From NCBI GenBank assembly GCA_030272155.1, contig CP126198.1:3162001-3226000 (forward strand): a stretch of DNA of 64,000 nucleotides, given 5' to 3'. Position numbers and translations under genes: made by a program. The notes beneath the pieces were generated by a model that was not told where the DNA came from, searched no databases, and saw only the letters and a program-made list of their open reading frames with translations. This stretch comes from Tetradesmus obliquus (taxonomy: Eukaryota; Chlorophyta; Chlorophyceae; Sphaeropleales; Scenedesmaceae). Of this stretch, positions 1 to 64,000 are shown piece by piece. Position 1 is the stretch's first letter. Every line of letters begins with the position of its first letter.

Positions 1-1
1 C

Positions 2-562
2 CAGATGGTGGTGGATGCTACCCCAAGCGACCAGCGCGTGGAGAGGCTGTACAAGGGCCAGAAGGGCAACAGCAAGGAGCTGATGCCGGCCTTTGACATC
101 GCCAGCGTGGATGCGGACTTCCAGACGTCCACGCTGTGCGTTGCCAGCAGCAAGAGCTTTGACGACCTGCTTGTGAGGCTGCCCACGCTGTGCTGCTCTG
201 GTGTGCGCATCAATGACCAGCAGCTGGTGCATGAGGGCTTTGGGGCTGTCTTCCGCGAGCAGCAGCAGGAGTTCGCCAAACTCAGCATCGGCCTGCGCAC
301 TGGAGTTGGTGATGATGACGAGCACACTGCAGCACAACCGGTTGCAGACTCGACCGTCGCGGTGCTCATCCAGTCGTACACCCCCTGGCTTTTTGGCAAG
401 CTGGGGCAGCACTACAACACCAAGCTGGAACCACCCACCGCGGTCGCCGCCTTTCTCGCGCGAGCGAGCTCTGCCAACAAGCAAGACTTGCTGCGGCTGC
501 TGCTCGGCACTGGAGGCGGCCATGCTGGCTGCTTAGCTGGGCAGAGCAGGGCTGGCTGTTGA
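2..562 (+). CDS. 3' end of an unrecognised protein gene (partial)
   Basis: The reading frame is open from the first bases of the window to a TGA at 560-562 and gives about 186 residues. The upstream part lies outside the window. The sequence has a mixed, non-repetitive composition: an acidic stretch GVGDDDEHTAAQ near residue 101, then YTPWLFGKLGQHYNTKLEPP. This contrasts with the low-complexity ORFs around it and suggests real coding sequence. I recognise no domain. The last 25 or so residues (GTGGGHAGCLAGQSRAGC) look like spurious or degenerate sequence reading into the repeat array that follows, so the true end may instead be a splice donor upstream. Function is unknown. Confidence 0.4.
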   Translation, partial: QMVVDATPSDQRVERLYKGQKGNSKELMPAFDIASVDADFQTSTLCVASSKSFDDLLVRLPTLCCSGVRINDQQLVHEGFGAVFREQQQEFAKLSIGLRTGVGDDDEHTAAQPVADSTVAVLIQSYTPWLFGKLGQHYNTKLEPPTAVAAFLARASSANKQDLLRLLLGTGGGHAGCLAGQSRAGC

Positions 563-749
563 GTAGTCTGGCCTGCTGGTGTTGGCTGGCTGGCTGGTGT
601 TGGGCAGGGCTGCAGCAGGGCGTGGTGCACAGCCTGCTCCCTTGCGCGGTGATGCAGCAGCAGCTGTTTGAGGCAGTGGATGAGTAGTAGCTTGCTGGCT
701 TGGCGTCGACGTGTGGCCCCATGCTGGTGTTTGTGGTGTTGTGCCTGCT

Positions 750-1215
750 TGCTGGTGTTGGGCGTTGCCTGGCGGTGTCTACTTGTAGTAGGGTGGTGCT
801 TGCGCAGCAGTAGTTAGGGGTGGCTGCAAGCAGCAGTGTGGCTGCTGGTGCTGCTACGGCGATGATCCTGCAGGCCTGGGCTGGCTGTTGAGTAGTCTGG
901 CCTGCTGGTGCTGCTGGCTGGTGTTGGGCGGTGTCTTGTAGGGTGGCTGCTGGTGTTGGGCGTTGCCTGGGAGGTGTCTACTTGTAGGGTGGCGGTGTCT
1001 ACTTGTAGGGTGGTGCTTGCGCAGCAGTAGGGGGGGCTGCTGGTGCTTCTTGCTTGTGTTGGGCGTTGCCTGGGCGGTGTCTACTTGTAGTAGGGTGGTG
1101 CTTGCGCAGCAGTAGCTAGGGGTGGCGGCTGGTGCTTCTGGCTGGTGTTGAGCATTGCCTGGGCGGTGTCTACTTGTAGGGTGGTGCTTGTGCAGCAGTA
1201 GGGGGGGCTGCTGCT
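750..1215. repeat. Degenerate tandem array, G/T-rich
   Basis: A unit of roughly 60-90 bp recurs at least four times with small insertions and deletions (near 753, 954, 1056 and 1144). It contains GGTGTTGGGCGTTGCCTGG, GCGGTGTCTACTTGTAG and GGTGGTGCTTGCGCAGCAG. It starts just after the end of the first gene and shows no coding potential. Confidence 0.8.
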
Positions 1216-1430
1216 ACTGCTGAGGATGCACGTGGTGCCTCTGGCAGCAGCAGCAGCAGCAGGGTGCTGGGTGTAAATGTAGCCTGGATGAGGTAAAAAA
1301 ACGTATGTATGTGTGACCTCAGCAGCGGCGATCGAAAGCTGTCGAACGCTTAGCATCGAAGCTGGTTGACCTCTACTGGCGCCCTTCTGAGGCTTCTGTG
1401 TATCAGGACGATATCATCTTGGACACCAAC

Positions 1431-1729
1431 TTCGACCCCTGCTTGGCTCACTTGAGAGCGCTTTTTTGGTGAGTACCATCAAACGGCGTCTACTGGCCTT
1501 CCAAACACACCACGAAGTAGTTTTACAGCATCAGAAACCCAATTGTATCGTCAAAACAGGGTTTCAAGCACATTTGCAAGGACGTACCCACTTCGACCCC
1601 TGCTTGGCTCACTTGAGAGTGCTTTTTTGGTGAGTACCATCAAACGGCGTCTACTGGCCTTCCAAACACACCACAAAGTAGTTGTACAGCATCAGAAACC
1701 AAATTGTATCGTCAAAACAGGGTTCCAAG
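1431..1729. repeat. Two-copy direct repeat, 161-bp period
   Basis: Bases 1431-1568 and 1592-1729 are nearly identical, starting TTCGACCCCTGCTTGGCTCA and ending near GTCAAAACAGGGTTTCAAG (GGGTTCCAAG in copy 2). They differ at a handful of positions and are separated by 23 bp. Each copy contains TTTTTTGGTGAGTACCATC, which could act as a splice donor. There are no terminal inverted repeats or transposase, so this looks like a recent local tandem duplication. Confidence 0.85.
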
Positions 1730-3488
1730 GTGCCTGCACTGCAACCTTGTGCTGCGGTGCTGCCAAAATTGCTGAGCTTGCAGGGGCTGCATCGCTCCAG
1801 CCTGTCCCCGGCAAGAAAGCTGAGCATCAAGCACTGCGACAGCAGCTGAACAGCCACGCCGCAACACACCATGCTGTGTCATGTTGCGTACACCGCACAC
1901 ACAAACGCGTGCATGCACACACGCATCCGAACGCAATGCCTTCTCTGTCAGAGTACACCCCACACAGGTACACACACAAGTTTGCACAGTCGCCGCACAT
2001 GCATTGGGGTCTTGTAGATACAGTCGCGACACGTCTGCAGCACAGCGAGAGGCGACCGCACCTCTGAATCTTCTGCATTTTCCCAGAGGGAAAACCGCTC
2101 TGCTGTCAGTCATTGCAGCAGAGGTATGCTGTACACGTGTTGCACCATAGTCGCAGCTGATTCACATGTCCGCAGCTCAGTGCTGTCAGCAGACAGCACA
2201 CACCATACACCTGCCTTCAAAAGTACACATCAGCGCAAGACACAGCCACAGCCACACTCACCATACAGCATGCCTGGCCTGGGAGTTCACACCCTTGCAA
2301 GTCATGGTGTGTCCAGGCCTTTCTAGCCTGACCAGCCAGCCAGCCGCCAGGCTCTTCCCAGAAATGACAGATCCTGACCAACTCACCACACCTACAAAGT
2401 ATCTGATCTGATCTCAACAGCAGCATCACGGCAAGTGACTAAGCGACTCAAAGCCCGAGCATTCAGAGAGGACCCCCAAAAGCTGAGCAACCAGCCAGGC
2501 TGCCTCGCAGCTGATCCACAGGCCACCAGAGGACATGCGCACACTGGCAGCTGTGACAGCACACGGCAGCAGCATGCCGCTGCATGCTTAGGAAACAAGT
2601 CAACCCACTAGGCAAGTAAGCAGATGAGCACGAACTCAAAGAGCCCCACACTGGCACCAGCTGCTGGTACTGTCAGCAACGCCATTTTAAGCAGCCGCCT
2701 GCTACAAGCTGTTGTATGCCCCTGTCTCTGGACGCCCCGGCATCTGTTGTATTGAGATACCCATGTCTGCTGACTGTGCATTGTGCATAGCATGCTGTGC
2801 AGGCCCCAGAGTAGTTGGCTGGCAGAGGCTGTACACATGCCATACATTGCATATTCAGCCGCAGCCTCCATCTAAAACCCAACCAAAGCAACCCAAACCT
2901 TCTAGCGGAAAGTAAGCTCAATTCCAGCCAGCAGCTTCCCACAGCTGTGTCAGCCGCTGGACTGCCCAGCTGACCCCCCTCGCAGCGCCATTAGACCTCC
3001 CAAGCATCTACCCCCCAGGTAACTCATACGACCTCACAGCAGCCACACACACATACAACCTCACACCAGCCACACACATTGGTTCCAAGCACATGCCTCG
3101 CTGGCACGCGTGCTTACGTGTGCGTACAGGCCTGTGACCATGAACTTTCCCTTCAGCAGCCGCCTTGCCACAGCCTGAATGATGCTCCAAGTCACTCAAA
3201 TGAACTCACACCAGCCACACACACTGGTTCCAAGCACATGCCTCAATGGCATATGTGTGAACATGTGCGTGCAGCCCTCGAAAGAGCGAACTAGCTCTAC
3301 GACAGTCCCAAAGATACCTCAACCCCACATTTATGTCGCAGCAATGCATTTATTCCCACGCTGTATGCAGCCAGAGTCACATTCCACACAGCCCATCAGA
3401 CTCATGTGTGCCAACAGCAGCTCATGTCACGAGAAAAGGAGGCTCGCTGGTTCCTCCTGGCGCGCTCGCGCGCATGTTGGCAGCGCAA

Positions 3489-6400
3489 TCAAGGCAGCTG
3501 GGAGTTGTCAGGTGCCAGCAGGCCGCTGCTGCCATACACAGCCTTGGCAGCGTTGGGGTTGAAGTTGGCAAAGGTGTAGGTGCACTTGGCAGGGCAGGAT
3601 GGCATGCCGGGTGGCACCTTGGCCTTGGCAATAGCTGGTGCATCCTCAATGATGGTGATGCCTTGGCCCATGAACTCGTGCCATGCGATGTGGCAGTGCA
3701 GCGGCTGCAGGGGTGGTTGGCCCAGAGCAGGTGGGCGCAGGGCAGGCAGCAGGTCGCCAAGTCAGCAAATGTGCTTGTTGAAAAACGCATGCGTATGTTG
3801 TTGGCCCCTGCAGGTGTTGAACCCAGATATGCAGGCTTTTTTATAACTGAGCAGTAGACGATACAGCTAAAGCCCTAAACACAATCACGTAAAAGGGAGC
3901 CGGCATCACTCACCCAGGTGCCGGGGTTGTCAGCAACAAACCTGCAGCAAGCACAGCAAGCAGCACACGTGAGATTGTCGATCCAGTCTCACGTTGCAGG
4001 TGAGCCAACAGGCACATGACACCATGGCATGACAGAGCATACAGCAATCCTTTGAGGGCTGCTGCAGTCAAAGCATACAGCTGCTGCACTCTGCCACCAA
4101 GTGGTTGGCCGGCCCTGCTGCTTCTGCCTGGCCAATCAGAGCCACCCACGCCCGCCCACATGCCAGGACATCACTCGGACCGGACAGGACAGCACAGAGC
4201 CTTCCTGTGAGAGCACCTGCAGTCGTAGCATGCAGCTGCTGCTGCTCTCTGCCAACAAGCCCAAGAGCCTAACCAGTCCTGCTGCCCTGCCTGGCCAGTC
4301 ATGGCCACCCCAGCCCACCCACCCACCTGAGTGCCACCCAGGCCGCCTTGTCCTCAGTGGTGCCATTGAACAGCACTGCAGGCAGCAGCAGCAGCACCCA
4401 CCTGTCGGTACTGTGTCGAAGCACACATTGTCGCGAGGCACATGCATGAGGCATTAGCTTGCAGCCTAAACTGTTTGATGCGCCACGCTGCACAGGGCAC
4501 ATCGCCCAGCAGCTGCAAACACACCAAACGACAGGCCTCTGGCAGCTGCTTTTGTGGCAATGCAGGCCCTCTGCACACCACCATTCAACTGCAGTTCGCA
4601 GCTTATTCTGCAAACATACAACAACTACTGCAATAGCACATACAGGTGCGTCCACTGTTGCACTACACGCCCCTGCTCCCGGCATCCTCACCAGTGGTGG
4701 TGTCACGCAGCGGAGGGTTGACCAGGTTGTAATCGGTCTTCACCTTGTCCTCACTCCACTCGCCCATGCCCATGCCCACCTGCACAGCAGCAGACACAAT
4801 CACATCACAGCGTGAGATGCTTGCCTGAAGAGGTGACTAACTTGAGCATTATGAAAGGCATGCTGAGCAAGCGGCACAAGATGTTCGCAGCCCTCAGCTG
4901 CATTTGTTGTTGTGCTTGCAAATGACAGACTTGCAGCCTGCTGCGCACACTTCCCAACGGACAAGCTGACAAGCGCAGGCCCACAGACACGCAGATACAC
5001 CAAGCAGACAAGCAAGGTAGTCATGGTCGTGAATGGCACTGCCAGCACTGTCGCACCTGCCAGAAGTGGTGACCGTGCAGGTGGAAGCTGTGCTGCTCGC
5101 GGCCGTTGCGGTTGTTGGTCAGCGAGTCATTTGCTGAAGCATACTGGCCGCCGTTGAAGCCGGCCCTGTTGTTCTGGATCACGATCTCCACCATCTCCCC
5201 TGGCCTCAGGCTGAGCACGTGGCTGGCTGCTCCTGGCTTGCCCAGCTTGATCACGACGTTGCTGCTGGAGCCGGCAGCATCCACAAGCTGTAGCAGAGCA
5301 AAAGTGTGCAGCACACAGGTGTGGGTATGGGCTAGGTTGCGAGGTGCTGTGCAAAGGCATCTTTTTCCCGCAAACATGAGTCATCAAGAAGTTGCTGACA
5401 GATGCAGCGCACACTGTGTGCGCAGGTCGACCTGTTGCTAAGGGTGGCATCTGCCGAGCATCTTGCATATCTGCGTCCCTGTCACAGGCAGTAGGCTCTC
5501 AAGGACCTACGTCTGCTACCTGCCAGCTGTTAATTCAAGCAGCGGGTGGTCCGCCGTTTTGAAATATAATCAACCCTGCTGCAGCTGCACTACCTGCCGC
5601 AACACACCCCACCTGCAGGTCCTTGCCATTTCCCTCCCATGTGCTGGCGTTGCCGCCCTTAGGCGTGAAGTACAGTGCCTGGTTGGGGCCGTTTGAGGGC
5701 ACGGGAGGCACGCTGGACACCCAGTTAGGGTTGTCATACACGCTGTCGAGCACAGGCTTGCAGGGCGGGGCCACAGGGTAAGCGATGCTGTCAAGGGCCC
5801 ATTTCAGCATGCCGTTTGACTCGATGAGGGGCTGTGTTGACTGCAGGACAAAGCGGCGGCTGATGCTGGTGCTTGGCAGTTTGAAGGACTTGGGGGCAGC
5901 ATTTGGGTAGAGGTAGGGTGCTGTGCTCTTCTTCTTGTCGGCCTTGGAGTCAAGCAGGGCGCGGTTGGGGCGGAATGACATGGTGACAGACGTATTCCTG
6001 CAAGCGCAAGCCGCAGGAAACAGAAGTCTTGAGTTGTGTGGTGTTGCTGTACTAGTGGCGGTGTGCGCGCACTGGCAGCTCAGCATGTAAGCGTACAGCC
6101 TGCGCCTTCCCACGCCCTCATCTACTGCCCTGCCACAACATCCTTTAGTCTGGCTCATGAATCCAGACCTCAGCTCAGATCACATGTCGCGGCACACTGA
6201 ATCTGGTTGAGCGATTCGGCTTCAGTCACAGTGCAAACAGTGCAGCTCATAGCGCCTGCCAAATGTTAGTTGTTGCTATGCATCTGCCGTCTCTCACCAC
6301 TTCCTGTCTGCCATGGGCCCCGGCTGGATGATCTGGCTGGGGTCCGGGGTGGCCTTGCTGCTCTCGTAGCGGTAGATGCCGTACGCAGACGGCGCGCCCT

Positions 6401-9400
6401 TGCGGTACTGGCTGCGGGGTTGGACAAGGGGTGTGATGATGACAGGGCAGCAGGGAGATGTGTAAGAGACATGCATGCAGATGTTTGAGGTTGCGATGCA
6501 TTGAAGGTGCTGCTGCAGCAAAGTGCAAAGTCATGCACAGGCGTCTGACGCGTCATGCAACTCACACAGGCAACAGGTGTCATCCCCGTGCAGTGTGCAC
6601 TGGCTTGGGTGGCTGCTGTGACCGCTGGCGTCGTGATCAAGCGGGGCCATCCCAATCCTTGAACGCTGCTGCAACTGCTGCCAATATGTTGAAAGCACAC
6701 AATTGCTATAAGACGTGCGCACCTGCCCACGTTGATCCAGTAGGACTTGCTGGTGTCCACGCCAGCCTGGTTGGGCTTGATGAGCACGTCCACCCTGCAT
6801 GCAGCAGCGCGGCAGCACGGCGCTTATAAGGCCAGGTGGCGCAGAGGCCTTCCACGGTGACAACATGCCACCAACAAGCTGGAGCACCATAGCTGATGCA
6901 CAGGTGCAGCACAACTGCAGGCCAGAAACAACTGCCCTGGATGGAAGATAACCGAAAACACGGGGTCCGCCAAGCACAACCTAGCGGATGCAGAACAGCT
7001 GCCCCTGCTGCTATTGCCGACCTTTGTCCGATGTTGCTGTAATGTACACAAACGTTGTTGCTGCTGAGGCTGCACACTGCTGCTGCTGCTGCTGCAGCGC
7101 GCGCTGCTGCTTCACACCGCTGTCTGATGCCAATGTACACAAGCTTTGAAGCTGGGGCAGTGCCTGAGGTTACACAACGTTGCCGCTGCACGCAATCGCC
7201 GCTGCCGCTCACCTCTGCCCCGTGTTGATGTCCACGCACTCGAAAAAGTCCCGCGGCTCCACAGGCGCAGCATCCAGCGCCACCACGGTCAGTGTATGGC
7301 TTTGGATGCAGACGGTCATGTACACCAGCGTGCCCGCGTTGATCAGGCGCAGCCGCTGCGTCTTGCCTGCCTTGGCGGTCACGCTGTAGCGCTGGCCGCA
7401 GGTGGTCTTGCCTGCAGGCAGCAGCAATGTGCATGTGTAAGTGTGCTGCGCCATTGCAACGGCCTCGCCAAGTGCATGTATAGCTGTGCAGCTGCTGCTT
7501 CCACCGCATGAAGCAGCCAGGTACGTCAGACCAACACCAAAGCTAGTGCAGCACAGCACCCAGGTCACTCATTGTCAACTTTACTCGCACAGGGACAGCA
7601 GCAGCATGCACTATCCACATTGCCCCACCTGTTGCCTTCAGCTCCACTGCACAGGGAAGGCATGCATCATGAACTTGCCTGCTGTCTCACCTGTTGCCTT
7701 CAGCTCCACTTTGCAGCTGCTGGGCTCTGCAGTGGCTCCCAGCTGCCCAGCCACGCAAGCATTGGGGCTCATGAGGTCTGTGCTGTTGGCTTTGTGGCCG
7801 TCGCTGCGGAACGGCAGCGTCTGATTCACCTGCAGCAGCAGCAGCAGCAGCAGCAGCAACATGCGTGACAACAAGGACAAGATGGAATCCAGCTGCAGCA
7901 GCAGAACACACAATCAAGCACACAGCGTGCAGCTGCAGTTGCTGAGATGCACAGCGGCTGGGTGCAGCCAAGCACAGCCCCAGCAACGTGGTGTGCAGCA
8001 AGTCTATGAGCAGTAGTAGCCCCACCTTGCGTGTGTATACATCCTCACACTCGCCATAGTTGCCCAGGCCGTTGATGAGCAGCGAGCGAGGCAGGCCGAC
8101 CCAGCACCAGCCACCGCTTGCACTGGTCGCCTGGTTGGGGTCAAACGGCCTGCATAGCAGCCAAGTAGCACGACACAACAGGCACGTTATTAATGTGTGT
8201 GGCACGCAGCTACCATCCGCTTTGCAGGAACTGTGGTCATGCAGACTGCGCCCTTCCTGCAGAGAGTGTACAGCAATGCACCCGATGAGCCATGAGCTTG
8301 TCGCAGGATACCTCTGTAGCTCAGGCACCAACACTACATGCCACACCCCTTTCAAGCAGCAGCATCACTACCACCACCATCATCAGCATCAGCAGCACTG
8401 GCCCCACCTGTGGAGCCTATGAGCATGTCGCAGGACACCTCTGCACCTCAGGCACCAACACAACCTGCCGCACTCTTTGAAAGCAGCCGCACCAACAGCA
8501 GCATCAGATTCAGCAGCAGCAGCAGCAGCATCAGCACCACCAGCAGCAGCAGCAGCACCGCCTCACCTGTTGAGCCTCATGGCCAGCGCGCTGCCGGTGC
8601 AGCAGCAGCAGCAGCAGCACCACCACCACCACCACCTCTCACCTGTTGAGCCTCATGGCCAGCGCGTTGCCGGTGAAGTGCCAAAAGTCTGTGAGGAACA
8701 GCACGTCGCTGGCATCAGGGGCGGGGCTGACCAGCGGGGGCACGTCCTTGCGTGGCAGCACCACCAGCGGGCCCTGCGGGGTGGAGCGACAGGCAGCAGC
8801 ACGGCAAGGAGCAATGTGCACAGTCAGAAATCACTCAGTTGAATAGATGCGGTTGACATGTGGCACATCACAGCGGGCCCTGCGGGGTGACACGACAGGA
8901 AGCAGCACAGCACGGAACCATGTGCACAGTCAGAACAAGCTGAAGTAAGGCGATAGACCTGAATGCCCGCTCGCCGCACGCGTTGCAGAGGCAGTGGGTT
9001 GGTCAAGCATAGGAATATGCAGGACGATGCCCGAGGCGGCATTGGTTGGTCAAGAGAGCACCTCCCGCCGGTCTTACACCTGCCGAGTGCCCCTGAAGTT
9101 GCTGCTAGCAGACAGGTCATACACAGTGTTGCGTAGTGCCAGTGCTGCTGCTGCATTGCGCCCCGCACCTGCAGGCCGTCTGCCCTGTTGAGGGAGCTGT
9201 GGTCATGGTAGAAGTAGCTGCCAGGCATCTCGTTCACCTGCAGCAGCAGCAGCAGCAGCGGCCGCAGTTTGTGTGCAAGTGCACAGGCAACATAACACAT
9301 GCAGGGCAAGAAAAGCAATGCATACGACAGCCACAGCGAAGGAGCAAAGCAAGTGATGCTACATGTTGCTGCTTGAGCGCCTGTCGCTGTGCCTGCTCAT

Positions 9401-11229
9401 GCCTCCAGAGCTGCTCATCGCTGCCTGGAACTGGACATGGCCACTACATGTTGCTGTCTGAAGGCCTGTGTACATGGCTGCAGCAAATCCTCAGGCTCAT
9501 CGCTGCCACTGCTGCGCTGCACCTGGAGCTTGTAGGTGAAGCTGGTGCCTGCTGGGATGCGGCACCACACATGGCCACTACATATTGCTGTTCAACGGCC
9601 TGTTTACATGCCTGCGGCAAGCGGCAAGCGCATCGCCTGCCACAGCTGCGCCGCACCTGGAACTTGTAGGTGAAGCTGGTGCCTGCTGGGATGGGGCACT
9701 GGCTGACAAACTTGGTGCCGTCCATCCAGGGGCTGCCGCGCAGGCTGCAGCAGCAGGCACGCAACGACATACACGGTGCTTAGAATGGAAGAATCTGCAG
9801 CACATAGGTGGGCCAGTTATGCTGCATGATGCCCTGGAGCGCAGAGTCGCCTGGGCTGGTGACTGACCTGCTCTGCTGCTGCTGCTGTTGCTGCTGCTGG
9901 GCAGGCGTGGCATCTGCTGGTGCTTAGCTATCAGCGGCAGTGCATGCATATGTGTTGCTGGCGGCTCACCTGAAGCCATGCTGCTACTGCTGCTCAGCAC
10001 CTGTGGCTGGTACTGAGCTGTCAGCAGTTGCTGCCGGCTGCTCACCTGAAGCCATGCTGCTACTGCTGCTCAGCACCTGTGGCTGGTGCTGAGCTGTCCG
10101 CAGTTGCAGCCGGCTGCTCACCTGAAGCCATGCCAGTGCACTGTGATGCCCTTGGCCACTGAGGGCCAATCAGCAGGGAGCTTGTTCACAACAGTCACCT
10201 GCACAGCACAGCCACATTTACAGACAGGCGGGGCTCAGCGAGGAGAGGCAGGCGCTGCAGTGCTGTGTATCTGCTGCTGGGGCTGCGACCGACGTTGGTG
10301 GCGCTAGTTTGCCCTGTAGTGGCCTGGTGTGCTGCCCGCTGCTGTATGCACTGCACCAATGACAACGCTGCTTGTATCCACATGGCTTTCATGCTGTGTG
10401 TCCTGTGTGGCTGGGCATGCGATGGCTGCTGTTATCGCAGCCATCGCAATGTTATAATCACCGCATGCAGCAGCACCCAGCTGTGCCCCACCTCCACCCA
10501 GTCGCCTTGCAGGAAGTTGAGCACTGCAGTGCTGCACATGCTGCTGGCATGGCCGGTGTTGGTGCTGCCAGCACTGCAAACACAAGCCACGGCCAGGCAC
10601 AGCGCAGCACCAAGCGGTGCCCTGCCCTCACCTCCACCCAGTCGCCCTGTGTGAAGGTGAGCCGTGGCTGGAAGTTGTTGTTGATGAGGATGACCTTGCG
10701 CGCCACGCAGTCGGGGGCGCGCGTGCCAACAGTGACCTGCAGCAGCAGCAGCAGCAGCAGCTTCATCAGGACACAGCGCACCACTTTCCAGCACAGCATG
10801 CACCAGACTGGCACAACCGCAGGCAGGCATGGGCCATGCTGATCATCAACCAACTGCGGGTGCTCTATGGTGTCCTGGTTGCTGCAAGACATGTTCAGAC
10901 TTTGATTTCCATGCAGCAGCACCAGGCGATGCTTGCTTGCTGTTGCCGACCATTGAACACTTGCAGGACAGCTGTGCAGCAGGGGGCAGCACAGCAGCAT
11001 GAGTGACATGCTGATTATGCATCTGGACACAAAGGTAGCACAGCAGGGTAGCCCTCACATCCAGGATGTAGCGCTTCGGGTTGGACTGTGAGGAGCCTTC
11101 AGGCAGCTTGTTTGCCTCAAGCAGCCTCCTGGCTCCTGTGCCTGTACTGGCCACTTCAGCTGCTGCTGCTGCAGCTCCCAGGCACAGCAGTAGCAGGCCC
11201 GCCAGGGGTATGCGAAGATACGATGACAT
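3489..11229 (-). CDS. Multicopper oxidase, ascorbate-oxidase/laccase-like, secreted
   Basis: Proposed exons: 11229-11059, 10736-10632, 10198-10122, 9744-9657, 9237-9169, 8773-8643, 8149-8026, 7829-7691, 7411-7213, 6794-6723, 6411-6298, 5997-5613, 5287-5057, 4779-4692, 4375-4327, 3941-3914, 3704-3489. They join in frame to about 761 residues. The N-terminus (MSSYLRIPLAGLLLLCLGAAAAAA) is a signal peptide. All four copper motifs are present: HWHG at about 113-116, HDH at 158-160, HSFHLHGHHF at 624-633, and HCHIAWH at 693-699. Family role: oxidise phenolics, ascorbate or metal ions at a type 1 copper and reduce O2 to water at the trinuclear cluster, in the secretory path or cell wall. The residue in the type 1 axial position appears to be Gln704 rather than Met, Leu or Phe. 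An acceptor (GTGCAG) lies 3 bases before the ATG, suggesting a 5'-UTR intron; an in-frame ATG at 11247 would lie inside it. Substrate is unknown. Several introns carry duplicated exon ends. Confidence 0.92.
7627..7735 (-). repeat. Duplicated 3' end of oxidase exon 8 with its donor
   Basis: CACCTGTTGCCTTCAGCTCC occurs at about 7627 and again at 7688. The copy at 7688 is the real exon 8 end and donor (minus strand ...GCAACAG|GTGAG). The other lies about 61 bp inside the intron. Confidence 0.8.
8278..8675 (-). repeat. Copies of oxidase exon 6 donor region
   Basis: The real exon 6 end (TCACCTGTTGAGCCTCATGG on the plus strand, near 8637) has a close copy at about 8561 including GCCAGCGCG(C/T)TGCCGGTG. 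Two more diverged copies follow, of a unit of about 125 bp with GAGCATGTCGCAGGACACCT, near 8278 and 8402. Copies become more degenerate away from the exon. Confidence 0.75.
8760..8940 (-). repeat. Duplicated acceptor and start of oxidase exon 6
   Basis: AGCGGGCCCTGCGGGGTG at about 8765 (the real acceptor and first codons of exon 6) recurs near 8873 with matching flanks (GACAGG(C/A)AGCAGCAC, ATGTGCACAGTCAGAA). The spacing is about 108 bp. Confidence 0.8.
9350..9704 (-). repeat. 134-bp tandem copies spanning oxidase exon 4 end
   Basis: GCACCTGGA(G/A)CTTGTAGGTG with TGCCTGCTGGGATG downstream occurs at 9519 and 9653, so the period is 134. Upstream parts (GGCCACTACAT(G/A)TTGCTG) match as well. 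A third, more decayed copy lies around 9355-9440. The 9653 copy is the authentic exon 4 end and donor. Confidence 0.8.
9962..10140 (-). repeat. 76-bp tandem repeat carrying oxidase exon 3 donor
   Basis: CACCTGAAGCCATGC begins at 9967, 10043 and 10119, exactly 76 bp apart. Read on the minus strand, each copy reproduces GGCTTCAG|GTGAG, the end of exon 3 (HWHGF) and its donor. The 10119 copy is the authentic one; the other two are intronic. The first two are almost identical over the whole unit. Confidence 0.92.
10487..10660 (-). repeat. Duplicated end of oxidase exon 2
   Basis: CACCTCCACCCAGTCGCC occurs near 10490 and 10629. On the minus strand both read GGCGACTGGGTGGAG|GTG (GDWVE plus donor). 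The 10629 copy is the real exon end; the other is about 138 bp into the intron. Confidence 0.85.
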
Positions 11230-11247
11230 GGCCTGCACGTCAAACAA

Positions 11248-13316
11248 GGGTTGTGCTCAGTATCTGGGCAGACAGCTGCAACTGTGGCCAGTGTGGCAAG
11301 TTCACAACTGGGCGTTGCAAGCCTGCTTCTCTGAACGACGGCAGACATGCTTGCAACTCACAGATCCTCTCTTGTCTGGAGATTCACCAAACCAGGATGT
11401 GGTGATAACTTCAGCTGCGATGCTGCCTCTTGCCTCTCCGATTTGGTATCGGAGATTGGTTCCTGGCCGAAGATGCTGAAGGCCGGACGAAGCGGCTCAA
11501 GACGTAGTTATCCCTCACCAAGCTCGGCGATACATATACTCTGGGCTGCGATCAAGCTGTGGCGGGGTGTTTCAATGTGGGCCCAAGTGACACACCATCC
11601 GCTGGATGCAGCCTGAGCATAGGTAGGATATCAGCAGAGGTCACAGTGATTAGTTTTCAAATTTTAGCCAATGTCTGGCACAAAGGCGTCAAGCAGGTGA
11701 CGGCTGTGCAACTCTGCCCTATGCAGTGAGAACCACGTGTCTCTCCGTCGTTGACGACGTCCCTTCATCCTTGTCTTATAATTATTAGCAATAACAAGCT
11801 TCTGTGTTTTACACGATGAATGAGGCGACGTCCTGTGCAATCTTGCATGGGCTTGTTGCAGCCCTGCTTTCCACCACTGCCAAACACGGCATGCTCCCTG
11901 CTGCTCCGCTGCAAGGTGCTGGGCAAACACCAACCTACGTGACGCTGGCTGAACGTCCCAACTCCATAATGGTGCAGCCTTCGTTGTGTCTTCACCTCCC
12001 ACTGCACATGGTACCATGATCAGTTCATGTATCTCTGCTGCCTGCAAGCGCCTGCGCATATATGTACTGCAACGCTGCCAAAAACCACTGTGCTTACGAA
12101 GGCTGCCAAATCAAAACCCCTCCAAAGCAAGCACCTGCGCTTTCAAGGCAGAAGCAACAGCAGTGGCACAACACATTTGGCTCAAATCCATGCATAACAG
12201 CTGCTCTTGCCCATGTCCTCTCCTGTAGCATTGCATCACAGGCGCGCTGAGCCACAACCGCGCACAGCACTACTCCTGATTTCAGCTTGCGGCCACTGCC
12301 ACCACACAAGTACACACACGAACGCTGACATGCACACGCAACCACACTCTGCAGTGTGTTGCCTGCCAGGCAGTGCCAGGCAGTGCTGGAACCGTACACA
12401 CAAGAAGTAAACACACACTGTGCGCAGCGTGTGCCAAATACCCACCAAACAAAGCAACTCAAAACCACACACACCATCAGTCACTAGTACACAGTCAGCT
12501 GGCCTTGGGAGACAGGCAAGTGCATGGTGCACACAGGATGCACACTGCTTGCCCGCACTGCCTCCCAAGGCTGCGAGTAGAAAAGCAGACAGTACTGCAA
12601 TGCTGAGAATCAAGCAATTCCTGCTCACAACGTTCAGTTGTAACCCAAGCCGAGTAGCAGGCAAGGCATACCCAACACCTTGCGTGCCCTCACAGCTGCT
12701 CACACACGCCATACCACAGCAGCCCAAACCCAAACCAGTGTATCCCTGAAGCAGCACACGCGGTAGGTCCATGTAATGCTGCGCTCTTTAACCAACATAC
12801 TTGTATCAAAGCTTCACTTCCCAGCATGCATACACCCTGCTCATGCGTGATTGCACTCTGCTGCTCAGCGGCTGACAGCTGCCCATGCATTTGCACAGAC
12901 CTCAACTGCCAACTGCACCCCTGCATGCTTTGCACACCAGGGCCTGACATTGCTTTGCAAAGCACGCAGGTCCAAACACGCCAACCGTGCTCGCACGAAC
13001 CCTCCTCGCTGCTCCCTCGCAAAACGTTCCAGCCGCTATGCATACAACATGCCTGGCCACCCACCACAGCATGCGCATCTCTGTGTTGATACACAGCCTG
13101 CAAGCCCCGCGCCGCACACCCGCCTTACTGAGCTGCAGCAATGCATCCATCATGCATCGCGCTGCATCCCTCTTGCTGAGGCTGCGCCCAGCGCAGGCCA
13201 CATGTTGCAACCCATGTAGCTCAAGCTTGACTGACACCTAGCGCACACTGCGCAGGCACACGTCCTGCCTACAACGCGCCCGCAATCCACATGTTGCAGT
13301 CCGTGCAGCTTGCAGC
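11248..13316. other. Interval between oxidase and malic enzyme, no gene seen
   Basis: I find no supportable coding region on either strand. The right part should hold the malic enzyme 3' UTR, and the left part the 5' UTR and promoter of the oxidase. The sequence is A/C-rich on the plus strand between about 12200 and 13250. ORFs there are short, Cys/His-rich and unlike any family I know. Confidence 0.5.
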
Positions 13317-16300
13317 CTACAGCGCGTCGGCGTTCCACATGTTGGAGGCCACGTAGCTCTCCCAGTCATTGCAGCCCTCGGGCGCCGTGCCCAGCCCCGC
13401 GTCCACCATCTTCTCCGCCACGCGCGCGGTCAGCACCTTGCTGATGGCGCGGATGGACTGGAAGGGCGGGAACAGCCTGCAGGAAACGCACAAGAATGAC
13501 GATGATCAGGATTGATTAGGGTGATCATGTATGGAACAAAGCGGATGAACTGCTGTTGGTTGCTATGTAGGTTTGTACGCACATGCAGGCGAGCAGCAGG
13601 CAGTACATGTCGGGCAGCTCTCAGCGGCCCAGGACAGGGCTGCACATGACAAGACAAAGGGCTACATAGCTGGCTGGCTGCGTGCTGGAACAGAGAAGCA
13701 GCAGCACGGGTGAACCTGCTGCTATAGGTGGTCCCAGCAAGCTGGTGCCAGGGGGCCAAGACCCGCAACGTGATGTCAACGTAAAGGAAAGAGCCGCTGC
13801 ACTGCTCACCTGCCCTGCTCCAGCTCCTCCATGTCTGTCATGCTGCTCAGCTCCTCGCTGGCCAGCACAAACATCTCGTCTGCAGCAGCAGCAGCAGCAG
13901 CAGCAGCAGCACGATTGTCAAGAACCCTGCTTGATGCTAGCGCCACTCAGCAAGCACCCAGGGTAACAGGTTGTACCAGTACCAACAGTCTCAAAGGCGC
14001 CTTGCTGTCGCGTATGACAGCAGGAGAACACACAGCAGCAATCCAGCTGTACACACTAATACCAAACCACACACACCAAGCCGCACCTGTGATCTCCTTG
14101 CTCTTGGCCAGGATGGCTGCGTAGCCCACAGCAGGGAAGATGTACGCGTTGTTGGCCTGCGCAGGGTAGTGCACCACGCCCGCGTCCGTGATGGGGTCGA
14201 AGGGTGAGCCGCTGGCAAACAGCACCTTGCCCTTGCTCCACCTGCAGCAGAAGCAGCAGCAGCAGCAGTGTGGTCAGCAGCTGCTTCAAGGGCGGCACTT
14301 GTGTGCAAGCATTGGCTAAGATGCAGCTGTGCTGTGTACCTTGCAACAGCAGGGAAAGCTGACAGCCTCTGCAGGCGGCAGCCGCCCTCTGCCAAGTCAG
14401 CAGGCTGTGTCCACTACAAAGCCCCACAGAGCCCACTGCCTGCCATCCTCCACTTGCTTTCGCTCACCAGCCAACGCCGCCTTCCTTGCAGCTAACATGG
14501 CAATGCACATCTCTGCACAAACCACACTCAAGACCGTGCTGCCACTCACTCGTAGGCCTCCTGGTACGTGCACTCGCTCTTGCTGGTGGGGTTGCTCAGC
14601 GGGAAGATGATCGGGCGGTCATTCAGGCCGCACATCGCCTCCACCACCTCCCGGTCAAAGGCCTTGGCGATGGTTGACACACCGACCAGGGCTGTGGGCT
14701 TCAGCGCTGCAATGGCAGACTTCAGGTCTGGGCAGGACTCCACATCATGTGCAAAGTGCTGCTTGTGGTGCTGCAGGTTGGTGCGCGACTTGCACACGAG
14801 ACCCTGCAGGGACAACCGGGCAGCCAATTACAATCAAACATGGTCAGCAATGGTGACGAACATGTGCAGGAAATGTTACATGTATGTGTAGCATGTGTTG
14901 AGCTAATTCGAATGTGTAGCTGTGCACAGCTGCTGGCTGGTCAGCACCTAGCTGCTGACTGCCTCAATGCCTCTTGCACAGAAGTCTGCGCTGCTACTCG
15001 CTTGTAGTCCGCCATCACCCAGCCACATGTCCTTCAACAGTCAGGCACACCACACTGCCACATCACAACACTGCTGCAGAGCCAGCGCGATGTCTGGCAA
15101 GCTGTTGCTGCCCAGATGGCAAGCAGCTACTGCGCAAGTGCTGCCGTAATCCGTGCTGCTGCTCACCCTGCTGTCCATGAAGAAGCAGTGCTGGCGGCCC
15201 TCCTCCTGCAGGACCAAGTAGCACACAACACAGTGGATTGAGATGCCAGTTTGCGCCACATCAGCATCAGCAAGCTTGCAGGACACCCGCATGCACACTA
15301 CTGCATGAAAAGATACGCAAACGTAGTCCTGCAGCAAACATGCCCCGGTGGAACAGCAGAACCCAGCCAGCTGGCCACAAATCTGCAGCAGCATGAGCAT
15401 CGCCAGCACACACACCAAACTCCCACAAGCCAGCTGCATTAGCAGCAGCTCCTCAGCGGCGCACCATGGTCATGCCGTGGCGCAGGTGCAGGTAGGTTGC
15501 GATGAGCTCGCCGATGCCTGTGCCTGCCTCCCCAGCGCCCAGGAACAGCACGCGGTGCTCGTTGAAGGGCTTGCCGGTGGCGCGCGCAGCAGACAGCAAC
15601 CCAGCGAGGGTGATGCAGGCGGTGCCCTGCACATACAGATTGACGAACATACAGGTTAAGGTTTAAAATGGGTGAGGGCCGAGCTCAGTCATACGACCAG
15701 CAGCTGACACAGCGGTTGTGTAGGTTGCAAGTGCGTCAAGGTGCGCTTGCTAAAGCAGCAGAGCGTATCATAGCCACATTGCAGGCAGCAGTTGGTGGAA
15801 CTGCAATCAGCCCTCCAATACATAAGACAGAAGAGCACAAGACTGCCAATGCGCATGCCGCACTCAACTCCAGCCGCCAACCAAAACGCCCTTTCAATCC
15901 GCACCACACGCGCACCTGGATGTCGTCGTTGAAGGCGCACATCTTGTGGCGCCAGCTGTCCAGCAGCCTGAAGGCGTTGTTGTTGCCAAAGTCCTCAAAC
16001 TGCACCAGCATGTGCGCCTGCCACGCCTGCAGGCTCTCCATCACCTCGCCCATGAACTCGTCGAACTCGGCGCCTGCGGGAGAGCAAATCGAAAGGAGTT
16101 TAAAAAGGCAGAACTAAGCTTGCAGGAAGACTGCCTGAGCACAAAGCTTTAGCCATAGCTCACAACGCAAGCCAGCTCACATCAGCATGTGCTGCATACT
16201 ACGCTCAGCTACTGCTTGTTTCCTGGTTCTGGAACAGCGTAAGCGCAGCTGCTCAAGAGCCGCTGCAGTCAGCTAGCGTGCAAGCAAGGCGTGCAGATCG

Positions 16301-17983
16301 CAACGCCACACATGAGGGCAGGCACAGCAGCAGCAGCAGCAGCAGCAGCGCGCTGTCCCACCTGTCACGCGTGGTGCCTTGATGCCCCTGTAGTCGGGGT
16401 CCTCCAGGTAGGCCGGGTTGTTGGTGCCGATGTCCACGCAGATGGGCAGGCACTGCGGCAGCAACATGCAGCGACAACAGGTGTAAGCATGCAGGCAGAC
16501 ACAGGAACGCATTAAACAAGACGGTTACGATAGCATCAGCAGCTGAGAACACAACAGCAGTGAAGGGAGGCGCCGTCCAGCTGTGTGACCCACATGTGAC
16601 AACTGCCTTCTTGCGGCTGCTGACCTTCCCCGGCCACACAACAATATGCAGCATCAGGCTCGCTAGGCGCTGCTGTTGTGTATTGTTGGGCTTGATTTGC
16701 CCATGTCTTACTAGTTACGCACCTGCATGGGGTTAACGCCTGCTGCTGCTGTGTAGAGCGTGATCTTGCCCTCGCTGATACCCATGCCATTGCGGCCCAG
16801 GTCGCCTGCAAACAACGAAGATGACAGTGGAAAGAAAGGGTGGTTATGCTGTGCTGCGCAGAGAGGCAGCATTGCCAGTGGGTACAGCAGTGGACGAAGA
16901 AAAGGCTGCAATGGGCAGCTGCAGAGGGAACACATGGGACACGGCGTGTGACCGTTGCTTTGGTGTCAGGCAGCACTAGCATGATGACAGTGCTGCTTGC
17001 TCCTTGCAAGCGCGCAACCACTTGCTGCCGGTTTGCCGCGACCAGCACACGTACCTACGCACATGCATTGACAGCAGCAAGCAATCACCGGGTGCAAGCG
17101 AACCCCGCTGCTGTTACTGCCTGTTTGTGTGAGGCCCAGCTCATCACCACTCTGCCAGGCTCTGCTGAACACAGCCTGAGACAGGCCAGCAAGATAACAA
17201 CTCACCCAGGCCCAGGATGCGCTCTCCATCTGTGATGACTGCCACCTTGACATCCTGCACTGGCCACGCCTGCAGCTTCTTCAGCACGTTGCCCTTGTCA
17301 TGCAGGGTGAGGTACATCCCGCGCGTCTTGAGCGGCAGCTTGTGGTAGTTCTCGCATGCCTCACCGACAGTAGGCTGCAGGAACAGCACAGCAGACGCAG
17401 CCAGGGTGGTCGTCTGAGCACAGTGCGTGTGCATGCTGCACCTGCCCGATAGCTGTTGCTGCTGTGGCAGTTTGTGGGGTTAGAGTGTTTTCCTCGCTCA
17501 GATGCTGCAGCTACTGGCTAGGCCGCGGCTTACCGTGTAGATGTAAGGCAGAATCTCTTCAGTGTGCTTGAGCAGCAAGTCATAGTACACCCTGGGAGCC
17601 AGGCGCAGCAGGTCCCGCAGCGTCAGGTACTTGTCGATGGGCTTCTCAATGGAGCGGAACTTCTCCAGAATGAGCTCGTAGGAAATGGTAGTATCCCCTG
17701 CAAAGAAGACCGATCCGAAGGTGGGACAGCTGCACAGGCCAAGAAGAAGAGCATTGGCGTTGAGCCAGTGCGAAGGCTTACCTTTGAAGCGGGCGTTTGC
17801 CAGGTCAAGGCTCGTCCGGACTTGCAGGCTGACTTGGGCCATATTGTTTATTGTTCTATATTGCTGGTTGGCACAGGAGGAGCTACTGGGAGGCGAGTGC
17901 ACAGCGGAACCAACTGCAGCAGTGCAGGCAACACGTGCAAGCAGAAGCAATCGCGCTTGTTGATACAAAGTAAGGCCTTTCAT
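13317..17983 (-). CDS. Malic enzyme (malate dehydrogenase, decarboxylating)
   Basis: Exons: 17983(or 17842)-17782, 17697-17534, 17374-17206, 16805-16723, 16452-16362, 16073-15916, 15626-15465, 15205-15167, 14803-14550, 14241-14087, 13879-13810, 13476-13317. They join in frame to 568 residues from 17983, or 521 from the ATG at 17842. The enzyme converts malate to pyruvate and CO2 while reducing NAD(P). Diagnostic segments in order: YTPTVGEACENY, ITDGERILGLGDLGRNGMGI, the Lys-bearing GKITLYTAAAGV, metal ligands QFEDF and FNDDIQGTA, the nucleotide loop GAGEAGTGIGELI (about 319-331), and PLSNPTSKSECT. The 47 residues before the second Met are Arg/Leu/Ala/Ser-rich without acidic residues, so a mitochondrial or plastid presequence is likely. 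The usual N-terminal block (NKGTAF to GLLPP) is not visible. NAD versus NADP use cannot be settled here. Introns are clean compared with the oxidase and UPF1. Confidence 0.93.
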
Positions 17984-19409
17984 GCACAATGGGCGTATGC
18001 GCGATGCTTCTATGTACTGTGCTGGTAGTAGAGGTCCTTGGGAAACCACTGCTGAGCAGCGTGTAACCACTTTGGGCTCAAGGCTAGTATGGGGTGTATG
18101 CAGGTGTGTCTTGGGCAAATTTGGTACTCGACATGTGTTTGAGGTTTGCCTGCGCCTACATCACCGCCCAACCAGCTTAAACACGCTTGCAAGCTGCGCG
18201 AGCCTTACCAATCAAATTCATAGCACCGGAGGGTTGTGAATCAATGTGCATTCAGCTGATCACAGCTGCTGCGGAGCTAGGCGCGAACTGACGTGGCGCT
18301 CCTGGTGACCCGGTGACCAGCATCCTGTGCCAGGCTGAAGCCACGCGTGTCCATGTGCGAGGTTGCTGTGGTGCCGTGCATCACGCTCTGCATTGTTAGA
18401 CCTGATTTGGGTCTTCTGTCCCACTGCCATGCATGGATGGGAGTGCAACCCTGTCACTTCAAAGACAGCTGAAGAAACTGGTGCGCACCATCCCAGAGGT
18501 TAGCAGGGTAGATGGCGCTATGCGCAACAGCCTTTGCAGCGTGCCACGCATAGCTCTGCACTCAAACACCAGTATGCAATTTTCTCGAACCCTTTTGTGG
18601 CATTCGTAAGCGAGGGCAAATTTCTGCAGAATTTTGCAACAGGCTGGTGTCCTGGAAATGATGTACGCCCCATGCATCAAAATGACTCGCCACCTTTCAC
18701 TTGCTAGGAGTTTTTAAATCCAAGGTTGTGCCGTATCTGCATACAGGTATATGCAAACTCTCTGTGAACAGGTAGCACACTGCGATTGTTGGTGTACAAT
18801 CGTGCATGCAGCAGTACACCCTGGCAGTGGGCCTGCTCGCTGCCCACCAAGCATGTGTGCAGACTCAGCCGCAAGCAGTGAATATTTGTGTATATAATTT
18901 TAGGTGCTTCGTGCTGAACGATGGTGTGGCACTTGGCTCTCGTCACCTCGTTCACATGCACATTTGTGCCAGCTGCCAGGCAGGCTGGCTGACAGCTAGG
19001 CAGCAAGCTTGCCCCAGCGACCTTGGCAGGGACGATCTGCGATCCAAATGAGCTGCTAGCTTGAAACCATCGAACTCGTCAACCTTCTACCTTGGCACCT
19101 TGGCTGGAGCTGAGTGCCGAGGGACGTCGTCACCAAGTATCAATGTAACATGCACATTCGCTGTGCTCGCAGGGCATCAGGCACCTCCACTGGTGCGCAA
19201 CTCTCGTTTCTGCTCAACGTAGTTGTTGTGCGTGTGTGTGTCAGTCGCATACATACGCTGTGGGCGTCGCTTACTCAACTTTATTTTCTTCGACTATATT
19301 CGCCTCGTGACGATCAGCTGGCTCTGCTAGCAGCTTGGGACGTATGAATGCGTAAATCGCGTAGTTTTAGTGCCTTCCTTTGAGGTGTTCAGGATTGGCG
19401 GGAGCAGCA
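17984..19409. other. Divergent intergenic region, malic enzyme / MYB no. 1
   Basis: About 1.4 kb lies between two head-to-head genes and should contain both promoters and 5' UTRs. The frame of the malic enzyme stays open upstream to 18118, so its start could be a little farther out. I recognise no specific regulatory motif or RNA gene. Confidence 0.5.
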
Positions 19410-22400
19410 ATGAGTTCCACCCAGAACAGGCGTAGGAGGCACCCTCTAGCGAAAGTGAAAGGCGGATGGACAGCAGAAGAGGATGCAATGCTTATCAAGT
19501 GAGCCGGGGGTCGCAAGGGGCGCCCTGGGATGGACGTTGAGGCCTTGTTCTGGCAAGAGTTGTGCGCAGCACAGGCATGCCCGCAAGCAACGCAGCGTTG
19601 ATAGGCCTGATCAAAAGTCAGTGATATGTTGCACAACGGCTATGGCCAGCACGCGTGCTTGTCGAAGGAATCTGGCTCAAATATAGTCAGTTCCCTGCGC
19701 ACTTTCCGCCCTCACGGTGGGGTGGTTAATAGCTTGATCATATTGCTTCTGGATGCTGATATGTGTTTGTTCCTGATGCTGCGGCTGCAGGCTGGTGAAG
19801 AAGTTTGGAGAGGGTTGCTGGTCCCCCATTGCTAAGGCGCTCAATGAGGCGTTCGACAAAAGCGACGATCAGGGTAGAATTGGCAAGCAGTGTCGCGAGG
19901 TGCGTGCTACAGGGTCAAGCGGTCAAGTTCTTCACAGCACCTGGCAGCAGCAGTTGCATAGGGGCTGACGGGTTGTTGCTGCCTTGTTTCTGCGCTCCTC
20001 GCAGCGGTGGAACCACCATCTGCGGCCAGACATCAAAAAAGATGCATGGACAGAAGAGGAGGAGGCTCAGCTAGTGGAAGCACACAAGGAGCTGGGCAAC
20101 AAGTGGTCCGACATTGCCAGGCTGCTCCCTGGTAAGCAGCAGCTGCGGGCGCCTTCCTCACATGCCAAGACCTGGCAGGCAGCAGTCAGGGGGCATCAGC
20201 TGATCCAATGCATGTATGACTGTCATAGTGCCCTCTCGTTGCTCGCAGCAGCATGCGCGGCAACAGAGCAGCATTGCAAAGCAATTTGCACCAGGTCCGA
20301 TGTAGTAGCCCAAGTTCACGTTGCCAGCAGCGCTTGCTTCCTTCTACGCGGCTTTTGCTTTTGCTTTCTCGCGCTGTTCCACAAACATGGCTGCTGCTGC
20401 GTGCCATCTGCAACTTGTGCTGCCGCTTCTGCGCAGGCCGCACAGAGAATGCAGTCAAGAACCACTGGAACGCCACGCTGCGCCGCAAGGAGGCAGCAGC
20501 GCCAGAAGGCGCGCCGCAGGTGCTGAAAGCCTACATGGTGCAGATCGGCCTCATCGACAGCAACAGGGCAGCAGCAGCAGCAGCGCGGGGCCCAAAGCGC
20601 AAGCGCAGCAGCAGGGACGTGGCCAATGCAGACGACTCCAGCTCCGACCACAGCTGGGATCCTGCAGTGGATGGCTTGGAGGGTACTGCTGCTGCAGCAG
20701 CCATGGCAGCAGCAGCGGCAGCAGCAGCGCGGCCAGCAGCCGGCAGCATCAGCAGCCTGGGTTTCGGCAGCGGGGCGAACCTGTTTGCCCACCAGGCTGC
20801 TGCTGCTGCTGCAGCCGCAGGAGGTATGCTGCCAGCACAGCGCCTTGCAAAGCGGCGTGCATTGGAGCGCCAGCACCAGCAAGCGGCAGCGATGGCAGCT
20901 TGGGACGGCTTGCCGCAGCTGGGCAGCAGCAGCGCGCAGCTGGCTGAGTGCAGTGCTGCTGCGCGCGCTGGCGGGCTTGCTGGCGGCGGCAGCAGCAGCA
21001 GCGGTGCGCGGCTGGAGCATAGCGGCAGCGGTACGCGGCGGCTGGGCGCCGGCAAGCAGCTGCTGCAGCCAGCAGCAGCAGCAGCAGCGCCAGCAGCAGG
21101 TGGCATGCCTGCTAAGCTGCACATCTCACAGCAGCAGCAGCAGCAGCATGAGGGCCTGAGCAAGGCCCACAGCTGCCCCGACCTGCAGGCCCGCACAGCA
21201 GCAGCAGCGTTCTTCAGCCAGGCAGTAGCAGAGCTGCAGCCCCAGGCCAACACCTCGGCAGCTGCAGCCAAGGCAGACACGGCAGCACAGAGCGCCGGCA
21301 TGCAGCCGGCCGCAACCGGCGCAGCAGCAGCAGCAGGTTGCGTGCCGTCTGCTGCTGCTGCTGCTGCTGGGTGTGCGCTGAAGCTGGCTGACCTGGGTGA
21401 TGCTGCTGCTGGCGCTGCCAGCGCTGTGGTGGAGGCGCAAGAGAGTGAGGAGCTTGAGCACACGCTGATGTGGCTGCAGTCAGCAGACGATCAGGTGAGG
21501 CAGCGCGCTGCAGGGTGGGCGGCTGTGGGGAGGCTCCTGCTGTGTGTTGCGGGTACGGCATCCGCTCGTGCAAGGACCTCCCAGGCAGCGGCTGTTGGGG
21601 CCTGTTGTGCGTGCGAGCAGGGTAGATGGCCTGCGAGCTTCACAACAGACAGCAGCCTACATCACATGACACGGTGCTCGTTGCTGTGGCCAGCTGCAGC
21701 AGCTTCGAGTGCGGCTCTGATGCGTTCTGTGCCGTTCTCCGTCCGAACTATGGCGCTGACACTGACGATGCTGCTGCTGCCGCCGCTGCGTGCTGCAGAG
21801 TGCGCTGCTCAACCTCAACGACTGGGACATGATGGGCCCATCAGATGTGCACACCAGCCTCTGCCGCGACACAGGCGCAGCTGCGCCGAAAGCAGCAGCA
21901 GCAGCAGCAGCCCCTGCTGCAGCAGCCACATGCAGCGAGGAGCCAGCTGCCACAGCACTTGCAGCAGCAGCAGGCACTACAGCAGCAGCAGCACCCAGCA
22001 CTTCGCATGCCTCGTGCTCTGGAGGCCTGGACCTGGGTGTGCCAGGGGGCGCTGCTGCTGCAGCAGCGGCAGCAGCAGGCAGTGCAGCGCTGGCTGAGAC
22101 ACCTACCTATGCCACAAGGGATGCCTCTGCTCAGGGCCGCTTAGCACCATTCAGTTGCAGCCCAGATCTGCGCACACTTGCAGTGCATGGCTCGCCCAAT
22201 GCAGCAGCACGCCTGCATGGCATGCCCTCCTGCGCATCAGCTGCTAACCTGCCAGCCTTTACTGGCAGCTCAGGCGGGCTCGATGACATGGCAGCAGCAG
22301 CAGCGGCAGCAGCAGCAGCAGTCGCCGGCCGCGTCAGCAACAGCGGCATTCTCACCTGCCTCACCTGCCAGCATGGGCAGCAGCTGGGAGCATGCAGCTG

Positions 22401-23304
22401 CTGCTTGTTCCCGCCCAGCAGGTCCTGCAGCAGCACGCAGCTGGCAGCAGCAGCAGCAGGGCAGGCAGGCCAGCACCTGGCGGCTGCGCTGCGCAGCAGC
22501 CATACCGGCCAACAGCGCCGCAGCAGCAGCAGCGGCGGCGGCGGCTGTGAGAGTCCAAGCTGGATGTTTGCAGGGCAGTGCAGCGAGCGGCAGGCAGATG
22601 TGCTGTGGGCAAATCCCTCTGCTGCTGCTGTGCCAGGTCAGCCCTCTGCGGGCCTGGCAGGAGCAGCAGCAGCACCGCAGCAGCAGCAGCAGCCGGTGGA
22701 TGCTGCCGGGCTGGGTGCTGCTGCTGCCAGCGCAGCTGGCTTTGATGCGCTGCTGCTGCAGCCGTTGGTGCAGCCTCAGGTTATGGTGACTGTCACTGGC
22801 AGGGCACTGCCATCAATGGAGCAGACCTTGGCGCTGCTTGCTGCTCCGATGCCGGCCGGCAGCACCCGCAAGGCTCCTGAAACATACCTGGAGGTGTCCA
22901 CATTTACCAGCAGGGGCCCCCAGGCCATCTCGCCTCACAAGGTGATGTTCCAGCTGGCCGTGCTAGGCCTGCCAAGCAAGATGGCAGATGCGGGGTGCCT
23001 GCCGGCGGCGGCAGCAGCAGCAGCGCCCGGCAGCATGGGCGTGGATGCGCAGGCGCAGATGCAGATGCTGCGCAGTGTGCCTGCAGCTACGCTGGCTGCA
23101 GATCTGCAGGCGCTGCTGGGGCACTTGGCACACAACATGCGGCGCAGCGCAGATGTGGGGCGCGTGGTGGTGTGTGTGCGGCTGGATGCTTCAGTGGGGG
23201 CTGGCGAGCCGGGGCTGGTGATTGCAACTACGGCTGGCAGTAAGGAGCAGGCCACTGCTGCTGTGCGGGGCCTTGTGAACCAGCTGGCACTGGTGTATGC
23301 ATGA
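19410..23304 (+). CDS. R2R3-MYB transcription factor no. 1
   Basis: Exons: 19410-19498, 19791-19899, 20005-20131, 20437-21494, 21799-23304. They join in frame to 962 residues. The DNA-binding domain is at the N-terminus. R2 begins GGWTAEEDAMLIKLVKKFGE and ends GKQCRERWNHHLRPDIKK. R3 begins AWTEEEEAQLVEAHKELGNKW and ends PGRTENAVKNHWNATLRRK. The R2 recognition-helix region and NHHLRPDIKKDAWTEEE resemble the plant MYB98/MYB119-type subgroup (from memory). R2 carries an insertion of about 10 residues (LNEAFDKSDDQG) before its third helix. A basic patch PKRKRSS follows R3 and could be a nuclear signal. The middle 600 residues are Ala/Gln/Ser-rich. The last 170 residues (from about VMVTVTGRALP) are of normal composition and may be a folded domain I do not recognise. 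It presumably acts in the nucleus; target genes are unknown. Confidence 0.9.
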
Positions 23305-25611
23305 AGAGGCAGTGAGGAGGAGGAGGAGGTGGTGTGGAGGCATTTGTAGATGAGTGGCTGTCTGGTGTATGTCAGGGCGTGGCAGCATGTGGCATGGGCG
23401 GGGAGGATTAGGGAGACATGCTTGCGTGTCTGCATGTGGTTTGTTTGTGGAAACGTCTGCATGTGCGCGCCCACGCCTGTATGCTTTTTGAGTATACCTG
23501 CTGGCAGGCTGGCGCAGTTTGCTTCGGTTGCTACACGGCGGGTACCTTACATAAGATGGTGGGGGGGGGGGGGGTGATGCGACTCAGCTGCAAAGTTGGT
23601 TTGCTGGTGTTGTGCACAGGGTGGATGAGCTGGCACTGGCTGCCAAACGCATGCTAGGTTGTGCATGTCGATCAGCTGGCATCGGCTGCCGCATGCGTGC
23701 TAGCTTGTGGGCAATGCTGCCAAAGGTATGCAGAATACTGCCTATTGAGTCTGTATGCGCTTGCTTACTGCTGCGCAACAGTCGGCAAGGGTTGGGGTTG
23801 CCAAGCGCAGCGGTGCATGAGCTGGTTGTGTCTCAGTGGGCCAGCGGTGTGCTGACTGCAGGGAAAAAAGTGATGCTGCTAAAAGAGAAGAGATCCATTG
23901 GTCGCCAGCGTGCGGCGAGTTGCATCGTTGTCTTCCTGCTGCATAGAGTCGAAGTCTACTTGCTAGCTTGATGTCATGGCATTGGTTGATTTGGCGGTTG
24001 CAGAAGCAGGCGTAGCATGTCATTTCCGTCTAGGCTTTCTGCTGCCTCTGGTCATGTGTTGCTTTGGATTGGCAGACTGACAGCGTTGCTCGCTAGTGTT
24101 TGCTCCAATGCAGGGGCCAGGGCGAGGGTGGATGATTGTCACTGCCAGCGGTGTGCTTGATCGTTGATGCAGTGGATACAATTGTGCACAGCTGCAAGGT
24201 GCAGATGCCTTATGTCGCGTTTAGCGCAATGTGCGGAGCGCGGCACCTGACGGGGCCAACTGGTGGTGAAAGGAGGCTGGTGTTTGCCATTGGCTTGAGC
24301 ACAAGGAGCCAGGCAAAGATGGCATCCACAGGAGCGGGAGGTTGGATTGGTGGCAACTGGATGGTGCTGTAGAGGGTATTTGGCGGCATTGCAACTGATG
24401 TGTTGGGTGTGGGGACTGGGGGTATACAGGGTGGCTTCAGCAGTCGCTGTCACTTGCATGTGGGGTGGCATGGAGAGGTTGCTTGTGGAGGCACAGAGAA
24501 AGAGTTGAGAAGCGGCATTGCTGCGTGTACCTCTGTGCAGACAGTGCTGCTGCACTGCTTGCCATCGTGCTCTGTGCATGCATGTATTGAGCAGCTGGCT
24601 GTGCTAGCTGCAGAGAGGCACAGGCCACGAAGCAATCAACAGTATGTGGATACAGCAGCATCGCATTCGCGCCTGAAATGGCAGCCGTGCAGTTGTGCTG
24701 CGTTCGATGTGCAAGCAAATGTTGCTTGCGCGTGGGTCAAGGGGCATGGCTGTCACTGCCTGCATAGAGGGGGTTGCAGCAGCTGCGATGCTGCTGCTGC
24801 TGCTGCTGCATGCTGTAGCTGCGGAACGTGGCTTACATTGTGCTATGTCTTCTGCAGCACCTACCAGTGGCAGCACTGCATCTTAGACCAGGTGTTGATA
24901 TGGTTGTGCCACAGCAGGCACCGTTTGCAAAGGCTGCATCACCGCAGCAGAGATGCTGTAGAGTGTGTTTGTATGCGTGGTTTGGGTGTTGTATAGGCCC
25001 TGCGGTAGTGCACATAGCTGCCTTGTGCGTATGCTGCTGTGTCAGCAGCAGTGAGCTGAGATCGGCATGCCAGGCATGAATGCTTTGCTTCGCACTTGTT
25101 GTATCACCAGGGCTGCTGTGCTTGTGCAGGCAGCCGATCTCTGCATATGCCGTGTACATGTGTACAGGTGTACCAAAGAAGCTAGAAAGCAAGGAGACAG
25201 GCAGACTGCAGGCTTCAAAGCAGCGCCTGGCAATCCAGTCTGTGGAGAAGCCCTGTCAGCGCAGCAGCTTCAAGTTGCACTGCTTGTGAGATGCTGGATT
25301 TTGGAGTATGATTTGCACCTTTGTCATTGAGTTGACTTGCAGAACTGGCTTGTAGTTGCTGTTATGGTGTCGTGTGTGGCGATGCTTGGCCCGCTGGCGT
25401 TGGCTTTTGCACAGCGTGTCTGTGTGTGTGTGTTTGTGTGCGCCGCTGTGCATTCAGCCTATGAAGGCGCTTGCAGCACAGCGGCTGGTGTGTTTGTGGT
25501 GGTGGTTGTGAGTTGCTGAATTGAAAGGGCGAGCTGATGCAAGCCCTCACATGTACACTACTTCTGAAAACTCTGTTCGGCAGCTCCATGACTTGCTGCC
25601 GCGTGGGTGTT

Positions 25612-25642
<31 letters not shown>

Positions 25643-28600
25643 GTAGGTTGGCAGTTGGACTTGCATGGCAAGTGTGGCGACGCATCACAGCTGCTGTTGT
25701 GCGAGATGCTTGAAATGCTTGAGAAGCCCTATTGATGTGGGAATGTTAGAATGGGGAATGCGTGGGTTGTGTAAGGGCCCTGCAGGGCCAAATGTGAGGT
25801 TGAAGATCTGTTGCCACAGAGGCTGGGAGTGTGAATAGAGAGGCGGCTTGGGTGGGGTGGTTGGCGCAGCTAGCACGCTGGTGCAACAGCTGGGGTGTTA
25901 AGCATCGAGCTCAGCTGTGTTGTGTATGTACAGGCTTGAGGTGCATTGTGCTGCAGGTTGTATGACCGGCAGGATGTGTATCTCTAGGCGGCGCGCTGCT
26001 GCTTGTACGTATGTATGCGTGGTGCTGCAGGTTGTTGGGTGTGTGCAGCTGTGGATGTGCTTCGTGTGGGTGTCGATGGGGCACCTAGCGCGTGTTGGGT
26101 TTCTGGCTGGGGCTGGGGCTGGGACTGCAGTGTGACGCCTGCAGAGGGTGATGCCTGTCGCTGTTCGACCGGTGGGCAACGATGATTGGTAGCATGCTGC
26201 CTTTTCTGCAGGTTTCTAGGAGCCTGCTTGTTGTGCTGTTGCACTCTTTAGACATGTGGCATGCAGTCACATACTTGTGCTGCAGCAGCATGCATGTTGT
26301 TGCCATGCTGGCTGCCGGCACAGTGTCTTGTACACTCCAGGGTCCTCTGCGGCTGTTGTGTGCGGTGCACTGTGCTTGCCATTTTGAAGAGCAAGGTTGT
26401 CGGTGGCAGCCTGTGCGCGCAACCGTGCTTGCCTGGACTTGCAGGCCATGCCCTGTTTGAGAGGCGGGTGTCCATTGCGCGTCTATATCAGGGCTGCTGC
26501 ATAAAGAGCTGATTCATAGTACTACTACACCTGCAGACAGCTGCTGATGCTGGTTGTTGGTGCCCATTCCGTTGCCTTGCTGGTGACACATACCCCTCAG
26601 ACGCTGCTGTCCGTTGTGCACGTATGGTGCTTGAAGGTGTCTGTGCCAAGCTCTGCTGATATGTGGAAGTACGGAGGAAGTGCAGACAGTATTTATGCGG
26701 TGTGCAGCCGGCTCTGCTGTGGTGTCAGCATGCATACATGTCGCTGGGTGTCAGCATCAACCTGTGGAAGCTGTGCCACATTGCGTGTTCGGCACAGCAG
26801 CTGACAGTGGCCGTTGCGGCTCAGGCTCAGTTCAGCAGCAAGAAGAAATACAACACCATTTGCTGCGTTGCATGTGTTTCTGCATTGTCTGCCTGCATTG
26901 TCTTCCTGGCAATCACGCAGCCCTGGGCGTGTTGGTGTGTGCTGCATGTTGCATTATCTACATTGCCGCTGGTCAAACCACGCAGAGCGCTTGCCTTGTG
27001 GCACCTGCTCCTCTTGATAGCACGGCTGCTGCAATCAGGTACCATGCATGCTCACTGGCTTTGGAGCATCAGTCTGATTAGAATCGTGCACCACTGTGGT
27101 GCTTTGAGGTGGTAAGGGGTATGGTTGCGCGCTACAAACAGCTATGGGATTTGGGGTATATCTGCTGTGTGTGTTGCCGGGCCTTAGTGCCTCTGAAAAC
27201 TGTGGTTTGCTCAAATGCATGGGGTATGCATGGGGACACTCATTGTTTTAGTCAGGCACTGACGTTGGGGTGCGAGCCGCATGATCTGCAGCCCTTTCCA
27301 ACAAGGCCATTGGCAATCGGCTGCTATCCCTACCGCATACTTTTAGGGTGTGCTCTTGCTTGAACCCTCGTGTGTGTAGTAGGTGTGTGTATCGCGCTGA
27401 GATTGCGTTGCGTCGTGTGGCTGCTGTAGTCTTGGGCAGTTAGTTTGCATGTGCCTTTGCCTTTGTCTTGCTGTAGAGCTGTCATCTCTATGTGCCCCAC
27501 AGCCGCTTGTTGTGTGTGTGCTACTCGGGCTCACGGATAGCTAGCAGTACCCTTGCCAAAATCGCAGCGCCCCACAGCCGCTTGTTGTGTGTGTGCTACT
27601 GTAGCAGTTGTGCATGTGTAGTGCAGTATGTCGGCCTGCAGCCGTCAGTGTGTGTGTCATCCAGTTGTGCATGTTCCTGCATGCTGACGGGGCAAATCAA
27701 CTGTGCTTGTGCTCGAGTAGGTGTACATTGAGCCTTGCTAGGTGTCTGTGGCTAGGGTGGGTGTGAGTTTGCGTCCAGATGTGCGCAAGACTACAGTTTG
27801 TAGCATTGCTTGCTGCTTATTGGGCGGCGCTTCATTTGTGGGCGATGGCTGCAGTTTCTCTGCGACAGCAGCCAGTCCCTCGCACTGACACTCAGGTCAT
27901 GCTTTGGCGGAGGTGCAATGCACACTCAAGATTGTGCCCCTGTGGAGCTCCCTGTGCTGCAGCTGCTCTCGTTGCTTGCTTTATGTTGCTGGTTGTATAG
28001 CGTGTTGTATGGATGCCTTGTTCCACACCCTGGCAGCAGGCTTGAGGCCGGTGCTCGTGTCGCCCTTGTATGCCCTGGACTGGCGTGTGTCGGTGTGTGT
28101 TCGTTGATGGCATCCGAGACAGAGGCTGTAAGATGGCAAGCTGTGGATATTGCCGCCCTGCCGGCAACTTGGGTGTCAGCATCGACTTTGGTTGAACGTG
28201 TGTGTCAGCACTTGCAGTTGCATTGCTGATGGTGCCTGCATCTTGCTGGCTGGGACGGGGCAGCGAGGACTTGCAGGAATAAGGCGGCATGGGTGGTGCT
28301 GATAGTAATGCTGTGTGGAGACTTTGTCATGACTCTGATACATACTTGTGTATATGCTTGTGTTGAGGCGTTTAAATGCACCTAGCAGTACCAGCACCGC
28401 ATAGATGGGCTGAGCTGCTGTTGTCACACTGTCCACCATTGTAACATGTTGCCAAACAAGCCACAGCAATGACGCCATGCGCCGAGCTGCTGCCGTTGCA
28501 ACATGTGCACCACATATGTAACAATTATACAGCGTGCTGCATTCCGTTCTGGGTTCATGATGTCTTCGTTTCAAGCGTAGCGCATCAGCACTGCTCACTA

Positions 28601-28754
28601 ATCATGATGCGTGTGGCGCACTTGACATGTGCTGCAAACTCTGGAGTGGCAGCCACAAACCAGCTGCTAGCCGAACAGCAGTGCTTGCTGGCCACAGCCT
28701 GGTCACCAATAAAGTGCTGCCAACAGCGTGTTCCAGCTGCACTGCCTAAAAACC
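23305..28754. other. 5.4-kb T/G-rich interval without a supported gene
   Basis: The left end is presumably the 3' UTR of MYB no. 1. The plus strand is strikingly T/G-rich with many GTGTG runs, including (GT)n and (GTGC)n tracts near 25420-25440 and 25605-25645, and a run of 14 G at 23561-23574. A 35-bp block with CAGCCGCTTGTTGTGTGTGT repeats at about 27500 and 27573. ORFs are short and Cys-rich on the plus strand, typical of chance ORFs in such DNA. Long non-coding transcripts cannot be excluded. Confidence 0.5.
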
Positions 28755-31635
28755 TCAAGGCCCTTGCCGGCCAAGGTCTCGCCGCACTGCCTCGGCCGCC
28801 TGCTGCCTGCTGCTGCGTGCGGCCTGCACGCTGGCCACCAGCGACTGCTGCACGACCTCCAGCTCAGCCAGGGCACGCTGCGTGTCCTGCGCCTTGAGCT
28901 GCTGCTGCATGGAGGCCTTGGCGGCCAGCTGCTGGTCAAGAGCGGCCCTGCACGCACAGCAACATGTATGGTTGCTTGTTTGGTACTACCATATTTGGAT
29001 AGATTATTTGCTCACCACTCTCCTCGCACGCTCAAGTGCAGGATGCAACCTCTCTGCCAACAGCACAGCCCTGAGCTGGGCCAGTGGCGCAAGCGGGTAC
29101 AGGGCAGCCACGTTGTGAGGATTGAACGCGCTATGTTACAGTACACTGCACAGCCTTGCAAGAAGGCTGACAGCTGTGGATGCTGCTTTTGGCTGGGGTC
29201 CACCAACTCCACTAAAAACTGACTTGCCTGTACTCCGCCTGCTGCTGCACCCGTTTAGAAATTACTGCTGCTTGATCTGGTGGGTTGATCAGCAGTGCCC
29301 CACCAGCGCCCTGCGCCTGCTGCCTGTTGCTGCCCTGCTTGTCTCGTATCTGCTGCGCCAGTGCCGCAGCAAGCTTCTTCTTGCTGTCTTCCTGCTGCTG
29401 CTTGATGCCCTGCGCCTGCTGGTCCAGTGCTGCCTTGCGCTGCGCATGCTGCGCTGCTCTCTGAGCTTCTAATGCTGCCTGAGCTGCCTTCGCCTCCTTT
29501 TGCCGCAGAGCTGCTGCCTCCAGAACCTGAGGATGCAGCACAACAGCTTGCAGCTGTTAGATACAGTGTTACTTGCACACAGCCTTTATCAAGCGTGGCT
29601 GCTCTGCGCCTCTGCTTGGCTATAAATGAGCCCCACAGCTGTGTTACTGATGGCTGTGATGTGAGGTATCAATGTAGATGTTCAAGGCCGGCACGCCATG
29701 CCCGTGTCAACAGCTGGATCTATCCTGGTAACCGCCATGCACTCCTGAGACCACCGTCATTTAAAGCATCACCCTTTCGGGACTTGTAGTTTGGAATTCC
29801 AGAAATCCAAAGCAGCTGCGCAATTGCTGCTTCCGCATACAATGCACGCTGCGGCACACATGCGCACCTGCTTGCGTGCCAAGCCATCGCTGGCATCACC
29901 AGCCTGCGGCCTGCCTTTGCCCTGAGGCATGCGCTGCTCTGGAGCTGCCTCCTCATCAGGCCCGCCAGCAGGCAGCACAAATGTGGCCGGCCTGATGCGC
30001 GCGTTGGCCTGTGCCGCTGCTTTGGCCTGCTTGCATGCTGCAATGATCTCATTTGGGCTGAGGGCTGTGCTGCCTGGCTTGGCTGGCAAGCCGTCTGCTG
30101 CTGCTGCTGCTGCTGCTGCTTCTGCATTACTGCTCATGGCCTGCTTTCTTTGACTGAGTGCCTGCTGCACAGGGCTGCCTACTGCTGCCAGTGTCCCTGG
30201 CTGCATCTCGCCACTGGCTGCTGCTTTGCTGATGCGGCTGACTGTTGAATGGCGTGAAGCTCTTGAGGCGCGTGATACCATGCTGCCTGCTTGGCTACGG
30301 TCTGCAGCAAGCGATACAGAAGCACGTCCATCCTTCAACATGCGCAGCACCTTGTGCGTGAAGTGCACATTGCAACAGAGCATGATGCTTGATGCTGCTC
30401 ATGGTGCGTACAGGTACGCTGCTGTTGTGCAACGCATGCTGCAAGAGCGGCTGCACTACGCGCAAACAATGCTCATGCTGGCACCACTGCTGTGTCCATG
30501 TGAGTGTACCAGACTGTCTACACCTGCAGCTGTTCTGTGCAGTGGCTCCCATGCATCTAGCATGCTTAAAGGGGTAGCACCTAGAGTCGTTGCACTGGCA
30601 GCCACTCACCAGCAGGGCCGCCTCCCAGCTGCGACAGCACCTCTGCATCTAGCCTGCTGCCCTCTGCACTGCTGCTGCTGCTGCCACCCCCAGCTGCCTC
30701 TGTCACTGCAAGGCTGCTGATGCTGCCTGCAGCCAGCCTGAACTGAGCCACTCTGCCGCTTTTGAAGCGCAGCTGCCCGATGCCCAAGTCCACATCAAAG
30801 CTCTGCCGCGCCGCCTGCAGGCTGTGGATGGTGCCAATCAGCAGCTTCAGCGCAAGCTGCAGCGTGTCTTTGCTGAGGCCCGAGCTCCTGCAAGCACGTT
30901 GGAACAACGAGATCTAACTCACACACATGGCACATTGCAAATGCAACAACAGTTCTGCAACAGCTACAACTACCAGGCTCTGTAAAATGTAAGGGTAGCA
31001 TGCCAATCTACGGCTGCCCAATATGACGCCAGGCAAAGTCATTGATGGACCCACCTCTGTGACAGCACCACAAAGTTGAGGTTCTCGGCACCCTGTGCCT
31101 GGTCTTTCACAGCAGCAAAGTGTGAAAGGCCGGCACCCAGCTGCAGGTCAGGGGACTGCCGCAGCAGCTGGTCGCTGAGCACTACGCTCAGGGCATTAGC
31201 CTGCCTGCTGCCTGCGCCTGCCTGCACTCTCAATGGCAGCAACACATAGCGCCCATGTTAATGGTGATTGGCATCAGGCAGCAGTGTTGAGCAGAGCGTG
31301 CTGCAAGTTCAGCTGTTGCTTGCCACGAGGGCACAACGCCTCTTTCATAACAAGCAGTGCAGATGGACTGGCGCCACAAACCCTGGCAGCATGTGAGAGA
31401 ACTCCTGGCTCCCCGTCAACAGCATCAGCGTCTCAGCCACTGCTGATTCAGAATGGCTGATGTTGCAGCTGTCCTGCAACCAGCTGCATACCTTAGCGTT
31501 GCGCCCATGCAGCACCAACACCTTGCATAGCCCAGAGATGCTGACACCACGGCCCTGGGCAACACGCTCCTTGACATGCGCTGTCAGGGCTGACCATGTA
31601 GCTTGCAGGCAACCTTCACCCAGACCCTGATACAT
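28755..31635 (-). CDS. CCDC81-like protein with HU-type domains
   Basis: Exons I can place: about 31635 down to 31380 (boundaries unclear), about 31230-31055, 30887-30610, 30394-29868, 29526-29228, 28947-28755. The first coding stretch contains WSALTAHVKERVAQGRGVSI, matching the start of the eukaryotic HU domain of CCDC81. Next comes a segment with SVVLSDQLLRQSPD and ENLNFVVLSQR. The second HU-like domain follows, with LSKDTLQLALKLLIGTIHSL and DLGIGQLRFKSGRVAQFRL. Then HKVLRMLKDGR, a Ser/Arg region, and a Gln/Ala/Lys-rich coiled coil (AALRQKEAKAAQ to RRDLGRQGP) up to the TGA at 28757-28755. CCDC81 relatives are centrosome/cilium-associated. The junction between the last two exons uses a GC donor (AG|GCAAGT). 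The 5' end is uncertain; an open frame at 31770-32104 could be an extra upstream exon. Confidence 0.62.
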
Positions 31636-32598
31636 CGATGCAGCACCGTTTACTCCTGTCAGCCATTGCATGCCAGCAGACACTGCCGTGCAGTGAGCGC
31701 ATGCTGTGACAGCAGCAAGCAGCAAGCAGCAAGCAGCATGCTCCACACCTCAGCCTTGAGCACTTGCTGATTAGCCTTCCAGCATGCCGGCAGCATCTTG
31801 ATACTATCAGAAGGATGACTGCAGTCTCCTGAAACGGCACGCAGGGCTTCTCGTGCCCATCGACGCTGTGTTCGCTGGTGCCTTGAAGTTGCAACTTGAA
31901 CGGGTCTATGTCAGTAGTGCCAAGTTTCCGTGCTGCCCCACGCAAAATAGATAAACCATGCGACACTTGAATTTTCGAAATGTCGCACGTCGAGGTCAGC
32001 TGTGCTGTTGTCACTGGTGCGTCAGGTATTTGACCGCGGTTGACTATGCTCAGCCTGCCGGTGCCAAGTAGCGCAGGACAGTCGTCCCCCTGCATTCCAA
32101 GCACGAAATAGCGAGAACCTCAATGTGGCTTTGGAAGTAGCATGCATGTTAACATGCACACAGCTCAGATCAGTGACCATCTGCCTGCCAGGCACGCAGT
32201 GCATGCAGGCAGCTCTGAACATAAATGTTACCAAGGAACCGTCCAGAGCAACACCCTCTCATAACCATTGATCAGTAGTAAACACTGATCCAGGAAACGA
32301 ATGCGCGGCGTATTATGTACCTTTTCATGCAGGCCTGGTAAGTGTCTGATAATATTTGGAGCAGCAGCAGCAAACATTGGTGTGGCACACTCGTGCAAGC
32401 TAGTGGATGCATGACGGCATGGAAGCCTGACTTAGTGGCATAATTTTTCTGCTGAAGCATTGGCGCATGCACAGGTCCCTTTCCAGCTGTATGGGCTTCA
32501 CATCGGCTCCGTAAGGGTTGGGAGAAACCTAGGCCTGCCTGGCTCGTAAATGTTCGACTGCTGGGCTTGAAAACAGTCGCAGCAGTCAGACCGGCAAG
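31636..32598. other. Divergent intergenic region, CCDC81-like / low-complexity gene
   Basis: This is a head-to-head spacer. A minus-strand frame at 31770-32104 (containing NRGQIPDAPVTTAQLT) has a non-repetitive composition and could be a 5' exon of the CCDC81-like gene, but I see no alignment support. The rest shows nothing. Confidence 0.4.
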
Positions 32599-32947
32599 TT
32601 GGATTGGCTTGCTAAGCGCGGGAGCACTGCTGGAGGACTGGCTGTGAAGCAGCTGTGTGCACCGTACGGAGTGGTTGCTCCAACTCTGTTTGCGATCAGC
32701 ACTAGAACTGAGATGGAAAAGGAAATCAAGCTACCTCAGATTGAAAGGGATCGACTGGAGCGCATTCGGCGCAACCAGGAGGCGATGAAGCAGTTTGGGG
32801 TGAGCCACTGGAGGTCATTTCAGGCATGGTCTGCCTGCTGGTTCAATGCTCATGCTGAATCTTATCAAAAGTAGTTCCATTGAGTAGGAACTAGTGTATG
32901 GGGTCAAGCCTTTGAATCAAGGCAGCACCTGCTTGTTGCTGCTGCTC

Positions 32948-32990
<43 letters not shown>

Positions 32991-34489
32991 GTTGCCGCTA
33001 GATGCCTTAATGAATGCACTGTCTGCCAGGCGTCTAGGGATGGTGTTCACATGGAATGACACTCGAATGTTCCTTTTCTGTGCATTTGCTGCTGCATTGT
33101 GACGACCACCAGGCCCTGGCACAAGCTTCCTTGAAGTTGGCTTCAAAATGCACATGCATGGGTGATATCACTGACTGCTGCACACAAACCGCATCGCAGG
33201 TGACAGAAGCCGCTGAGAGAGTAGCCAATGCTCTAAGGCAGGAACAGGCAGCAGCTGCAGCAGCAGAACAAGCAGCCAAAGACAAGTTCAAGCCACCACC
33301 TGGTGTGCCTGCACGCCGCTCTCGCAGGACTGCAGCCAAGTCAGCCACACACAAGCTGGCGGCAGCAGCAGCAGCAGTTGTTGGTAGTGGTAAGTGCACC
33401 GCAGCGCTTTTAGCGCGCTAAGTTGCTTACCTGTCAGCGACTGGCACACATGCAGCTGAAATCCTCAGCATGTGCCCTGACCAAAGATGCAGCAAGTGAT
33501 CGATTGATTGTTTGCCTGCAGCACAACGTACACATGTTGGAGCAGCCACACCAGGCTTTACTGTACACCACTATGCATACATATCCCTGCAGAGCTGCCT
33601 GTAGCTTGTGGATGAGGATCCACTGCCTAGCACTACCCTTACTCCTCACAGCATTTCATGCACCTAACTGCAATGCAGATGATGACGCAGCAGGCAATAC
33701 AACAGGCGGGGACAGCAGCAGCAGCAGCAGTGACAGCGATGGCAGCGCCAGCCTCGATGAAGCACCAGCAGCAGGAGCAAAGCGGCGTAATGCCACCACG
33801 CTGCCGCAGCAGCGCAAGCGTTCACGCAGCAGCAGCCAGCAGCAGCAGCAGCAGCAACAGCCAGAAGAGCTGGAGTATGTGCCATCAGCGGATGAGTCAG
33901 ATGCAGACACTGCAGGACAGGAGAGCAGCAGCAGCGAGGAGCTTGCAGAAGATGATCAGGACGATCAGCAGCAGCAGCAGCAGCAGCAGCCACGTAAGCA
34001 GCGAAGTAAGAAGCAGCAGCAGCAGAGCAAGACACCTGCCAAGCAGCAGCCTCCAAAGCCTCGCAGGCACAGCGGCGGTACTGCTGACAACAGCAGCGCT
34101 GGAGCTGCTGCTGCTGCTGCTGCTGCGGCTGCCAGGAAGCATGCGGCAGCTGCTGCAGCTGCCATGGCTGCAGCAGGGGCAGCAGCGGTGGCATCTGGGG
34201 GGCAGCAGCGGGCAATGGCAGCGATAGCAGCAGCAGAGGCTGCTGCAGCAGCAGGGCGGCAGCAGCAGGCTGATGAAGAAGATTGGGAGCTGCAGCTAGC
34301 GCTGAGGATGTCAATGCAAGAGGAGCCACCTGCTGCTGCTGCTGCTGCTGCTGCTGGTAATGGCAGTGATGCTGGCCATGCATTGGTCATTTGTGATGGC
34401 TCAGACATCGAAGTAGCTGAGGAGCAGACGCAAGGCAAGCAGAGCAAGCAGCCATCCAACAAGCAGCTGACTGCAGCTCAACGGCGCCG

Positions 34490-34523
<34 letters not shown>

Positions 34524-35138
34524 AAGACCAAGAAACCATCTGGTGGTGCCAGGCGCTCAAAGGGCAAGCGGGATGACGGCGGCGCAGCTGAGCAGCCGGA
34601 TGGTCCGCAGGACCTGCAACAGGATGCAGTGCAGCAGCAGCAGGATGGCGGCAGCGCAGAGGCAGCAGCAGCGGCTGCTGCTGCTTCCCCTGCAAGCGCT
34701 GGTAAAACTGGAAAGGCAGCAGGGGCGAGTGGCAAGGGCAGCAAGGCACGTGGCGGTAAAGCACGCGGCAAGGCATCAACAGCAGGCAGACAGTCAGCAG
34801 ACGGCAGCAGCAAGGAGCTGCAGAAGCAGCAGCAGCAGGCTTGGTCTGCGGACGACCTCTTTGACCTGTTTGCCATGTTTGAGCCTGGCGACAGCGGTGC
34901 AGTAGGGGAGGTGCAGCTGCTGCAGCAGATGAGTAAGGCAGGGCTGTCAGCTGATGCTGAGTTGGCGCAGCGCATGCTGTCATTTGCGAAGCAGCTGGCG
35001 CAGCAGCGGCGGCAGATGTTTGAGGGCTTTGGAGGCAGGCTTGGTGATGGTGATGGTGATGCGGGTGGCAGTGGTCAGGGCATGCAGCTGGAATATGAGG
35101 ATTTCCTGGTGCTAGGTCAGCACCTGGCGACGTCTTAA
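32599..35138 (+). CDS. Low-complexity protein of unknown function, possible C-terminal EF-hand-like region
   Basis: Exons: 32599(or 32713)-32799, 33200-33389, 33679-35138. These give 616 residues from 32599, or 578 from the ATG at 32713, which starts MEKEIKLPQIERDRLERIRR. The ERxRLERIRRNQ motif near the start resembles the short basic motif (YExxRLxNIxRN) of several plant nuclear proteins such as WDR76 and zf-4CXXC_R1 families. There follow a basic patch ARRSRRTAAK, an acidic Ser/Asp tract (DDDAAGNTTGGDSSSSSSDS), KRRNATTLPQQRKRSRSSS, and long poly-Gln and poly-Ala runs. The last 90 residues (DLFDLFAMFEPGDSGAVGEV to LEYEDFLVLGQHL) have the spacing of a degenerate EF-hand pair. Nuclear location is inferred from the basic patches. 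A possible TGTAA polyadenylation signal lies at 35151. Intron 1 contains about 18 consecutive CTG triplets near 32940-32990. Confidence 0.65.
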
Positions 35139-37157
35139 TAATGTAGCACTGTAAAGTGCTGAGTGAGCAGGGTTGTTGATGGCAGATGCTGCGCGGCATG
35201 CGGTTCTTGTGTTGTGTTGCAGCGTGGTGTTGAGGTTGCGTTCATGATGTCACCAGGCCACGTGCGCCACGTCGGCAGGATGAAGCAACTGCTGCATGCG
35301 CTGCGCCAACCACTGGCAGGCGGTGCAGTCGTGCTGTGAAGCAGAGGCTTGTCTGTATGTCTGTGTAACGGCTGCGCCTTTTGATGTGCATGTGCATGTG
35401 TTGTCAACAGCTGCAGCAACCTGTTGATCTTGGGTGACCACTTTACAACCTTTCCTAACTTTGCCTTAACCTGCTGCTGCCAGCGGCCAGTGGCTTGCAA
35501 ACAATAGGAAAAGGGGACGCGGTTGGACTGTGTGGTTACGTACGAGGAGGACAAACTGCAGAACCAGTCTCAAGCGTTCGCCCTGTCAGCCCACCAAGTC
35601 CAGCTGCTGCGCACAAATGCATCCATGCTAACACAGTGTGGTGACAACATCACAACAGTGCAGGCCAGAACAGTGAGCGCACGTCACCCAGCTGTGTGAC
35701 GAAGCATGCTGTGCGCACGTGTAAACAACCGCCACAACTGATGCCTTGCGCTTGGCTAGCATGGCTGCACAGCATGCAGCCGCCGCCGCGCTCAACTCTC
35801 AGCGCTGTACGCCATGTCCATCAAACAACTTGCTTAAAGCGCCCAGCTACACAGCGCATAGATATGAAGCTGCACAGCAGCTGCCACAAAGCAGCAGTGC
35901 ACACCTTAGGCTGAACTCAACTGTGCAGTATGGAAACTGTCACAGCTGGCACGCTTCCTTGTGCTGCCAGCAGACAGCCTCACCACTGCACATCTCAGCC
36001 ACCGCAATGGCACACACGCATGCACAAAGCACATGCCGCAATGGCGATCAAAAGCGAGCATTCCAGCTTCCAGCCGACATGGCGGCCGCAGCCACAGCCA
36101 TACATGTGCGCACACCAGGAACACCAAATCAACTTCCCTCTTCCCACATTTGGCACAGCTAGCCGATGCTGCCCTGCGCCAGCCAGCCACACCAACATAT
36201 GCACTGGCACTGATGCATCCAGGGCGACAACACAAGCCACACATATGTCCGCTTCCACCTCTGCCACCAACGACACACTGCGCCATCCCTTGGCCTTTTC
36301 CATCAGCAGCTGCAGCTGCAAAGCTGCTGCAAGCCGAAGCAACAAAAGCAACACGCAGTGCGGCTGTGTGCAGGGCGGCAACGCCGCATTGCCGCACAGC
36401 GGCTGCCTGAACACCACTGCACCGCACAAGCACAACAGGCTGGTGATGGTGAGAGGCAGCAGCAGCTGCAGCAGGTGTGGCTGTCCTTGCCATGCCGCCT
36501 GGCTGCCATTAGCGCAGGCTGCAGCAAGCAAAGTGCCGCACATAAGCCGCTGCTGCGCAGGCAGCCAAGCACTGCAAAGCATGCAGCCTGGCGCTTGTGC
36601 AGTGGCCAGCAAGCGTAAGCAGTGGCCATGCACAGAGGCCTGCTGCCGCCGCCACCACCATCACTGCCAAGGCAAGCCAGCTTCCCTGGTTGCTGACCAA
36701 CTAGCCGACCAGCCAGCCAGCCAACAACAACCGATGCTGCAGATGCTAAAAGCAGCCAGGCAGCAATTGTGGCGGACCACAGTCCACGCCACACGCAGGT
36801 GATATTTGCACAGCACCAACAGAGCAGGGTGCGGCTGTCACAACCGGGAGCGGTCAGCACATGTGCGGCCGTTTGAACCGCAGGCGCGGCCATGCAAAGC
36901 GTGCTCTGGCTGGTGTGGGGACCCACGCCTGCTCACAAGCACATGCACAAGACCAGTGCAACGCCTGGTGTTGCACCGCACGTGCTGTAGCACGCATGCA
37001 CAAACACGCACACATACATGTGAGTTTGCACAAACATGCATGCGAGTGTGCGCGCAAATCCCAGGAGGTGTATGGAAGGAGCTGCAGCAGGTGCTGCGCT
37101 CTCCTTTTTCAAACGCCGCAGCCAGCTGCATTGGCACATGCTTTTCCTGCAAGCTCT
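35139..37157. other. Convergent intergenic region, no gene seen
   Basis: This is the 3' side of both flanking genes. The plus strand is A/C-rich between about 35600 and 37050 (T/G-rich on the UPF1 strand), mirroring the composition downstream of MYB no. 1, so T/G-richness may mark 3' regions here. No coding region, RNA gene or mobile element is recognised. Confidence 0.5.
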
Positions 37158-40100
37158 TCAACCGCCAAACTTATTGCCAACCGCCGGCTGCGTGCTTGGG
37201 GCCCCGAGGATGTCTCCAATCTGGCTCTGGTCAAACCCTGCCTGCGACAAAACCCCGGACGCATCCATCCCAGCGCCACCCAAACCCAAGCTGGCGCCAT
37301 ACGGGTCATCCGCACCGGCCCCAAACCCAAAGCTGGCCTGGCTTAAACCCTGCGTGTCAGGGAAGCCACTGAGCCCTAAACCCGGCAGGTTAACGCTTAC
37401 GCCCGCCGCAGCAGCGCCATTTGCAACTGCGCCGCTGCTGCCGCCAGCCTGCGACATAGCCCCAGCCTGACTCATCAGGCCTGGCTGGGTGTTGAGCAGA
37501 CCTGACAGGCCTGTCCCCAGCACGCCATCTCCATATCCGCCCAGCCCACCAACCCCAAAGGAGCTCTGGCTGCTGCCAGGGGCCCCCAGGCCAAAGTCTG
37601 GCTGCGTGTTGAGCCCCAGCTGGCTGCTGCTGCTGCTGCTTTGCGGGCGGCCGCTGATGCTGCTGCTCAGCCTGCCAGGCCTGCTACTGTCAAAGCCGCC
37701 AGCAGCAGGGATGGCGTACGACGGCCCAGCAAAGGGTGAGTACCCAGGGCCGTCCATCGCCCTGAATCCTCCTGCTGCTGCTGCTGCCGGTCCTGCTGGC
37801 ATCATCCCTGACAGCCCGTTCATGGCTGCTGCTGCTGCAGAGCCTGCGCCAGCTCCGGCAGCAGCAGCTGCTGCTGCTGCTGCGAGCGAGCCAGGAATAG
37901 GGTCCCCCACTCGCTCCGGGGGATGGTAGCGCCCGATTGCTCCCATGCCGCCTGCGCCGACGCCTCCCACGCCGAATGCTGCGCGGTCAAACTTGCGCTT
38001 GGGCTGACTCAGCGCGATCATGGAGGGCTTCAGGTTGGTCAACGGCCCCTCCACCAGCAGCTCCTGCGGGAGTCAAACATTGGTCAGACACCGGTCAAAC
38101 GGCGGTCAAACAAAGCGCCGCACAGCAGGACGGATGGCAATGGTGACATGGGGGCTGTACTTGCTGTCTGCGGCCTTGCTGGGTGCACAAGGTGAGAAAG
38201 AGTAGGGAGACAGCAGGCGCAGGCAGCGCTCATGCGCGCTGCTGGGTAAAAAGACAAGCAGCGCCACCGCACGCATAGCCAAAGCCAAACAAACAACCAC
38301 ACACAAAGCCACCCAGCAACTCACGTGCTCCTTGAAGTGGCTCAGCAGCGCGTTCCACAGCGGCTGCCGGCTGAGCACGCGCGGGTTGCCCAGCAAAATG
38401 AGCCCGTAGCGCGCGCGAGTCAGCGCCACGTTCATGCGGCGCGGGTCTGCCAGGAAGCCGATGCCGCTCTGCTCGTTGCTGCGTACACAGGACACGATAA
38501 TGTAGTCCTTCTCGCGGCCCTGCAGCACGCAGCACAAAAAGCAGGATGTGAAAACAGCCAATCACGCATGAAGCAAGAAAAAATTGGGTGTATGCTGCAG
38601 GGGCGCGAGAAGGACTACGTCATCGTGCCCTGCGTGCGCAGCACCGCGCATGTCCCTGGAACATGCGCGTTGCTGCGCACGCAGGGCACGATGACGTAGT
38701 CCTTCTCGCGCCCCTGCAGCACACAGCATAACAGCCAAGTGTGAGGCAACAGCCAGTCAGGTATGAACCAACAATGATTCAGGTCTAAAACACGCGCGCT
38801 GCTGCTACACAATGACCCAGTCCCTTTCAGGGCCCTGTCACCCACCTGGAACGCGTCGACGCTGGACACCTCCACAGCCTTGTACAGATCTTGCCACAGG
38901 CATGCACACTAGAGGTTTGGCCCTAGGGTTTCGCCATGCAAGCAAGCCTCAACAAAACCTGCCACCCACCTGGAACGCGTCGACGCTGGACACCTCGACA
39001 GCCTTGTACAGATCTTGCCGCAGCGGCCCATGCCGCAGCAGCGTGGCCACGATGTTGGCGCGCTGCCCTTCGTACGGCGTGATGACGCCCAGCTGCGCGG
39101 GCAGCACGCCGGCTTGCAGGAAGCGCGTGAGCAGCTTCTCCACGTTGGCTGCCTCGGTGCGGTTGAGGTAAGAGGTGCCTGCAGGCGGATACAGAGGCAT
39201 GTGCAGGCAGCGGATGCAGCGTAAGCTTGCAGGAAGCGCGTGAGCAGCTTCTCCACCTTCGCTGCCTCGGTGCGTTTGAGACAGGAGGTGCCTGCAGCAC
39301 ACGTGCACACGGTGTTACAACAGAGGCGAGGCGTCAGTGTGCATCGTGTGCTTGTCGGGCTTGTGCCAAGGGAGTGCCGGCACTGTGAGCCTATGTACTA
39401 CAGGTGCCACAACTTTGAAAACTGGCATTTGATTGCGATCGAGAAACTGCTCTCACCGCTGGCGCTGATCGCCTCTGCCCCCAGCTGCACCCAGAACATC
39501 ATTGGGTCGTCAGGATTGGGCCAGGGTTGTATCACCATCATAAGATTGCACACCAATGAGATTTCACACTATAACACCGGCAAGCCTGCCCTTACCGCTT
39601 GCGCTGATCTCCTCTGCGCCCAGCTGCACCCAGAACATCATCGGCTTGTCAGGCTTGGGCCAGGGGAAGGCCGGCGCGCCGCCGCGCCTGTCGCCAGCGC
39701 CAGCTCCGTTCTGCAGCGTGCCCTCGTAGAAGGTGTTGCTGGGAAACTCTGAGAGGCAGGGGTGCATGCGGTACTGCACCTGTTGGCGGCAGCAGATTGG
39801 CGACATAAAGAGGTTGAACAGGGACACAGTTGTTACATGCAAGCTAAGGCGCAAGCCACTACTGCTACTTGTGGAGGAAGCCGTGATCCAGGCCAGCACT
39901 GCCCCATCAACAGCCAGCGTGTTCAGCAGCAGCAGCCTCACCTGCAGCCGAATCGGCTTCACCCCTAGCAGCCGCAGGCGCTCGAAGAGGCTCTGGCACA
40001 GCCCCGCCTCGGCCGCGCGCTTGCACATGATGACAGGCGGCAGCTGGCAGTGGTCGCCCACCAGGATGACCTGCAGGCGGCAGCAGCAGCAGTGTTTGTC

Positions 40101-43100
40101 AGTAATATAAGAAATATCTGCAACATTCTTAATGCCTGGAAGTACTTGAGCAATCATATGCAGCGCAAGGAGCCACGGAAGGCCTGGGCATAACCCGTGG
40201 TAGGGTTTACAACATCAGGTTTGGATGAGACCCTGAGCGCAACAGGGCTCTGTACAGGGCAGCACAGTTCAAAATCAGATTGCGTGATGATGCAACCAAA
40301 AATGCACCCAGTTCTAGTCAATCGCCTTAACCACTCGGCCATCACCGCCCCCAGAGGGTGATGCAATGGTAGAACACTTTTTCAATCGCGGTGAACAGGA
40401 TTTGAACCTGTGCGGGAACTCCCAATTGATCTCAAGCAGGTGCTGCTGATGCTGACCATCAACAGCAGGCCACCCCTTCTCTCTGTGGAAGCAAATTTTC
40501 AAAAACCGCCAGGCGATTTTCGTGGCCGGGCCGTGCCAGGCGATTTTCAGCCTAATTGACCGATAGCCCTCTTCACTCAAAACACAGTCTACTTGGCGCC
40601 ACACGGCTGCCAGCTGCGCAATGGACCGCAGGGCTGCCAGCCGCCGCCCACTCCAATGGCCAGCCGCGGCAGCCGCCGGCCACCAACAGGACCAATGAAA
40701 GTTCACATTGCTCAGAATTCAGCCACAAACCGCGCCTCGCCTGCTTAGCACCAGCGGGATCAGTGCCTCCGGCTCACTGGCCTGCGTGCACTCGTCCGCA
40801 CATACACGGGTAGTGGGTGTGGAGCCCAGGGGCGCCGCCCCTGGCCACACACCCCCTCTTAGCCTTAACTTACCCAGGAGCTGCAGAGCTGCCTGGGTAG
40901 TCACTCACTCACTCACACAAACCATGCAGCACGCCACCAAAGTGACATGGACAGAATATGCCTGCAGCTGCACACGCCACGCAGAGGGTCACACATGTAA
41001 GGAAACAAACAACGAGCAACAATGAAAGCCACTTGCCGCACCTGCTTTGCGCCCAGCACCAGCGGGATCAGTGCCTCCGGCTCGCTGGCCTGCGTGCACT
41101 CGTCCACCAGCACGTGCTGGAAGCGCAGCGCAGCCAGCCGCGCGTCACCAGCACCCACACACGTGGCACACACCTGCGCAGGGGCGCAGGAGCACAGCGC
41201 AACACAGGGTGACGGCTGAGAAGTGGACGGCGAGCGGCAGCATCAGCGGCAGCAGCAGCAGCAAAGCCGCCCGATGGCACTTGCACACAACACTTGCAGG
41301 ACATGAAGTTGCTTCCTGTTGCGCCATATCACACAGGGCTGTCTGCAGGGCCCCAGCCACGAGCGCCGTCACGCGAGATCCACAGGTGCGCAGATGCTGC
41401 TGCGTGTAGCCTCCAACTCAACAATCACCAACATGCCTGCGTGTGTCATTCACAACAGCAGAGATAAGCATTGTTGTGGCCCCTCACCACGTCGGCGTGC
41501 GCCAGCACCTCGCCTCCAGGCTGCGCCAGTGCAGTTGCATCATCACACGCGCATATGGCATTTCTTACGAATTCAATGTCAAACCAAAAAATCTCTAACC
41601 AACCCGTCGCTCACCACGTCGGCGTGCGCAAGCACCTCGGCTTCCAGGCTGCGCCGCAGCTGCGCAAAGTGTCGCTCGTCCTGGCTGGTCAGCCCGCCTT
41701 TCTCCGACTTGAGCTGCCGCAGCTTGCGGAACAGCTCGCTGCCAGGCAGGTTGAGGTGCGCGACCTGCGGTGTTCAGTGTTAGAAGTAGATGCACCAGGG
41801 GCGGCAATAAACATAGCTGTCAGGCAGATTTAGGTGCTGGACCTGCAGGTATGCCGGGTGCAGCAGGGGTAGAACGCATTGCAGCCAGAGGGGGGAATAT
41901 CCGTCACAGCTGTCAAAGGCTGGGATTGACAGCACCGGTCTGACAGGCAGCTACTGCGCGGCTTTACACACAGGCAGCTGCTGGTCCCACCTGGTGGTGC
42001 AGTGTGAGGTGCTCCACTGGGCTGGCCACCGCCTCCCTGCCCTGATCACTCACCCAACCAAACCACCAACCACAGCGGTACACACTTGTCAAACACAACC
42101 CAGCCCCCACCCAGCCACGCACCTAGTGGTGCAGTGTGAGGTGCTCCACTGGGCTGGCCACCGCCTCCCTGCCCCATCATCCATCCAATCCCTCACCCTT
42201 AAACTAGTCACATGCCAGCAACACCTGGATTGATACCCCAGCCCCCAGCCACGCACCTGGTGATGCAGGGTGAGGTGCTCCACTGGGCTGGCCACCGCCT
42301 CCCTGCTCTTGGCGCACAGCCGCACCACCTTGAGCCCGGTGGCCGCAACCTTCTCAGCCAGCTGGTCCACGCCCACGTTGCTGGGCGCACACACCAGCAC
42401 CTGCAGGCAAAGAGATTAGTTGTAAGCAAGCATTCAGTACAGTATTCTGGGCGAGCTAGTCCACGCCTACGTTGCTGGGAGCAGCACCTGAGGCAGTGGT
42501 GTAAATACAAACAAGCAGGCACATGCACAAGCAAGCAGGTGATCCAGCTGGTCCAAGCCCACGTTGGGGCCACACACCAGCACCTGCAGCCACAGACGAC
42601 AAACCCACCTGGCTGCCCCCCGTGGTGCACAGGAGGTACAAGATAGTGGCGCTCGTGACTGTCTTGCCCGTGCCTGCTTATGTCAAGTGCTGTAGAGCGG
42701 TAACATCAGGCCCACAATGGGTTGTGCACGGTGTGAACACATAGCGGACAAACCCACCTGGCTGCCTGCCGTGGTGCACAGGTGGTACACGATGGTGGCG
42801 CTGGTTACTGTCTTGCCCGTGCCTGGCGGGCCCTGGATGAGGCTCAGCGGCTGCTGCAGCACGCTGCGCACTGCGTGCAGCTGGCTGTGGTTGAGCTCTG
42901 GCAGGTTGGGCGCAGAGAAGCTGGCCTTGGGCAGCGGGATGCGCAGCGTGATGGGTTCCACCTGCGGATGGCGTGACATGTTGTGTTTGTCGTTGGTTGT
43001 TACATGTGCATCTTGGGCGTGTTCGGCTGCTCAATGCAACAAGTTAGGGATGCGCAGCGGGATGAGCTCCACCTGCGCAACACGGCAGATATGACAAGGG

Positions 43101-46100
43101 GTTTGGGAGATCAGAGTAATAGTGAACGAGCAGTGCAGCTGGCTGTGGTTCAGCTCTGGCAGGTGTGGGGCAGGGAAGCTGGCCTTAGGCAGCGGGATGC
43201 GCAGCGTGATGGGCTCCACCTGCGGATGGCGTGACATGTTGTGTTTGTTGTTGGTTGTTACAAGCACATGTTGGGCGCGTTCAGGTGCTCCATGCAACAA
43301 GTAAAGGGTGCGCAGCGGGATGAGCTCCACCTGCGCAACACGGCAGATATGGAAAAGGGTTGAATGGAGAAAGGTGTTCTTGTAACAGTGCAGCTGGCTG
43401 TGGTTGAGCTCTGGCAGGTTTGGGGCAGAAAAGCTGGCCTTAGGCAGCGTGATGGGCTCCACCTGCAAACGACAACAATGCATGTCAATCAAGGTGACGT
43501 GTTCTTTTTACGATTATTGTCATTTAATTTGTTTCAATTGACAAGGAAAATCTCTTCTCAAAGAACACACCTTTGCATTTGTTCTCTAGCATTTTACTGG
43601 ATTGATCAGTTGGAAATTTACATACAGATCAATATCTGGCAGCTGCACGCCAGTTGAGTGCATCTTGTGTACCGGCATTACCGAAAAATGCCAGATATTG
43701 ATCTGTATGTAAACTCAACTGGCATGCAGCTGCCACTTGCAGAATGCTGGACGCAGGACGCAGGGCAACAGACACTGCTACACACCTCGTGGCCCAGCAG
43801 GATGTGGAAGAGGTAGCCGGAGACGCATGCATCATCACCTCACCAGCATGCACAAGGCCACCAAACAGTCACAAGCTGCTCATGCACACCTCAGACATCG
43901 CACCTCGTGGCCCAGCAGGATGTGGAAGAGGTATCCTGAGATGCTGGCGCTGTAGTCCTTGAACAGCTTGAGCGCGCCGCTCATGCGCTCAAAGCTGGTG
44001 GCCTTCCAAACAAACTCCAGGCTGAAGCCCACGCTGGTGTCCTCAGGCACCTCAGGCTTGGCCATCTCCAGGCACACCTGCACACGCAGTGCGCAATGTT
44101 GGGTTTAGCATTGTTTCAACTGACAAGGGCAGTTCAAAGGGACAAAGCCCACGCTAGTATTCTCAGGCACCTCAGGCTTGACCATCTCCAGGCACACCTA
44201 TGCAAAAGAGTGTTGGGAGCATGTTTGCAGGGCAACAAACAGCACGGTTGGTAGTTGCAGGGCAGTGTCTGCAGGCTGAAGCCCACGCTGGTGTCCTCGG
44301 GCACCTCCAGCTTGGCCATCTCCAGGCACACCTGTTTAAGTTGAATGTTGAAGGAACACAGTACTGTGGCATATGCAAGAGTCGGAAAACACAGGCCAAA
44401 GCCCAGCATTCAATCATGCTGCATGCTCCCGCTATCCAGCGGCTACCTTTGGCAGCACGCTCCACCTGACAAAACACAGGACGCACAACGCATGCAACAT
44501 GTCAGGCATAGCAGCTTGCAAGCAGCTGCAAGAACACGCAGCAGCAGCAGCAAGGTATGCCTTCCCCGCCACACCTCCTCGCTGCTGCCGCCTGTGATGA
44601 TGACGTGGCCGGTGCCCATCAAGCTGCATGTGCACACTGTGAGCAGGCAACTCCCAACAGCTGCAATAGCACAAGGCACCCCGCAGTACACATGACGCAA
44701 CACTGCAGAAACATCGTAACACACACACATCACTTTGCAGGCAGAACACGCCGCCGCCGCAGCAGCAGCACAGTCTGCTCTCCTGCCTCACCTCCTCGCT
44801 GCTGCCGCCAGTGATGATGACGTGGCCGGTGCCCTCCCAGGCCGGCCGCCCTGAGGGGCAGCGGTGCTTCAGCCGCAGCTCATCACCCATCATCAGCTTG
44901 ACCTCCACGTCGTCCTGCAGATTACAAAACAGCGGGTTGTGGTCGTATGATTGTACCCTTCAAACACGTAGGCATGCAACAAGGTGCTGTATGGAGGCTT
45001 GAAGAGCGGGCGCCAGCATGTTACACACGGCTGCGTCGGCTGTGGCGCACCTGGGCTGAAGTGCCGCGTAAAAACACAATCGCTTATAGATACATCCATG
45101 TCAGAACGTGAGGAACTCCTTGCATGTTGTGCCAGCAATGCCATGCGCTTGCCGGGCCCCAAGGGCAGCCACAACACTGTCCGGCTCCATGGCAGCACAA
45201 ATGTTCAAGTAAGCAGACACCATTCATAATCCCCAGGTTGCCACATGAACTTTGCATATTGCCTGCAACCTCCTTTAAATATGAAAGGTTTCAAGATCAG
45301 GCCGCACCTGTGGGGTGAAGAAGCAGGCCAGCTTCTTCTTGTTGAGCCCCACGTCCCAGCGCACGGTGATGTTCTCGCGCCGCTGCGCCTCCTTGCTGGC
45401 CTTGTCGTAGTCAGCCTCAAGCTTCACCAGCGGCCGGAACACCGCCTGCATTGCAGTGTTTGAACAATGCAAGAAGAGTTTGAACACTGGTTGGTTGACG
45501 GGATACAGCTGCTGGCCTTGTTGTAGTCCGCCTCCAGTTTCACCAGCGGCCGGAACACCGCCTGCAAGTGAGTGATTGAACAGTGTAAGATAAGTTTGAA
45601 TTTGACATTCCAGCCGAAATACAGCAGCTGGCGGTGTCGTACTCCGCCTCCAGCAGCAGCAGCGGCCGCAACACCACGGCGCGATTTAAAATAAAGCTGG
45701 TCTGACATCAATCGTGCGCAGCAGAAGCACGCCCAGCGCTGCACCGTGCCCAACAGCAAGTGTAGCCACACCCGCCCACCTGGTACTGCGCGGCGTCCTC
45801 GTAGCGCAGCACTGCGGGCGTGAGCTGGTTCTCAGGCTCCTCAGGCCCGCCCTCAAGGTCCTCCAGCCGCGCTTCAGGAGCAGCCTTCCACAGCTCCTCC
45901 AGCGCAGTCACCTGCATTGCCAGTACATTGCCAGTACATTGCAGCAGCAGCAGCAGCAGCAGCAGCACCACAGCCAAATAATCAGTGGTCAGGTGTGCAC
46001 ACGGGGCAGCCTTCCGCAGCTCCTCCAGCGCAGTCACCTGCATTGCCAATATATTGCAGCAGCGGCAGCAGCGGCAGCAGCAGCAGCAGCAACGGAGCCA

Positions 46101-47715
46101 ATAGTTCAGTGGTCAGGTGTGTATCATGAGCAGCTATCCACAGCTCCTCCAGCGCAGACATTTGTGTTGCATTGCAAAACAATGCCTACAGGGTGAGTGT
46201 GATCGGCCAACCCCACCAGGAGTGCATTATACCTGATTCACACGAGCGTGATGCTGAACCTGATGCAACATGGCGTTCCGCACGGGGTCTCAGCGCACAC
46301 ATAAAGCAACAGCGCATTGGCTAACCGCCTCACCATCGTGAACCCTTGGCAAGGCCTGCTCAGGCTCCCCCGGGTACATATGATTCAAGCAGAATGCATC
46401 ACAGCTGTGTTATTTTATTACTTGGAGTACGAATGCCTCGGGCGCCAGCCGCACCTGCTGCGGCGTGAGCCTCCTGGAGCGCAGGCGCTCCTCCTCGCTC
46501 GGCACTTTGACCATCCACGCCACAAACTGGCGGTCCTCGATGATGGGCTGCCACTGCAGGTGTGATGCACATGAAAGAGCAGGAAAGACATCCACGCAGC
46601 ACACAGAATGAAGCACAGTGAATGAAGCACTGTGCATGTGCTGCAGCGCTGCCAGCAGCTATGCCGCACAGTTGCAGTGATGCAGCTGTTGCTACTGCTG
46701 CAGGCTAACTGAGCTCCCACCGCCAACAGCGGCGCTGCAGCAGTATACACCGCGCACAACAGCCAGGGCCGCAAGTCACCCCTCGGCGCCGCGCCTGAGC
46801 AGCCACTGCCACTGCTGCTGTTGCAGGATGTGTGCACGATGCCTGATGCTAGCAGATCTGTTGCAGGTGGTTCAGCCTTGTCAATGATCCTGAGGAAACG
46901 TCGTTTGCCAACCGTTACTGAGCCCGAAGCTGCTGCATCTGCTGCAGCAATTGGCTGCATCTGCTGCCGCAGCGGGCCTGTTGCACACGGCTGGCTGCAT
47001 CGGCTGCGGCGCTGTTGCACATCGCTGGCTGTATCTGCTGTGCCGAGATAGAGCTGTCACCGACAGCTGGTTGAGTATGCGGCGCCGGCAGGCTGTTGCA
47101 AGTGGCTGCATCTGCTGCTGCGCCGCACCTGGCTCATGTCCACGCCCAAGTCCCTGGTGGACGGGTGGTTGGGTGGAGTGTCGCGCGCCAGCAGCACCAC
47201 CGTGTTGTCGCCAGCCTGCAGCCATGCACAGCAGCGCAGCGCCGCTTGAACTACATACCCGCCTGTACAGCATTGATTGCGAGACAGAGGCCGCAGCCTG
47301 CAGCTGCTGTCAACAGCGGCAACGCCTGCTGAATGCCATCAGCAGCGCTGCTGCTGCTGCCACTACTGCGCATCGCCCACTTGGTGACAATGCCCTTGCC
47401 ACTGCTGCTGTCAACATGCAGGCACCCGCAGCAATAGCATCTGATACTGCCCTGCTGGCCGCCGCCACTGCTGCTGGGGCAACTGTTGCACATAATAACA
47501 CCATAGCTTCAGCACTGCGGTGCAGCCAAGGCTGTCTGTGACCCTAAAGCTTTGCTGCTGCTGCTCCTGTTGTTGCTGTTGCAGCTGTGGCAATGGCATC
47601 TGCTGCTGCTGCTGCCAGTGTCACTCTGCATGAGCTTACCACCAGCACAAAGCCCAGGCTGAGCACGTTCTGCCTACTGCCCTGCTGCCGCTGCAGCTGT
47701 GCTGAAGGACAGCTC

Positions 47716-47746
<31 letters not shown>

Positions 47747-49609
47747 CAGTGTCACGCTGCATGAGCTCACCACCGGCACAAAGCCCAGGCTGAACACGTT
47801 CTTGTTGCCGCTGGCATAACACTCCAGCACAGCCTCGCCAAGCGGGCTGTCCCTGTGCAGCTGCACCTCCCTGCACTTCGACTTGACCTGCACATAGGCA
47901 CCATAAACAATACATGAAGCAACCACAGAGGACGTACAACGCTTGATGTACCTCAGCACGATTGCCTGGAGTGTACGATAGGCGTACAACTGCGGCAGGG
48001 CTGCACCGGCAGCGCTGCTGTGATGTGATGCTGACTGTTGTGTTGCTACATAGTGCGCCATGGGCGCTGTCGGCCGCGCTACAGCAGTACGCTGCCATAT
48101 GCACTGCCGAAGGAGCTGCGTGCACGAGCTACTGACGCAGCAGCAAGACTCCCACATATACACGCTTTCAAGCAGTTGCTGCGAGAGCTGCCGCAGCTGC
48201 ATGCAGCAGCTGCCCTGTCTCACCAGGTGCACCACTATGCAGGAGCCACTGCTGCCCATGCGGCCATTGCAGAACCACTTGCCGCTGTATATGCACTTCA
48301 CCACACACGAGGGGTTGTGCACGCCGCAGTACCTGCAGCGCAGCAGCAACAGCAGCAGGTAAGCAAATGTAGCAAGGCAAGCGGGTGTGCAGCCATGGCA
48401 TGCCTGCAGGAAAGCCATGACAAACTGTCCAGCCTTGGACAATGGCACTCCTGCAAGCTTCAAGACTAGCTGTGCTACGTCCTAAAAGAGCTGCTTGCCT
48501 ACACGCTGCAACGCGAACACAGCCACATCCCCTCAGCATCTGATGGTAATACTGCAACCTCAGCGCTCAAGGTAACTTCACACTGGCAGGAGCAGTGCAG
48601 CTGCTGCTCTGCGCCTGGCTGCTGCATGTGGTTTGAGCTGGATGGCACAATCAACTTGGGATGACTGGTGCTGTTGCTACTGCTACTGCTACTGCTGCGG
48701 TTCATACACAGCTACTCACGCGCAGGCCCACTCTGGCAGCTGCTCTGGCGTGTGTGTGCTGGAGGCTTCATCAAAGCCATCATCAAAGCGCAGCTGCAAG
48801 CAGCAGGAGCAAGGTGCAGCAGAGCCTGAGCAGCCATTGCACTGATGCATGACGCTGCAGCTTGCAGGAACTTCGTGAAGCATAGTGTGACAGTGTTCGG
48901 CTGCTGTACCTTGATAAGTCAAAGCAGCGAGTTGCTGTGCTGCTGTGTTGCGAGCTGTTGCTGCCAACACCCGCACTTGGCAAGTCACCTAGCCGCTTGC
49001 AGGAACTGCCCTCACAAGCTGCCTAACACACAGCAGCAGCTCGCAGCGGTTATCCGCCGGTGTGATATAACCTATAAAGCTGATATAACCTATAGAGCTG
49101 CAGGACAACTGCAAGCTGCTAGATGTGTGTCATGCACACCTGCTCTACGCCTGCTGCGATGCCATCTGCAAAACCGGTGTTGATGCCCTGCAGCTGGCAG
49201 CAGCAGAGGCAAGGCTGGTCTGTTGAGCGGTGGTGCAGGCTGCGCGCGCATGCGCCCATTAAAGGCTCTTCAGCATACGATGGTCAAGGTTAAGACATCT
49301 GTAGTCTTGCCCTGGGCCCCAAGAAAGCTGTGGCAAGGAATGGTGTGCTCTACAGAGCTGTAGCCATCATGCTGGCAGCAACAGCGCAGGCAGCTTGCAA
49401 GCTCTGCATGCTCTGCATGATGCGCTCGCCACAGGTGCAAAAGTCGGCTTTATCACCTGAGAGAAGTCGTTGAACTCATAGTAGTGGTCCTGGCTGGCTG
49501 GGAAATCCTGAAAACTGAGCAGCCCACCCGCCACTGTGTTGTCTGCCAAAGTTAGGTCACCAAAAGGCGCCTGAGTGGCAAAGTTCTGAGAAAACACGTT
49601 GGAAGCCAT
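37158..49609 (-). CDS. UPF1: UPF1 (SMG2/RENT1) RNA helicase, nonsense-mediated decay
   Basis: Exons: 49609-49457, 48793-48720, 48332-48224, 47887-47771, 47215-47129, 46553-46422, 45911-45780, 45445-45308, 44914-44792, 44077-43904, 42961-42758, 42400-42257, 41764-41615, 41173-41042, 40070-39942, 39779-39596, 39178-38970, 38519-38325, 38063-37158; in frame, 1163 residues. UPF1 is the ATP-dependent SF1 helicase that binds UPF2 and drives decay of mRNAs with premature stops. N-terminal CH zinc region: [13 protein letters not shown] to [15 protein letters not shown]. Stalk and 1[31 protein letters not shown]. Walker A GPPGTGKT at 457-464; DECTQ at 603-607 (Walker B, usually DESTQ); [16 protein letters not shown] with Arg832/834. 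The C-terminal 300 residues are Gly/Ala-rich with many SQ/TQ sites ([16 protein letters not shown]), the SMG1 phosphorylation tail of plants and animals. Several usual ligands of the third CH zinc site are absent. Nearly every intron carries duplicated exon ends. A permuted tRNA sits in intron 14. Confidence 0.97.
38594..38722. repeat. 61-bp-arm inverted repeat in UPF1 intron 17
   Basis: Arms 38594-38654 and 38662-38722 are reverse complements with one mismatch seen by eye (38645), separated by a 7-base loop. The right arm, in UPF1 orientation, is a diverged copy of the intron acceptor plus the start of exon 18 (coding GREKDYVIV). The left arm is its inverted duplicate. The UPF1 pre-mRNA would therefore fold a long perfect-looking hairpin here. 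Confidence 0.95.
38841..39300 (-). repeat. Copies of both ends of UPF1 exon 17
   Basis: Donor side: CACCTGGAACGCGTCGACGC occurs at about 38844 and at the real site 38967, with CTTGTACAGATCTTGCC after both. Acceptor side: GCGTGAGCAGCTTCTCCAC occurs at about 39123 (real) and 39237, each followed by an acceptor (GAGGTGCCTGCAG). All extra copies are intronic. Confidence 0.85.
39457..39665 (-). repeat. Duplicated donor end of UPF1 exon 16
   Basis: CAGCTGCACCCAGAACATCA occurs at about 39482 and 39620 (real), with matching flanks TCACCGCTGGCGCTGATC / TTACCGCTTGCGCTGATC. The period is about 137 bp. Confidence 0.85.
40312..40430 (-). tRNA. Circularly permuted tRNA-Ser (anticodon AGA)
   Basis: On the minus strand the 3' half comes first (40430-40387), then a 38-nt spacer (40386-40349), then the 5' half (40348-40312). 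The 5' half has acceptor GCGGTGA, TG, a D-arm GCCGAGTGGTTAAGGC containing the A box, and ATTGA + CTAGAA. The 3' half has TCAAT, a long variable arm around GGGAGTTCCC, a T-arm ACAGG-TTCAAAT-CCTGT (B box), acceptor TCACCGC and discriminator G. Re-ordered, all stems pair (acceptor 7 bp, anticodon 5 bp, T 5 bp, long class II variable arm) and the molecule closely matches eukaryotic tRNA-Ser(AGA). The break is in the anticodon loop near 37/38. Leader GCACC and trailer GGTGC are complementary and could hold the halves together. It lies in UPF1 intron 14, same strand. A chimeric pseudogene is the alternative. Confidence 0.72.
40730..41110 (-). repeat. Duplicated donor end of UPF1 exon 14
   Basis: CACCAGCGGGATCAGTGCCT occurs at about 40750 and 41056 (real). 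Both are followed by CCGGCTC(A/G)CTGGCCTGCGTG and CACTCGTCC. The period is about 306 bp. The intronic copy still encodes most of the Walker B segment [15 protein letters not shown]. Confidence 0.88.
41486..41665 (-). repeat. Duplicated donor end of UPF1 exon 13
   Basis: TCACCACGTCGGCGTGCGC occurs at about 41488 and 41611 (real), each followed by CAGGCTGCGCC. The period is about 123 bp. Confidence 0.85.
41989..42310 (-). repeat. Three copies of the donor end of UPF1 exon 12
   Basis: GAGGTGCTCCACTGGGCTGG followed by CCACCGCCTCCCTGC occurs near 42009, 42139 and 42271. The last is the real exon end. The period is about 130 bp; all copies retain the donor (CACCT on the plus strand). Confidence 0.9.
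42440..42595 (-). repeat. Copies of the acceptor end of UPF1 exon 12
   Basis: Partial copies of GTCCACGCCCACGTTGCTGG (real, near 42365) occur near 42461 (CCACGCCTACGTTGCTGG) and near 42550 (GTCCAAGCCCACGTTGGGG). The last is followed by CACACACCAGCACCTGCAG, an intact acceptor. Confidence 0.75.
42599..42835 (-). repeat. Duplicated donor end of UPF1 exon 11 with part of Walker A
   Basis: ACAAACCCACCTGGCTGCC occurs at about 42599 and 42749 (real). Both are followed by GTGGTGCACAGG and ACTGTCTTGCCCGTGCCTG, so the intronic copy encodes GTGKT of the helicase P-loop. The period is 150 bp. Confidence 0.88.
42877..43470 (-). repeat. Three ~255-bp tandem copies of UPF1 exon 11 acceptor region
   Basis: GCAGCTGGCTGTGGTT begins at 42877 (real exon 11), 43135 and 43389. 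Each copy carries AGCTCTGGCAGGT, AAGCTGGCCTT(G/A)GGCAGCG and the acceptor TCCACCTGC. Copies 1 and 2 share about 200 bp further upstream including ACATGTTGTGTTTGT and CACCTGCGCAACACGGCAGA. Confidence 0.92.
43617..43733. repeat. Compound inverted repeat in UPF1 intron 10
   Basis: Segment A (43617-43641) is the exact reverse complement of 43689-43713. The adjacent segment B (43639-43658) is the reverse complement of 43714-43733 with one mismatch. The order is A-B-A'-B', so this is not a simple nested hairpin; two competing stems or a pseudoknot-like fold are possible. The surrounding intron is unusually AT-rich (43500-43620). Confidence 0.85.
43786..43950 (-). repeat. Duplicated donor end of UPF1 exon 10
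   Basis: CACCTCGTGGCCCAGCAGGA then TGTGGAAGAGGTA occurs at 43786 and at 43901 (real). The period is 115 bp. Confidence 0.9.
44028..44340 (-). repeat. Three copies of the acceptor end of UPF1 exon 10
   Basis: CCATCTCCAGGCACACCT occurs near 44062 (real), 44180 and 44317. Each is preceded by CCCACGCT(G/A)GT and TC(A/G)GGCACCTC. The two extra copies lie upstream of exon 10 in the intron. Confidence 0.9.
44570..44835 (-). repeat. Duplicated donor end of UPF1 exon 9
   Basis: CACCTCCTCGCTGCTGCCGC and TGATGATGACGTGGCCGGTG occur near 44573 and 44790 (real), about 217 bp apart. The copy encodes [14 protein letters not shown] plus a donor. Confidence 0.9.
45395..45660 (-). repeat. Copies of the acceptor end of UPF1 exon 8
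   Basis: TTCACCAGCGGCCGGAACAC followed by CGCCTGCA occurs at 45423 (real) and near 45538. A third, decayed copy (GCAGCGGCCGCAACACCACG, with TACTCCGCCTCC upstream) lies near 45640. Spacing is about 115 bp. Confidence 0.85.
45880..46170 (-). repeat. Three copies of the acceptor end of UPF1 exon 7
   Basis: CAGCTCCTCCAGCGCAG occurs near 45892 (real), 46016 and 46141. The first two are followed by TCACCTGCATTGCCA, the third by a broken acceptor (ACATTTGTGTTGCATTG). The period is about 124 bp; (CAG)n tracts follow copies 1 and 2. Confidence 0.88.
47598..47810 (-). repeat. Duplicated donor end of UPF1 exon 4
   Basis: CACAAAGCCCAGGCTGA(G/A)C followed by ACGTTCT occurs near 47646 and 47776 (real). 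Both are preceded by TGCATGAGCT(T/C)ACCACC and a GCTGCTGCCAGTGTCAC tract. Confidence 0.85.
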
Positions 49610-50508
49610 TGATTGTTCTGCTGCCTGCTGTGTTTATTTCACAGCAACTTGCAGGCCAGGGAAAAGCGCTGCCCTGAGCATCCCCGTAGCAAAACAAAGA
49701 GCGCTTGAAACAGTAAAAGTCTACAAATGGGTTGGTATGCGCTTTGACGCAAGCGATCTGCACCAGCAGCCCTAGACTCCTCCGCACTGCTTACTGCCTG
49801 TCCCTCAACACGGCAGCTGCGGCTGCAACATTCCCAAACACTCCACAGCTAGCACTGGAAAGTGTTTCATGGCAAACTGCGGCAAACCAGGCCAATGGTA
49901 CAAAACAATGACTAACACAGCTAAAGCGAGCCTGCTTTGTGTCCGTAGACAGCTATCAATCCTCGCCAGCCGCACTAATCAAGTGATCGACTTGATTTCG
50001 ATTGTTTTGTGAATAGTTGCTCTGACTTGGCCCTCCTGAGTGCCTGTGTACTGCCTTCTTTTCTGGCAACAAATACCCCCATAGGACGTAGCGGAGTCTT
50101 CAAACAACCGATGTCTAGTTCTTCATAGGCTTTACAGCAGAATGGTGAGGGCAGACCCTCAGTCAGTGCTCGAGCAAGATTCAACCAACTAGCTTCTAGC
50201 ACTAGAGTGGCCGATGCAGCGCATCGTCAAAAGCACGGCTTAAATGGTAGAAAGCAGTGTTAACGGTTTTTTTCATCGATTGGACATGACTCAGGCTCCC
50301 TACTCAGGCGGCAGCAGCAGCAGCAAGTCAACACGGACCAGCGGACTTGGCAGGCCGTCACTGCAAGCAGCAGCTGCCAGGAAATGCATGTCGGCATTTT
50401 GATAATACAAATCCGCTCATTTGTGCTTGTTTTGCTGTTCTTCCCATGCAGGTTTGCTGTCTGTGAGCCCGGCAGGTGCAGGTCAGCGATTGCTGTGTGT
50501 GTGTGCAC
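49610..50508. promoter_or_regulatory. Divergent promoter region of UPF1 and MYB no. 2
   Basis: About 900 bp separate the two start codons in head-to-head orientation, so both promoters and 5' UTRs must fall here. Before the MYB ATG, an acceptor-like CCCATGCAG at about 50450 and a donor-like GGCAG|GTGCAGG suggest a spliced 5' UTR. I recognise no defined binding site. Confidence 0.45.
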
Positions 50509-53500
50509 ATGGCCCAAAGGTTCAAGGGGTACCAGACAGCATCCGACTTCGATATGAGGTACACAGACCGCTGTCCGACGGACAGCGATCCCAGCGAGGC
50601 TCCTTCCGACGACAGTGACAACTCCAGCGCTCCGCCCCGCCGCTACCGGGCCACTCAGAAGGGCAGCCGTGCCCGGGCCAACAAAGTGCGCACCCTCAAC
50701 CGCTGGACAACAGAGGAGCATGACAAGCTGGCTTACCTGGTGGACAAGTGGGGCAGCGAGAAGAACTGGGCCAAGGTGGCAGAGGAGATGCCAGGCAGGA
50801 CTGGCAAGCAGTGCCGCGAGCGCTGGCTCAACCACATGAAGCCTGGCATTGTCAAGTGAGCTGATGGACTACTTTTTTTTTTTGGTCAGATTTGATGACA
50901 TGATAGGGGGAGGGGCGTTTGCTGAGCCTGGCACGGCAGTGTACTCGCTGCTCTAGTGATGATAGCGGTTGTGTTGACCTGCCAGGCGGGTCTGCTGCTG
51001 CAGATGTTCCGGTGGCGCTGTTGAAAGCACAGAAAGTGACACGCTATTACCAGATCTTACCTACATGCAGCCAAACATAGCACCAACAGCACAGAACACA
51101 GAACTGCACAGCTGCATACTTGTGCCGCGCAGATGCCCCTGCTGCTTTGCTGATGCTGCCTTGCTGACACCTCGGCATGTTTGACTGCACTGTCACGCGC
51201 ATCATTTTACTCCCTGCAGCCTTTTCATACAACAGTTCCCTTGTGCGCAGACCTGCTAGTGCAAGGCGCGCTCCAGCGATGCTACGGCAGCATCCTGCTA
51301 GCCTTTCCACAGCCCACACTTCCCCTGACCACACATCCTGCTGCCATCGCTGCTCCTGCTGCATTCTTCTGCCCCTGCTGCTGCTGCCGCTGCTGCTGCT
51401 ACTTTTCACTCTGCAGGGGCAACTGGTCACCCGAGGAGGCGTTCCTGCTGCCTCAGTGCTGCAGCATCCTGCTAGCCTTTCCACAAACGGCACTCTGCAT
51501 GACCGCTCATCCTGCTGCTGCTGCGTGCTGCACTGTTCCTCCCCTGCTGCTGCTATTAACTTTCTGCAGGGGCAACTGGTCTCCCGAGGAGGAGTTCCTG
51601 CTGGCGCAGTGCCACGCGCTGGTGGGCAGCCACTGGAGCAAGATGACCAAGCGGCTGCCGGGGCGCACCGAGAACTCCATCAAGAACTTCTGGAATGCCA
51701 CGCTGCGCTCCAAGTGAGTGAAGTGTGACATGCTATCTAATTTGGTATTTCTTCCACCGAGGTTCTGAACACATCAGAAATGCGCTAAGCGAAGCGCTAC
51801 ATGGCTTCTTACATGCTGCCTGCTGCTAGCAGGATACAGCCACGGACAGCACTGCATCCAGCCCTTGCTTTGGAACTGCTGCCAGCGGTGCACATGCCCA
51901 GAGTGTGTAGCTAAGGCTGAAGTGCCAGCATTGCAATGTAGTACTGCCTGATGCGCATGACCTAGACCTGTATGCATCCTTGACAGCATGCCGCATGGCA
52001 GCCAAAATTGGTTGCACAGCATGGCCTCGGCTGCACACGTGGTGCTGCAATGTCCAACAGCTCTTGATGCAATTTTTATCCACAACATCTCACTAACCTG
52101 CTGCTTTCTGTTGCTGCTGCGCTGTCTTGTCACCTTTCCTGCCCTGCCTCTATCCACACCACCACCACCACCCGCCACCCTCCCTCCCCCCCCTCCCATC
52201 TCTGCCCTCACCCCAGGGCGCCCAACAAGAAGCGTGGCATGCTGTGGACCTACATGCAGCTGCACGACGCCAAGTCCGACGACAACACGCTCGCGCTCGT
52301 GACCGCGGTTTCCCGCCTGCACGAGACACGCGAGCTGCCCCCGCACCTGCTCGCACAGATGGACGAGGGCCTGCTGGACTCCCGCACCTGGAAGGCCATC
52401 CACAAGGCCGAAAAGGAGTTTCTGGAAGCCGTGGGAGGCGAGCTGCACTACCTCTCGCTGCCGCACCCCTCGCACGGCCTGGGCATGGGTCTGCTGCAGG
52501 GCTACTGCGGCGCAGCAGGTGCTGTGGCAGCAGCAGCGGGCGCCTCGCCTGCCGCATCGCCTGTAGCGTCCAGCTCGCAGGTCCCAGAGTACAGCTACAG
52601 CCAAGGCAACCACCAGTACGTGTACTCCACAAGCTATGTGGGCCACAAGGTCGGCAGCATGACAAGCCACAGCTACCTGCAGCCTTCAGGCGCTGCCAGC
52701 CACTACAGCAGCGCAGCAGACACACACTACCACACCATGCAGGGAGGCCTCAGTAGTGAGGCGCTAGGCGGCCTGCTCAGCAGTGCAGTGCCAGGCGCGG
52801 TGGGCGGCGGCAACGGCAGCAGCGCTGCTGCTGCTGCTGCTGCTGGCAGCGGCGGCGGCTACGGCCTGCCTAGCCTGCTGACCGCACAGGACCCTCTGCT
52901 CAGCGGCTCCTGCTTGCAGGACAGCATGGACACCGAGCTCATTAAGATGTTTGAGGCAGCGCCAAACAGCGGCAGCGCTGGCGCCAGCACCCTGGGCAGC
53001 TGCGCCACGCTCGCTGCCAATAACAGCGCAGTGTTTGCTGCTGCCGCCGACAGCGCTGCTGCTGCAGCTGCTGGTGTGCTGCCGCCGCCTAAGGAGCTCG
53101 CGCCCATTATCACCACAGCAGTCAAGGCAGAGGCCACATCAGACGGCAGCGCGAGCACATATGCCAGCCAGTCTCAGATGGGCCCTGGCAGCGCAGCAGC
53201 CACAGATGGCAAGGCTGCAGGTGCAGGTGCTGCAGCAGGCAGCACAGACCCGGCATCAGCAGCATACAGCAGCCACCTGCAGCAGCACCTAAGCCCGGTC
53301 AACTCCTGCGAACCAGGAGGCACAGGCACAGGCACACCATTGAATGGCAGCCCCTTGCTCAACACCATCAGCTCACACGAGCCGCAGCACCAGCAGCAGC
53401 TGGCAGCAGGGCTCTCTGGCGTGCCAGCATCTGCTGCGTACTGCAGCAGCGGCGGCGTCGCTGCTGTCGCTGACTATGCGCGCCGCCAGGCTGGCAGCCC

Positions 53501-55206
53501 TGCGTACAGTGACACCAGGAGTGACATTAGCTACGGCATGGCTGCTAATGCCAGCCGCGCTGCAGCTGGCAGCAGGCCAGCTGGTGGCCATGGCCCTCAC
53601 TGCAGGTGGGTTTGCAGTTGTTGCGATGATTCTGCCTTGCAAGCCAGGTGCTGCGTTTGTGTACAACTACTACTGACGTGTTGTCCTACCATCTCGTGTT
53701 GCATCCTTGTTTTGCTCTGCTGCCACACCGGCTGCCTGCCTCACCTCGCGGCAAATCGCACATATGTTCGCAAGTGGTGCCCTGAACCCTACTGTCATAT
53801 ACAACAGTTGAGCTGACCAGTACTTGCTGTTTGTTTTGTGGTGTGCTGCTTGCAGCTGCGGGCCCTGCTCCAACTCCCGCAAGCTACACGGCCTACACAG
53901 CCCCAGCGCCCGCCGCAATGCACGCAACAACGCCACCAGCAATGCAGCCAGCCAGCGCTACCGCGGCTTGACCGGCCTCAACCAGAGTGATGTCGCTGCC
54001 GGCGGCTATCAGGCTTCAAAGCTGCAGCGGCAGTCATACATGACGCAGCCCGAGCTGATGGCTGCGCCAGGGTACCACCTGGGGCACATGGATGCACACA
54101 GTGCATACCAGATGGTGGCTCAGCAGCAGCAGCAGCAGCAGTACTATGCGGATGCGTCGGCAATGCAGCAGCAGCAGGGGGTGATGGCAGCTGGTGCTGT
54201 GCAGGACTACAGTGCAGTGCAGCCTGCGACGTATCAGCAGTATGGTGGCAATGCAGGAATGGCTGCAGCAGCAGCAGCTCCTGCTGCGCAGCAGCCGGCC
54301 AAGCAGCAGCAGCAGCAGTGTGAGTCACCGTTTGCGCAGCAAGCAGCAGCAGGATGGGACGTTGCAGCAGCTGCTGAGGGAGCAGCACAGTCAACAGCAG
54401 CAGCTGGCGGCAATGGTGCAACAGCAGAAGCTGTCACTGCAGAGGCCATTGGCAGCATGCCATGGCTGAGCAGCAATGCAGACACCCAGCAGCAGCAGCA
54501 ACAGCAGTCGCAGCAGGCCGCCGGCGCCGAGCAGCAAGACGCGCAGCAGCAAGGCCAGCAGCAGTCAGCAGCGGGGCAGATGCCAGCGCCGCTACCGCAG
54601 CAGCCTCAGCAGCAGCAGCAGCTGTCAGACAGGAACCCACCCCCTATCAAGGGCTTGGATTTGTCGCAGCTGGTGCTCCCTGGCATGGGAGCTGCAGATG
54701 CTCTGACTGGCTTCCTGCTTTCGCCAATGGGGCTGGGCCTGCTTTCGCCACTAGGCGGTCTCATGCTGCCGCCGCCTTCAACTCGCTCAGTGCGGCTGCC
54801 GAGCTTTGGCCAGATCACTCTGCCTGTGCTGCAGCGTGCCAGCATCAATGGGTGCGATTGGGATTGGGATGCACTCATGGGCAATGACAGCCACACAAAT
54901 GTGCACGCAGCGGCAGGCGCAGCTGGCGCTGCGGCTGCTGGCAGCCACCCTCGCAGCGCGAGGCCGAGTGATAATGGCGCAGACTGTCTGACGGCGCTGG
55001 CAGCCTGCGGCGCGCTGGGGTCTGCGCCTAGGACAGGCGTGAAGCGCGCACGCTGCTCGCTGACAAGTGTAGATGATGAGGGAGCGCTGCTGATTGACAT
55101 GCAGCCAGCAAAGGTGCCACGCGGCAATGAGGCGTCCGCGCCTGGCACCATATTCGGCTGCGGCAACGGCTGGAGCGCAAAGGACTTCTTGAACAGGTTT
55201 GACTGA
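50509..55206 (+). CDS. R2R3-MYB transcription factor no. 2
   Basis: Exons: 50509-50855, 51570-51713, 52217-53605, 53856-55206. They join in frame to 1076 residues. An acidic/Ser segment (TDSDPSEAPSDDSDNSS) precedes the MYB domain. R2 (about 65-115) runs RWTTEEHDKLAYLVDKWG to GKQCRERWLNHMKPGIVK. R3 (116-164) runs GNWSPEEEFLLAQC to GRTENSIKNFWNATLRSK. The regularly spaced Trp residues of R2 and R3 (last one in NFW) are present. After R3, a short conserved-looking block (KKRGMLWTYMQLHDAKSDDN to EKEFLEAVGG) is followed by about 700 residues rich in Ala, Gln and Ser with a few hydrophobic islands (LPGMGAADALTGFLLSPMGL). It ends GNGWSAKDFLNRFD. It is presumably a nuclear regulator; targets are unknown. 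Intron 1 has a tandem copy of the R3 exon start whose acceptor is in frame with the real one. The start was chosen as the Met before AQRFKGYQTASDFD. Confidence 0.93.
51280..51622 (+). repeat. 153-bp tandem duplication of MYB no. 2 intron end and exon 2 start
   Basis: GCATCCTGCTAGCCTTTCCA begins at about 51289 and 51466. CTGCAG|GGGCAACTGGTC (acceptor plus GNWSPEE codons) occurs with exon starts at 51417 and 51570, 153 bp apart. The first copy continues as GNWSPEEAFLLPQC before diverging. No stop codon separates the two acceptors in this frame. Confidence 0.92.
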
Positions 55207-57873
55207 GGTTTGACTGAAGTTTGACCGAAGACTGAGGCCGCGCTGTCGGGCCAGATTGGTGAATCTTGATTCTGGTTCACCTTGGCGTTGACGTTGGGCG
55301 CGCGTGCAAGCAGCAGCGTGTGTGCGGCTTGTTTGGCTGAGGTTTGACCAACTTGTTGAGTTGACTGCTGTGGTGTTAATGAAAAGTTGTTGGGTGGGCC
55401 AGTTCCCGCTGGCCCAGCACGCGAGCTAGCTGACAAACATGCTATATAGCTCGCTGCAACATGTGCTGTGGCGCGTCACGTGGTCGTGATATTGAGCGGA
55501 GGCCGATAGGCAGTCAGCAGGAGCCTGTGCGTCCTGCATTTCATTCTTTTATATTGTTTGAGGAAGCTCTGATGGTGGCTGTGCTGCTCAAGGTGCAACC
55601 CTGGTGGCTCATACCGGCATGCACCCCTGTTTTGGCTAGCTGGCTCAGTGCAGCATGCAATGGTCAAAGCCATGTGGCCTAATGCTTGATAGGCTCACGC
55701 AAGCACCTCGTTGACCGACAGCAATGCTGCAGCTGCACTTGACATAACTGTGTCTGTGCCATTGATACCTACCGTGATCTGCCGACCTTACGACTGGATG
55801 TGGCATGTACTGGCTGTGTGTTTCCTGCAAGGGCGCTCTGCGCGAGCAGTGCTCGATTGCGCAGAAGCAGCTCTTTTTGGTAGCAAAGCAGCTTGTTATT
55901 GACAGCACCTGATGACCATGCGTGTTGATGGCATACTAGCTGCTAGCTATCATGTCCACAACCACAAAGCTTGTGTATGGCCCAATAGCAAGGACACACT
56001 CTGCTTGTGTGCTTCATCCCTTGTGCCTGTGGTTGCAGCTGCGTTGGCGATCTGTTGTGTGCATGCTGCTGTGCCTTTTATGATGAGTGCACAGCAGCTG
56101 CGCGCTCTTTAGACTCAAATGACGCAGAAAGGGAGGCTTACATAACATTGACAGCAGTATATCTAGTAATCAGCATAGCCAGGCATAGCCTACTGTAGGT
56201 TCTGCGTGTGCTGCTGCAAGCACTGGCATGTCCCCTGTGTGCCAGAGCAGCTGCCGTGTTTGGCATATTTGGCAGACAGGATTCAGCATGCCGGTGGTGG
56301 CGCAGCTGCTGTGTTTGGACTGCGGCATCACACAGCCTGGATTGCGTGGTGTATTGTGCTGCTCTGGCTGACCCTGCACTTCTGATACTTGGTTGGGTGC
56401 TTGCAGGACATGCAGGCATAGACACCGCTGCAGCTACTGTTGAGCAACATGCCACATATTTTACATATGCTGTGCAGCATTGCAGCACGCGATACGGTGC
56501 CATTGCTTTTTGCGGGTGGCTGCTCTGGCGCAGGAAGAGCTGCAGGGAGGTGCGGCTAGCCTGCGGTGGCCCTGTGGCCTATGGTGGTTCTGTTGTGCGG
56601 CGTGAGGTAGTGTGGCCAGCAGCGTTAGATACTGCTCCCTTCACGGGGATCAGCGCCTTGTCCAAGCTTGCAGGCACACACTTGACCGTGCGGTGGATGA
56701 ACCTGGTGCAGCACTATGACTCAGTGTGGCTGTGCTTCTGATACACATCGGCCCCGTGACTGTGACCGTGCGTGCCATATCTGATAGCTGCTGCAGCAAG
56801 CAGCCACACTTGAACTGGCAGCACCTGTGTTGGTTTTGTACGCTGCGTGGTGTGGTGGTCGTCTTTTTGCATGGTGGTGTACTGGTACTTGTTGTGACAC
56901 TAGCTACTGACTGCAGGTTGTGCTGCGACTCACCACTCAACACACGTTTTGACGGGAGTGCCTGCAGTTGTGTTGCTGTATTCATATGGGCCATGCTGCT
57001 ATGTTGGTGCAACATCCATGGTTGTCGTGCCTGCCAGCCTTTAGGCATTCACAGGCGGTGTGTCCCTTGGCTTGTTGAAAGGTTGTGAGCACTGCAGAAG
57101 CGGCCGTGGCACGGCTCTGTTTTGCGCAGAGCTTGTGGGGTGAACTGTGGTGCTCGTCAGCTGATTCATACAAATGTAGTAGGTGTATGCTGAGGGTACT
57201 AGAGTAGGTAGGCTGGCTTACATGTGTGCGCACTGATAATCCATGGGTTATGATTATGTGGAGCTTCTGTTCGGGCTGTGGCATCAGCAGCTGCTGAGCA
57301 ACTGTGCTTCAGTATGCTTGTAATTTCTTGTAGCGTGCATCCCCAAGGGTGGTCTCTTCTGTGAATAGGGCACTGTTTTCGGTGGTGTTGCGTCTTCTGT
57401 GCAGAGAAATGGTAACAACATAGTTTGCACACTGTTTTATGTGGTGATCACTGTTGATGCTGCTTGTTGTGTGTGTCGGCTGATGCATCCCTGATGCAGC
57501 TTCCAGCTGTAACTTACAAAGCAATTAGGGGTGTAAAGTAGGAGAACGGTCAACCTCGATCCGCCAGCCACGCTCTGTCTGTGCCGGTGTTGTTGAGTGA
57601 GTGCTCTCACTTCCGGCACGGTTGGCGCCCACATGTCACAAATTCAAACAGTGGTTGGCAAGTTGTCATGCTGCTTGCTGTGTTATTCATTCATTGGTTG
57701 ATCGAAACGACATATAAACAAAATAGTCACATAAGTAAACTCAGCTTTTTGCGTTTCGAGTCGCTGTGGCCGTGCCCATTAGCTGCATCTCGATTGGCTT
57801 GGTGCCTAGCTGCTCCTGGGGTCCTCTGTGCGATGATTTAGATGTATAATAAGGAAGTCGCAGTGGCATCAGA
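55207..57873. other. Interval between MYB no. 2 and PSF2, no gene seen
   Basis: The left part is presumably the 3' UTR of MYB no. 2; just after its stop, three short TTTGACTGA/TTTGACCGA-type repeats lie at 55198-55230. The plus strand is T/G-rich from about 55500 to 57500, as downstream of MYB no. 1. No supported coding region or RNA gene. Confidence 0.5.
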
Positions 57874-60410
57874 ATGCCGCCTCCGCAGCTTCCCGTGAGG
57901 CCGGAAGAGGTGAAGCACCGGCACCTGCTGCTGCTGACATTAGACCTCCTTGCTGGCCTGTGCACCTCACACAGCTGCCTCTGCTGCTACTACAGCTTGA
58001 GTTCTTCGCGGAGGAGCAGCTGATACAGATAGTGCCGAACTGCAGCGTGCCAAACAAGTACATAGAGGGCATCCTGGTGAGCAGCAGCAGACAAACCACC
58101 AGCAAGTATGCTGCAGTCATACAGCCAGCAGCACCAACACATGCGCGCCCTGATGCTCAGTTGCTGCAGCATCACACCTTATCCAGCAAAGCAGACAGAC
58201 ATGCACTCCGACGTCGTAACGTGCACCTCACATGCTGCACGCAACACGTGTGTTGCCACCACCATCTTGCAGGACCGGTATGGCCCGTTTGAGCCCAACC
58301 GCGTAGTTGAGGTGCCCACGTGGCTAGCTCTGCAGCTGCACAAGCGCAACAAGGCGCGCATACTGCTGCCAGCATGGCTCACCAGCGACAGCTTAGACGG
58401 TGAGGCGTGTTGTGCTGCATGTGTATGTGCAGCCTGGGCCATCAGCAGCAACGCTACCGCTGCAGGATTATGCGGCCTGCTGTTAGTCACATACCCCTTC
58501 TGGGATGACATCGCAGCTGACATCAAACCAAGAATTGCCATAACAGCTGTGCGCGCTCTGCTCTGCTTCTGTGCTTCACCAAGCCTGCGCCTCCCCCACT
58601 TCGGCTTGCCCAGTGCCCTTGTGTCCCTGCTTGCCCTGTGCTGCTGCTGCTGCTGCTGCTGCTGCTGCGATTGCTGTTGCAGAGGCCATTGAGCGCGAGC
58701 GCGGCAGTCCGGATTCGTTCAGCGCGCAGCCGTACCACTACATGGAGCTGGCCTGCCTGCTGCTGGAGCATGCCAAGGACGCGTTCACAGGCAGCGACGA
58801 CTACTTCAAGGTGGGTGGAACCAAAATTTGAACGTGATTCACAGGGAGGGATTGAACAGAGAGCCAAAGAGCAGCAGCAGCAGCAGCAGCAGAGATCGCA
58901 GGGCGCACTCACCGGCAGCGACTATCACATCAAGGTAGGTGGGTTTGGCGAGGCGCTGTTAGCAGTTTATGGGATTAGAGCGGCTTCACAACCAGCAGCC
59001 GTACCACTACATGGAGCTGGCATGCCTGCTGCTGGAGCACGCCAAGGACGCGTTCACAGGCAGCGATGATTACTTCAAGGTGGGTGGAATCAAGCTGTAC
59101 ACACCAATGCATTGGGAGGCACTGGACAGATAGACACAAAGGGCAGCAGCAGCAGCAGCAGCAGAGGTAGCAGGGCGCTGTCACCGGCAGCGGCGATCGC
59201 TTCAAGGTAGGTGGGGTGGAGGAGGCGCTGTTGGTGTTTGATTGAATACAGCGGCATCACAACCAGCAGCAGAGGCAGCAGGGATAGCATAGCGTAGCCA
59301 CATGAAAGCAACGAGTACTTCCGGGTGTGTGGCATCAATTGATCAGGGAGGCAATGATCAGAGGCGCAAGAAGCAGAAGCAGCAGCAACACCAGCAGCAG
59401 CAGCACAGTCCGCGTTCACGGACAGCGAAATTTATTTCAAGGTAGGCACCAAATTTTCTTTTTGAGCCACAGCAGCAGCAGCAGCAGCAGCAGTAGAACA
59501 CAGCCACAGGGCAGTGACAACTAGCGTAAGGTGGGCGATAGATGAGCGCCAAGCAGCAGCACTTCCATCCCCCCCTGCCGTACATCTGCCTGCCGGGTCG
59601 CATAACACATGAATTTCAACATGTGCGCAACACGCTGGCACAGCTGGTTGAGGTGCACCGCCACAGCTTGCTATCAATTTCAACCCAACAAACACATGAC
59701 GCTGCACAGTTCTACCTTCTGCGTTTTCAACACACTGCGTTGTCAACAGGTGCGCAACAAGCTGGCGCAGCTGGTCAACGTGCGCCGCCACAAGATGGAG
59801 GAGGGCCTGCGCCAGATCAGCGGCACCGCCACAGTGCGCGTCAACGGCCTCGGGGGCTACGAGCTCAACCTCATCCGCAACAACTTCCAGGGCGCACTAG
59901 ATATGTTTCTCAAGCTGGAGGCGGTGAGTGCATCTGCTGCTGCTGCTGCTGCTGCTGCTCCTGTGCTTCATGGTAACGGCCTGGGTGGATACGAGCTGAA
60001 CTTGATCAGGAGCAGCTTCCAGGGCGCGCCAGACGTGTTCCTCAAGCTTGACGCTATGAGAGCGAACACATGAGGCACACATGGTTACATCTAAGGTGTA
60101 TTGCTGCTGGGTACATGAGGCTGTGTGGCGGGCGTGCTCAATACCGCAGCACAGTCAGTGAATACACCGCAGCAACTGCGGGCTTCCGCCAGCTTCTGCT
60201 TTGGGCCAGGTGTGTTGGGGTTGGGCGCACCCAGGTGTGTTGGGGTTGGGTGCATCAACACATACACACGTTTTGGTTGCTGCTGTTGACGCTTCTGCTG
60301 GCCTCCTGTTGGTTCCTGCTGCCTTGTCATTGCTGCTGTTGTTGCAGGTGGAGGCAGCAGTGTCAGCGCCGCCTGTCTCAGCCACTGGCACCTTCAGCTC
60401 AATGAGCTAA
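57874..60410 (+). CDS. PSF2: GINS complex subunit PSF2 (DNA replication initiation)
   Basis: Exons: 57874-57894, 57996-58076, 58273-58399, 58683-58810, 59750-59923, 60348-60410. They join in frame to 197 residues, close to the usual length of about 185-200. GINS (SLD5, PSF1, PSF2, PSF3) binds CDC45 and MCM2-7 to form the CMG helicase at replication origins in the nucleus. Family features: LEFFAEEQLIQIVPN near the start, YGPFEPNRVVEVPTWLALQL (the PSF2 GPF...VP.WLA signature), KARILLPAWL, PYHYMELACLLLEHAKD, then VRNKLAQLVNVRRHKMEEGL and GYELNLIRNNFQGALDMF. The first exon codes only 7 residues (MPPPQLP) and is inferred from a clean donor and frame. The C-terminal 20 residues are Ala/Ser-rich and poorly conserved. 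Introns 4 and 5 are filled with decayed copies of the flanking exon ends. Confidence 0.9.
58728..59450 (+). repeat. Array of about six decayed copies of PSF2 exon 4 donor end
   Basis: The real end (CCGTACCACTACATGGAGCT to TACTTCAAG|GTGGGTGG, donor at 58810) is followed by a near-exact 95-bp copy at about 59000-59095. Shorter decayed copies end at about 58934 (GGCAGCGACTATCACATCAAG), 59206 (GGCAGCGGCGATCGCTTCAA), 59322 (GAGTACTTCCGGGTGTGTGG) and 59441 (GACAGCGAAATTTATTTCAAG). Spacing is 115-145 bp, and several copies are accompanied by GATTGAACAGA-like sequence and (CAG)n. Confidence 0.9.
59617..59795 (+). repeat. Duplicated acceptor end of PSF2 exon 5
   Basis: GTGCGCAACA(C/A)GCTGGC followed by (A/G)CAGCTGGT, GTGC and CCGCCACA occurs at about 59624 and 59750 (real). 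The intronic copy has lost its AG acceptor (CATGTGCGC). Confidence 0.88.
59839..60055 (+). repeat. Duplicated donor end of PSF2 exon 5
   Basis: The end of exon 5 (GTCAACGGCCTCGGGGGCTA to CTCAAGCTGGAGGCG, 59839-59923) has a diverged copy at about 59970-60057 (AACGGCCTGGGTGGATACGA to CTCAAGCTTGACGCT). The copy has several substitutions and its donor is destroyed. Confidence 0.88.
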
Positions 60411-61388
60411 TGCCAGTGGCACTGGAGTAGCAGCACGGCAGCGACAGTAGCTGCATTCACAGCAGCAGCAGCAGTCGCAGGGCCTCAGGCATAAGCGCTG
60501 TTCACTGGGAGTGTCATGGCGTGTGCACGCCATGAGCATACTCGTGCAAGTGGCCCGTGTAGCAGGCCTGAGCAGTAGGTGGCTGCCCATGGCACAGTTT
60601 AGGTGACAGGACCAGTAGGTGTCAAGCAGGTAGCTGCCAATGTAGAACTGTGATTGCATCTGCTGATCTGGCCTTTGCATAGCTTCAGATGGTTGGAACG
60701 CTCACGGCTTGACCAGCCGATTGGACCGCTGCTGTCTGCTGGGTGTGCGACTAGCTGTCTGTGTTGCCCAATTGTGGGCAAGGTGTGACTTAGACGTGCT
60801 GGGTGTATCGTTGCTGAGATGCGCAGCTAGGCAATGGTGAGTGGTCATCCCTGCTTGTGAGCAACTGACAATCTAATGCAACCACCAGTCGGGTTTAGGT
60901 ATATGACCGTAGACGTGTAACAGGCATCGACCATCATCCCGTCATGCTAATCACGTGTACAAGGACGGAGCAAGCATCGCATGCCTAGACTTGATCTGTT
61001 CACACTGGCTAAAAGCCCATCATGGCATGTGGTGCAGACATGCATACCCCACATTGCCTTGTTGACGCCCGGATGCGGTGCAAATGAGTTATAGTTCGCG
61101 TGACTGATGTTGATTGTTTCACGACGTTTATGCAGCGAATGAGCATAGCACTGGAGTCATGACAAGCACAGCAACTTGAAGCTCCCACCCACACGTTGAT
61201 CGCCAGGTGCAACCTCCACTGATCGCAGATTTGCACGCGTAAAAGAGTGAAATTGATGATAGGCCTTGCGTCAGTGGGTGGAAACCAAGTAGACCACGTC
61301 CTGCTGCTGACAGCTGGTTGCTGCTGTCAGGTTTGTTTGATGGCCTTCCCAGGCAGCTGCAGCTAACAGCCAGGGTGTTTCAGCTACT
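60411..61388. other. Interval between PSF2 and the F-box-like gene, no gene seen
   Basis: About 1 kb with no supported coding region. It should contain the PSF2 3' UTR (a possible TGTAA signal only near 60917) and the promoter of the next gene. Confidence 0.5.
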
Positions 61389-62860
61389 ATGTCGATGGTT
61401 TCGGACACTCATGGAAGCAGCGCTAGCACAATGTCAGCCAGCAGTGACGGGCAGCAAGGGGTTGGCTCCCTGTTAGAGCTGCTACCGCTCAGCTGCTGGT
61501 CTGCTGTAGTTGACCTGTTGACTGCACGGGACCTGCTGTCCCTCAGCCTCAGCAGTAATTCAGTGCAGCAACTGCTCAGCAGCACACCAGGCATCTGGAG
61601 CCAAGCAGCCTGCAACTGCCTGCTGGCTAGCACCAGCACAAGCAGCACTGCAGCTGGCAGCACTGCTGTTGGCAGTTCAACCAGCAGTGCCCACAGCAGC
61701 AACCAACGCCATCAGCACCAGCGGCAGCAGCAGCCGGCTGTGCATGCTGCACCCGCTGCAGCAGCAGTGGACGGTGCCAGCTCAGCAGATGCAGCTGCAC
61801 AGCGCATGCTCAGCGCTTTCACAGCACTAGCATACAGCTGCCAACGCCTGAAACCACAGCTGAAGCCCCAGTGCTATCTGCTGCCTCCCTGGCTAGCGGC
61901 GCAGCCTGGTAAGGCGCGGGGTTTTGCCAGAGTGGACGGCCAAACCCTGAACCCTGGTCTTGTGCTGACTGAAGCGCAAGTGCACCGGCTGTCGCTGGGC
62001 TGCTTGTCAGGTGCGCGTCCTGGTGTTTTGAGCCAGCAACTCAGCCCTGTTGCTGCAGTGCAGTGGGATAGCTATTGGGTGTGAAAGGGGCGACAGCAGC
62101 AGTGCCTGATCGTCTCCTTCATTGTGGTGCATGCACTCAGCAGCAGCAGGTGGTAACATGGCATGCGCAACGCACCAAGTTCATCCTACTTGATTGGGTG
62201 TGCGGGTCACCATGCGTCCAGCCGCACTGAAGTAGTGCACTCGTACCACAATCGCCTTCGTGGCGCATGCATGAATATAAAACCCCATTATGCTGTGCTG
62301 TATGATGCTTTTGCAGGCCATGCAGGTGGCGTATTCACCAGCAGCTGCAGCAGCAGCCCACGCAGCCGCAGCCCCTGCAGCTGCATGGCTGCTGTGGTCG
62401 TAGGCAAAGCGCTGGTAGCTGAGCTGTACCTGCCTGGCAGCTGCAAGGCACCAGATCGGTGGGCAGGCATCAGCAGCCCTGCAGCAGCAGCAGCAGCAGC
62501 AGCAGGGCGGTCTGCAGCAGGTGCAGTAGAAGTGGAGCTTTGGCTGAGTACAGCAGTGATGCTAGAGCGCCCAGCAGCAGCAGTAGAGATGGCAGCTGGC
62601 AGCGGTAGCAGCCGGGGCCGGCAGCGCAGGCCAGCAGCAGCCAACAAAGGTGTGACTTGGTGTGACATACATGCGCTGCTGATGCAGTGCATTGCTGACA
62701 ATGCTGCACGCAGTAGAGCAGTGCAGGGCACGTCTGTAGTGCCGCCTGGGACTGCTGCTGCTGCTGATTTGGAGGCCCGGTTGGTGCAGCTGGCAGCAGC
62801 AGGGGCACCAGTGCTGGATGTGAGGAGGCTACTGCAGTACAGTTCAGAACCAATGGACCT

Positions 62861-62904
<44 letters not shown>

Positions 62905-62960
62905 CACTTGTAGGATGGCAGCAATCCGCAGCAGCTGTGGGTTTGCAGCATTCATGTGGC

Positions 62961-63024
<64 letters not shown>

Positions 63025-63857
63025 GACTACAAGTGACAAGGCAGCACATCACAGCAGCAGCAGGTAGCAGCAGGGGCGCTAGCAGTGCTGCAATCGCAAC
63101 TGGTGGTGGCAGCAGTGCTATTACCCTTTCAGGTGCAGGTGCTGCTGTGAGTAGGGGCAGCGCTGCTGCAGGCAGCAGTAGCACAGCAAGTGGCAGAGGC
63201 AGGCAACGCCACAAGCACTCAAGGCAGGCAGGGTGCAGTGAACCGCAGCACAATGCAGCAGGCACTGCTGCTGCTGCTGGTGGTTGTGGTATTGTGAGCC
63301 AGCAGACTCTGCAGCCTGGAGCGCTAGCAGCAAGCCAGCAGCTGGTTAACACGCAACAGCAGTGGGCAGCTGCTGCTGCCGCAGCTACAGCAGTACTGCA
63401 GCAGGCGCTGGCGCAGCAGCAGCCACAAGGCAGCAGCAGCAGCAGGAGCGATCCAGACGATGATGCAATAGCTGAGGCAGTTGCAGCGCTGGTGCAGCAG
63501 CTGCCGAAAGTTGTACCGCAGGTGCAGCTGCTTGTACTGCCTGTTGTATTGCCGGGTGGCAGGGTGGGACAGCGCCTGCCGGGTGGCAAAGGTGGAGGCG
63601 GCAGCAGGCTGTCTGCTCCTCGGCTGCTGAGCCTGAATGTGCCTTTTCTGGTGCCAATGCGGCATGCGTGGGAGCAGCTGCATAGCTTGCGGCAGGTGCT
63701 GCTGATGGTTGGGATGCCGGCTCCTCTGCCGGCAATGCAACAGCAGCAGCTGCAGCAGCAGGGCGCTGTTGTAGGTGGCAACAGCAGTAAACAGTGGCAC
63801 AGGGGTGATTCAGCTGGAGCTGGTGAAGCTAGTAACATGCAGGATTGGCCTGTGACT

Positions 63858-63897
<40 letters not shown>

Positions 63898-64000
63898 GGG
63901 TGGCTGCTGCAGGTGGCATGTTGCGAGGGGTGTTTTCCTTGCAGCAGCTGGAGCAGCAGTGGCAGCAGCAAGTGCAGCTGGGCAGCCCGACAGCTGGTCG
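61389..64000 (+). CDS. F-box-like, poly-Gln/poly-Ala protein (partial, runs off the end)
   Basis: Exon 1 is 61389-61908 (donor G|GTAAGG) and exon 2 begins at 62317 (acceptor TTGCAG), open to the window end: about 735 residues so far. Near the start, LLELLPLSCWSAVVDLLTARDLL followed by NSVQQLLSSTPGIWSQAACN has the length and hydrophobic pattern of an F-box helix bundle. F-box proteins link substrates to SCF ubiquitin ligases, but the match is weak. The rest is Ala/Gln/Ser-rich with a few structured-looking islands: NKGVTWCDIHALLMQCIADN, LEARLVQLAAAGAPVLDVRR and LVQQLPKVVPQVQLLVLPVV. It contains 14 consecutive Gln (62862-62903) and 20 consecutive Ala (62961-63020), both from CAG-type triplets read in different frames. 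No transmembrane segment is seen. Without splicing, the first ORF would end at 62084. Confidence 0.5.

Follow-up and report, generated by a model that had tools for sequence, protein, structure and literature searches.

Organisation of the locus

The window analysed here is a stretch of 64,000 nucleotides from the genome of Tetradesmus obliquus (Chlorophyceae, Sphaeropleales), an assembly of 104.66 Mb in 17 contigs. On its minus strand, at 40430-40312, lies a circularly permuted tRNA-Ser(AGA) gene, here called P1, in which the 3' half of the tRNA is followed by a 38-nt spacer and then by the 5' half. The minus-strand gene that surrounds it was identified as UPF1: once its exon pieces were spliced together, the resulting peptide matched solved UPF1 structures with an E-value of 1.6e-60. 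The features of the locus, all of them on the minus strand, are as follows.

40071..41041, minus strand: UPF1 intron holding P1; 971 nt, GT-AG, phase 0, between ...LVLGAKQ and VILVGDHCQ...
40446-40431, minus strand: leader; GCACC at 40439-40443 pairs with the trailer, and the G at position -3 (40433) can pair with C32 (40317)
40430-40387, minus strand: 3' half, 44 nt including G73; A38, 3' strand of the anticodon stem, long variable arm, T arm and 3' strand of the acceptor stem, assigned by ARAGORN on the joined halves
40398..40408, minus strand: B box GGTTCAAATCC, upstream of the A box in the permuted order
40386-40349, minus strand: spacer, 38 nt, linking the 3' end of the acceptor to its 5' end; tRNase Z and RNase P are predicted to cut it out
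40348-40312, minus strand: 5' half, 37 nt; 5' strand of the acceptor stem, D arm, 5' strand of the anticodon stem, anticodon AGA at 40315-40313 and A37
40331..40341, minus strand: A box TGGCCGAGTGG
40311-40298, minus strand: trailer; GGTGC at 40308-40304 pairs with the leader, and the T5 run at 40302-40298 is a likely RNA polymerase III (Pol III) terminator

The break in P1 falls between positions 37 and 38, the type II arrangement. When its halves are joined 5' to 3', ARAGORN recognises a class II tRNA-Ser(aga) (the program was run in circular mode, in which many spurious variants are also printed), and all 23 of the 23 stem pairs are standard. The initial annotation had proposed a permuted tRNA-Ser(AGA) gene at this place, and both its coordinates and its letters proved to be exact. 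Its opinion that the gene is not an old pseudogene is likewise borne out by the letters of P1.

No tRNA was found in the window by ARAGORN when introns were disallowed, or by Rfam at the gathering score. With long introns allowed, ARAGORN returned a tRNA-Ala(GGC) that takes in part of the P1 3' half and has an intron of 194 nt; this candidate was taken as spurious. In an ordinary intron-containing tRNA gene the 5' half precedes the 3' half, and this is not the order at P1. A covariance model built from 18 class I tRNAs of the same genome, permuted in silico, scored P1 at 38.7 bits (a rough E-value of 2.9e-9 in 93 kb) and had no other match in the window up to an E-value of 10. Because the same model also responds to tandem ordinary tRNA genes elsewhere, with scores of up to 53.5 bits, its score is by itself no proof of a permuted gene. 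Chance can nevertheless be ruled out for P1, since the covariance match is accompanied by recurrence of the permuted arrangement at three other places in the genome.

Four permuted genes and their divergence

A DNA search with P1 revealed four copies of the permuted gene on three contigs: P1 itself in the window (contig C8), P2 on contig C10 and P3 and P4 on contig C2. The initial annotation had missed that P1 is one of four copies, and that one of the others is damaged. All four have the 3' half, a short spacer at the acceptor end and the 5' half in this order and on one strand, with spacers of 38, 56, 61 and 61 nt in P1 to P4, base 73 being counted in the tRNA (39, 57, 62 and 62 nt if it is left in the spacer). 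The possibility that chimeric or circularised reads have produced an assembly artefact is negligible, given four loci on three contigs with differing flanks and three distinct spacers.

The swapped halves give a complete canonical tRNA in three of the four copies (P1, P3 and P4). In P2 (C10:767506-767673) there is a G-G mismatch in the D stem, and position 73 is an A where P1, P3, P4 and the Ser(CGA), Ser(GCT) and Ser(TGA) genes all have G. The earlier statement that no mutation breaks a stem, made for P1, therefore extends to P3 and P4 and fails for P2, which on these two differences may be decaying into a pseudogene. Among the copies the sole other stem difference is a T-stem pair that is A-U in P1 and P2 and G-C in P3 and P4; as covariation in three distinct rows it is weak, being reached by 160 of 500 shuffles.

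The halves and the spacers have fared very differently. The halves of P1, P2 and P3 are 95-100% identical in pairwise comparison, whereas their spacers show an identity of 0.41-0.47 against a shuffle mean of 0.42-0.47, with the observed identity attained by 25, 114 and 87 of 200 shuffles in the three comparisons. Intact halves with spacers at the level of shuffled sequence are what is expected if selection has acted on the tRNA but not on the spacer. In the 300-nt flanks, the comparisons of P1 with P3 and of P2 with P3 stay within the shuffle range. The flanks of P1 and P2 have an identity of 0.55 against 0.51 for mononucleotide shuffles, none of 60 of which reach it on either side. This may reflect flanks that were once common to both, or a similar base composition, and P1 and P2 may accordingly be younger copies than their spacers suggest.

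P3 and P4 share the same spacer and do not differ at any position of a 176-nt stretch that reaches from 19 nt ahead of the 3' half to the end of the T run. Upstream of this their promoter-like element (see below) is kept, while the linker between and the outside flanks have diverged. The identity thus spans about the predicted transcript only, as gene conversion or RNA-mediated copying of a transcript would leave it. Relatives beyond this genome were sought with exact patterns of the 5' half in the viral_contigs and genome_contigs collections, and there was no match.

Search for an ordinary tRNA-Ser(AGA) gene

The initial annotation had called for a count of conventional tRNA-Ser(AGA) genes. 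None was found by three whole-genome searches, which used an A-box pattern, the joined tRNA and an anticodon-arm pattern. The serine A-box pattern with at most two mismatches occurs at 11 places, comprising the four permuted genes, one Ser(CGA) gene, five Ser(GCT) genes and one place without a tRNA; the reversed pattern, as a control, gave two matches. Among the best-scored candidates, the joined 80-nt tRNA used as a DNA query had nine matches, of which eight are the halves and the ninth is Ser(CGA), at 86%. The anticodon-arm pattern matched five times (the four permuted genes and Ser(CGA)), with one match for its control. An ordinary Ser(AGA) gene with mismatches beyond the limits of these patterns could have been missed. 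An ordinary Ser(TGA) gene is present.

Since no conventional gene was found, tRNA-Ser(AGA) seems to come from the four permuted genes alone. UCC and UCU make up 10 of the 101 serine codons in three open frames, which are unverified as gene models. It is established that no other eukaryotic tRNA reads UCU or UCC, so that the permuted genes should be essential.

Permutation was seen only for Ser(AGA) among the tRNAs examined in this genome, and solely with a break at 37/38. There was no permuted leucine tRNA gene among 16 matches to a leucine A-box pattern, 13 of which are ordinary tRNA-Leu genes and three of which have no tRNA. A search with RF00005 among 1714 candidates, which supplied part of the tRNA set, reported 62 matches of 63 scored.

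Upstream elements and transcription

Some ordinary tRNA genes of T. obliquus have upstream motifs in common, none of which was seen in control stretches. The clearest of these is AAATAACACTTTTGCNTT followed by a TATA-like stretch. With one mismatch allowed the AAATAACACTTTTGCNTT element occurs at 12 places in the whole genome (0 for the reversed control), and all 12 are 47-110 bp upstream of a tRNA gene. The distances in bp from the start of the motif to the gene are listed here.

P3 and P4 (to the 3' half): 64 and 64
Ile-TAT: 86
Arg-CCT: 76
Cys: 110
Tyr: 47
Lys: 97, twice
Leu-TAA: 63
Arg-TCT: 76
Glu: 84
Ser-CGA: 55

That every occurrence of the element precedes a tRNA gene suggests that it is an external promoter for Pol III. 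Of three matches to U6, the two genes that pass the cut-off have, by eye, a different upstream sequence without the tRNA element. Scored with a weight matrix built from the ordinary tRNA genes, P3 and P4 reach 41.6 and 40.7, while the highest of 156 control stretches scores 8.5. The sequences of P3 and P4 are most simply read as having an external Pol III promoter, from which transcription would begin near -19 and end at the T run. No such element was found upstream of P1 or P2, for which 47 and 34 of the 156 controls score as high.

The 5' half is followed by a run of T in every copy (T5, T6, T4 and T4 in P1 to P4), and none of the four spacers contains any run of four Ts.

Two further motifs were noted upstream of tRNA genes. 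One, GGTTCGAA, is present in 10 of 66 upstream stretches and in none of 100 controls, although one of the ten coincides with the B box inside a neighbouring Thr gene; from its sequence and its position at -62 to -97 it looks like an external B box. The other is the telo-box-like CTAAACCC, which marks other tRNA upstream stretches (7 of 66, against 0 of 100 controls). Near P1 there is a weak match to the second upstream motif of tRNA genes:

40490..40511, minus strand: weak match to M2, suggestive only, as 5 of 156 controls equal or exceed it

The restriction of the upstream element to P3 and P4, together with the two defects already present in P2, could mean that P3 and P4 alone supply the tRNA, with P1 and P2 as dispersed, poorly transcribed and decaying copies. 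This would be a special case of a functional permuted family, not exclusive of it, and we regard it as possible but rather unlikely. The tRNA, leader, trailer and T run of P1 are all without defect, and the upstream stretches of 56 of the 70 ordinary tRNA genes likewise do not exceed the control maximum, which only 14 of the 70 do. That P1 itself contributes to the supply is the likelier expectation.

The position of P1 raises the separate question of whether it depends on its host. The initial annotation had placed P1 inside a UPF1 intron on the same strand, which the mapping of the intron at 41041-40071 confirms, and had raised the possibility that the nesting means shared transcription. P1 could then be transcribed by RNA polymerase II within the intron and subsequently processed out, as its orientation, its position entirely within one intron and the failure to find an element for its own transcription would allow. 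Co-orientation on its own is an even chance. The T5 run comes straight after the P1 trailer, P3 and P4 have a promoter element of their own, a run of four to six Ts closes every copy, and no host gene was recognised near P2, P3 or P4 (the scan, a thin test, took in 10 of the 21 ORFs of at least 120 residues in their 3-kb loci, and none of the 10 had a Pfam match). Transcription of P1 by way of UPF1 is therefore highly improbable. The nesting looks incidental, and nothing was found in this analysis that ties P1 to UPF1. In the window as a whole, 6 of the 16 ORFs of at least 250 residues were scanned, and none of the 6 had a Pfam match.

The UPF1 region has some features of its own. The intron that bears P1 contains a partial copy of the UPF1 exon just upstream of it, 51 nt long and 98% identical (40747-40797 against 41055-41105). 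Tandem arrays occupy 42875-43454, 45394-45675 and 45874-46157, and at least two of them appear, from their translations, to repeat pieces of UPF1 exons with periods of 258 and 116 nt. The arrays are possibly a trace of the birth of introns through tandem duplication.

Predicted folding and processing of the precursor

The GCACC of the leader is complementary to the GGTGC of the trailer in all four copies, and around the conserved GCACC the other leader letters differ between P1 and P2 on the one hand and P3 and P4 on the other. In each copy the helix of leader and trailer adjoins the anticodon stem at the junction, the arrangement of a relaxed bulge-helix-bulge motif, and the G at -3, counted from the 3' junction, is available to pair with C32. 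A pair of the C32 type is used by the eukaryotic splicing endonuclease. Pairs between anticodon and intron are among the topics mentioned in a review of these genes (PMC3978253). The free minimum-energy fold of P1 is the permuted cloverleaf with the leader and trailer helix, at a folding energy of the pre-tRNA that is no better than that of shuffles (z -0.25). Unconstrained folds of P2, P3 and P4 favour other structures, by 1.6, 4.8 and 4.8 kcal/mol, respectively.

The genome has a Sen34-like gene on contig C6 and a Sen2-like gene on C2, both assigned from their protein family and from their similarity to solved subunits so named, as well as exons of an RtcB ligase on C3 and a tRNA-Tyr with a 19-nt intron (ARAGORN). 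The presence of these components and of an intron-containing tRNA means that the splicing route probably exists in this alga.

From these features the following pathway can be proposed. Pol III would start some 19 nt ahead of the 3' half, driven in P3 and P4 by the external TATA-containing element that they have in common with ordinary tRNA genes, and would read through the 3' half, the spacer and the 5' half to stop at the T run. Pairing of leader and trailer beside the anticodon stem would create a site of the bulge-helix type at 37/38. Cleavage there by the Sen endonuclease, and joining of A37 to A38 by a tRNA ligase, would give a circular RNA, from which RNase P and tRNase Z would excise the spacer. 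CCA would then be added, and the product would presumably be aminoacylated.

Alternatively, the four loci could be rearranged pseudogenes, unexpressed pieces of tRNA left behind by duplication. P2, with its D-stem mismatch and its wrong discriminator base, has the look of such a remnant, and neither P1 nor P2 has the upstream element. Against this, the halves of P1, P3 and P4 have stayed intact while the distinct spacers diverged to nearly the level of shuffled sequence, the pairing of leader and trailer and the T run are retained in all four copies, and no ordinary gene was found from which decaying pieces could have come. We consider it very unlikely that the family as a whole consists of pseudogenes. 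The explanation that best fits the sequences is that the permuted family is functional, and that in T. obliquus UCU and UCC are read by a tRNA-Ser(IGA) made from these working genes alone; we hold each of these two statements to be very probably correct.

Relationship to other permuted tRNA genes

The Tetradesmus genes belong to the known class of permuted tRNA genes, and to its type II. According to the passages on these genes in the review, 34 permuted tRNA genes were known in 2014, the commonest break in green algae is at 37/38 and serine genes are frequent among them (PMC3978253). Permuted Ser(AGA) genes are recorded there for Micromonas pusilla and for the nucleomorph of Bigelowiella natans. 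The nucleomorph of Amorphochlora, a second chlorarachniophyte, is described as having a permuted trnS(AGA) that is absent in two other chlorarachniophyte nucleomorphs (PMC4494063).

As far as the table entries of the review go, the Micromonas and Bigelowiella genes agree with those of Tetradesmus in isoacceptor, in the type II break at 37/38 and in having one spacer at the acceptor end. They differ in spacer length, the entries giving 64 and 5 nt compared with 38, 56, 61 and 61 nt in Tetradesmus, and in number, with one Ser(AGA) entry per genome compared with four copies in the 105-Mb Tetradesmus genome. In Cyanidioschyzon merolae, as the review portrays it, the halves are likewise in swapped order, with an upstream TATA-like signal and a T run after the 5' half, but the breaks fall at more than one position and permuted genes make up 11 of 43, whereas in Tetradesmus only the 37/38 break and only Ser(AGA) occur among the tRNAs examined (PMC3978253). 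According to the same source, a circular tRNA intermediate has been shown in C. merolae and is known from other algae.

The initial annotation had suggested that P1 might be the first permuted tRNA gene in a chlorophycean-type genome. For the class itself this agrees with the literature examined: no other chlorophycean case is named in the titles and abstracts of the literature searched, which was mostly open-access, and Chlamydomonas reinhardtii, a member of the Chlorophyceae like Tetradesmus, is given in the review as being without permuted tRNA genes (PMC3978253, citing Maruyama 2010). The core chlorophytes, however, already have a case in Auxenochlorella, for which permuted tRNA genes are reported in the parts of two papers that concern them (PMC12633428/PMC12636532); this alga is a core chlorophyte like Tetradesmus but belongs to the class Trebouxiophyceae. 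The Tetradesmus genes are thus apparently the first permuted tRNA genes in the Chlorophyceae.

Whether permuted tRNA genes are ancient or have arisen repeatedly is presented in the review as a matter of debate (PMC3978253). That the same isoacceptor is permuted in distant green lineages makes an old origin a hypothesis that deserves a test, and repeated origin is of equal standing. As a tentative and rather improbable joint reading, the permuted tRNA-Ser(AGA) gene could be an old trait of green algae that predates the split of the Mamiellophyceae, the line of the chlorarachniophyte endosymbiont and the Chlorophyceae and was lost in Chlamydomonas; in Tetradesmus it would have become the obligatory source of tRNA-Ser(IGA), and an external Pol III element, as in ordinary tRNA genes, would have taken the place of its inverted internal promoter. 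Were this joint reading true, the decoding of UCU and UCC in Tetradesmus would depend on a circular RNA.

A chlorophycean case with four copies, and with no ordinary gene found, extends the range of permuted tRNA genes to a genome of 105 Mb. Annotation pipelines that look for ordinary genes only would report T. obliquus as having no tRNA-Ser(AGA). The contrast between P3 and P4, on the one hand, and P1 and P2, on the other, offers a natural test of the upstream-promoter hypothesis. If the permuted genes are the sole source of this tRNA, the cell must probably circularise and re-cut an RNA in order to read common serine codons, and Tetradesmus would be an alga in which the dependence of translation on a circular tRNA precursor can be tested.
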